Source of the DNA: an uncultured Bacteroidota bacterium
Lineage (GTDB): Bacteria; Bacteroidota; Bacteroidia; Bacteroidales; UBA12077
NCBI GenBank assembly: GCA_913055635.1
Contig: CAJXLK010000040.1
Span: forward strand, 1 to 34,190
Length of the DNA: 34,190 nt
Reading direction: 5' to 3'
Shown here: one piece after another, positions 1-34,190 of the stretch
Layout: every line of letters begins with the position of its first letter
How positions within the stretch are numbered: position 1 is the stretch's first letter
Notes under the pieces: generated by a model
Told to the model about the DNA's origin: nothing
Seen by the model: only the letters and a program-made list of their open reading frames with translations
The model's database searches: none
Position numbers and translations under genes: made by a program

Positions 1-1
1 A

Positions 2-67
2 CCTTCACAACAAGGACATGATTATTTCATGCAGGTTCCATACGGCCAAATAATAAATAAAAAATAA
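2..67 (+). CDS. C-terminal end of an upstream gene (partial)
   Basis: Frame 2 is open from the window edge for 21 codons and ends at TAA 65-67. The visible peptide ends in YFMQVPYGQIINKK and has a protein-like composition. Too little is present to assign a family. It could also be chance, as a 21-codon open stretch is not significant. If real, the gene lies mostly outside the window, on the same strand as the HipA-like gene that follows. Confidence 0.3.
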   Translation, partial: PSQQGHDYFMQVPYGQIINKK

Positions 68-165
68 TCGTATGAAAAGGAAATAAGCAATTATATGAAG
101 GCTTATGAATTTTTCTTTCTTTTTTGCTAATTTAGATGAATGATTAATAGAATGATAGAATACCA

Positions 166-996
166 TTGAAGACCTTAGCCAGTATATCGGAAATTTTTGC
201 CCGGCATATTATCCAAACCAGCGGCAAGCCATTAATGGTGGAAGCCAGCGATTTGAGAACGTATCTGTGTAAGCATACCAGAAATCAAAAAGCCAACTTG
301 CTCGCCAATGAGTTGCTCGCCAACAAATTACTTCAACTTTGGAATTTTTCATTACCTGAAATGGTTCTTCTTAATATAAAAAGGGAACATATTACCGATG
401 AAATTTTGTCCGGATGGATTCAATATGCAAACTTTAAGAAACCCTGTCTGGGTTTTGAATACCTTCAATTTGCCCATACCCTCTCTGAAATGGACATGGG
501 AATAAAAGCAAATCAAGCTGCCAAACAAAAAATAATCAATAAAAATGACCTGCTTCGCATCGTCCTATTCGATATTTGGCTTGCCAACGAAGACCGAAGC
601 CCAAACAATTTCAACCTTTTGCTGAACGCGGAAAGTCAAGGATACAGAATAATCCCCATCGATCATGAATACATCTTTAACTCAAACAGCCCCGAGAAAG
701 AGCTTTATCCACTAAACGAAGGAGATTCTTTGATATCGAGCAACTTCTTTCAATCGCTTTTCCCAAAACAAAACAGAAAGAATATCGTTAAATTAGCACA
801 GCAAATAATTGAGGAATTCAACGAAAATCTTGTAATTTGTCATGAAAATGTAGAACAAATACTTGATAATATTCCCGATGAATGGAATATAGACATCGAT
901 GCAAGAAGGGATCTATTAACCCATATTTTTTCTCCCAATTGGTATTCCAAAACAATTGATACATTTAACTCTTTTATTCAACTGACCTATAAATAA
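166..996 (+). CDS. HipA-like kinase-fold protein (HipA_2 type)
   Basis: A 276-aa protein resembling the stand-alone HipA-like kinase family (HipA_2) rather than full-length HipA. The stretch LANEDRSPNNFNLL (residues 139-152) matches the catalytic-loop N-x-D...N pattern, and IPIDHEYIF (163-171) matches the metal-binding Asp position. The start is TTG at 166: an in-frame stop lies at 148-150 and no ATG lies between. It is followed after 6 bp by a DUF3037-like gene, the usual partner of this family, so the two are probably co-transcribed. Its substrate is unknown. Classic HipA phosphorylates glutamyl-tRNA synthetase, but that should not be assumed here. The gene is AT-rich compared with the jet operon. 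Confidence 0.72.
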   Translation: MKTLASISEIFARHIIQTSGKPLMVEASDLRTYLCKHTRNQKANLLANELLANKLLQLWNFSLPEMVLLNIKREHITDEILSGWIQYANFKKPCLGFEYLQFAHTLSEMDMGIKANQAAKQKIINKNDLLRIVLFDIWLANEDRSPNNFNLLLNAESQGYRIIPIDHEYIFNSNSPEKELYPLNEGDSLISSNFFQSLFPKQNRKNIVKLAQQIIEEFNENLVICHENVEQILDNIPDEWNIDIDARRDLLTHIFSPNWYSKTIDTFNSFIQLTYK

Positions 997-1002
997 AAAA
1001 CC

Positions 1003-1848
1003 ATGAGAGCCTTTTACTCCATATTATATGCAACACTAAATCCAGCCATAAGGGAACAAATAGGTGTTGGCTTGATTTTAACCGGAGAAAACAATGTGAT
1101 CTTCGATTATTCCAGGACAAAACTCTCCCATATCAATGCCTTTTTACCCAAATCAGCCAGCAGGCTGTTAAAAGACAACCTAAAAAACATCCGGCATACG
1201 ATTGACAGGACTATTGATAAAAACCAGCAAAATGAAATGGATATATCCATCAATGGATTAAAGGAAAGGGTCTTTACCCAGCAGTACATTGATTATCTCT
1301 CAAGATACAATAAAAACCTGCTTTCTTTTTCCAGTCCTGTGCAGATTGACCTGGAAGCCAGCGATGAAAATTTCAGGACTTTATTTGAGAAATATATTTT
1401 CAAAGAGACTTCTGAGAAACAAGTTGTTAAAGAATCAATTAATACCGTCATTAAAACAAGGCTATATCCTAAAATTGAAGGAAAGGTTAATTTAGATGCA
1501 GACTTAAACATCAAGGATCTTGATACGCTGGCTATGCCCGTTCACGTTAATTTTATCGGTAAAAACGGGCAACCGGTAGTTGGCAAGGCAATAGATTTTC
1601 AATCCCGAAACTATGATTTGCGTGCCAGTTTCTATGATCTGATCTCTTTGATCAAGGCATTTGATGAAAAAAACACGAAGGGAAAATATTTTGTTATTGG
1701 GGATGAGCCGGATAAAAAATCAGAAGTGCATCATAACCTGTGGAAACATATATCGGAATTAAAATACATGGATCTGATCCCCTCATCAGAAATGGACCAA
1801 ATTGCTGAATTCATAAAAAAGGAAAATGTTCAGCCCTTCCTTCCTTGA
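1003..1848 (+). CDS. DUF3037-like protein, partner of the HipA-like kinase
   Basis: A 281-aa protein whose N-terminus (YSILYATLNPAIREQIGVGL, then a segment describing a small beta domain) matches the pattern of DUF3037 proteins, in which an 'E-x-x-N-V-G-V-I-L' strand follows a YS-type start. It lies 6 bp downstream of the HipA-like kinase gene. HipA_2/DUF3037 pairs recur in bacterial genomes; their function is not established, although a toxin-antitoxin-like relation has been suggested by analogy with HipAB. No membrane segment or DNA-binding motif is obvious. The 3' end converges on the Nudix gene with only 25 bp between stops, leaving no room for a full terminator. Confidence 0.6.
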   Translation: MRAFYSILYATLNPAIREQIGVGLILTGENNVIFDYSRTKLSHINAFLPKSASRLLKDNLKNIRHTIDRTIDKNQQNEMDISINGLKERVFTQQYIDYLSRYNKNLLSFSSPVQIDLEASDENFRTLFEKYIFKETSEKQVVKESINTVIKTRLYPKIEGKVNLDADLNIKDLDTLAMPVHVNFIGKNGQPVVGKAIDFQSRNYDLRASFYDLISLIKAFDEKNTKGKYFVIGDEPDKKSEVHHNLWKHISELKYMDLIPSSEMDQIAEFIKKENVQPFLP

Positions 1849-1873
1849 ACCATGTAATCAGAATCTCTTGAAT

Positions 1874-2269
1874 TCATTCCAAATTCAGAAACATCTGCAC
1901 CAGGGCATCGCGGATGGGATGGTCGGCTTCGGTCATGTCGTAGCGCAGGAGGTTTTCCACGGGCACCCAGGCGATGCGGTCGTGGTCCTCGAGCTTGAGC
2001 ATGCCGTCGGTGTATTCGGCCCAGAAGGCGGTGAGGCGGATCATAAAATCGCCGTAATCGTGATCCACCGAACAGCATTCATCGCCCACCCGGGTGTGGA
2101 TACCAAACTCCTCATAGAGTTCCCGCTGCAAAGCTTCCGGGTGAGATTCCACTTCGTGCACCTTGCCGCCGGGGAACTCCCATTTGCGGGGAAAAGACTT
2201 ATGCGATGCCCTTCGGGCAACCAACACCTTGTTCTGTTGCATGATCAGTCCTGCTACTACTTCAATCAT
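1874..2269 (-). CDS. Nudix hydrolase, MutT-like (8-oxo-dGTP / CTP pyrophosphohydrolase family)
   Basis: A complete Nudix box is visible: G-x5-E-x7-R-E-L-x-E-E-x-G-I, running from GKVHEVE to RELYEEFGI. It is preceded by the typical EFPGG turn and an N-terminal IEVVAGLI strand. Such enzymes hydrolyse nucleoside diphosphates linked to another moiety; members of this length (about 130 aa) usually sanitise oxidised or modified dNTPs. I chose the ATG at 2269 because family members commonly begin with an MIEVVA-type sequence. ATGs at 2281 and 2302 are in frame and would add 4 or 11 residues. The gene is divergent from the DUF1848 gene and convergent with the DUF3037-like gene. Substrate specificity cannot be read from the sequence. 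Confidence 0.88.
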   Translation of the reverse strand: MIEVVAGLIMQQNKVLVARRASHKSFPRKWEFPGGKVHEVESHPEALQRELYEEFGIHTRVGDECCSVDHDYGDFMIRLTAFWAEYTDGMLKLEDHDRIAWVPVENLLRYDMTEADHPIRDALVQMFLNLE

Positions 2270-2400
2270 AGATCCATTCATTGATGGCACCAATTTAAAC
2301 AATTCATTTTATTATATTTTGATTTATTTAGTGGCCAAATGGAATTTTGCATGATCATATACTTTGATATACATAATTTTTCATCGCTTTTTTACATTTT

Positions 2401-2418
2401 TGCACATTTGGATGTGCA
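2401..2418. promoter_or_regulatory. Perfect inverted repeat between divergent Nudix and DUF1848 genes
   Basis: TGCACAT-TTGG-ATGTGCA is a perfect 7-bp inverted repeat with a 4-nt loop. It is followed by GTTTTTTG on the plus strand and lies 38 bp upstream of the DUF1848 start, between two divergent genes. A terminator makes little sense at this position, so an operator or leader hairpin is more likely. This is inference only. Confidence 0.35.
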
Positions 2419-2455
2419 GTTTTTTGTTACTTCTGTATAGGTACAAGTGCAATAA

Positions 2456-3313
2456 ATGAAGCTTTTCGATACGGATCCGATGGAAAGAAGGGTGGTGCTC
2501 AGCGCCTCGAGGATGACCGATATGCCCAAATATTATCCGTTGGACCTGATGCGGGAGATCGATAAACGCAAAGAAAACGGCACAAAGATTCACACCCTGG
2601 TGCTTTGGACCAAACATCCCGGGGCGCTTCTAAAAAACCCACTCCAACCCTACCTGGTGCAATTGAAAAAGGAAGGTGTTCAACTCTGCATCCAACTTTC
2701 CATCACAGGGATGGGCCAACGTGTTGTAGGCGAAAAGCCCGACGGCACGCCCCTAATTTTCGAACCCAAAGCACCTACCACCGAAAAGGCCATAAACTCA
2801 TTGCCGGATGTGATCCAGCTGGTTGAAAAGCCCGAAAGGATCCGCTTGCGGATCGACCCGATCGTACGAATAAAGGATCATCAAGGTCATCCCTTTTCCA
2901 GTCTGCCGTTTTTTACCCATATTCTGAATTCCGCCAGTGAACTGGGAATTGAAACGTTTAGCTTCAGCTTCCTGGAGAAAGGCGTCCACAGAAAAGTGGA
3001 CAACCGGCTGGCCAGGCTGGGCTGTGAGATCGACCCGCCCACCGGTCGAGAACGTAAAAAAATGCTCGACTGGATCAAAGATCTGGAAAAGAAACATCGT
3101 GTCGGCATCCATCCTTGCTGTGTACCGCAAATGCCTCCCTCAAAATGCATCGATGGAGAAGAACTGATGCAATTGCACGATGAAGAAGCCCTAGTCAGCC
3201 TGAAACAACCTAAAAAACGCCGGCTGTGCGGATGCACCGAATCCATTGACCTCGGCGGCTGGCCCCCCAAAAAGTGCTATACGGGTTGCCTGTATTGTTA
3301 TGCCAATGTGTAG
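2456..3313 (+). CDS. DUF1848 family protein with C-terminal cysteine cluster
   Basis: A 285-aa protein with the hallmarks of DUF1848: an N-terminal VVLSASRMTDMP motif, a LVLWTKHP strand, and a C-terminal cluster with cysteines at 258, 260, 274, 278 and 281 ending in CLYCYANV. The CxxxCxxC portion resembles the radical-SAM-type 4Fe-4S ligand set, and related proteins (spore photoproduct lyase-like) share the C-x-Y-C-Y-A-N ending, but here it sits at the C-terminus. Extra cysteines occur at 221, 222 and 231. The function of the family is not known. ATG 2456 is followed closely by a second ATG (residue 9), which is also a plausible start. The gene is monocistronic by layout. Confidence 0.8.
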   Translation: MKLFDTDPMERRVVLSASRMTDMPKYYPLDLMREIDKRKENGTKIHTLVLWTKHPGALLKNPLQPYLVQLKKEGVQLCIQLSITGMGQRVVGEKPDGTPLIFEPKAPTTEKAINSLPDVIQLVEKPERIRLRIDPIVRIKDHQGHPFSSLPFFTHILNSASELGIETFSFSFLEKGVHRKVDNRLARLGCEIDPPTGRERKKMLDWIKDLEKKHRVGIHPCCVPQMPPSKCIDGEELMQLHDEEALVSLKQPKKRRLCGCTESIDLGGWPPKKCYTGCLYCYANV

Positions 3314-3399
3314 GTTAAATGGAAACTATCATAATAGCCACACAGGATATGAGGCAGATGAAAATATCTACAAAACTCAAAAGTTATATAACAAAAGTA

Positions 3400-3747
3400 C
3401 TATTCCAGTTTTATAGATAAAACTTTTGAAAGGCTATATTGAATCTCTTTAAGTTCATCCTCATTAATCCGACCTAACTTTTTTACAAATCTCCTTTCTG
3501 AAAGAGAGCGTATTTGAAAACAATCAGCTGACGAACCCTTAGACAGCTCATTTTCAGGACTCGGCTTAATCTTTACCATCCAAGGGGCCACCTCATATCT
3601 GTCTTTCCAATCTGTGAGAGGAACGATAATCTTTAATGGAAGTTTTCCTAATGCATCATCATTGACAATTATCGCAGGTCGGGTCTTTTTGATTTCTGAT
3701 CCAATGGTAGGATCAAGATTGATTAACCAAATTTCACTTTGCTTCAT
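3400..3747 (-). CDS. MazF/PemK-type mRNA interferase toxin
   Basis: A 115-aa protein starting MKQSEIWLINLDP, the classic PemK/MazF opening. The conserved K-x-R-P-A-I-I-V segment (about residues 20-27) carries the active-site Arg, followed by IIVPLTDW with the conserved Thr, and DCFQIRSLSERRF, which fits the third conserved strand. MazF toxins are sequence-specific endoribonucleases that halt translation and are neutralised by a cognate antitoxin. I chose the ATG at 3747, which overlaps the antitoxin gene by 14 bp; an upstream in-frame ATG at 3759 would add four residues (MKIF). The 14-bp overlap points to translational coupling. No active-site loss is apparent, so it is probably functional. 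Confidence 0.9.
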   Translation of the reverse strand: MKQSEIWLINLDPTIGSEIKKTRPAIIVNDDALGKLPLKIIVPLTDWKDRYEVAPWMVKIKPSPENELSKGSSADCFQIRSLSERRFVKKLGRINEDELKEIQYSLSKVLSIKLE

Positions 3748-3946
3748 AAAAATCTTCAAAGTCGATATTGGTAAAAGCAGTTAATTCTTTATCCTTTTTA
3801 TAATCTGAGTATAATTCTTCTACCGCGTTGTTCATCTGCTCCCTTTCCTCCTGCTCCCGAATAGAGGCGATGGCCTTTTCGATTATGAAAATTCGCTGGT
3901 GAACAGGCAAACGCTTTATTTCTTTCAAAATCTCATCCGTTCGCAT
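3734..3946 (-). CDS. Antitoxin of the MazF toxin (helical, Bacteroidota type)
   Basis: A 70-residue, largely helical acidic protein (MRTDEILKEIKRLPVHQR to DFEDFYEAK) immediately upstream of mazF. It lacks an AbrB-like MazE fold. It fits a small antitoxin family that accompanies MazF in many Bacteroidota, with a conserved 'hQRhFIIEKxIxSIREQE' helix and an acidic Phe-rich tail that would wrap the toxin. I chose the ATG at 3946; ATG 3952 would add two residues. The longer open frame to 4018 begins with a hydrophobic stretch that does not look like part of the protein. It overlaps mazF by 14 bp. Autoregulation is usual for such operons but no operator was identified. Confidence 0.78.
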   Translation of the reverse strand: MRTDEILKEIKRLPVHQRIFIIEKAIASIREQEEREQMNNAVEELYSDYKKDKELTAFTNIDFEDFYEAK

Positions 3947-4058
3947 AATCATTCCATTTTGTATACAAGATATCAATAAAAAAACGCAAATCATAACATC
4001 AGCCATATAGGCCAACAAAAATTCTTCTTTCCACCAAATCCTGCAACCCTGACTAACC

Positions 4059-5651
4059 TTAAGTTTTCCTCATGCAACACTTTTTATATTTCTTCCCGCT
4101 GCCACAGGGACAGGGATCGTTCCTGCCCACTTTGGGCTCTTTGATGAAGGGCCTGTCAACAGGTTCGTCTTCGGGCACAAATTCAGAGACGGAATCTTTT
4201 TCTGACAGATCATCCGTGGGTCTGGACCAGTTCTTCTCCAGGTAATCATACAGGTCGTAGATGGACAACACCTTCATTTTGTAAAATGAAAAGCCCCTTT
4301 TCCCAAAGGCTTTGTGAACGTCCTTTAGCGATCCACAGATGCTTTCATTTACACACCCGGCTTCATAAAGTCCGTCGATAGCCGGGATCAACTCCCTGAA
4401 GTTTCCGTCTATTACATCGCTTACTACAAAGCCCATCAGATCGGTATCAGTCAGGTTCTCCTTACCCCACGTCAAAAAATGCAACAAAACGCCCTTATAC
4501 CACTCTTTGATTTGATCCCTTTTGTCCGGATGACGAAAATAATATTGAATAACCGCTTTTGAAACCGTACTTTTGGCGTAGGTATAGACACCCGGCTCAA
4601 GCATAAAATCGCCAAGCACATCCAGGTTGTTATCGACCAGTTTATACAAAGGCTGCCAGAAGACTTCCAACAGAAAATCACCATACCAGAAATCAGCAAA
4701 ATCTTCACCCTGCCGCAAGGTATCCAGTATGTCGTTGATGGCTTCGCCGGCTTCCAACTCTCCCAACAGGGAAACGGCATGAAAAGGGGAAAAGGTCTGA
4801 TGGGGTTCAATTTCTCCTTCATCCATCATCTCTTTAAAATATTCGAACCGGCAAATGGAATCGCGCAGCACCTTCCGCAGGTCATCAATCAGCGATTCAC
4901 GGGGCATGGCCAGGATACCGGCCAGCACCTCCCGGTCAATGCCGTAATCGGCCGTATAAAGCTCATGGATCAGCTTATGCGTGAACTCCGGCGGCTGATC
5001 GGTTTGAACGGATGCATCGTAGGATGAAAATTCGGGTGTTATTCTGGCTCGCTCTTCTGCGGTAATATTCTCCCGGGCACTTTCAAGGGTGGCTTCCAGA
5101 ACTAAATATTCGCCCTTTCTGACATCGTCATGATCGGGGGCGATATCCCGAAGCATGTCCAGGCGCGATTGGGCTGACTCGATATCTCCCACAGCAGTAT
5201 AATACCGGATGGTTTCAAAATAGAAAGCAACAACCTCAGAAACGTGAAACAGCTGCCGGTTGGGGCACAAAGCTTTCAGCTCCATCTGTTTACCTAACAC
5301 TTCCGGCATCTTATGGTAATCACCCTTATCGCGGTATTCCCTGGCCTTATTCATAATCCCAAACAAATAATCGGGATGCTCTTCCAGGATCCGGTCATTC
5401 ACCTCATAAGCTTTCTCTTCATGCCCGGTATTCATCAAGGCCACGGAAAGGTAATTCTTGAGTTGGGGTACATTGGGATACTCCTTGATCTTGCGGATCA
5501 GGTAATCAATGTTTTTCTGTCCCCCCTTTATTGCTTTTCGATGAATCTTTGCCATCTGATCCATCAAATCGGCGGGAGTTTGGGATATCTCATTGAACAG
5601 CTCCGGATCGTCGGTAATTGTGTAGCCGTGTATGGTAAATGATTGGTCCAT
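4059..5651 (-). CDS. SEC-C motif protein with TPR-like N-terminus and DUF1186-like middle
   Basis: A 530-aa protein. The last 25 residues form a SEC-C zinc-binding motif ([18 protein letters not shown]), as found at the SecA C-terminus and in many unrelated proteins. Residues about 40-200 look like TPR/helical repeats, with [18 protein letters not shown] and [18 protein letters not shown]. The middle, from about 220 to 420, resembles DUF1186 (the [17 protein letters not shown] and [15 protein letters not shown] segments). SEC-C motifs bind Zn and mediate interaction with nucleic acid or protein, but no catalytic residues are evident. The protein is cytosolic, as no signal or membrane segment is seen. 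It stands alone as a single gene. Its function is unknown. Confidence 0.72.
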
Positions 5652-5716
5652 GTGTTTTTGATTTTTATACCTCCAAATTACAAAATTGGATGCAACAAAT
5701 TAAACCCAATGGAATT

Positions 5717-6043
5717 TCAATACCTGGAATGAATGTCAAGGGCAACCTTAAAATGATTCTTCTCCCTGTAAGAAATGATATTCCGGTGTTGCAGCTGTCC
5801 TACAATGATGGCCGGGTGGGTATGGTATTTTTGAGCATAGTCCTGAATATCCTGATTGGTGGGTTTACCTGTGGCAAACAGTTTTTTCAATGCCGATTCC
5901 GGGAACAAAAATTTTTGAGCGAACTGGTTGGCTTCTTTTTCTTTTTGCTCATCCCGGGGATTACCCTCCAGATCCTCCAGAAAAACCTGTTCCCTTCTAT
6001 GTTTCAAAACAAACAGGTTCGCATCATCCTCTACTTCACTCAA
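5717..6043 (-). pseudogene. ImmA/IrrE-like metallopeptidase remnant (C-terminal half only)
   Basis: The 108-codon frame contains DEQKEKEANQFAQKFLFPE, the conserved E-x-E-A-N-x-F-A-x-x-x-L-x-P helix that follows the HExxH zinc site in ImmA/IrrE (DUF955) proteins. The HExxH helix itself is missing. The frame has only a TTG start at 6041-6043, and directly upstream is the 3' end of a SNF2 gene fragment in another frame. So the N-terminal half, including the catalytic motif and any HTH domain, has been lost at this junction. Intact relatives are antitoxin-like regulators or anti-repressors that cut their partner. Expression of the remnant cannot be excluded, but it cannot be a peptidase. Confidence 0.6.
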
Positions 6044-6137
6044 ACAATGCCCGGATGTCTTTTTCGGTGAGCTGTTTGATGAAGCTCTGCTCGGCGCTGA
6101 TCCGGTCGGCGGCTAAATTTTTAGTTTTCTCAGCAAA
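6036..6137 (-). pseudogene. 3' fragment of a second SNF2 helicase gene
   Basis: Read on the minus strand, this region encodes LAADRISAEQSFIKQLTEKD and then IRALFE followed by TGA (6036-6038). It aligns without gaps to the last 33 residues of the SNF2 protein encoded at 14273-17779, with 23 of 33 identical. The frame stays open upstream to about 6240 but similarity to SNF2 stops near 6137, so this is a chimeric remnant. It lies in the same orientation as the intact SNF2 gene but on the other side of the jet operon. It is most simply explained as residue of a duplicated or recombined jet-SNF2 block. Confidence 0.75.
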
Positions 6138-6360
6138 TATGGAAGCAAGGTATTTGTTGTTCCGGAGGGGCACTTGCAAAACAGCCACCTTGGATTGCAT
6201 CTCATCGTATATTTTTGTAATTTGATTTAAAACCGGCAGCGTATGGAAGCAATAAAATTTACTTTCGAAATAAAAACATTACATTAGTATGGAATAATAT
6301 AATTTTTTGCTGGCACAATTAACAAGGTGTTTTCCAGTTAAATAAACAAAAAAGAACTTC

Positions 6361-7284
6361 ATGAGATATGAAATAAAAATAGAAAAGGCTCAGGAAGCCG
6401 AAGGAACTATTAACCTTGAAAGGTTAGCCTCCATGGCCAGGGGTATCCTAAAAATCTCTGAAGGGGCGTTTAATATTCGGTTAAAAGGAATCAGCATTAC
6501 AAAAGGAAAAAGAAGCGAAGTTATCCAGAATGCATTCAATGTTACCTTAACAGGGATCGATAAGGGAAGTACGGTTCTTTCTATTAACGCCAAGACATTT
6601 CAGGAAACACTTCAGCCATATCAACTGAACCTGTTCCGCCAGGAACAACAAAAGGAGCTCGCCGGGCATACACCTGTCTCCCTTTTTATTACTACTTTTC
6701 AGCAGGCAATGGATGAAAAAAAGAATAAAAATTTGTTGGACAAACCTCTGCTCAATGAATTGAAACAGTTTAGGAAAGCATTTAACAATGATGAGGAAAC
6801 ATTAATCTTTTCCAATCAAAATACAATACCTGTTCTTCGAATAAAAAGACAGGATTTCGAAAGGATCAGAACACTGGAAAGCACCATTCCGGAACCCGAA
6901 CCGGTCATCATTAACGGTAAAGTTGAAGAACTTAAATACAGCAAATTACGAGTGAAGATACAAACCGATCAAGGCAACATAGACGGCTTTCTATCTGAAG
7001 ATATTTCCTCAGATGTGATTGCCGGATATTGGGGAAAAGTCATCACGATCTCTGGCATATCCCACTATAATCCAGAAGGCAAGCCAATCATAGAAATAAA
7101 AAACATATATGAACCCGGAGAAGGTGATCGTTATTTTTCCAGGAAACCAACCAATGAGACCGTCGAGGAACAAATACAACGCCAGCAGAAAGAGAAAGGA
7201 TTAAACAATCCATTATCGAGCCTGGTAGACCAATGGCCGGGGGATGAAGAATTTGATGAGTTGCTCAACATGCTTTCCAAATGA
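6361..7284 (+). CDS. Uncharacterised 307-aa protein, putative antitoxin coupled to VapC
   Basis: I do not recognise the family. Its stop codon overlaps the start of the downstream PIN-domain gene (ATGA at 7281-7284), so the two are translationally coupled, as toxin-antitoxin pairs often are. The N-terminal ~90 residues are mixed alpha/beta (MRYEIKIEKAQEAEG...). Residues about 180-262 (IINGKVEELKYSKLRVKIQT..., GYWGKVITISGISHY...) have an OB-fold-like alternation of strands. The last 45 residues are charged and end DEEFDELLNMLSK, an acidic helix that could bind a toxin. At 307 aa it is far larger than the usual 70-90 aa VapB. No HTH or AbrB motif is visible, so DNA autoregulation is not supported from sequence. 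Confidence 0.65.
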   Translation: MRYEIKIEKAQEAEGTINLERLASMARGILKISEGAFNIRLKGISITKGKRSEVIQNAFNVTLTGIDKGSTVLSINAKTFQETLQPYQLNLFRQEQQKELAGHTPVSLFITTFQQAMDEKKNKNLLDKPLLNELKQFRKAFNNDEETLIFSNQNTIPVLRIKRQDFERIRTLESTIPEPEPVIINGKVEELKYSKLRVKIQTDQGNIDGFLSEDISSDVIAGYWGKVITISGISHYNPEGKPIIEIKNIYEPGEGDRYFSRKPTNETVEEQIQRQQKEKGLNNPLSSLVDQWPGDEEFDELLNMLSK

Positions 7285-7727
7285 AAAGGTATCTCCTCGA
7301 TACGAATATCTGTTTGGCATACATCAGAGGACATAAGCTATATAAGAAAGTGGAGGCTGAACTCAATTTGATGTCCGATGATGCATTGATTTTGATTTCC
7401 GTGGTCACAAAAGCCGAACTGATATCATTAGGAATACAAAACGGCTGGGAAAATAACAAAATCAAAAAACTAGAATCATTGTTAAAAAAGCTTTTTCTGA
7501 TCAATATCAATGAAGCGGATAAAAACCTGATACAAACCTATGCCCGGATAGATGCCTTTAGCCAGGGAAAACTCTCTGGCCTGTCTAATAAATATACTTC
7601 CCGTAATATGGGCAAGAACGATCTTTGGGTAGCTGCTACCGCTTATGTAACTCAAGCAGAATTAATCACAACAGACATGGATTTTGACCACCTGGATTCA
7701 ACCTTTTTAACAATCCATAATTTCTGA
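7281..7727 (+). CDS. VapC-like PIN-domain ribonuclease toxin
   Basis: A 148-aa PIN-domain protein. The acidic active site is complete: D7 (YLLDTN), E46 (TKAEL), D114 (KNDLWVAATA), and D132 or D134 (TTDMDFD). The spacing fits VapC, an Mg2+-dependent endoribonuclease that typically cuts tRNA or rRNA. The ATG start overlaps the stop of the preceding 307-aa gene by 4 bp, which suggests that gene encodes the antitoxin or immunity partner. The protein is slightly longer than average VapC (about 130 aa). The RNA target cannot be inferred from the sequence. Confidence 0.88.
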   Translation: MKRYLLDTNICLAYIRGHKLYKKVEAELNLMSDDALILISVVTKAELISLGIQNGWENNKIKKLESLLKKLFLININEADKNLIQTYARIDAFSQGKLSGLSNKYTSRNMGKNDLWVAATAYVTQAELITTDMDFDHLDSTFLTIHNF

Positions 7728-7786
7728 ACAGCTCATCATTTTTTCTTAAATTCACCCATTGATTAAACAATAACCAGACGCCGTTT

Positions 7787-9013
7787 ATGCCGCGATTCCG
7801 GACCATCGAAGAACTGCTTCTGGAGCTTTACCGCAACCGGGGGCTGTTGTCGGGGATGTTTGGCAAGCGGTACCTTTCGGTTACCGAGGAAGAAATCCTG
7901 CCGCTGCTGGATGATGACCCGGAGAAGCTGGAGCGGCTGGTGGGATATGGCATCCTGGAGAAGGAACACAACACCTACTCGCTCGACAGCCAGCTGCGCG
8001 AGTTCTTCGAAGAGTTCCTGGAGATCAACGAGGAGGTGCACGTGCTTTACATCCGGGAATACCTGGATAAGATTGACAACCTGCGGAACTATTACCTGAA
8101 GGAGACCAACCAGCGGCGCAAGAACCAGCACAGCCAGAAGATCAAGCACTACCTGCGGCGCATCAACCGGGTGACCCTGGGCAATGTGAAGACCCTCCGC
8201 AAAAAGACCGACGACACCTACAAGGCCGAGACCAACTACGAGGTCAAGCGCGATACCCTGAAGGACCTGCGGGACCAGCGCGATAAGCTGGAGGGGGTGC
8301 TCCAGGCCGTCGAGCAAAGGCTCAGCGATGAGCTCTTTTTCCGCAACGCCGCCGACGAAGAGTTCCTCTTTATCATCCACCTCACCAAAATCAACATACA
8401 AAGCGCCCGGCACAACCTGCTCGAGATCCAGCAACAGATCATCGACTACCTCAACCAGGTGGAACACCGCAGTGCTGTGATCGAAAAAGTGTTGCGGCTA
8501 AAAGACATCAAAGACAAGATGCAGCTCAACGAGCTTACCGACTTCGAGCGGCAGGTCAAAGATATTGCCGGTCTTCCGGCCCTCAAACGCGAACAGTTCA
8601 GAACCAGGCTGCCGCTTCGCCTGATCAGTGAAGACGAGCAGCTCCACCAGCTGATCCGGAAAGTGGCGGCTAAAAAGCACAGCCGCCACCTGGAAAAGTT
8701 CAATGTGGCCGATGAACTGGCCGACAAAGACCTGGAAGACCACTACAAGACAGCCCAAACCTACAACCTCGACAAGCTCTTTAAGATCTTCCAGTCGAAG
8801 GACCAGGACCTGTTCCGCTTCATCCTCTGGCACCCTTTCAACCGGGAAGTGGACCAGCGGGAACGGCTGAAGCTCTTCTGCCGGATGGCCTCCAAGTTTG
8901 CCGACCGGCTGCACTTCACCCATCAAACCGAACAATACCATCACTGGGAATACGCCCTGATATATCCCAACAACAAAAAACAAAGCCATGCCCGAGATAC
9001 CCAAAAGCGATAA
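7787..9013 (+). CDS. jetA: JetA-like kleisin subunit of a Wadjet/MukBEF-like SMC system
   Basis: A 408-aa protein, first of four genes in the Wadjet order (kleisin, MukE-like, SMC ATPase, Toprim nuclease). Residues 1-75 look like a winged helix (RTIEELLLELYRNRGLLSGM, then YLSVTEEEILPLL). Residues 85-330 are mostly helical and coiled-coil, and the C-terminus (DLFRFILWHP..., EYALIY) would be the second winged helix that contacts the SMC head. The kleisin would bridge the two JetC heads. It overlaps jetB by 26 bp, so translation is probably coupled. High G+C sets it off from the VapC gene just upstream. A broken second copy of the 5' end lies at 20151. The name comes from gene order and architecture, not from a strong sequence motif. 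Confidence 0.75.
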   Translation: MPRFRTIEELLLELYRNRGLLSGMFGKRYLSVTEEEILPLLDDDPEKLERLVGYGILEKEHNTYSLDSQLREFFEEFLEINEEVHVLYIREYLDKIDNLRNYYLKETNQRRKNQHSQKIKHYLRRINRVTLGNVKTLRKKTDDTYKAETNYEVKRDTLKDLRDQRDKLEGVLQAVEQRLSDELFFRNAADEEFLFIIHLTKINIQSARHNLLEIQQQIIDYLNQVEHRSAVIEKVLRLKDIKDKMQLNELTDFERQVKDIAGLPALKREQFRTRLPLRLISEDEQLHQLIRKVAAKKHSRHLEKFNVADELADKDLEDHYKTAQTYNLDKLFKIFQSKDQDLFRFILWHPFNREVDQRERLKLFCRMASKFADRLHFTHQTEQYHHWEYALIYPNNKKQSHARDTQKR

Positions 9014-9590
9014 AATTTTCGACTGGCTGAGCAAAGGCAACTTCATCAGCTCCAACGCCGTTGACCAGGACCTGCGGCATTACTATGCCATCATCGAGGA
9101 GAACTTCTCCGCCCTCTACCAGCTCTACGAGCAGGTGGGCTATAGCCTGGAGGAAGGCAACAACTATTATCACTTCGGGAAAAAAGACGAGCTGCAAAAC
9201 AGCCAGTCGGTGGAGAAGAAGATTGAAAAAGCCCACAAATGGATCGATATGATGGCCTTTTTCACCACCTATGACCCCTCGTTCACCCGCGGATACCGCT
9301 TCTCCCCCAGCGATGTGCTTCGCCAGATCAACGTCAACGTGGAACTCAAGGAACAGCTGGACCAGCTCAGCGGCCGCACCAGCAAGAAAGACGGCAACTA
9401 CCGCGATATCCTGGACAGCGTGCTGAAGAACCTCAGGGACGAGGGCTTCATCGACCTGGAGAATGAACGCACCCAGACCTACAAGGTGCTCGATGCCTGG
9501 CATTACCTGGAACAAATGGTGATGGCCGTAAATATCAGCGAAGAGGAAACCGATTCAGGCGAAGCACGTACATCGAGTTCTTCTCATTGA
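8988..9590 (+). CDS. jetB: JetB-like (MukE-like) winged-helix subunit
   Basis: A 200-aa protein beginning MPEIPKSDKIFDWLSKGNFI. The helical N-terminus (DLRHYYAIIEENFSALYQLYEQ) and central KKIEKAHKWIDMMAFF..., followed by RYRFSPSDVL-type and DGNYRDILDSVLKNLRDEGF segments, fit the tandem winged-helix MukE/MksE/JetB pattern. That family binds the kleisin and modulates the SMC ATPase. The ATG at 8988 lies inside jetA (26-bp overlap). The last 20 residues are low complexity (EEETDSGEARTSSSSH). A 75-bp spacer separates it from jetC. Sequence identity alone would not name it; the operon position is the main evidence. Confidence 0.7.
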   Translation: MPEIPKSDKIFDWLSKGNFISSNAVDQDLRHYYAIIEENFSALYQLYEQVGYSLEEGNNYYHFGKKDELQNSQSVEKKIEKAHKWIDMMAFFTTYDPSFTRGYRFSPSDVLRQINVNVELKEQLDQLSGRTSKKDGNYRDILDSVLKNLRDEGFIDLENERTQTYKVLDAWHYLEQMVMAVNISEEETDSGEARTSSSSH

Positions 9591-9665
9591 CCTCAAGAGT
9601 TTTAAGGCTCATCATTAAGCCAAACATGACAAACCCATGATCCACTTAATAAACCTAGTTTTCCC

Positions 9666-12600
9666 ATGCAGCAACTGAACCGGATCATACTGATGAACAG
9701 CGCCACGGTGCCTTACCAGGAGATTGAACTGGACGGCAACATCCATTTCATCGGCACCCAGGGTGTGGGCAAGAGCACGGTGCTCCGGGCGGTGCTTTTC
9801 TTCTACATCGCCGACACCCGCCGGCTGGGCCTGTCGAAGGAGCAAAAATCGTTCGCCGAATACTACTTCCCGTATGTCAATTCATACATCGCATACGAGG
9901 TGCAAAAAGGAGAGCGCCTGTTCACGGTGTGGCTGCTGAAAAAGCAGAACCGCCTGGCTTTTCGTTTCATTGACGGGGCTTTCCGGCGGGATTGCTTCAT
10001 CGGGAAGAACCAGGTTTTAAACGAGGAAGAAGCCATCGCCCGCCTTACCCAGAGCCACATCCAGGTGGGCAAGCCCATCACCAACTTCACCGAGTACCGC
10101 AACATGCTGTACGGGGCCGCCCGCAACAAGCAACGCTACAGCCTGATGGAAAGCAAGACATACCAGAACATTCCCCGCACCATCAGCAACGTGTTCATGA
10201 ACTCCTCGCTGGATGCCAGCTTCATCAAAAGAACCATCATCCACTCGCTCAGCGACGAGCCCTATGCGATTGATCTGGAAACCCACCGCCACCACATAAG
10301 CCGGGTTCAGCGCAACTATTACGACATCCTCGAATACAAGAAACACCACCAGCGTGTAGCCAACATCATCAAACAGTACGAGGCCTACCTGGAGCTGCAG
10401 GAACAGATCAAACGCACGGCCTGGCAGCTGGGAGCAGCCTACAACCATTCCCGCAGTGCCCTGCATGAAATCAATGGACAAATCAATGATTACACGGGGA
10501 AGATATCCGGAGTGAAGGAGCAGCTGGAAAAGGCCCGTTCCAATGCCGAGGGCGAACTGCAGACCCTCCGCAACAAGCTGGCCGTGCAGAAGGAGAACCT
10601 GAAGAAGGCCCGCGAACTGGACAAGAAATACAAAGAGCTGGACATTGATAACCTCCTGGCCGAATACAACCAAAAAGACCATTACGCCAACCGCAAAAAG
10701 CAACTGCAGGACCAGCTCAACCACCTGACCGAAAAGTCGGGTTCACTCAAGGCCGCCTATGACAACCAGCTCAGGCATATCGAGCTGAACACCCGGGAGG
10801 CGAACCAGAAGCTGGAATCCCGGATAGCGGCCGAGCGGGAAGATTATCACACCGCCAAGGACCAGATCACCGCCCAGTACGATGCACGCATGGACGAGCT
10901 GCGGGAGGAAGAAAAAGAACGGCTGGAGGAGTTGCTCAATGCCATCCATCAGCAGGAAAGGGAAATTGACCGGCTAAAGGGCAAAGAAGAACAGGTCAGG
11001 AGCCAGTCCTTCCGCAGAGAAGAGCAAGAGGAGCTTTCCGGGCGGATCATTGAGACGGAAAAACGCCTGACCACCCTCGACCATGAGATTCAGCAGATCA
11101 ACCAGCGGGAAAAGACCGAACAGGTAAAGGCCGAACAGCAGGAAAAAGAGCTGGAAAATAAATACACCGCTGCCATCGATGATTATCAACGGCAGATACA
11201 GGAGCTGGCCGGGCGGGAACAAACGCTGCAGCGGCAACTGGACCAATACAGCAACACCCTGCTGGAGTACCTCGAACAAAACAAGCCCGGCTGGCGGGAT
11301 GACATCGGCAAGGTGGCAGGCAGCGAGATCCTTCTGCATACCGGCCTGGAGCCCAAACAAGGGGAAGGCAACAGCCTCTATGGCATCCGGATCAACACCG
11401 ACAAGCTGGAAGCGAGCCCGCTTTCAAGGGCATACCTTCGCGAGCAACTGGAAAAAGCTGCGGGCGAAAGAAAATCGCTGGGCAGGGAACTGGAAAAGAC
11501 CCGCCAGAATAAGGAAGAAGAAAGCAGCAAGCTGCAGAAAAAAATCAACAAGGCGTTCCGCGACCTGAAAAAGGAGCGGGAGAAAAAGCAATATGAGCGG
11601 GAACAACAGGCAATCACGCTGGAGTCGCTCCGAAACGAGCAGCAGAACCTGAAGGAGAAAGCCGAAGGGGAAAGGGAACAGGCCCTGGCTGAAGTCAGGG
11701 ATAAGATAGCCGCGACAGAGCAGGCATTAAGCGAAGATCAGCAAAAGCACAAACAGGAAAAGGAAGCCTACGAAAAATCGCTGGAAAAGCTGGAGCAACA
11801 AAAAAAGGAGCAGACAGAGGGGCGGGCTGCAAAACGCGACAAGGCCATCCGCGAGTGGCAGAAGAAGATCCGGGAAAACGAGGAGGCCGCTTCCAGGGAA
11901 AAGGAGGAGGTCACCCAACAGCGCGACCAGGCCTTGCAGCAGAAAGGGGTAGACACCCAAACCCTGCGCGATCTGGAGCAACAGATCAAAGAGCTGGATG
12001 AGGCCCTTCACCAGATCGAGCAGTACACCCAGACGGTGATGGAGTACTGGAAGGACCACCGGGAGTACCTTTCCCAGGTGGACCATTTCAAGCAAAACCG
12101 CGACCACCTCAGCAACAAACTGCAGAAGCGGGAGGCCCGCTGGAAAGAGCGGGAAGAAGGCTTCAACCAACAGATCCGTCAAAAAGAAGAGGAGAAGCGG
12201 GAGCTGGAGAAACAGCGGGATCACCATCAGCGGCAGGTCAATAAGATGGACGATGCCTTCCGCCAGGAAGAACTCTACCAGGAACTGCGCAACTACATCG
12301 AAAACAGCGACAAGCACGAAAAGGAGGACGTGGAGACCATTATCGACAAGCTGCGCAACCAGAAGAACAGCACCTACACCAAAGCCGGTAAGCTGCGGGA
12401 GCAAATCGCCAACTTCGCCGGCTTCTTCGGGGAAGACAACACCCTGCAGCTGCCCGTGAAGGTCCAGACCGACACCGAGATGATCGATTTTGCCGAGATG
12501 CTCAAAGACATCGAAGACAACCAGAAGATCACCGACATGGAGCTGGACGTGACCAAAAAGTACGCCATGATGATCAACCACATCGGCAAGGACACCGACG

Positions 12601-13283
12601 AGCTGTTCAAGAAGGAGGAAGAGATCCAGAAAGTGGTAAGCCGGATGAACACCGATTTCCGCAACTCCAACTTCGTGGGGGTGGTGCGCTCCATCGAGAT
12701 GCGCCTGCAGGAAGGGGCCGATCCCATCATCGATCTGCTGCGCAGGATACAGGATTTTCGCCGCGACCATATGTTTGCCGTTGGCGAGACCAACCTGTTC
12801 AGCCAAAACAAGGACAAAAGCGGCAACAACAAAGCCGTGGAGATGCTCGAGGAACTCGACAAGCGCATCCGCAACCACAAGGAGAGGTGGGTGAGCATCG
12901 AGAATGCCTTTGAGCTGGAGTTCCGCATCCGTGAAAACGAGAACGACACGGGATGGGTCTCACGCCTGGCCAACGTGGGATCGCACGGCACCGACATCCT
13001 GGTGAAATCCATGATCTACATCAACCTGCTGAACATCTTCAAAAAACGCGAGGCCAAAAAGAACAGCGACACCCGCATCCATTGCCTGATCGATGAGGTG
13101 GGTATCCTGCACGACACCAACGTGCGCGGGCTCATCAACTTCGCCGCCGAACGCGACATCTTCCTGATCAACAGCTCGCCCAACTCGCACAACGAGGAGG
13201 ATTACAAGCACATCTACCAGTTCTCCAAGGACCCTGAATCAAACAAAACAGAAATATTTAAACTACTGAGCAATACGGTGTAG
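9666..13283 (+). CDS. jetC: JetC-like SMC/MukB-type coiled-coil ATPase
   Basis: A 1205-aa P-loop ATPase. Walker A is FIGTQGVGKST near residues 29-38. Walker B is IHCLIDE near 1137-1144, with an ABC-like signature region GSHGTDILVKSM just before it, followed by a switch strand FLINSSP. Between lie two long coiled-coil arms (about 230-530 and 600-960) flanking a compact globular hinge near 538-600 (PGWRDDIGKV to LYGIRINTDKLE). It has only two cysteines, in the head regions, so there is no Rad50 zinc hook; this argues for SMC/MukB type rather than SbcC. The role in Wadjet is ATP-driven loop extrusion on DNA, which licenses cleavage by JetD. Q/E/K-rich coils make identity-based naming risky; head motifs and gene order support the call. 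Confidence 0.82.
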   Translation: MQQLNRIILMNSATVPYQEIELDGNIHFIGTQGVGKSTVLRAVLFFYIADTRRLGLSKEQKSFAEYYFPYVNSYIAYEVQKGERLFTVWLLKKQNRLAFRFIDGAFRRDCFIGKNQVLNEEEAIARLTQSHIQVGKPITNFTEYRNMLYGAARNKQRYSLMESKTYQNIPRTISNVFMNSSLDASFIKRTIIHSLSDEPYAIDLETHRHHISRVQRNYYDILEYKKHHQRVANIIKQYEAYLELQEQIKRTAWQLGAAYNHSRSALHEINGQINDYTGKISGVKEQLEKARSNAEGELQTLRNKLAVQKENLKKARELDKKYKELDIDNLLAEYNQKDHYANRKKQLQDQLNHLTEKSGSLKAAYDNQLRHIELNTREANQKLESRIAAEREDYHTAKDQITAQYDARMDELREEEKERLEELLNAIHQQEREIDRLKGKEEQVRSQSFRREEQEELSGRIIETEKRLTTLDHEIQQINQREKTEQVKAEQQEKELENKYTAAIDDYQRQIQELAGREQTLQRQLDQYSNTLLEYLEQNKPGWRDDIGKVAGSEILLHTGLEPKQGEGNSLYGIRINTDKLEASPLSRAYLREQLEKAAGERKSLGRELEKTRQNKEEESSKLQKKINKAFRDLKKEREKKQYEREQQAITLESLRNEQQNLKEKAEGEREQALAEVRDKIAATEQALSEDQQKHKQEKEAYEKSLEKLEQQKKEQTEGRAAKRDKAIREWQKKIRENEEAASREKEEVTQQRDQALQQKGVDTQTLRDLEQQIKELDEALHQIEQYTQTVMEYWKDHREYLSQVDHFKQNRDHLSNKLQKREARWKEREEGFNQQIRQKEEEKRELEKQRDHHQRQVNKMDDAFRQEELYQELRNYIENSDKHEKEDVETIIDKLRNQKNSTYTKAGKLREQIANFAGFFGEDNTLQLPVKVQTDTEMIDFAEMLKDIEDNQKITDMELDVTKKYAMMINHIGKDTDELFKKEEEIQKVVSRMNTDFRNSNFVGVVRSIEMRLQEGADPIIDLLRRIQDFRRDHMFAVGETNLFSQNKDKSGNNKAVEMLEELDKRIRNHKERWVSIENAFELEFRIRENENDTGWVSRLANVGSHGTDILVKSMIYINLLNIFKKREAKKNSDTRIHCLIDEVGILHDTNVRGLINFAAERDIFLINSSPNSHNEEDYKHIYQFSKDPESNKTEIFKLLSNTV

Positions 13284-13347
13284 CGATGGAACATAATCCA
13301 CAAGGTCATATCATCTTTCATAACCTGAATCCCTCTAAAAACAAAAA

Positions 13348-14214
13348 ATGAAGACACCGATCAAACCTTCTTTTGCCAAAGCGTTGCTGCGGATGGCAGG
13401 TGGAGAGACCCTGAAAGCCTCCGATATCAGCGACAGGAAAACCCTGGAGGTGTTTGTCCAGGACGGGGTGGTGGAGAAGGTGCCGGTGTCGCGCAAACGT
13501 TTTGTTTACCGGGTACCGGATGCGGCTTTGCTGAAGGATTACCTGGCTGCCAATTACCAGATCAAAGACCTGGAGGCTTACCTGGAAATCCTATCCCGGG
13601 ATGAAGCAAGCGGGGCGGACTCGCTCAAAGCCACCTACCATACCAAAACCAAACGAACCACAGCGATGCCGGGTTTTTTTGTTAAAACCCTCCAACCCCT
13701 TCCTGTGCGTCTTAACCAGGAAGCCCTGAGCCTGCCGGCCTCCAAGGGGATGGAGACATTCATCTCGGAACCGGAAAACCTGGCAGTACCGGAAGATGTA
13801 ACCATCATCGGGGTGGAGAACCCGGAGGCTTTTCTTAAGATCGACAGGTTGGGTAAGCACTTCAAAGAATATGAGCCCTGCCTTTTCGTGCTGCGCTACA
13901 TGAGCAAAGGGCTGGTGCCATGGCTACAAACCATTCCCAATCCCTACCTGCATTTCGGGGATTTCGACCTGAGCGGGCTGCAGATCTACATCAGTGAATA
14001 TAAGAGGTACCTGGACGCGGCCCGCTGCAACTTCTTTGTGCCGGGTAACATAGAAGAGCTAATCCTGTCCTACGGCAACCTAGAATTATATGACCGGCAG
14101 GTACAACACACCCAAAACCTGGACACCTCGAATCATCCGGAAATACGAGAACTTGCCCGCATCATCCGTAAATATGGAAAGGGACTGGAACAGGAGATAT
14201 TGTTGAAGCACTGA
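13348..14214 (+). CDS. jetD: JetD-like Toprim nuclease subunit (short form)
   Basis: A 288-aa protein. The C-terminal half is a Toprim domain of the JetD/DUF2220 family: catalytic Glu in TIIGVENPEAF (E157) and the Asp pair in HFGDFDLSGL (D205, D207), followed by NLELYDRQVQHTQNLD and a helical end. The N-terminus (1-65) looks like a winged helix (TLEVFVQDGVVEKVPVSRKR). Known JetD proteins are usually about 350-400 aa with a larger N-terminal DUF3322 arm; here that part is much reduced. JetD is the endonuclease that cuts plasmid DNA once JetABC has loaded. The gene follows jetC after 64 bp and ends convergent with SNF2. All Toprim residues are present, so it should be active. Confidence 0.82.
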   Translation: MKTPIKPSFAKALLRMAGGETLKASDISDRKTLEVFVQDGVVEKVPVSRKRFVYRVPDAALLKDYLAANYQIKDLEAYLEILSRDEASGADSLKATYHTKTKRTTAMPGFFVKTLQPLPVRLNQEALSLPASKGMETFISEPENLAVPEDVTIIGVENPEAFLKIDRLGKHFKEYEPCLFVLRYMSKGLVPWLQTIPNPYLHFGDFDLSGLQIYISEYKRYLDAARCNFFVPGNIEELILSYGNLELYDRQVQHTQNLDTSNHPEIRELARIIRKYGKGLEQEILLKH

Positions 14215-14255
14215 CAGGAAAAACAACCGGGCAGCTTCATGTTAAAAAACAAAGC

Positions 14256-14269
14256 AAAAGCATGCTTTT
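14256..14269. terminator. Palindromic bidirectional terminator candidate between jetD and SNF2
   Basis: AAAAGCATGCTTTT is a perfect 14-nt palindrome in the 58-bp spacer between two convergent genes, with flanking AGC/GCT bases extending it imperfectly. The position and the A/T ends fit a bidirectional terminator. The stem is weak in GC pairs, so efficiency is uncertain. Confidence 0.45.
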
Positions 14270-14272
14270 CGC

Positions 14273-17200
14273 TCACTCAAATATGGCCCGGATGTCTTCT
14301 TCGGTGAGCTGTTTGACGAAGCTCTGCTCGGCGCTGACCAGGTCGGCAGCCAGCGTTTTTTTGTTCTCCTGCAGCTTCAGGATCTTATCTTCCACCGTAT
14401 CCTTGCAGATCATCTTATAGGCGAAGATGTGCTTGTCCTGCCCGATGCGGTGGGTGCGGTCGATGGCCTGCTGTTCCACGGCCGGGTTCCACCAGGGGTC
14501 GATCAGGTAGATGTAATCGGCCTCGGTCAGGTTCAGTCCCAGTCCGCCGGCTTTCAGGCTGATGACCATCACGCGGCAGTCGCCGTTATCCTGGAAATCC
14601 CGGACGGCCTTTTGGCGGTCGCGGGTGGACCCGTCGAGGTAGCTGTAGGCCACCCCCTCCTGCTCCAGCTCGCGGGTAACCAGGCTAAGCATGCTGACAA
14701 ACTGGGAGAAGATCAGCACCTTGTGATCACCCGTTTTCTCGCGGATATGGCGCATCAGCTCCTGCAGCTTCACCGAGCTGCTGCCATAGTCTTCTTCGGT
14801 GTTCATGATGGCCGGGGAGTCGCATATTTGCCTGAGCCGCGTAAGGGCTTCCAGCACGTTGAACCGGGCCTGGTCCAGTCCCACCTCATCTACTTTCGAG
14901 AGAACCTTCTCCCGGTAATCTTTTTTGAAGGCTTCATATACCTGCCGCTGCTCTTTGTCCATCTCGCAGTACAGGGGTATCTCGGTTTTGGGTGGCAGCT
15001 CCGAGGCCACCTTCTCCTTGGTCCTGCGCAGCAGGAACGGTTTGATCAGCTGCTGCAGCTCGCGGGTCTTCTGCTTGTCTTTTTCCTTGTCGATGGGCAG
15101 GGCGTATTCTTTTTGGAAAAATTTCTGCGATCCCAGCAGGCCGGGGTTGACGAACTGCATCTGGGCATACAGCTCCATGGTATTGTTCTCTATGGGTGTT
15201 CCGGTAAGGGTAAAGCGGTACCGGGCATCGATCAGGCTCACTGCTTTAAAACGCAAGGATGTAGGGTTCTTGATGGCCTGTGACTCGTCCAGCACCGCGG
15301 TGGTAAAACGGAAATGCCGGATCCAGTCAATATCCCTGGCCAAAGTGCCGTAGGTGGTAAGGATCACATCCTCATCCGCCCATTCGGCAGTGTCCTTATC
15401 TCTTTGTGGTCCCCAGTGGACCCGGTAGCTCATGTTAGGGGTGAACTTGGAGATCTCGTTCTCCCAGTTGAAAAGCAGGGTGGTGGGGGCTACCACCAGG
15501 AAGGTCATCTTTTCAGAGCCGTTGGCCTGCTGGATATGCCTAAACAAAGCCAGCATCTGCAGAGTCTTGCCCAGGCCCATATCGTCGGCCAGGATGCCGC
15601 CCCACCCGAAGTGCAACAGGAAGGCCATCCAGTTTAACCCGGATTGTTGGTAATCCCTCAGCTCCGCTTGCAATCCCCGCGGTTTCTCTACCGGCTCAAT
15701 CTTCTCGAAGGATTTCAGCAGCTTCTTCTTCTCCCGAATCTCCTTCTTAAGTCTTTTATTGTCGAGCTGCTTGTACAACCGGTCGACCAGGTGAAAATGC
15801 AGCTTGCTGACCTTCAGCTTTCCGTCCTCCACCTTGCCAAACTTCAGCAGGTTGGCCCATTGCTCGAGCCACTCTCCGGGCAGGATGCCCCAGGTATCTT
15901 CGCCCAGCTTCACGTAGTTTTGCTGTTTCATCACCGCCTTGCGGACCTCCTTCAGGGATGCCTGCTGATCGCCAAACTGCACCTTTATGTCCATGTCAAA
16001 CCAGTCGATGCCCGAGTTCACCGAAAAGGATGTTTTGGGCTTAGCGGGATTGTACCGGATGTTTTTAAGGCTGCGAATACCGTAAACTTCAATGCCATGC
16101 TCACGACACTTTTCATAAAAATCGAAAAACCACATCCGCTTCATCACCTCATCGGCATGGAGAAAATAATATTCCTGCTCTGAGAAAGGATTGAACCGGG
16201 AATGAAGATTCACGATAAAATCCCGGATCTCTTGCTCAAAAGCCTTGTCACGGTGTATCACCATAAGCTGGTCATCCGAATAGTAGTAGAGTTTGTCGCC
16301 ATCCTCATTGAGCATCACCTCTATATGCCCGTAGGTGATAACGGGATAGAACAGCAGGAATTCTCCGGTTTCACTCAGGTTGATCTTTGCAGAAGGCTTT
16401 TGTTCTTGCCGTTGTGGTTTCATCTTTTCATCCATTTCAACGTGTATCTGGTTTTGAACTTTTTGTATGAATTCTTTAAACACTTTGTGCCATCGCTCCG
16501 GCTCCATTTCAATGACAGCAGTTTCCTTAAACCCGAAATAGGCGGCAAGCAGAAAATGGTGGTGGCTCTTCCACTGAAATAGATCTCCGTTTAAGGTGAT
16601 GTGGATCCATGGCGGATAATAAGGGGGCTGCAGGGGAAAAGGAAGCTCATCGCCATCGAGGGTAATAAAAAAACGAATCTGTGTCCTGTCCTCCAGCTGG
16701 TCAACATACAGGCGGGTGGAAAGTTCGTTTTGATTTTGAACAGCCAGTGGTTTCAGATCTCTTGCTGCAATATTATGTCTGTCGCCCTTACCATGATAAT
16801 AATAAAGGTATTTATCCTTTGTCTTATCTAAAAATTCCCGAAGATAGCCCAGGTAAAAAGCGGAATAATCCTTTAGACGGAACAGGGCCCGCTGATTTTC
16901 CTTTATATCTGAAGGGCTCAGCCAGCCGGTTCCTTTGCCGGTGACATGATGAATGTGCCGGTTCAGCCATGGGCCCATTTGGTTGTTGCGTTTCATCAGG
17001 GAGATGATATCCTGATCTTCCGGATCAATGTCCTTCAACAGATCGTCAACAGGAAATAAATTCCCAACCACGCGAACTCTGTTCTTATGCATCGACCGAT
17101 CCTTGCGTAGCCGGCCGTGGATCAGCTCCGTATCCAATACTTCCAGTCCGGAATCAATATCTGATGGGATAAGTGTATAGCCCAAAGCCGTTTCATCCGT

Positions 17201-17779
17201 TGTCTGTTCTTTTCCGGAAAGCCCCATTAGCTCATGCTCGGTGGGTCCGTTATTTTTTGTGGTGGGAAATGCAGTCAAATCAATTGTCGAATCCTCTTCT
17301 TCCTGCTCAAGGTCTTCAATAAGTTCGCGCTCGTCAGCATCAGGGTCATCCCAATCAAGCCCCGCCTCCTTGAAAAGTCTTTTCAAATAATCGATGTTGC
17401 TTTCGGCGTTTTTTTTATCAGCCTGATCCTTTTCTTCTTGCGAAAGATCTGCCCCAAAAGAAGCGAAATCAAGAAGAGTTTTATCTTGCAGGATTGTCTG
17501 AAACACGGCCACCTGGTGCTTGCAAATCCCGCCCCAATCATAGGGACAAGAACAATCTGAATCAATATCTGCCGGATCATTCAGATTGATCGCCACCAGG
17601 TATTTATGATCATGGCCGGAACTTTCAACAGCAAATTCCATGATTTTCGGGAAGATCGTCCTAACAAAACGCACATGACCTTTTCTCCAAAGATACTGTC
17701 CCCTGTCGACAATGACCGATGATGCATTTTTGTCAATATATTCTTTGATGGTCCGGATCAGATGTTCTTTTTCTGCCAT
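14273..17779 (-). CDS. SWIM zinc-finger SNF2-family helicase
   Basis: A 1168-aa SNF2/Rad54-type DNA translocase. A SWIM zinc finger lies near the N-terminus (C76, C78, C86, H88 in CSCPYDWGGICKH), followed by a long middle region without recognised motifs. The ATPase core starts near 710 (ELRDYQQSGLNWMAFLL) with Walker A DDMGLGKT near 735, Walker B DESQ near 830 (DEAH-type variant), LTGTPIEN, and the C-terminal lobe with SQFVSML, SLKAGGLGLNL and QAIDRTHRIGQ (near 1113). The last residues are KQLTEEDIRAIFE. The gene is convergent with the jet operon and divergent from nothing close; the histidine kinase gene follows on the same strand. ATG 17779 is the start. SNF2 proteins remodel or translocate on DNA. 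A link to jet is suggested by adjacency and by the paired remnants. Confidence 0.93.
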   Translation of the reverse strand: MAEKEHLIRTIKEYIDKNASSVIVDRGQYLWRKGHVRFVRTIFPKIMEFAVESSGHDHKYLVAINLNDPADIDSDCSCPYDWGGICKHQVAVFQTILQDKTLLDFASFGADLSQEEKDQADKKNAESNIDYLKRLFKEAGLDWDDPDADERELIEDLEQEEEDSTIDLTAFPTTKNNGPTEHELMGLSGKEQTTDETALGYTLIPSDIDSGLEVLDTELIHGRLRKDRSMHKNRVRVVGNLFPVDDLLKDIDPEDQDIISLMKRNNQMGPWLNRHIHHVTGKGTGWLSPSDIKENQRALFRLKDYSAFYLGYLREFLDKTKDKYLYYYHGKGDRHNIAARDLKPLAVQNQNELSTRLYVDQLEDRTQIRFFITLDGDELPFPLQPPYYPPWIHITLNGDLFQWKSHHHFLLAAYFGFKETAVIEMEPERWHKVFKEFIQKVQNQIHVEMDEKMKPQRQEQKPSAKINLSETGEFLLFYPVITYGHIEVMLNEDGDKLYYYSDDQLMVIHRDKAFEQEIRDFIVNLHSRFNPFSEQEYYFLHADEVMKRMWFFDFYEKCREHGIEVYGIRSLKNIRYNPAKPKTSFSVNSGIDWFDMDIKVQFGDQQASLKEVRKAVMKQQNYVKLGEDTWGILPGEWLEQWANLLKFGKVEDGKLKVSKLHFHLVDRLYKQLDNKRLKKEIREKKKLLKSFEKIEPVEKPRGLQAELRDYQQSGLNWMAFLLHFGWGGILADDMGLGKTLQMLALFRHIQQANGSEKMTFLVVAPTTLLFNWENEISKFTPNMSYRVHWGPQRDKDTAEWADEDVILTTYGTLARDIDWIRHFRFTTAVLDESQAIKNPTSLRFKAVSLIDARYRFTLTGTPIENNTMELYAQMQFVNPGLLGSQKFFQKEYALPIDKEKDKQKTRELQQLIKPFLLRRTKEKVASELPPKTEIPLYCEMDKEQRQVYEAFKKDYREKVLSKVDEVGLDQARFNVLEALTRLRQICDSPAIMNTEEDYGSSSVKLQELMRHIREKTGDHKVLIFSQFVSMLSLVTRELEQEGVAYSYLDGSTRDRQKAVRDFQDNGDCRVMVISLKAGGLGLNLTEADYIYLIDPWWNPAVEQQAIDRTHRIGQDKHIFAYKMICKDTVEDKILKLQENKKTLAADLVSAEQSFVKQLTEEDIRAIFE

Positions 17780-17870
17780 ACGAAAGTGTAATTGGGGTAT
17801 GGGACCACCAAAGATGGGAAAATCCGATATAAGAATAAAACCAACCTGCGAATATTTTTGAGCAATCCCT

Positions 17871-20000
17871 CTAATTCACCGGGATGGTAAAGACAAAGGT
17901 GGTACCCTGGCCCTGGGTGCTTTCCACCCAGATATTGCCGGAGTGCTTGGCGATGAACTCGCGGCAAAGCTTGAGCCCTAGGCCTGAGCCCTTCTCATTT
18001 TCGGTACCGGCGCCGGTATGGTGGTCATAGGGGTTGAAGACCTTCTCTTTGACCTCTTCCGGCATGCCCACACCGGAATCCTTCACGGCAATCTGAACGG
18101 CCTGGTCGGTTTTCTCACCCCGGATATCCACCTCTCCGCCCCGCGGAGTGAACTTAATGGCATTGTCCACCAGGTTGCGGATCACCAGGTTGACCATGTG
18201 GTAGTCCACCTTGCCGTGCAGGTCTGTATCCAGGTTGTGGTTCAGCCGGATGTCCTTTTGCCCGGCCTCGGACGATTTCAGCTTCACCACCTCATCCACC
18301 AGTTCACGAAGGTTTTGGGATTGCGGGCGGAACTCGATCTCATCCTTCTGGGCCCGGGCCCAGTTCAACAGGTTTTCCAGCAGGGAATAGGTGGAACTGG
18401 CTGATTGCTGCATCAACTCCATCACTTCCCGATACATGGAATCATCTTCGCGGGTGGAGTCTTTCTGCAATATCTCCAGCAGCCCCTGGAAATGGCCAAT
18501 CGGCCCCCGCAAATCGTGGGCAATGATGGAAAACATGCGGTCCTTCAGGGCGTTGGCTTTCGTGAGTTCCTCTTTCTGAGAGGAGATGATGCGGTTTTTG
18601 GCTTTCAGCTTCCTGTTCATCATCACCAGCAGCAAGACAATCCCAACTGCCAAGACCAGAACCAGAACAAAGATCAAAATCTGACTCTTCTGCTGTTTGA
18701 TCTGAAGGGCCTGCAGCTGGTTGTCCGTTTCCAGCTTTTCATTCTCCCAGGTGCGCCTGCGGATCTCGAAGTTGGTCTTCAGGGCCTGGATCTGCCGGCT
18801 GTTCTGGTCGCTTCTCACGCTGTCCTTGTAACGGGCATATGCCTCGTGGTAGTGCAAAGCCTGATCATTTTTACCAAGTTCCTTGGAGGCCTCATACAGG
18901 TTGAAAGCTGCATCCTGCATTCGGTCGTAGGTGCGGGTCTCCCGGACCATTTGAAAAGCCATTCGGGCTTTCTCCACGGCTTCTGTATAATCTTCCTCCA
19001 GCAGCAACAGATCACTTTGATTAAGGTAAATCTCAGATATGCGGCTCCTGAAACCATACTGCTCTGACAGTTGTAGGGCCTGGTCATAATAATTCCACGA
19101 TTTGTCGTAATCGCCCATCTCCTTATAGATGCCCCCGGTGGTATTCATCGCGTTGATCAATTCATACGGATTGTCAATGGATTCAAAAATTTCCCTGGCC
19201 ACTGAAGCATGTTCCAGGGCCTTTGAATAATTCTCCTCCTTAGCATAAATCTGGGCCAGGTTATGGCTGCCCCCGCCAATACCTTCCTTATGTCCCATCT
19301 CCCGGGATTTTTCAACATACAGCTTGTTGTACTCCTTTGCTTTCTCCATATGCCCCTGCGCCTTATAGATGTTGGCCACCATCACCAGGCTGTTGGCATA
19401 GTAATAGTCATCATCCCTGGCCTTGAATTTCTCCACCAGCGGCAAAAGGCGCTTTAAAGCCTCGAAGTACCGTGCCTGCTGATGCATCAGAATCACTATA
19501 TTGAAACTTGTTTCCAGAGAAACCGGATCGTCCGGGGCATAATACTTCAACGATTCCCTGAAATATTTTTCAGCTTCCAACAGGTCGCCCTGGTAAAAAA
19601 GGCTGCTGCCCAGGTTGTTCAGACAGTGGGCGTACAGCTCCTTTTCGCCCTGTTCTTTAAAGATGTCCATGATCGAAAGGGCGATGGAATCATGCTGCTG
19701 ATATTCCCTGGAAAAGTAATGGGTTAGGCTCACCTGCCGGGCCAGGCGTGCCTGTCGCAGCTCATCTCCCATCTCCTGGGCCAGGTCGCCGGCCTGTTTC
19801 CGGTATTTTGCCCCCAGCGCTGTATCTTCACGGGCATGCAGTTTATAAAGCTCCAGGAGGGCTTCAAAGCGCGTGGTATCTTCCGTGGCTGATTTCAAAA
19901 CTTGTTTCAAACTGTCGGTGGGTGGATTGTCTCCATGGGTTGGAGGGATGACAGCTGCAAAAAAGACGAAAAAGACAAGGGAGAAGGCATAGATTCTCAT
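17871..20000 (-). CDS. TPR-containing sensor histidine kinase
   Basis: About 709 aa from ATG 20000, where MRIYAFSLVFFVFFAAV starts a signal peptide; an upstream ATG at 20030 would put ten polar residues before it. The periplasmic part (about 50-420) is a set of TPR repeats (e.g. LNNLGSSLFYQGDLLEAEKY, MNTTGGIYKEMGDYDKSWNY). A membrane helix (ILIFVLVLVLAVGIVLLLV) lies near 450-470. The cytoplasmic part has a HisKA phosphoacceptor in SIIAHDLRGPIGH, an N-box NLVDNAIKF, and G-boxes KDSGVGMPEE and GSGLGLKLCREF. There is no receiver or DNA-binding domain, so the response regulator must be elsewhere. This architecture is frequent in Bacteroidota. The ligand is unknown. Confidence 0.9.
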   Translation of the reverse strand: MRIYAFSLVFFVFFAAVIPPTHGDNPPTDSLKQVLKSATEDTTRFEALLELYKLHAREDTALGAKYRKQAGDLAQEMGDELRQARLARQVSLTHYFSREYQQHDSIALSIMDIFKEQGEKELYAHCLNNLGSSLFYQGDLLEAEKYFRESLKYYAPDDPVSLETSFNIVILMHQQARYFEALKRLLPLVEKFKARDDDYYYANSLVMVANIYKAQGHMEKAKEYNKLYVEKSREMGHKEGIGGGSHNLAQIYAKEENYSKALEHASVAREIFESIDNPYELINAMNTTGGIYKEMGDYDKSWNYYDQALQLSEQYGFRSRISEIYLNQSDLLLLEEDYTEAVEKARMAFQMVRETRTYDRMQDAAFNLYEASKELGKNDQALHYHEAYARYKDSVRSDQNSRQIQALKTNFEIRRRTWENEKLETDNQLQALQIKQQKSQILIFVLVLVLAVGIVLLLVMMNRKLKAKNRIISSQKEELTKANALKDRMFSIIAHDLRGPIGHFQGLLEILQKDSTREDDSMYREVMELMQQSASSTYSLLENLLNWARAQKDEIEFRPQSQNLRELVDEVVKLKSSEAGQKDIRLNHNLDTDLHGKVDYHMVNLVIRNLVDNAIKFTPRGGEVDIRGEKTDQAVQIAVKDSGVGMPEEVKEKVFNPYDHHTGAGTENEKGSGLGLKLCREFIAKHSGNIWVESTQGQGTTFVFTIPVN

Positions 20001-20150
20001 AAACCGGATATTTGGGGGATTAAATTTCACCTTGTAAAAGTAAAAACAATATCCATTTTTCCGGCAATTCCATTCAATTTTCAGCCGATACTTAGGGCTG
20101 TTTTAGAAAGAGGCAGCCTTGCCAGGGTTGAAGGCGATTTATTAAAGCTT

Positions 20151-20345
20151 ATGCCACGATTCCTAACCCTCGGGGATCTGCTCTCGGAGCTTTACCGCAG
20201 GAAGGAGTTGCTGTCGGGGATGTTTGGCCAGCGATACCTTTCGGTTAGCGAGGAAAAAATCCTGTCGTTGCTGGAAGATGATTTGGATAAGCGAGGAAAA
20301 AATCCTGTCGTTGCTGGAGGATGATTCGGATAAGCTGGAAGAAAT
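20151..20345 (+). pseudogene. 5' fragment of a second jetA gene, frameshifted by a 43-bp tandem repeat
   Basis: ATG 20151 opens a frame whose first 44 residues (MPRFLTLGDLLSELYRRKEL...) align without gaps to the N-terminus of JetA at 7787, with 31 of 44 identical. The reading frame is then broken because a 43-bp unit occurs twice in tandem (20247-20289 and 20290-20332), which is not a multiple of three. Removing one copy restores a frame ending LEDDSDKLEEID and a stop. So it was a short N-terminal fragment even before the duplication. It lies on the far side of the jet-SNF2-kinase block and 35 bp before the YhaO-like gene. Confidence 0.82.
20247..20332 (+). repeat. 43-bp tandem duplication, two copies
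   Basis: Two adjacent 43-bp units beginning AGCGAGGAAAAAATCCTGTC differ by only two bases (GGAAGATGATTTGG versus GGAGGATGATTCGG). The duplication lies inside the jetA fragment and shifts its frame. High similarity suggests a fairly recent event, or one kept by conversion. Confidence 0.9.
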
Positions 20346-20380
20346 TGATTAATTTAGAGGGTGAAAATTTCCGGTGAACC

Positions 20381-21649
20381 ATGACCAGGGTAAAATTCGT
20401 CCACACGGCCGACCTTCACCTGGACACTCCTTTCAAGGGGCTTTCCAGCTGGAACGGTCAATTGGCCTGCAGGCTGAAAAATGCCACACTCAAGAGCTTT
20501 CAAAACACCGTTGACCTCTGCCTGCGGGAAGAGGTTGATTTTCTTTTGGTTGCCGGCGACATTTTCGACAGCGAGGATCAGAGCCTCAAGGCGCAGTTAC
20601 AATTTATCCGGGAACTAAAGCGCCTGGATGAACAAAACATAGCGACATATATCATTTGTGGCAACCATGACCCCAGGGATTCCTGGGTCGATGCCCTGCA
20701 GCTTCCCCCAAACACATACATGTTCGGGGCTTCTGAAGCGGAAAGCTTCACCCATCTTAAAGAGGGAAAGCCCGCGGTGGATATCCACGGGATCAGTTAC
20801 AAGGAGCGGGAGGTACAAAAAGATTTGACCCCTTACTATCAACTCAAAAAGGAACCATCACCGCTTTCGGTTGCCCTGCTGCACGGAACGGCTACCACCC
20901 CGGGTCCGCACGAAAACTATGCGCCTTTCCGGGTAGAAGACATTGCCGGCAAAGATTTTGATTACTGGGCCCTTGGACATATCCACAAAAGAGCGATTCT
21001 CCGCCAGAGGGATCCGGCCGTGGTATATCCCGGCAATCCGCAGGGACGGGATTTCGGGGAAACCGGGGCCAGGGGCTGTTACCTGGTGGAAATGGAAAGG
21101 GACAACCCCCCCAAAATGCAGTTTGTTCCCACCCAAATGATCCGTTTCGAGGAGCTGGAAGTAGACCTCAGCGATACCCAGAACCTCAGCGATCTGCCCG
21201 ATGCCATCGATGAAGCCCTCTTTAACCTAACTGATTATCAGCCAAACACCAGCTATATCCTTAGAATTGTCTTTACCGGCAGAACTTCCCTGCATACCAA
21301 CCTCAATAAAGAAGGTGACATCGATGAGCTGTGGGAACACCTGAACCAGGACCAGCTCAGCAAATCCCTGTTCCGATGGATCGACACAATTCAGGTAAGA
21401 ACCCAACCCAATATGGACCTGGAAAAAATCAAAAAAGGAAGCGACTTTCAGGCAGAAATAGTAAAAACCATCGAAGCTTATGAAAACAATCCACAAAACC
21501 TCGAAGAACTAATCAGACAAGCCGAAGAGAATTTTAAGGATAAACGCGCCGGAAGAAAACTCAATGAATTATCCCGTGATGAGCAAAAAATCCTGCTCGA
21601 AAAAGCCAAATGGCAATTGCTTGAAGAATTATTAAAAGACAAGGAATGA
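20381..21649 (+). CDS. YhaO/SbcD-like metallophosphoesterase (DNA repair exonuclease subunit)
   Basis: A 422-aa calcineurin-like phosphoesterase with all metal-binding motifs: DLHLD (residues 11-15), GDIFD (near 64), GNHD (near 97), LLHG (near 168) and GHIH (near 199). The C-terminal ~120 residues are helical and acidic/basic (EELIRQAEENFKDKRAGRKL), suited to contact the partner ATPase. It resembles YhaO of the YhaO/YhaN pair, the Mre11/SbcD-type nuclease. The stop overlaps the start of the next gene (ATGA, 21646-21649), so the pair is co-translated. The start ATG 20381 follows a purine-rich AGAGGGTGAAAA stretch. Its place right after the jetA remnant may be coincidental. Confidence 0.9.
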   Translation: MTRVKFVHTADLHLDTPFKGLSSWNGQLACRLKNATLKSFQNTVDLCLREEVDFLLVAGDIFDSEDQSLKAQLQFIRELKRLDEQNIATYIICGNHDPRDSWVDALQLPPNTYMFGASEAESFTHLKEGKPAVDIHGISYKEREVQKDLTPYYQLKKEPSPLSVALLHGTATTPGPHENYAPFRVEDIAGKDFDYWALGHIHKRAILRQRDPAVVYPGNPQGRDFGETGARGCYLVEMERDNPPKMQFVPTQMIRFEELEVDLSDTQNLSDLPDAIDEALFNLTDYQPNTSYILRIVFTGRTSLHTNLNKEGDIDELWEHLNQDQLSKSLFRWIDTIQVRTQPNMDLEKIKKGSDFQAEIVKTIEAYENNPQNLEELIRQAEENFKDKRAGRKLNELSRDEQKILLEKAKWQLLEELLKDKE

Positions 21650-24339
21650 TCATCAAAGAGATCCATACCGAAGGCTTCGGAATATTCAACGGATTTTCAC
21701 TGACCGGGTTGGACAAAGGAGTAAACATTCTCCATGGGAACAATGAGGTGGGCAAATCCACCCTGCTGGCTTTCCTCAGGTATACCTTGTTTGGTTACCC
21801 CGATAAAAGAAGAAAATTAAATCAATACTACCCATTAAACGGAGGCAAACATGGAGGCAGAATAAAAGCCGAGCTCTACTCCGGTAAAGAAGCAATTTTT
21901 GAACGATATGCCGGAACCGGCAACGGAAATATTACCCTGCATTACAACGGGCAGGAACTCCAGGACGAAGACCTATGGAACCAGCTTCTTGGCAATGCCA
22001 GGGAAAATCTTTATAACAATGTTTACGCCTTTTCCCTGGATGAACTGGTCAATCTCGAATCGTTGTCCGAATCAGGGGTAAAGGACAAGATATTCAGTGT
22101 GGGAATGGGCCTGAGCAACATCTCCATTGGCGAGGTCGAAGATAAAATCCTAAAGCAAAACGAAGAAATATATAAACCCAGGGGCAACAAACAACTTATC
22201 CCGGAAATACGCACCAAAATAGAAAACAAGGAATCCAGGATTAAACAAATCCAGCAATACCTGCCCCAATATCAAAGCCTGCATCAAGAAATAACACAGC
22301 TGAAAAAAGAGGCAGATGAGCTCGAATCCCGGATAAAAGAATCAAGGGAGGAAGCAAACACCCTGCACAATTACATAAAATGCTATCCTTATTTCATCAC
22401 CTATACCCATTCCGAGCAAGCCCTTAAGGGACTTCCCCCATTAAAAGATTATCCTGAAAAAGGACTGGAACGACTTGAAAAGCTGGAAGAAAGAGAAGAA
22501 ACATTAAGCAATACCCTCCGGGAATTGCACAAAGGCACGAAAGAGGAAAGGGGAATTGAAGAGCTTCAAAAGATCTGCGGAGAGATCTCCTACAACGACA
22601 AATTAGCGGAAAAGCACGACTCATTGGAATACCTGCGCACCAACCTGGAAAAATATAAACAGGCAGTGTCTGAAAAAGAGGGGGAGGAAGAAAAAATCAA
22701 GAAATACAACCAGCATATCAGCAAGAAAATATCCGATATCAACAGCCAATGGACCGAAGAACATATAAGTGGATTTTCCGACATCACGGTTCATAAAAAC
22801 GCAATAGAAAATTACAAAAACACGTTCAATGAGTTAACCCAACAAATACGGGACCAGGAAGCCCAGCTTAAGGCAATCCAGGCAAAAGAGGGGCCCCTGA
22901 GGCCAAAGGCCTTCGCCATATCCTTGGGCATTATTTTTCTTATCGGCGCTATCCCGGCCTTTTACTACAGCGTGCCAATTCTGGGCGGTGCCTTGCTGGT
23001 TATCGCCCTAATCCTTATTCTGGGCAAAAAATATTTCCTGAAAGAAGCCCCCGCCAATAAATTGAGAGAAAAAGCCGAAAAATTAAAAGCGCAAAAGCAA
23101 AGTAGGGAGCAGGAATATGGACAATACCTGAAACACCAGCTCAACCTTCCCGATTCACTATCGCCGGATGCCGTAGTGAATATCTTCGGTGAGATAGCCC
23201 AACTTCAAAACTGGATCCAGGAGAGAAATCACCTCAGGGAAAAGCTCAACCAACAACGAACTCCATTTATACGGCAATTCGAAGAAACAGCCGGCGCAGT
23301 GAGGGAAATATCCCACAAAGCAAGCAAACGGGAAAACACGGAAATCCTTGTAAACCAGCTGATTTCCGAATACGATGAAACAACGCATCAACTCAAACAA
23401 AAACAGGAGTTGGAGAAGGAACTGAACCGCAAAAGGAATGCTTTTAACAATTCAAAAGATCAGCTGGAGCAGACACAAAAAGAAATCGGAAAGATTTTAA
23501 AATCTGTTTCCGCTTCAGACCGGGATGAGTTCAGAAGAAAATACGAACAAAACAACAAGGTAAAAGAATATTTGGAGCAAAAAAAAGCGGCAGTTGAAGC
23601 CATTGAAAATATTGTAGGCCAGGGCAAAGCCGGGCAGGTGATCGAATATCTCAACAGCTATGAAAAAGAATCTATTGAGGCAAGGATTCGCGAGCTTGAA
23701 GAGCAAACGGAGGCAAAATCGCAGGAATGGCAGGATAAAAACAACAAATTGGGAGAAAAAAGAAATGAGCTCAACAGGATTGAGGGGGAATCCGAACTTG
23801 CAGCTGAACTCACTGAATTGGAGACGGAGAAGCAAAAGTTACAGGATGCTTATAAAGAGTGGGTAGCAGGTCAAATCGCTTCAAACCTCTTGAATGAAGT
23901 CAAATCCAAATATGAGCGGGAAAAGCAACCACAGGTCATCAAGAATTCAAGCCATTATTTCACAAGGATCACCTCGGGTGGCTACAGCAAGGTACGAGTG
24001 CCGCTGGACGACAAAGAAATGGGCGATATGGTGGTGTATGACGCCCGGGAAGCCCCTAAAAAAATAGATCAACTCAGCCGCGGAACTAAGGAGCAGTTGC
24101 TCATAAGCCTTAGGCTGGGTTTTATAGAAGAATATGAAAAACAAGCCGAACCCCTTCCACTGGTTGTGGACGAGGTTATGGTCAATTTCGACCCCCACCG
24201 GGCCAGGCAACTGGCAAAAATACTCCAGGAGTTTGGACAAAACAGGCAAATTCTCTTGTTCACCTGCCACCCTTCCACACAAGACCATTTCGACCGCTCA
24301 TCGGTGCATGTGAAAAAAATGCTATCCACCATTCAGTAA
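21646..24339 (+). CDS. YhaN/SbcC-like AAA ATPase with central membrane-like segment
   Basis: An 897-aa P-loop ATPase: Walker A GNNEVGKST at 31-39, followed by FLRYTLFGYP, typical of YhaN. The C-terminal head has signature LSRGTKEQLLISLRLGF and Walker B LPLVVDEVMVNFD. Long coiled coils lie between. Near residues 424-468 two hydrophobic stretches (AISLGIIFLIGAIPAF and ILGGALLVIALILIL) sit in the middle of the coil where Rad50/SbcC would carry a zinc hook; no CxxC hook is present. Related YhaN proteins have such a hydrophobic hairpin, suggesting membrane attachment. It works with the YhaO-like nuclease encoded just upstream (4-bp overlap). The likely role is end processing of DNA, or defence. 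No operator is visible. Confidence 0.88.
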   Translation: MIIKEIHTEGFGIFNGFSLTGLDKGVNILHGNNEVGKSTLLAFLRYTLFGYPDKRRKLNQYYPLNGGKHGGRIKAELYSGKEAIFERYAGTGNGNITLHYNGQELQDEDLWNQLLGNARENLYNNVYAFSLDELVNLESLSESGVKDKIFSVGMGLSNISIGEVEDKILKQNEEIYKPRGNKQLIPEIRTKIENKESRIKQIQQYLPQYQSLHQEITQLKKEADELESRIKESREEANTLHNYIKCYPYFITYTHSEQALKGLPPLKDYPEKGLERLEKLEEREETLSNTLRELHKGTKEERGIEELQKICGEISYNDKLAEKHDSLEYLRTNLEKYKQAVSEKEGEEEKIKKYNQHISKKISDINSQWTEEHISGFSDITVHKNAIENYKNTFNELTQQIRDQEAQLKAIQAKEGPLRPKAFAISLGIIFLIGAIPAFYYSVPILGGALLVIALILILGKKYFLKEAPANKLREKAEKLKAQKQSREQEYGQYLKHQLNLPDSLSPDAVVNIFGEIAQLQNWIQERNHLREKLNQQRTPFIRQFEETAGAVREISHKASKRENTEILVNQLISEYDETTHQLKQKQELEKELNRKRNAFNNSKDQLEQTQKEIGKILKSVSASDRDEFRRKYEQNNKVKEYLEQKKAAVEAIENIVGQGKAGQVIEYLNSYEKESIEARIRELEEQTEAKSQEWQDKNNKLGEKRNELNRIEGESELAAELTELETEKQKLQDAYKEWVAGQIASNLLNEVKSKYEREKQPQVIKNSSHYFTRITSGGYSKVRVPLDDKEMGDMVVYDAREAPKKIDQLSRGTKEQLLISLRLGFIEEYEKQAEPLPLVVDEVMVNFDPHRARQLAKILQEFGQNRQILLFTCHPSTQDHFDRSSVHVKKMLSTIQ

Positions 24340-24493
24340 AAGCCATTCACAATTCTGTGGAAATTGCCCCGGTTTAAGTATCCTCTATTGTTTTATGAAT
24401 AATAGGTTTGAAAATATCTTAGGCCAGGCAAGACAATTACACCCTTTCGACTAAATTCATATTCAAAAGTTAATTTATATCCCGGAAGGGGAA

Positions 24494-24889
24494 TTAGTGG
24501 CTCCCGGAATGTTCATCCAACCACTTCTCTGCTTTTGATAAAGATTTGAAATATTCTGTCGGGGCGCCCTCTACCGTGTTTGAAAATTTGTCCAGGGCAA
24601 ACTGGGCGAAAACATTCTCAGGCACAACAAAGGCCATGGCTTTCATCCCATTTTTGACCATCGTGGGAAGAACGGATGCAGCATACTCGGCATCTTCCGA
24701 TTTAACAACACTCTGGTTCAGTGCATCGGACAAAACCGTTTCTACAGGATTCGCCTTAACAAATTCAACCGTTTTATCAATGGCTTCACGAAATACCCCG
24801 GATTTTGCAAAACCACTCCACTCCTGGGTTAAACGCTTCTTTTTCGAATCAAAAGTGATCTTAATGTTTTCATTTTGATGTACAACCAT
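24494..24889 (-). CDS. Small SpoIIAA/STAS-like protein (tentative)
   Basis: About 131 aa from ATG 24889 (MVVHQNENIKITFDSKKKRL); ATG 24916 is an alternative. The pattern of a strand pair with a KKKRLTQEWSGF turn, a long helix (FREAIDKTVEFVKANPVETV), a buried strand (MAFVVPENVFAQFALDKF) and a C-terminal helix (KSLSKAEKWLDEH) fits the SpoIIAA-like/STAS fold found in many small Bacteroidota proteins. No catalytic residues are evident. It is a single gene on the minus strand. The fold assignment is by eye and uncertain; the coding status is firm because of length and composition. Confidence 0.6.
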   Translation of the reverse strand: MVVHQNENIKITFDSKKKRLTQEWSGFAKSGVFREAIDKTVEFVKANPVETVLSDALNQSVVKSEDAEYAASVLPTMVKNGMKAMAFVVPENVFAQFALDKFSNTVEGAPTEYFKSLSKAEKWLDEHSGSH

Positions 24890-24980
24890 GCTGTTTCTTT
24901 TATTGGATTTTGTCACAAACTTAAAAAAATCATTCTATCGCTGATACTTTACAGGCGGTAATTTTACCCGGCTGATTCTA

Positions 24981-25124
24981 TCAAATTTCTTCGCAAAGAC
25001 TGCTGTCTTTTACAAGAAAAGTTTTTCCTTTATCAGTCTCTACCTGTACGTTTTCACCCATCCATTCTGCCTCAGTTGGCTTGCCTTGTGAGCCCCTGAA
25101 ATTAATAAGTAAAACGTATTTCAA
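24981..25124 (-). CDS. Possible 47-aa small protein
   Basis: A 47-codon frame on the minus strand with TTG start at 25124 and TGA at 24981-24983. The peptide has a protein-like composition, with NFRGSQGKPTEAEWMGENV followed by VETDKGKTFLVKDSSLCEEI, resembling a small beta domain. There is an in-frame stop just upstream of the TTG and no ATG except an internal Met at residue 22. It fills a 250-bp gap between genes of the same strand. Low confidence without conservation data. Confidence 0.35.
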   Translation of the reverse strand: MKYVLLINFRGSQGKPTEAEWMGENVQVETDKGKTFLVKDSSLCEEI

Positions 25125-25165
25125 ATATAACTTTTATATTGGATTTATTATCGATAATGGCACAT

Positions 25166-25381
25166 TTAACGAAATCGCTTTCTGACCATATTCAGCCTTA
25201 ACCTTTGAATGCCATAAATCACAAATAAGAGAAACAAAACACCGGGATAGATCAGAATAAAAACGATGAAGTTGATCTCGTAATACGAAATATTTGTAAG
25301 GTTGGCCAGATTGATCAGAAAATCTGTACAATAAGCGTAAAACCACATGGCAAATTTAACCAGTTCGATCAGTATACTCAT
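25166..25381 (-). CDS. Small membrane protein of unknown function (71 aa)
   Basis: A 71-aa hydrophobic protein starting MSILIELVKFAMWFYAY with a second hydrophobic stretch, INFIVFILIYPGVLFLLFVI, then a basic tail (RLRLNMVRKRFR), which would face the cytoplasm. Two membrane helices are predicted. Its ATG overlaps the stop of the next gene on this strand (ATGA, 25378-25381), so the two are co-translated. No family is recognised. Confidence 0.62.
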   Translation of the reverse strand: MSILIELVKFAMWFYAYCTDFLINLANLTNISYYEINFIVFILIYPGVLFLLFVIYGIQRLRLNMVRKRFR

Positions 25382-25785
25382 TTTCCGTTCTTAATTTTAT
25401 TGATTTCATCCTGAATATTCAATGATTTGACCAGCAGAAGCCACATTAAAAACGGGATCACCACCACCAGTAAAACAATGTTAGCCAGCCCGTAATTGCC
25501 AGTAGCTCTCAACATATTAATAGCACCAAAATACAACCGATCGGTATAAGGGAAGAAGGGCTCGAGATATTTTACGTGATGTGCCTTACAGTAATTCGTA
25601 TTGTTATGACAAATCCAGGTGCATTGATCGTGTTTTTTTTGGATTGTATTCATGGCCGATACCCCGGCTACACTGTAGGGCTCTTCCTCAATGGTAGGTC
25701 TGACCGCTTCATTAATGAGCACCATCATTAAAAAAGGAAAAATCAAAATGGATATATTCCTGACAGCTCTTTTCGTGATTCGCAT
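25378..25785 (-). CDS. Small membrane protein with cysteine-rich periplasmic loop (135 aa)
   Basis: A 135-aa protein with an N-terminal membrane helix (NISILIFPFLMMVLI) and a second near the C-terminus (GLANIVLLVVVIPFLMWLLL). The loop between holds three cysteines and histidines (DQCTWICHNNTNYCKAHHV), a pattern that could bind metal or form disulfides. It is the first gene of a two-gene unit with the 71-aa membrane protein encoded downstream (4-bp overlap). No family is recognised. The intergenic 106 bp upstream would hold its promoter; I see no clear consensus. Confidence 0.65.
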   Translation of the reverse strand: MRITKRAVRNISILIFPFLMMVLINEAVRPTIEEEPYSVAGVSAMNTIQKKHDQCTWICHNNTNYCKAHHVKYLEPFFPYTDRLYFGAINMLRATGNYGLANIVLLVVVIPFLMWLLLVKSLNIQDEINKIKNGK

Positions 25786-25891
25786 AAAAATCTAATTTTT
25801 CTGTATGGGGGTTTCATCGCAAAATATTTTTATGCTTTTTATAACAAAGCTTCAAGAAAGGTGATCAATAAATATTTTCTGACCAAATTTT

Positions 25892-26635
25892 TTAAAGCTT
25901 TCCCTTTTCAAAAAACTGGTATACATGTTCGACATTGCTTTCGAGGCCCTCATTCAGGGTTCCTTCGAAGATCACCTTCCCCTCGTCGATAAAAACAATG
26001 CGGTCGGCAATCCTCAGTATACTGGAGACCTCGTGGGTGATGATCACAACCGAGATACCCATTTGTGCGCGCAGGTTCAATATCAATTTATCCAGGGAAG
26101 CCAGGGATATGGGGTCGAGGCCTGCCCCGGGTTCATCGCAGAAAAGCAGTGGGGGGTCCATGACGATGGCCCGGGCCAGGGCAGCTCTTTTCAACATCCC
26201 CCCACTTAACTGTGAAGGATAAAGGCCATAGGCGTTCGGTAAATTCACCAGCTGAAGTTTTGTCCATACGATGCGGCTTATCAGCTCATCATTCAGGTCG
26301 GTATGCTGCTCCAGGGGCAGGGCGATATTCTCACCCACTGTCAATGAGTTCAACAACCCGCCATTCTGATAAAAAACACCCATCCGGAGGTACATCTGTT
26401 TCTGATCCTTTTCTTCGAGCCCTGCCATATCATGGCCCAAAATATGGATGGACCCTTCCCGGGGCTCATAAAGTCCGAGCATATGCTTTAAAAGCACGGA
26501 TTTACCGGCCCCGCTGCCTCCCAAAATAACCGTTATGTCTTTTTCAAACACATCAAAAGAAACATCTGATAATATGTCTCTACCATTGAATGATGCAGAC
26601 AGGTTTCTTACTTGAATGATGTTGTTTTCCCTCAT
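25892..26635 (-). CDS. mlaF: MlaF-like ABC transporter ATPase
   Basis: A 247-aa ABC ATPase: Walker A GGSGAGKS at 39-46, Q-loop near 88, signature LSGGMLKRAALARAI, Walker B LLFCDEPGAGLDP, and H-switch VIITHEVSS. The GMLKR form of the signature and the GAGLDP loop are typical of the Mla/Ttg2A subfamily that moves phospholipids between the membranes. It is the last gene of the operon, 15 bp after the MlaE gene. Cytoplasmic, coupled to MlaE. No abnormal residue is visible. Confidence 0.93.
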   Translation of the reverse strand: MRENNIIQVRNLSASFNGRDILSDVSFDVFEKDITVILGGSGAGKSVLLKHMLGLYEPREGSIHILGHDMAGLEEKDQKQMYLRMGVFYQNGGLLNSLTVGENIALPLEQHTDLNDELISRIVWTKLQLVNLPNAYGLYPSQLSGGMLKRAALARAIVMDPPLLFCDEPGAGLDPISLASLDKLILNLRAQMGISVVIITHEVSSILRIADRIVFIDEGKVIFEGTLNEGLESNVEHVYQFFEKGKL

Positions 26636-26650
26636 TTGCCTGTTCCTGTT

Positions 26651-27766
26651 TTAATAAAACAGCAGTCCCATGATGCTGTCGGCAACCATAACCAGGGTAA
26701 TAGACACAACAACTGCCGTGGTGGTGACTTTCCCAACACCTTCGGCCCCCTCTTTTACCCGAAGCCCGTAAAAGCTGCCGGTAAGCACGATGATCACAGC
26801 AAAAACAAGGCTTTTGATGATGCCTATGAAAATATCCCGGTTATAGAGGGTCTCAGCCATCCGGTTGACAAATACCTGCGGGGTTATATCCAGGCTGACG
26901 AAGGCAATGAACATCCCGCCCAGTATGCCCATAATATCTGCAATAATTGTGAGGAAAGGCAAGGTGATGACACTGCCATGCATCTTGGGGACCACCACAA
27001 ACCTTACCGGCTGAAGCGCCATTGTCTTGAGGGCATCCAACTCGGAAGTCACCTTCATGGTGGCAATTTCCGCAGCAATAGCTGAACCGCTCCTGCCGGC
27101 CACCACGATGGCCGTAATCAAAGGGCCCATCTCACTCATCATGGCAATAACCGTCAGGTCAACTATGTATATATTGGCCCCGAAATTGCGCAGCTGAGCC
27201 GATGATTGCAAGGCCATGACCAGTCCGATGATGAAGGCTAACCCGGCTACAATCCATATGGCATTGACTCCGATTAAAACCGCCTGATTGTAAAATTCGC
27301 CCTTGCGCTGCCTTTTGGATTTAAATATATCCGAAATCGACCAATATACGACATTTGCCGTCAGTACAAGAAAGGAACTCATGTAATCCCTGACTATCCT
27401 TTCAAAACCCTCACCAATCTTCTCAAAGAAGGAAATCTTTCGCGAGCCCTCGAATACCATCGGATTATCAAGGGAGAAGATCTCCATCTTCCTTCGAATA
27501 TCCTCTTTTCCCCCGGTGTAATCGACTTCGAAGCCCTTATTGCCCATTTTCTCCTTCAAAAGATCAAGGGCGGCGACTCCTCCCGTGTCGATCAGCCCGA
27601 GTTCATCAAGGTTGATCTCCAGGCGCTCCTGGTCAAAGTCTTCTAAAAGCCTCATCGAATCCCTGATAAAAAACTCTGCATTGGATAGCACGAGGACATC
27701 CTTAATGAAAAGGGTATTCCCACTTAATTCCAAACCTGGTGGCCGTATTTCTTTTTTCCCTTTCAA
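26651..27766 (-). CDS. mlaE: MlaE-like permease with N-terminal STAS domain
   Basis: A 371-aa protein. Residues 1-110 form a STAS-like domain (ELSGNTLFIKDVLVLSNAEF, LDELGLIDTGGVAALDLLKE), the rest is the MlaE/DUF140 permease with five or six membrane helices and conserved segments GPLITAIVVAGRSGSAIAAEI and FYGLRVKEGAEGVG. In E. coli the STAS protein is the separate MlaB; here it is fused, as is frequent in Bacteroidota. It forms the membrane core of the Mla complex with MlaF and MlaD. A cluster of hairpins lies 36 bp upstream of its start, between it and the lipoprotein gene, and may uncouple its expression from the upstream genes. Confidence 0.92.
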   Translation of the reverse strand: MKGKKEIRPPGLELSGNTLFIKDVLVLSNAEFFIRDSMRLLEDFDQERLEINLDELGLIDTGGVAALDLLKEKMGNKGFEVDYTGGKEDIRRKMEIFSLDNPMVFEGSRKISFFEKIGEGFERIVRDYMSSFLVLTANVVYWSISDIFKSKRQRKGEFYNQAVLIGVNAIWIVAGLAFIIGLVMALQSSAQLRNFGANIYIVDLTVIAMMSEMGPLITAIVVAGRSGSAIAAEIATMKVTSELDALKTMALQPVRFVVVPKMHGSVITLPFLTIIADIMGILGGMFIAFVSLDITPQVFVNRMAETLYNRDIFIGIIKSLVFAVIIVLTGSFYGLRVKEGAEGVGKVTTTAVVVSITLVMVADSIMGLLFY

Positions 27767-27801
27767 GAGGCTTGTGATGAGTTTCCGGATTAAATCTTAG
27801 T

Positions 27802-27880
27802 ACCCCGCTTAGCGGGGTTGACTGAAAACCTGACCCCGCTTAGCGGGGTCTATTATATCACCCCGCTAAGCGGGTTTTTT
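27802..27880. repeat. Three GC-rich hairpins in the Mla operon
   Basis: Copies at 27802-27818 (ACCCCGCTTAGCGGGGT), 27832-27850 (the same with an extra G..C pair) and 27860-27875 (ACCCCGCTAAGCGGGT, one G short and with a TAA loop rather than TTA). The third is followed by TTTTTT on the plus strand, giving it the look of a plus-strand terminator. The cluster lies between the lipoprotein gene and mlaE, both transcribed leftwards. Confidence 0.88.
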
Positions 27881-28505
27881 AATCCCCCAACTGCTCTATT
27901 ATTTTCTGCGAGAACCGATCAAGTTCTTCATGGAAGATGTCACCCACCGTTTTGGCATATAAATTTAAATTTTTCCGGGGAAGTATTTCCTTACGGTCTG
28001 TCTGGCAGACTATTAGCGATTCATTCTCCCGGGTGTTGAGCAATGTAAACCTGAGCGAAAGATGAGCAGACATCTTTTTTTCCTTCTGAAGTACTTCCAG
28101 ATGCAACACCCTGGTTTCCAACCTGAAAGCAGGATCAATTTTCCAGTATCTGGTTGATGCCCCCTCAAAAACAGAAGCCTGCTTCATGTAATCTTCCACC
28201 AGTAAGGTCATCGATTCGCCCGGGCGCACGGCCCAATGATGATAACTGTAGTAAACGATCTCATGGCTTTCCTTTCTTTTGGCAATGGATTGGCTGGCAA
28301 ATGCCGGAGAAACTTCCACCGGTGCCACTTCACAATACCCATCAACAACAGGCTCCTTCTGAAAACTTAAAACCCCGATGCTGTCCGGTTTTTCAATGAG
28401 ATAATACTTGTTTGTGGGTTGTTTCTGGCTCATACAACCCATCAAGAGGCAACCGGTTAAGAAAAGAGTGCCCGTGAACAGTAAAAAGGCTTTGATCATG
28501 CGCAT
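27879..28505 (-). CDS. PqiC/ABC_trans_aux-like lipoprotein
   Basis: A 208-aa lipoprotein: signal MIKAFLLFTGTLFLTGC with lipobox LTGC, and further Cys residues a few positions on. The pattern NKYYLIEKPDS..., then EIVYYSYHHWAVRPGESMTLL, matches the auxiliary lipoprotein of MCE transporters (PqiC type), whose Y-S-x-x-x-W-A motif is recognisable. It would sit in the outer membrane, or on the periplasmic face, and assist lipid transport by the Mla/MCE complex. It starts 3 bp after the MCE gene stop. No truncation is seen. Confidence 0.78.
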   Translation of the reverse strand: MRMIKAFLLFTGTLFLTGCLLMGCMSQKQPTNKYYLIEKPDSIGVLSFQKEPVVDGYCEVAPVEVSPAFASQSIAKRKESHEIVYYSYHHWAVRPGESMTLLVEDYMKQASVFEGASTRYWKIDPAFRLETRVLHLEVLQKEKKMSAHLSLRFTLLNTRENESLIVCQTDRKEILPRKNLNLYAKTVGDIFHEELDRFSQKIIEQLGD

Positions 28506-28508
28506 TTT

Positions 28509-29513
28509 TTATGGATTTAATTTTTCATCAGGCGGGTTTTTGGTTTCAATGCCCCGGATCAAAACGGAAGGATTGTTATTGATCTTCATAGAAGCTTCAT
28601 TCAGATTTTCAAGGGTTAATTTCAGCAGATGCAAACTCTCGGAAAAATCCCGGCTGCTCCTGTTCAGGTCGTTGTCAATTTTGATCAGCAATTGCTGTGT
28701 TTGTTCCGTCGCCTTTGCAACATTGGCGATCAGTGATCTGATGTCCGCTTTTTTCATCTCAACCGAGACATCCCTTACATTGGCGAGTATATCATCAATG
28801 GTATCGCTGTGGACTTTGAGATGGATGGTTTTCATGGTAGTTTCAAGCAGCTGGCTGGAGGCATCCAGGCGTTCACTGATCTCTTTCATGGGGGCAATCG
28901 CATCACGAAGGTCCTGCCTGTTCTCGGTCACGATCGTATCGATTTTGACAACCGTTTTATTGGATTGTTCGGCCAGCATGGTGATCTGATCCACCAGCTC
29001 AGTGATTTTGTTCAAGTTCTCAGGCTGGGTGAACAATTGGAGGTTATTCAGCACTTTTTCAGCTTTCTGGGCGATGATCTCCGCCTTTCCGGTAATCTCC
29101 TGGGTGATTGATGAACCCGCCGGTATAAAGGAACCTGGCTCCAGCGACTTCGCCTCATTGCTGCCACCGCTGATCTCAATGGCTTTTAAACCGGTGATTC
29201 CCATGGAAGTGATGTCGGCGTGGGCATCTTCTTTAATAGGCGTGTCGGGGTTCAATGCAAGTTCAACAATCACTTTATTGACGTTCTGCGGGTCAATGGT
29301 GATATCCTGGATGGTGCCTACCTTGATGCCCATATATTTGACCGGGCTGCCCACTTCCAGGCCGCTAACGGAGACCCCTTCATAAGAGACATAATAGATG
29401 TCTTCCTTTTCAAAAAATTCCCTAGCCGTAAAATAACCGATCACTGCAAGGAGAAGGGTCAGGCTAACCAATAAAAAGATCCCCAAACGTATTTTCTGTG
29501 AACGATTTCTCAT
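28509..29513 (-). CDS. MCE (MlaD-like) lipid-binding protein
   Basis: A 334-aa protein with one N-terminal membrane helix (KIRLGIFLLVSLTLLLAVIGYF) and an MCE domain at about 38-120 (YYVSYEGVSVSGLEVGSPVKYMGIKVGTIQDI, with the GLxxGSPVxYxGIxVG core). The C-terminal ~200 residues are helical and would form the coiled bundle or tunnel. It is the substrate-binding component of the Mla-type transporter. It abuts the HMG-CoA-reductase-like gene with no spacer, and the lipoprotein gene follows after 3 bp, so all are co-transcribed. Confidence 0.93.
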   Translation of the reverse strand: MRNRSQKIRLGIFLLVSLTLLLAVIGYFTAREFFEKEDIYYVSYEGVSVSGLEVGSPVKYMGIKVGTIQDITIDPQNVNKVIVELALNPDTPIKEDAHADITSMGITGLKAIEISGGSNEAKSLEPGSFIPAGSSITQEITGKAEIIAQKAEKVLNNLQLFTQPENLNKITELVDQITMLAEQSNKTVVKIDTIVTENRQDLRDAIAPMKEISERLDASSQLLETTMKTIHLKVHSDTIDDILANVRDVSVEMKKADIRSLIANVAKATEQTQQLLIKIDNDLNRSSRDFSESLHLLKLTLENLNEASMKINNNPSVLIRGIETKNPPDEKLNP

Positions 29514-30677
29514 TTAACAACTGGCTGTAATAAGTGATGTGATTCCTCCGAAATTACTTGCCAAACCCACTGCAGCGGCAATTTTCATCAATTCTTTTAC
29601 CGAAGGATGCCCCAATATCTCAAGGGACCGGGATGCAAGGGGATGCCGCCGGGTTACTTCACTTTCAATACCCAGGGCAATGGGAATGGTGATGCGAAAG
29701 GTAAAGGTTCCATCGCTGACCTGGCAATCCGTAAGAGACTCAGGCTTCCCTTTGACGATGGAATAGGCATGCGAGCCTGCTTCCACTGCACGAAAATCAT
29801 TGCCTGTTGCCATCAATACGGCATCAATGCCATTCATGATCCCTTTGTTGTTGGTGACTGCCCTGGATACACTGTATTTGCCCACTTGTACGGCCTTTTG
29901 AAATTTCTCTGCAAACTGGCTCCCTTTCATGGACGAGTGAATCACACCCAGTGCATCAACCGGACATTCTACCTTCATGGTTACATAAGAACCCGGGGTA
30001 TAATTCGAGAGAACAGCCATCAGGATTTCCACCTTACCAGGTTCTTGCTGTTCGGCAGTGTCTTTAAATTCCCTGGCGGTTTTCTCCAGAAACGCATTGA
30101 TAAACCCTGCCCCCATTTCTTTTCCCGTTTCAAAAGAAAAACCAATAAGGTAATAGTGATCCATCTCCTTGGTCATATCCGACAACCATGTCTCTGATAT
30201 TTTCACACCCTGGTCAGACAGGTCTTTGGATATATTATACTTTTTATTTTTCAATGCTTCCATGAATGAATTGTAGAGCGATTCCAATCTGGAAGGATTG
30301 CCGGACCAGATCAGGTGTATGTAGCCCCTCTTGGCAGTGGCCAGGCCTTCGGTTTGAAAACCCCCGTGATCATACCAGAAAGCAGCGGCCCTGGAAGCTG
30401 CTTCTACCACCCCCCTTTCCTCGGTTACCATGGGAATGTGATAGGTATTCCCGTCAACAAGAAAGTTGGGGGCAACACCATAAGGCAAATGAAAATTGGT
30501 AATGGCATTTTCGCTGAGTTGTTCGAGCTTTTTCTGCAGGGAATCATTGCTGAGACGCCAGGCCTTCATATCCTGTTTGAAGCCATCAGGATTTTTTTGG
30601 TTTTGGGCAATCAGGCTCAATTTTTCTTCCCTGCTTAATATTGAGAATGCTTCATAATCGGAATCAATTTTTGTCAT
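29514..30677 (-). CDS. HMG-CoA reductase-like protein (class II fold, catalytic residues incomplete)
   Basis: A 387-aa protein with clear class II HMG-CoA reductase motifs: LPYGVAPNFLVDGNTYHIPM (64-83), EERGVVEAAS with the catalytic Glu (86/87), and TNNKGIMNGIDAVLMATGND with the catalytic Lys (K278). But the DAMG segment holding the catalytic Asp reads GKEMGAG (185-191), and the protein ends about 40 residues early, so the HARN-type C-terminus with the catalytic His is absent. Standard class II enzymes are about 430 aa. It may be a non-catalytic or re-purposed homologue. It is the first gene of the Mla operon (zero spacer to the MCE gene), an unusual context for this enzyme. Confidence 0.8.
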   Translation of the reverse strand: MTKIDSDYEAFSILSREEKLSLIAQNQKNPDGFKQDMKAWRLSNDSLQKKLEQLSENAITNFHLPYGVAPNFLVDGNTYHIPMVTEERGVVEAASRAAAFWYDHGGFQTEGLATAKRGYIHLIWSGNPSRLESLYNSFMEALKNKKYNISKDLSDQGVKISETWLSDMTKEMDHYYLIGFSFETGKEMGAGFINAFLEKTAREFKDTAEQQEPGKVEILMAVLSNYTPGSYVTMKVECPVDALGVIHSSMKGSQFAEKFQKAVQVGKYSVSRAVTNNKGIMNGIDAVLMATGNDFRAVEAGSHAYSIVKGKPESLTDCQVSDGTFTFRITIPIALGIESEVTRRHPLASRSLEILGHPSVKELMKIAAAVGLASNFGGITSLITASC

Positions 30678-30881
30678 AATGGTTTTGGTTTAATGTATGA
30701 AGATGCTTTATAAAGGGGGCTATATCAAAGCCTTTATATGAATGACTTTATGCCAAGGTCTTGATGTCAAAGCCTTTATATCAATGCACTTATGTCAATG
30801 CACTTGGCGGCTTCTATTGCTGATCAGCCGACAAGTGCTTGCATAAATTTATTCCCTGCCGTTAAGTCACTTCAAAGAAGA
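30678..30881. other. Intergenic region with direct repeats and a hairpin
   Basis: This 204-bp spacer upstream of the HMGR-like gene holds two copies of TCAAAGCCTTTATAT starting at 30725 and 30767 (period 42), with continuing similarity (ATGAATGACTTTATG versus CAATGCACTTATG). A strong stem-loop follows at 30800-30838. The operon promoter must lie here. I see no gene. Confidence 0.55.
30800..30838. terminator. Long stem-loop, terminator-like
   Basis: GCACTTGGCGGCT and AGCCGACAAGTGC form a 13-bp stem with one mismatch around a 13-nt loop. It lies 44 bp downstream of the acidic protein gene (minus strand). No U-run follows on either strand, so a Rho-independent role is uncertain. A regulatory role for the HMGR operon is an alternative. 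Confidence 0.45.
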
Positions 30882-31634
30882 CTATTCTTTCTGTTCTTCG
30901 ATCTTTCCGGACAGGTCAATGATCTTTTTATCGACTTCTTCCATCTGCTCCAACAGGGCCTGGACCTCTTCATCTTTGGTGAAATCGTTGGGTATGGCAT
31001 TGTCATTGTTTTTCATGGCCAGATACAATTTCATACCCAGCTGCGATCCCAGCTTTTTCTTTTCATTGTTGAGGGTTCTCATTTCGTACATATCCCGGTA
31101 CTTCTCTGCCAGCCCCTGGGCCCTGTTGACTGCATGTTTGGTCAATTCAGCCCCGGTTTTATAAGCTTCTGCCGATGTTTTTTTGATGGTACCGAAGATT
31201 TTTTCCGAATAAGAAGACAATTTTTCCCCGATCACTTTTGCTTCCTCATTGAGCACTTTGGAGCCTTCGGAAATATTTTCACCCGCTTCTTTCCAGAAAT
31301 CGTGACTTTCGGATTTCTCCCGGGTTTCTTTGTCTTCAGTTTGTTTCTCTTTGCTTTCGTCTTCTTTTTCGCTTTCTCCAGCGGATTGGCTTTTGGCTTT
31401 ATCGGTCGATTCTGAAAGAGTGCCTTTGCTACTTCCGGTTTTTGATTTTCCTGTTATTTGGGTCTTTTCACCGGTTCCTTTACTTGTCGACTCTTCCTGC
31501 GATTCATTCACTGTCGATGAGGTCGATTCAGGGGTTTGCTCTTCCTGCTGAGCATGTTTTTTTTCTTGCTCTTCACCGGTCGTATTATTTTTTTCTTCTT
31601 TTCCGGTGTTATTGGATGTGTTTTTGGCTGCCAT
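30882..31634 (-). CDS. Low-complexity acidic protein with helical C-terminus
   Basis: A 250-aa protein. Residues 1-105 are almost entirely S, T, E, K, Q and G (e.g. NNTGKEEKNNTTGEEQEKK), probably disordered. Residues 110-250 are helical and charged (SKVLNEEAKVIGEKLSSYSE, then ALLEQMEEVDKKIIDLSGKI), with a coiled-coil-like end. No signal peptide or membrane segment is seen and no family is recognised. It could be a stress or envelope-associated protein, as such tails are common, but this is speculation. The gene is clearly coding, given its length and codon pattern. Confidence 0.6.
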   Translation of the reverse strand: MAAKNTSNNTGKEEKNNTTGEEQEKKHAQQEEQTPESTSSTVNESQEESTSKGTGEKTQITGKSKTGSSKGTLSESTDKAKSQSAGESEKEDESKEKQTEDKETREKSESHDFWKEAGENISEGSKVLNEEAKVIGEKLSSYSEKIFGTIKKTSAEAYKTGAELTKHAVNRAQGLAEKYRDMYEMRTLNNEKKKLGSQLGMKLYLAMKNNDNAIPNDFTKDEEVQALLEQMEEVDKKIIDLSGKIEEQKE

Positions 31635-31775
31635 GATTCAATTGTTTTAAGGGTTAATATTCGTGTGATGATTTGCAAATCATTGGTTGGCTGATGAAAA
31701 CCGCATGCACGTTCTTTCACAATAAGGTGATAGATAAAACATGCGGATTCCATGGCGGTTGTTGTACTCCGGCGA

Positions 31776-33194
31776 TCACTGACTTAGCCTTGCTTTTTTT
31801 CTTCTCCTGCTGCCCAGATAATAGAGCAATCCCAAAACGGCCACTGCGGCAAGGACAATGATAAGGACCGTATTACGGGCTGTGCGGACATTTTTGGAAC
31901 GCCTGGCTTCCAGTTCGGCACGCTGCTGGGCGAGTTCCTGGCGATCTTCTGCAATTTCCTTTTGCAAAGCTTCAATGCGTTGCCTTTTGTTGCGGATTTC
32001 TTTTTCCAGGCTTTTCAGCATTTCTGAACCTTCCAGTTCTTCGCCCGATTCAGTTTTCTTAGGCTCAGATTCGCCGGATTGCGAAAGGAGTTTGGCCTCT
32101 CTCCGGGCAAGCTCGGCTTGCTCCTTCTCCAGGGCCGATTTATCAGATAGTATGTTAGACAACTCCTGGTTTTTGACGATTTCAATCTCGGTGTTCAGGG
32201 AGTCCAGGCGCTGGCTGATCTGCGATTTTTGCTCTGCCAGGGTGTTTTTCAGCGATTCAAGCTCCTCCTGCTGCTGCTTCAGGGTACTCATTTCACTGTT
32301 CAGCCGTTCCTGTTGTTCCTTGCTGAATTCAGTGATCATCTCATTCCTGCTGTATTCCTGCTCCATCATATTACGAAGCCTCTGTTTGAGTTGCTCCACG
32401 TTACTCATCCACTCTTGAATGGAAGCAATGGAATTCTCTGCAGTATTGATTTCATTCTGTTCATCTTCAATGTTACTATTGATCTCTTCGATCTTCAGAT
32501 TGATCTGTTCCAGCCGGGCATCGTCCTGCCCTTCTTTGAGGGCCTGGTTCCTTTGCCGCATATACTGATCCTTCTCCTTCTCCAACAAATCCATCTTTTG
32601 ATTGGAAAGTTTGATTTGCTGGCGGTGAATTTCAAGCTGGTTTTCCTTCATACGGGTTTCTTCCCCGAGTTCTTCGAGCCGGCTGTCGATCTCATCCACT
32701 CCTGTTACAAGTTTTTTCCGGGCTTGTTGTTGTTGTTCACTGACCTGTTTTTCCCGGGCCATGAGGGTGTCTCTCTTCATATCCAGACTGCTGATCCGGT
32801 TTTCAATGTCAGAGAGGCTGTCATTCATCCTGGTGAGTCGGGTCTGCATTGACTTTTTCCGCTCCTTCAGGCGTTCCATTTGCTCCTGCTTCCGGGTCTC
32901 TGCAAATTCTTCCTGACTCCGGGTAAGCTGGTCTATCTCTTCATTGATCTGATTTCTTTCAGCCATCAGTTTCTTTTGTTGCTCTTCCAGGGAATCTTTG
33001 ACAGCTGTAAGTTCATTGAATGTCTCTTCAACAGCTTCCTGCTGGTTTTCGAGGGCTTCAGATTGCTTCTGAATCAGCTTTTCTGCCTCCTCTTCGGACT
33101 GAGGGCTTTTACACCCGCCAATGCTAAAAATGGCTAAAGCAAGCACAATGGCCAGTCTGGTGATGAATCGTTTGTTTCCTTTTTGTGTTTTCAT
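31776..33194 (-). CDS. Coiled-coil lipoprotein with C-terminal membrane anchor
   Basis: About 472 aa from ATG 33194 (MKTQKGNKRF); ATG 33200 adds two residues. A lipoprotein signal with lipobox SIGGC is followed by some 400 residues of continuous Q/E/L-rich coiled coil. The C-terminus has one hydrophobic helix (TVLIIVLAAVAVLGLLYYLG) and a basic tail (SRRRKKARLSQ), which by the positive-inside rule would face the cytoplasm. So the protein appears tethered by lipid at one end and by a membrane helix at the other. It may bridge the periplasm between outer and inner membrane. No family is recognised. Confidence 0.78.
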   Translation of the reverse strand: MKTQKGNKRFITRLAIVLALAIFSIGGCKSPQSEEEAEKLIQKQSEALENQQEAVEETFNELTAVKDSLEEQQKKLMAERNQINEEIDQLTRSQEEFAETRKQEQMERLKERKKSMQTRLTRMNDSLSDIENRISSLDMKRDTLMAREKQVSEQQQQARKKLVTGVDEIDSRLEELGEETRMKENQLEIHRQQIKLSNQKMDLLEKEKDQYMRQRNQALKEGQDDARLEQINLKIEEINSNIEDEQNEINTAENSIASIQEWMSNVEQLKQRLRNMMEQEYSRNEMITEFSKEQQERLNSEMSTLKQQQEELESLKNTLAEQKSQISQRLDSLNTEIEIVKNQELSNILSDKSALEKEQAELARREAKLLSQSGESEPKKTESGEELEGSEMLKSLEKEIRNKRQRIEALQKEIAEDRQELAQQRAELEARRSKNVRTARNTVLIIVLAAVAVLGLLYYLGSRRRKKARLSQ

Positions 33195-33313
33195 GATCAC
33201 TAGCGATTTAATTGATTATAAAGATTGATTTGGTGTTACCAAAGCACGCATGACAGGATATTGGAGGCGAAAACTCAGCAATCTGTTTCCGTTGTGGGTA
33301 TGAGCCTGGATCC

Positions 33314-34144
33314 CTATTTTTCAATAATTTCAAACTCTTCTGATATCAGGCGGGCAGTAGGTATAACATGACTCGTTTTGCCGTTCCTGATGGTCACATG
33401 CATCCGGTCGATTTTTATAATCTCCCCCTGTAATTTGTTGTATTTAATATACTGGCCAACATAAAAATTACCCTTCCCATAATAGGAGGAAAGAATATTT
33501 TTAAACACATCGCGCGAGGAAATGGCAAAGGCGACGGCGAAGGCCAGCAGAAAAGAACCAACAATTATAGTAATATTGCTGGTAAGCAGCGTGGTCTCAA
33601 CTCCGGCTTGTTCCAGTGCCGTGATGGTTACAATGACCATAATGGCATAAAAGGCTATCTCTCCAAGAGCTGAAGCAGAAGCAACCTCAAAGGATTTTAA
33701 AGCAGTCTTTATGAAATCTCTTATGAGGTTGCTTAGATAAAAGCCCACCACAAAAAGCAAAATTGCACCAAATAATTGAGGCAGGTAAGTGATTAACTGA
33801 TTGAAAGACCTCGAAACAGCACTCCATCCAAGCGTGTCAGTGGCTGTAATAATAAACAACAACAGGATGATCCAATATACAAATTTGCCTATAATTTTAC
33901 TGGGCACGATTTTGTATTCTGATTTGCGCACCCATTTCAATTCGTTGATCCGGCCTGCCAGCCTGTCGAAATGCAGCAGGCGAAACAAACGGGAAATGAC
34001 CCGTGAAAATATCTTTGCCAGAAGCCAGCCAACTACTAAAAGTAAGACCGCTGCCAGGATTCCAGGCAGAATGCGCATGATTTCTTCACCCAATGTTGTT
34101 AACGAGTTGATTACGATTTGTTTCCATTGTTCCAGTTGCGTCAT
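33314..34144 (-). CDS. MscS-family mechanosensitive ion channel (small)
   Basis: A 276-aa protein with N-terminal helices (ILPGILAAVLLLVVGWLLAKIF), further membrane helices at about 88-105, 125-150 and 165-215, and an MscS-like pore helix region with FLLAFAVAFAISSRDVFKNI. The C-terminal beta domain (GKGNFYVGQYIKYNKLQGEI..., GKTSHVIPTARLI) matches the MscS middle beta domain; the large C-terminal alpha/beta vestibule is missing, as in short TM-helix-repeat (CmpX-like) members. It would release osmolytes upon osmotic downshift or modulate envelope tension. The start ATG at 34144 is near the right edge; nothing else is seen in the remaining 46 bp. Confidence 0.85.
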   Translation of the reverse strand: MTQLEQWKQIVINSLTTLGEEIMRILPGILAAVLLLVVGWLLAKIFSRVISRLFRLLHFDRLAGRINELKWVRKSEYKIVPSKIIGKFVYWIILLLFIITATDTLGWSAVSRSFNQLITYLPQLFGAILLFVVGFYLSNLIRDFIKTALKSFEVASASALGEIAFYAIMVIVTITALEQAGVETTLLTSNITIIVGSFLLAFAVAFAISSRDVFKNILSSYYGKGNFYVGQYIKYNKLQGEIIKIDRMHVTIRNGKTSHVIPTARLISEEFEIIEK

Positions 34145-34190
34145 ACTTGATCGTTTTTATTGTTTGTGTCTTTTTTTGACCTGTTTAAGA

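Follow-up and report, generated by a model that had tools for sequence, protein, structure and literature searches.

A four-gene operon with the Wadjet gene order

The window, by which we mean the whole 34,190-nucleotide stretch of DNA that was analysed, contains four collinear open reading frames on the plus strand at positions 7787-14214, referred to here as jetA, jetB, jetC and jetD (Table 1). The first two overlap by 26 bp. An earlier sequence-only reading had proposed genes for a kleisin, a MukE-like protein, an SMC ATPase and a Toprim nuclease in this order, and all four ORFs were found as it described. No tRNA was detected in the window, and promoter and terminator scans of the window gave results near the level of shuffled sequence. 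Shine-Dalgarno-like motifs, which are rare in Bacteroidota, were present at 1 of 17 gene starts of the window. The genome that contains the window yielded no 16S gene, and its placement is based on this scarcity of motifs and on G338, a genome of the same order whose JetC matches coincide in coordinates with those of Dysgonomonas sp. 511 (L086, also G368).

Table 1. Genes of the operon, with predicted products
Gene	Predicted product	Position in window	Strand	Length	Basis
jetA	MukF/JetA-like kleisin	7787..9013	+	408 aa	AF2 model, Foldseek
jetB	MksE/KITE subunit	8988..9590	+	200 aa	Pfam MksE PF21980
jetC	MukB-like SMC ATPase	9666..13283	+	1205 aa	Pfam DUF3584, Walker A/B
jetD	compact MksG/topoisomerase VI-A-like Toprim nuclease	13348..14214	+	288 aa	Pfam DUF7281, AF2 fold, conserved residues

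The predicted SMC, KITE and kleisin subunits

JetB matched the Pfam MksE model at 1.3e-38 across residues 6-177 (133 bits; model cut-off 27); the same model also matches in E. coli. The view that neither JetA nor JetB is recognisable by strong motifs was therefore wrong for JetB, and held for JetA, for which no convincing family was found in Pfam, NCBIfam or PADLOC. We considered whether an N-terminal IF motif in JetB was the counterpart of the IFDR motif attributed to type I JetB in a section of a review (PMC10586767). A loose pattern fitted 62 of 86 JetB proteins and nuclease-free sets as well, so the motif is uninformative and this candidate was rejected.

JetC matched Pfam DUF3584 at 2.5e-75 across residues 18-1177. 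The expected Walker A motif lies at residues 29-40 (IGTQGVGKSTVL), residues 1105-1116 read GSHGTDILVKSM, and D1143-E1144 form Walker B; all three regions typical of an SMC ATPase (Walker A, signature, Walker B) are therefore present, and they are conserved. The JetC sequence contains no CxxC motif and hence lacks a zinc hook, and a single break in the coiled coil near residues 535-590 is consistent with a compact hinge, in agreement with both features expected from the first reading. PADLOC describes its JetC1 models, which the window JetC matches weakly, as MukB-like.

JetA was approached through an AF2 model of middling confidence (pLDDT 77, pTM 0.43), with a winged helix at the N-terminus, a long helical bundle and, judged by secondary structure, a winged helix at the C-terminus. 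The top three rows of a Foldseek search with this model were MukF (E 1.1e-3, 1.6e-3 and 1.4e-2), and E. coli Wadjet JetA (8as8_E) ranked 16th (E 0.072). VIA-align scored syntaxin and STAT bundles (14.1) above MukF (12.8 and 12.5). The JetA profile had no sequence relation to the classic JetA profile (probability 1.4), PADLOC Jet models gave no match to JetA in 56 relatives, and PDB sequence searches with profiles of JetA, JetB, JetC and JetD returned nothing convincing. The predicted JetA resembles MukF, less surely than JetD resembles its counterparts, and its role as the kleisin is the weakest link in a four-gene operon of kleisin, KITE, SMC and Toprim nuclease.

JetD has a predicted MksG-like fold and a conserved acidic site

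JetD matched Pfam DUF7281 at 5e-10, and its AF2 model was confident (pLDDT 93). VIA-align placed this model closest to C. glutamicum MksG (8b7f_A; Z 12.9, 150 residues, rmsd 2.9), followed by topoisomerase VI-A (Z 12.7), and gave Z 11.5 to P. aeruginosa JetD (7til_B; 157 residues, rmsd 3.3). Altogether, the MksG, topoisomerase VI-A/Spo11 and JetD group spanned Z 10.4-12.9, with all remaining rows at or below 6.2, the value for a phage primase Toprim domain. The window JetD has the three acidic residues singled out beforehand, E157, D205 and D207, and all 89 relatives compared retain them. N158, Q282 and E283 are equally invariant, and position 281 is E in 68 and D in 18 of the 89. Eight classic JetD sequences have invariant E259-N260, D302, D304 and E375-Q376-E377, which the profile alignment sets against E157-N158, D205, D207 and E281-Q282-E283 of the window JetD, in a profile comparison of moderate strength (probability 35, E 4e-4). 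Passages of the MksG study report that mutants E236A and D279A are drastically impaired in nuclease activity, and propose E349/E351 as nucleophiles (PMC10123090). The predicted fold of JetD is that of a topoisomerase VI-A-like Toprim protein, with acidic residues as its likely metal site.

The presence of topoisomerase VI-A and Spo11 among the best fold matches raises the alternative that the SMC core loads a topoisomerase VI/Spo11-like enzyme which breaks the host's own DNA, and Y78, which is Tyr in 83 of 89 relatives, would suit this alternative. However, Y78 is replaced by F, W, L, T or A in the other six, and the best match, MksG, is described in part of its report as having no tyrosine candidate in the domain equivalent to 5Y-CAP (PMC10123090). 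We regard such a DNA breaker as extremely improbable.

The Wadjet/MksFEBG-like order is upheld by profile matches for MksE and DUF3584, by confident prediction for an MksG/JetD-type Toprim protein and by middling prediction for a MukF-like kleisin. No unrelated family fitted better in the profile searches or in the single-chain structure predictions of JetA and JetD. The operon very probably encodes a single SMC-nuclease complex of Wadjet/MksBEFG type, whose activity we infer, from a divergent branch definable by its DUF7281 JetD.

Distribution, gene order and possible horizontal gain

A genome scan confirmed at least 370 JetD relatives (one genome per species); among the relatives listed, 75 of 80 were labelled Bacteroidota. 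JetC was detected, at least in part, in 78 of 80 genome loci. A scripted count, with search profiles built from six of the loci counted, found the ABCD order complete on one strand in 70 of 97 loci; a spurious additional JetA match on another ORF is all that keeps the window out of these 70. The other incomplete loci ran into a contig end, had jetC split or disrupted (L045, L047, L054 and L069), lacked jetD, had jetA inverted (L079 and L111) or gave an extra JetD match (L113). Genes not found were jetA in L046, jetA and jetB in L073, and all three in L096, which lies on a short contig. Nuclease, KilA-N and RhuM genes were seen inside some related operons. Among isolates, Mangrovibacterium marinum (L042) has all four genes intact.

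JetC and JetD diverge in parallel: their distances were correlated across 75 loci (r 0.88, 0 of 999 permutations as high, host descent not factored out).

Closer to the window, occurrence was patchy, with the system in 6 of 59 relatives and in 0 of 4 other members of the genus. JetC was present in 7 of the 59 relatives, and it is therefore not a general condensin of the order. Among 296 genomes of the phylum, the Pfam DUF7281 model matched in the window's own genome only, the JetD profile in two and the JetC profile in five, four of these weakly; this sample says little, because just two further genomes represent the window's order in it. A phage-borne system was also considered and rejected: a tblastn search of 50,697 phage records with JetC found nothing, and when viral contigs were scanned for the JetD pattern, none of the 67 matches was confirmed.

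The G+C content of the operon is 0.538 against 0.450 in its flanks, and GC3 is 0.75-0.79 in jetABC, compared with 0.39-0.67 in 18 other genes of the window; jetD has 0.65. The argument from composition is modest, since two downstream neighbours (GC3 0.63-0.67) lie close to jetD. In a tree that contained no type II or III Wadjet sequences, the window JetC clustered with L041, Prolixibacteraceae-type and Pontiellaceae sequences, and not with G309 (L200), a member of its own family. Tree and composition together suggest that the operon was gained horizontally.

The nuclease usually diverges most, and its gene is absent from some sets

Intact jetABC without jetD was found in seven loci from at least two lineages, so the jetABC core may serve some use besides cutting. 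P. massiliensis and P. faecalis form a pair with and without jetD whose jetABC DNA is ~90% identical, and Flammeovirga genomes contain both jetD-bearing and jetD-free sets. The Flammeovirga pair L196/L197 gave dN/dS values of 0.02-0.05. Saturation affected several of the dS values calculated.

JetD is usually the most divergent of the four proteins. Of 73 close, non-independent pairs, defined by a JetB identity of 75% or more, 52 had their lowest identity in JetD, although the L116/L107 pair was opposite, with JetD the more similar protein. In Flammeovirga pacifica the silent-site divergence of jetD was 0.72 and 0.81, against 0.19-0.44 in jetA, jetB and jetC, and this was the only clear case of a foreign jetD by silent sites among 16 pairs examined. 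Most of the 16 showed silent divergence of jetD similar to that of the neighbouring genes. Exchange of jetD as a general rule is therefore unsupported, and faster change of the JetD protein is the better reading. The predominant divergence of JetD and the seven jetD-free loci are the new observations here.

The jetD-free sets bear on whether JetABC is chiefly a chromosome condensin, with JetD as an accessory nuclease in repair or decatenation. The seven intact sets and the low dN/dS of the Flammeovirga pair would fit this role, as would the detection of ScpA (PF02616) in 0 of 59 relatives, compared with 9 of 14 control genomes. A Hi-C study of two Bacteroidetes found no known condensin in them and reported the SMC complex that aligns Bacteroides chromosome arms as unidentified (PMC10197239). 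Nuclease-free jetABC sets are candidates for this arm-aligning complex, only where such sets occur. Against a chiefly chromosomal role, however, stand the restricted occurrence of JetC, the suggested horizontal gain and the joint divergence of JetC and JetD, and we consider it unlikely.

Tentatively, and at somewhat less than even probability, we propose a fourth Wadjet type, mainly of Bacteroidota, with a detachable and fast-evolving nuclease. JetABC lineages would repeatedly occur in forms that have jetD and forms that lack it. Selection would preserve the nuclease-free sets, which would either use the JetD encoded by another operon of the same cell or act as a condensin where no ScpA is detectable. 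If true, this would provide a direct bridge from chromosome condensins to plasmid immunity. The P. massiliensis/P. faecalis pair and the Flammeovirga genomes allow the SMC core to be compared with and without its nuclease.

Proposed mechanism

By analogy with Wadjet systems of other bacteria, type I in particular, which destroy plasmids and other small DNA circles, the operon is probably best read as a divergent Wadjet subtype with small circular DNA as its target. JetA as kleisin and JetB as KITE would complete the JetC ring and bring two motors together, and the complex would load onto DNA and use ATP to reel in loops. A small circle would leave it with no more DNA to reel, whereupon a JetD dimer would seize and cut the circle, with E157, D205 and D207 as the likely metal site and E281 and E283 as candidate nucleophiles. 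The chromosome would be spared as too large to be reeled in completely, and small circular plasmids and similar elements would be lost.

According to a section of a 2023 review, most Wadjet work concerns type I (PMC10586767). PADLOC sees the DUF7281-JetD branch weakly, so defence surveys and attempts at making hosts transformable could miss it. No publication on DUF7281, or on JetD-free or MksG-free sets, was found in the open-access literature; the "type IV" named in an excerpt of PMC12287153 is CRISPR-Cas.

Comparison with known systems

To our knowledge, neither MksE nor an MksG-type JetD, both present here, is a feature of Lamassu. An anti-phage system of that kind, in which a nuclease released by an SMC-like sensor would attack the DNA of phage or host, with abortive infection, has in its favour that the PADLOC LmuB model scored 24.9 bits on JetC, near the 29.1 bits of JetC1. 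But this match falls on coiled-coil stretches, LmuB weakly matches true JetC1 proteins too, no other Lamassu model in PADLOC matched any of the four proteins, and MksE with an MksG-fold JetD is a Wadjet combination. A Lamassu-like system is thus very unlikely.

The window operon has in common with MukBEF condensin an MksE/MukE-type KITE protein, a JetA model nearest to MukF and a MukB-like JetC. It differs from MukBEF and MksBEF condensins, which have no nuclease and are broadly and vertically conserved, in its nuclease gene and patchy occurrence, and PDB sequence-profile searches gave no MukBEF match.

Among type II and III Wadjet models (PADLOC, E <=1), only JetD3 (0.0073) and JetD2 (0.036) matched JetD, and none matched JetA, JetB or JetC. 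With type I (E. coli JetABC, 8as8; P. aeruginosa JetD, 7til) the operon shares gene order and subunit classes, and the EN, DxD and EQE residues of type I JetD align with those of the window JetD. Type I models, however, scored low: four type I JetC proteins from the same phylum reach 1049-1631 bits, against the JetC1 value given above for the window, JetD1 reached 20 bits, and no Jet model matched JetA or JetB. The JetD_C Pfam model gave 13.8 bits on the window JetD, under its cut-off of 22, and matched 22 of 73 relatives at E <=0.01. The window JetD is also shorter than the eight classic JetD (380-403 aa), with a shorter N-terminal part. These weak or absent PADLOC matches support the suggestion of a divergent subtype from Bacteroidota. 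MksBEFG of C. glutamicum, as described in part of its report (PMC10123090), has four subunits in F-E-B-G order, as in the window operon, and its MksG shares with the window JetD the predicted fold, acidic residues like the MksG metal ligands and a C-terminal E-x-E.

Operon layout and family assignments

The four genes of the operon run in one direction in a Wadjet-like order, with jetA and jetB overlapping by 26 bp. Pfam assigned JetB to MksE (1.3e-38), JetC to DUF3584 (2.5e-75) and JetD to DUF7281 (5e-10), and gave no convincing family for JetA; an NCBIfam search of the four proteins added nothing useful. PADLOC matched JetC with JetC1 (29 bits) and LmuB (25 bits) and JetD with JetD1 (20 bits), while none of its Jet models matched JetA or JetB. 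JetD fell short of the cut-off of the classic JetD_C model (13.8 bits, with 22 required). Upstream lie an uncharacterised gene and a PIN-domain gene, and downstream a convergent SNF2 helicase gene. Elsewhere in the window, the gene directly after a metallophosphatase gene encodes an AAA_27 domain, and we take this pair to resemble SbcD/SbcC or YhaO/YhaN.

Features of the window and of related loci
Feature	Coordinates	Strand	Description
jetA	7787-9013	+	408 aa
jetB	8988-9590	+	200 aa
jetC	9666-13283	+	1205 aa
jetD	13348-14214	+	288 aa
Whole operon	7787-14214	+	jetABCD
Upstream genes	6361-7727		uncharacterised 307-aa protein (PADLOC PDC-M32A, 3.4e-8), then PIN-domain VapC-like protein
Downstream pair	20381-24339		metallophosphatase, then AAA_27 gene
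jetD, P. massiliensis	L034:8977-9855
Three other ORFs, P. faecalis	L195:11795-16518
Divergent branch	L037:3706-9537		Salinibacter plasmid pSR76
Divergent branch	L138:10314-14954		genome G186

JetD and JetA folds

An AF2 model of JetD built from 73 sequences had a mean pLDDT of 93. Foldseek with this model placed topoisomerase VI-A first (E 3.6e-6), followed by Spo11 and another topoisomerase VI-A, and VIA-align gave C. glutamicum MksG (Z 12.9, 150 residues, rmsd 2.9), topoisomerase VI-A (Z 12.7) and P. aeruginosa JetD (Z 11.5); the next rows were T7 primase, likewise a Toprim protein, at Z 6.2. In the predicted model these matches cover residues 105-288; for the first 105 residues the similarity is to winged-helix regulators (Z 5-6), an arrangement that is common. 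Profile comparison of the JetD family with eight classic JetD proteins was moderate (probability 35, E 4e-4), and its alignment set E157-N158 opposite the classic E-N, D205/D207 opposite DxD and EQE opposite EQE. Residues E157, D205, D207, Q282 and E283 were invariant in all 89 sequences, and position 281 was glutamate in 68 of them and aspartate in 18. PMC10123090 reports that MksG mutants E236A and D279A were drastically impaired in cleavage, and proposes E349/E351 as nucleophiles. Among 73 JetD relatives, 72 matched DUF7281, 22 matched JetD_C and 66 matched PADLOC JetD1 (best of all 6.7e-10).

The JetA model, from 56 sequences, had pLDDT 77 and pTM 0.43; judged by secondary structure, winged helices at the N and C termini flank a long helical bundle. 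The top three Foldseek matches were MukF (E 1.1e-3, 1.6e-3 and 1.4e-2), with E. coli Wadjet JetA at rank 16. VIA-align gave MukF 1t98_B a Z of 12.5 over 208 residues (rmsd 4.7), and syntaxin and STAT bundles Z 13-14 over about 130 residues. No PADLOC Jet model hit any of the 56 JetA sequences, and the JetA profile gave no alignment with classic JetA (probability 1.4). The predicted fold, which alone is not decisive, together with gene order suggests that JetA is likely a kleisin.

A conserved family mainly in Bacteroidota

A JetD pattern scan of the genome collection gave 495 hits and 370 confirmed relatives, 80 of which were kept. Among these listed 80, 75 were Bacteroidota by record title; the others were three Kiritimatiellales or Pontiellaceae, one Desulfuromusa and one Altiarchaeales, four of the five being MAGs in which misbinning is possible. 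JetC was present, at least in part, at 78 of the 80 loci (absent from L096 and L111). The plasmid collection, in which some records look chromosomal (a P. distasonis record carries rpmA), contained five records with JetD relatives, two from Phocaeicola massiliensis, two from Persicobacter and one from Salinibacter ruber, all with the four genes in order. The complete single-strand ABCD order was found at 70 of 97 loci. At L079 and L111, jetA lies on the opposite strand downstream of jetD, and the operon can therefore be rearranged. Loci L037 and L138, whose SMC proteins are short (966 and 887 aa) and whose JetD is DUF7281-like, make up another divergent branch.

Probable horizontal gain

A genome of the window's own order (G338) and that of Dysgonomonas sp. 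511 (G368, locus L086) gave JetC hits at the same coordinates, which places the window genome in the order of Dysgonomonas, Bacteroidales. The JetD profile matched 6 of the 59 genomes related to the window genome, including the window's own: none of the 4 others of its genus, 1 of 20 others of its family and 4 of 34 in the rest of the order. JetC was found in 7, the contig of the seventh ending just past jetC. The G+C content was 0.538 in the operon against 0.450 in the flanks; GC3 was 0.75-0.79 in jetA, jetB and jetC, 0.65 in jetD and 0.39-0.67 in the 18 other window genes (0.63 and 0.67 in the nearest downstream). In a tree built from 95 JetC heads, the window sequence and L041 grouped together (support 0.945) and were joined next by Prolixibacteraceae-type and Pontiellaceae sequences (1.0); a member of its own family (G309, locus L200) was placed elsewhere. 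Patchy occurrence, composition and the JetC tree thus point to horizontal gain.

The genes immediately upstream are probably of different origin from the operon, since their GC3 is 0.40-0.42 against that of jetABC. Separately, PF02616 (ScpA) matched none of the 59 relatives and 9 of 14 control genomes.

jetABC sets lacking jetD

Seven loci (L038, L039, L195-L198, L204) carry intact jetA, jetB and jetC without jetD; records L199 and L205 end too early to judge. Six of the seven fall in two places in the JetC tree: a Flammeovirga/Persicobacter group, and a P. distasonis and P. faecalis group with jetD-bearing P. massiliensis nested inside. In P. massiliensis (L034) and P. faecalis (L195) the DNA is about 90% identical until 5 bases after the jetC stop codon; there the former has jetD and the latter three other ORFs, after which similarity returns. 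In the jetD-free Flammeovirga pair L196/L197, dN/dS was 0.035 for jetA, 0.052 for jetB and 0.023 for jetC, so the jetABC core is kept. A four-gene set was also present in all six checkable genomes or strains that have a jetD-free set (three Flammeovirga, P. faecalis, two Persicobacter); four of these were chosen for having jetD, and co-occurrence is therefore no independent support for JetD acting in trans. In Bacteroides finegoldii (L205), the neighbour of jetA, jetB and the beginning of jetC is annotated as a class A beta-lactamase gene. In our view the role of the nuclease-free relatives is the more interesting question.

JetD divergence and accessory genes

JetD had the lowest identity of the four proteins in 52 of 73 close pairs. 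Between Flammeovirga pacifica and two congeners, silent-site divergence was 0.72 and 0.81 in jetD against 0.19-0.44 in jetA, jetB and jetC, a sign of jetD exchange in this species. Exchange as the general case was not supported, as most of 16 pairs examined had no such excess. JetC and JetD distances correlated (r 0.88, 75 loci, 0 of 999 permutations as high; r 0.84 at 72 loci without L037, L055 and L063), figures that still contain host descent.

Related operons contain inserted genes for DUF1016 or YhcG nucleases (L052, L113, L202), KilA-N (L050), RhuM (L104) and PDDEXK_3 (L076, with L084 similar by eye); four further inserted ORFs had no Pfam match.

Relation to type I Wadjet and other SMC loci

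Among 296 genomes from the phylum, 39 had a JetD_C match. PADLOC JetC1 scored 1631, 1213 and 1049 bits on JetC from such genomes (L133, L136, L140), and SMC proteins of the MksE loci L132, L137 and L138 had no PADLOC match at 1e-4. In the JetC tree a branch of 2.85 separated the type I group from the remainder, which includes the window's family, L132 and L137. By these sequence comparisons, in which types II and III entered through PADLOC profiles only, the window's family is distant from type I Wadjet.

The genomes of L132 (G002) and L137 (G012) have no JetD_C match. Locus L141 (G253) has MksE and a type I-like JetC (JetC1 1117 bits) in a genome likewise without a JetD_C match, and type I sets without JetD may thus exist as well. 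Genomes G098 and G185 (family f18) have four JetD_C matches each, some partial, which we take to mean that each carries several classic Wadjet loci or their remnants.

The Wadjet-like operon is real and conserved, and is apparently mobile. For type I Wadjet, PMC10586767 gives a total-extrusion model, with recognition followed by cleavage. Because the window set has motor, closing subunits and nuclease, with key residues intact, our best guess by analogy is that it would act by the same total-extrusion recognition and cleavage as type I.
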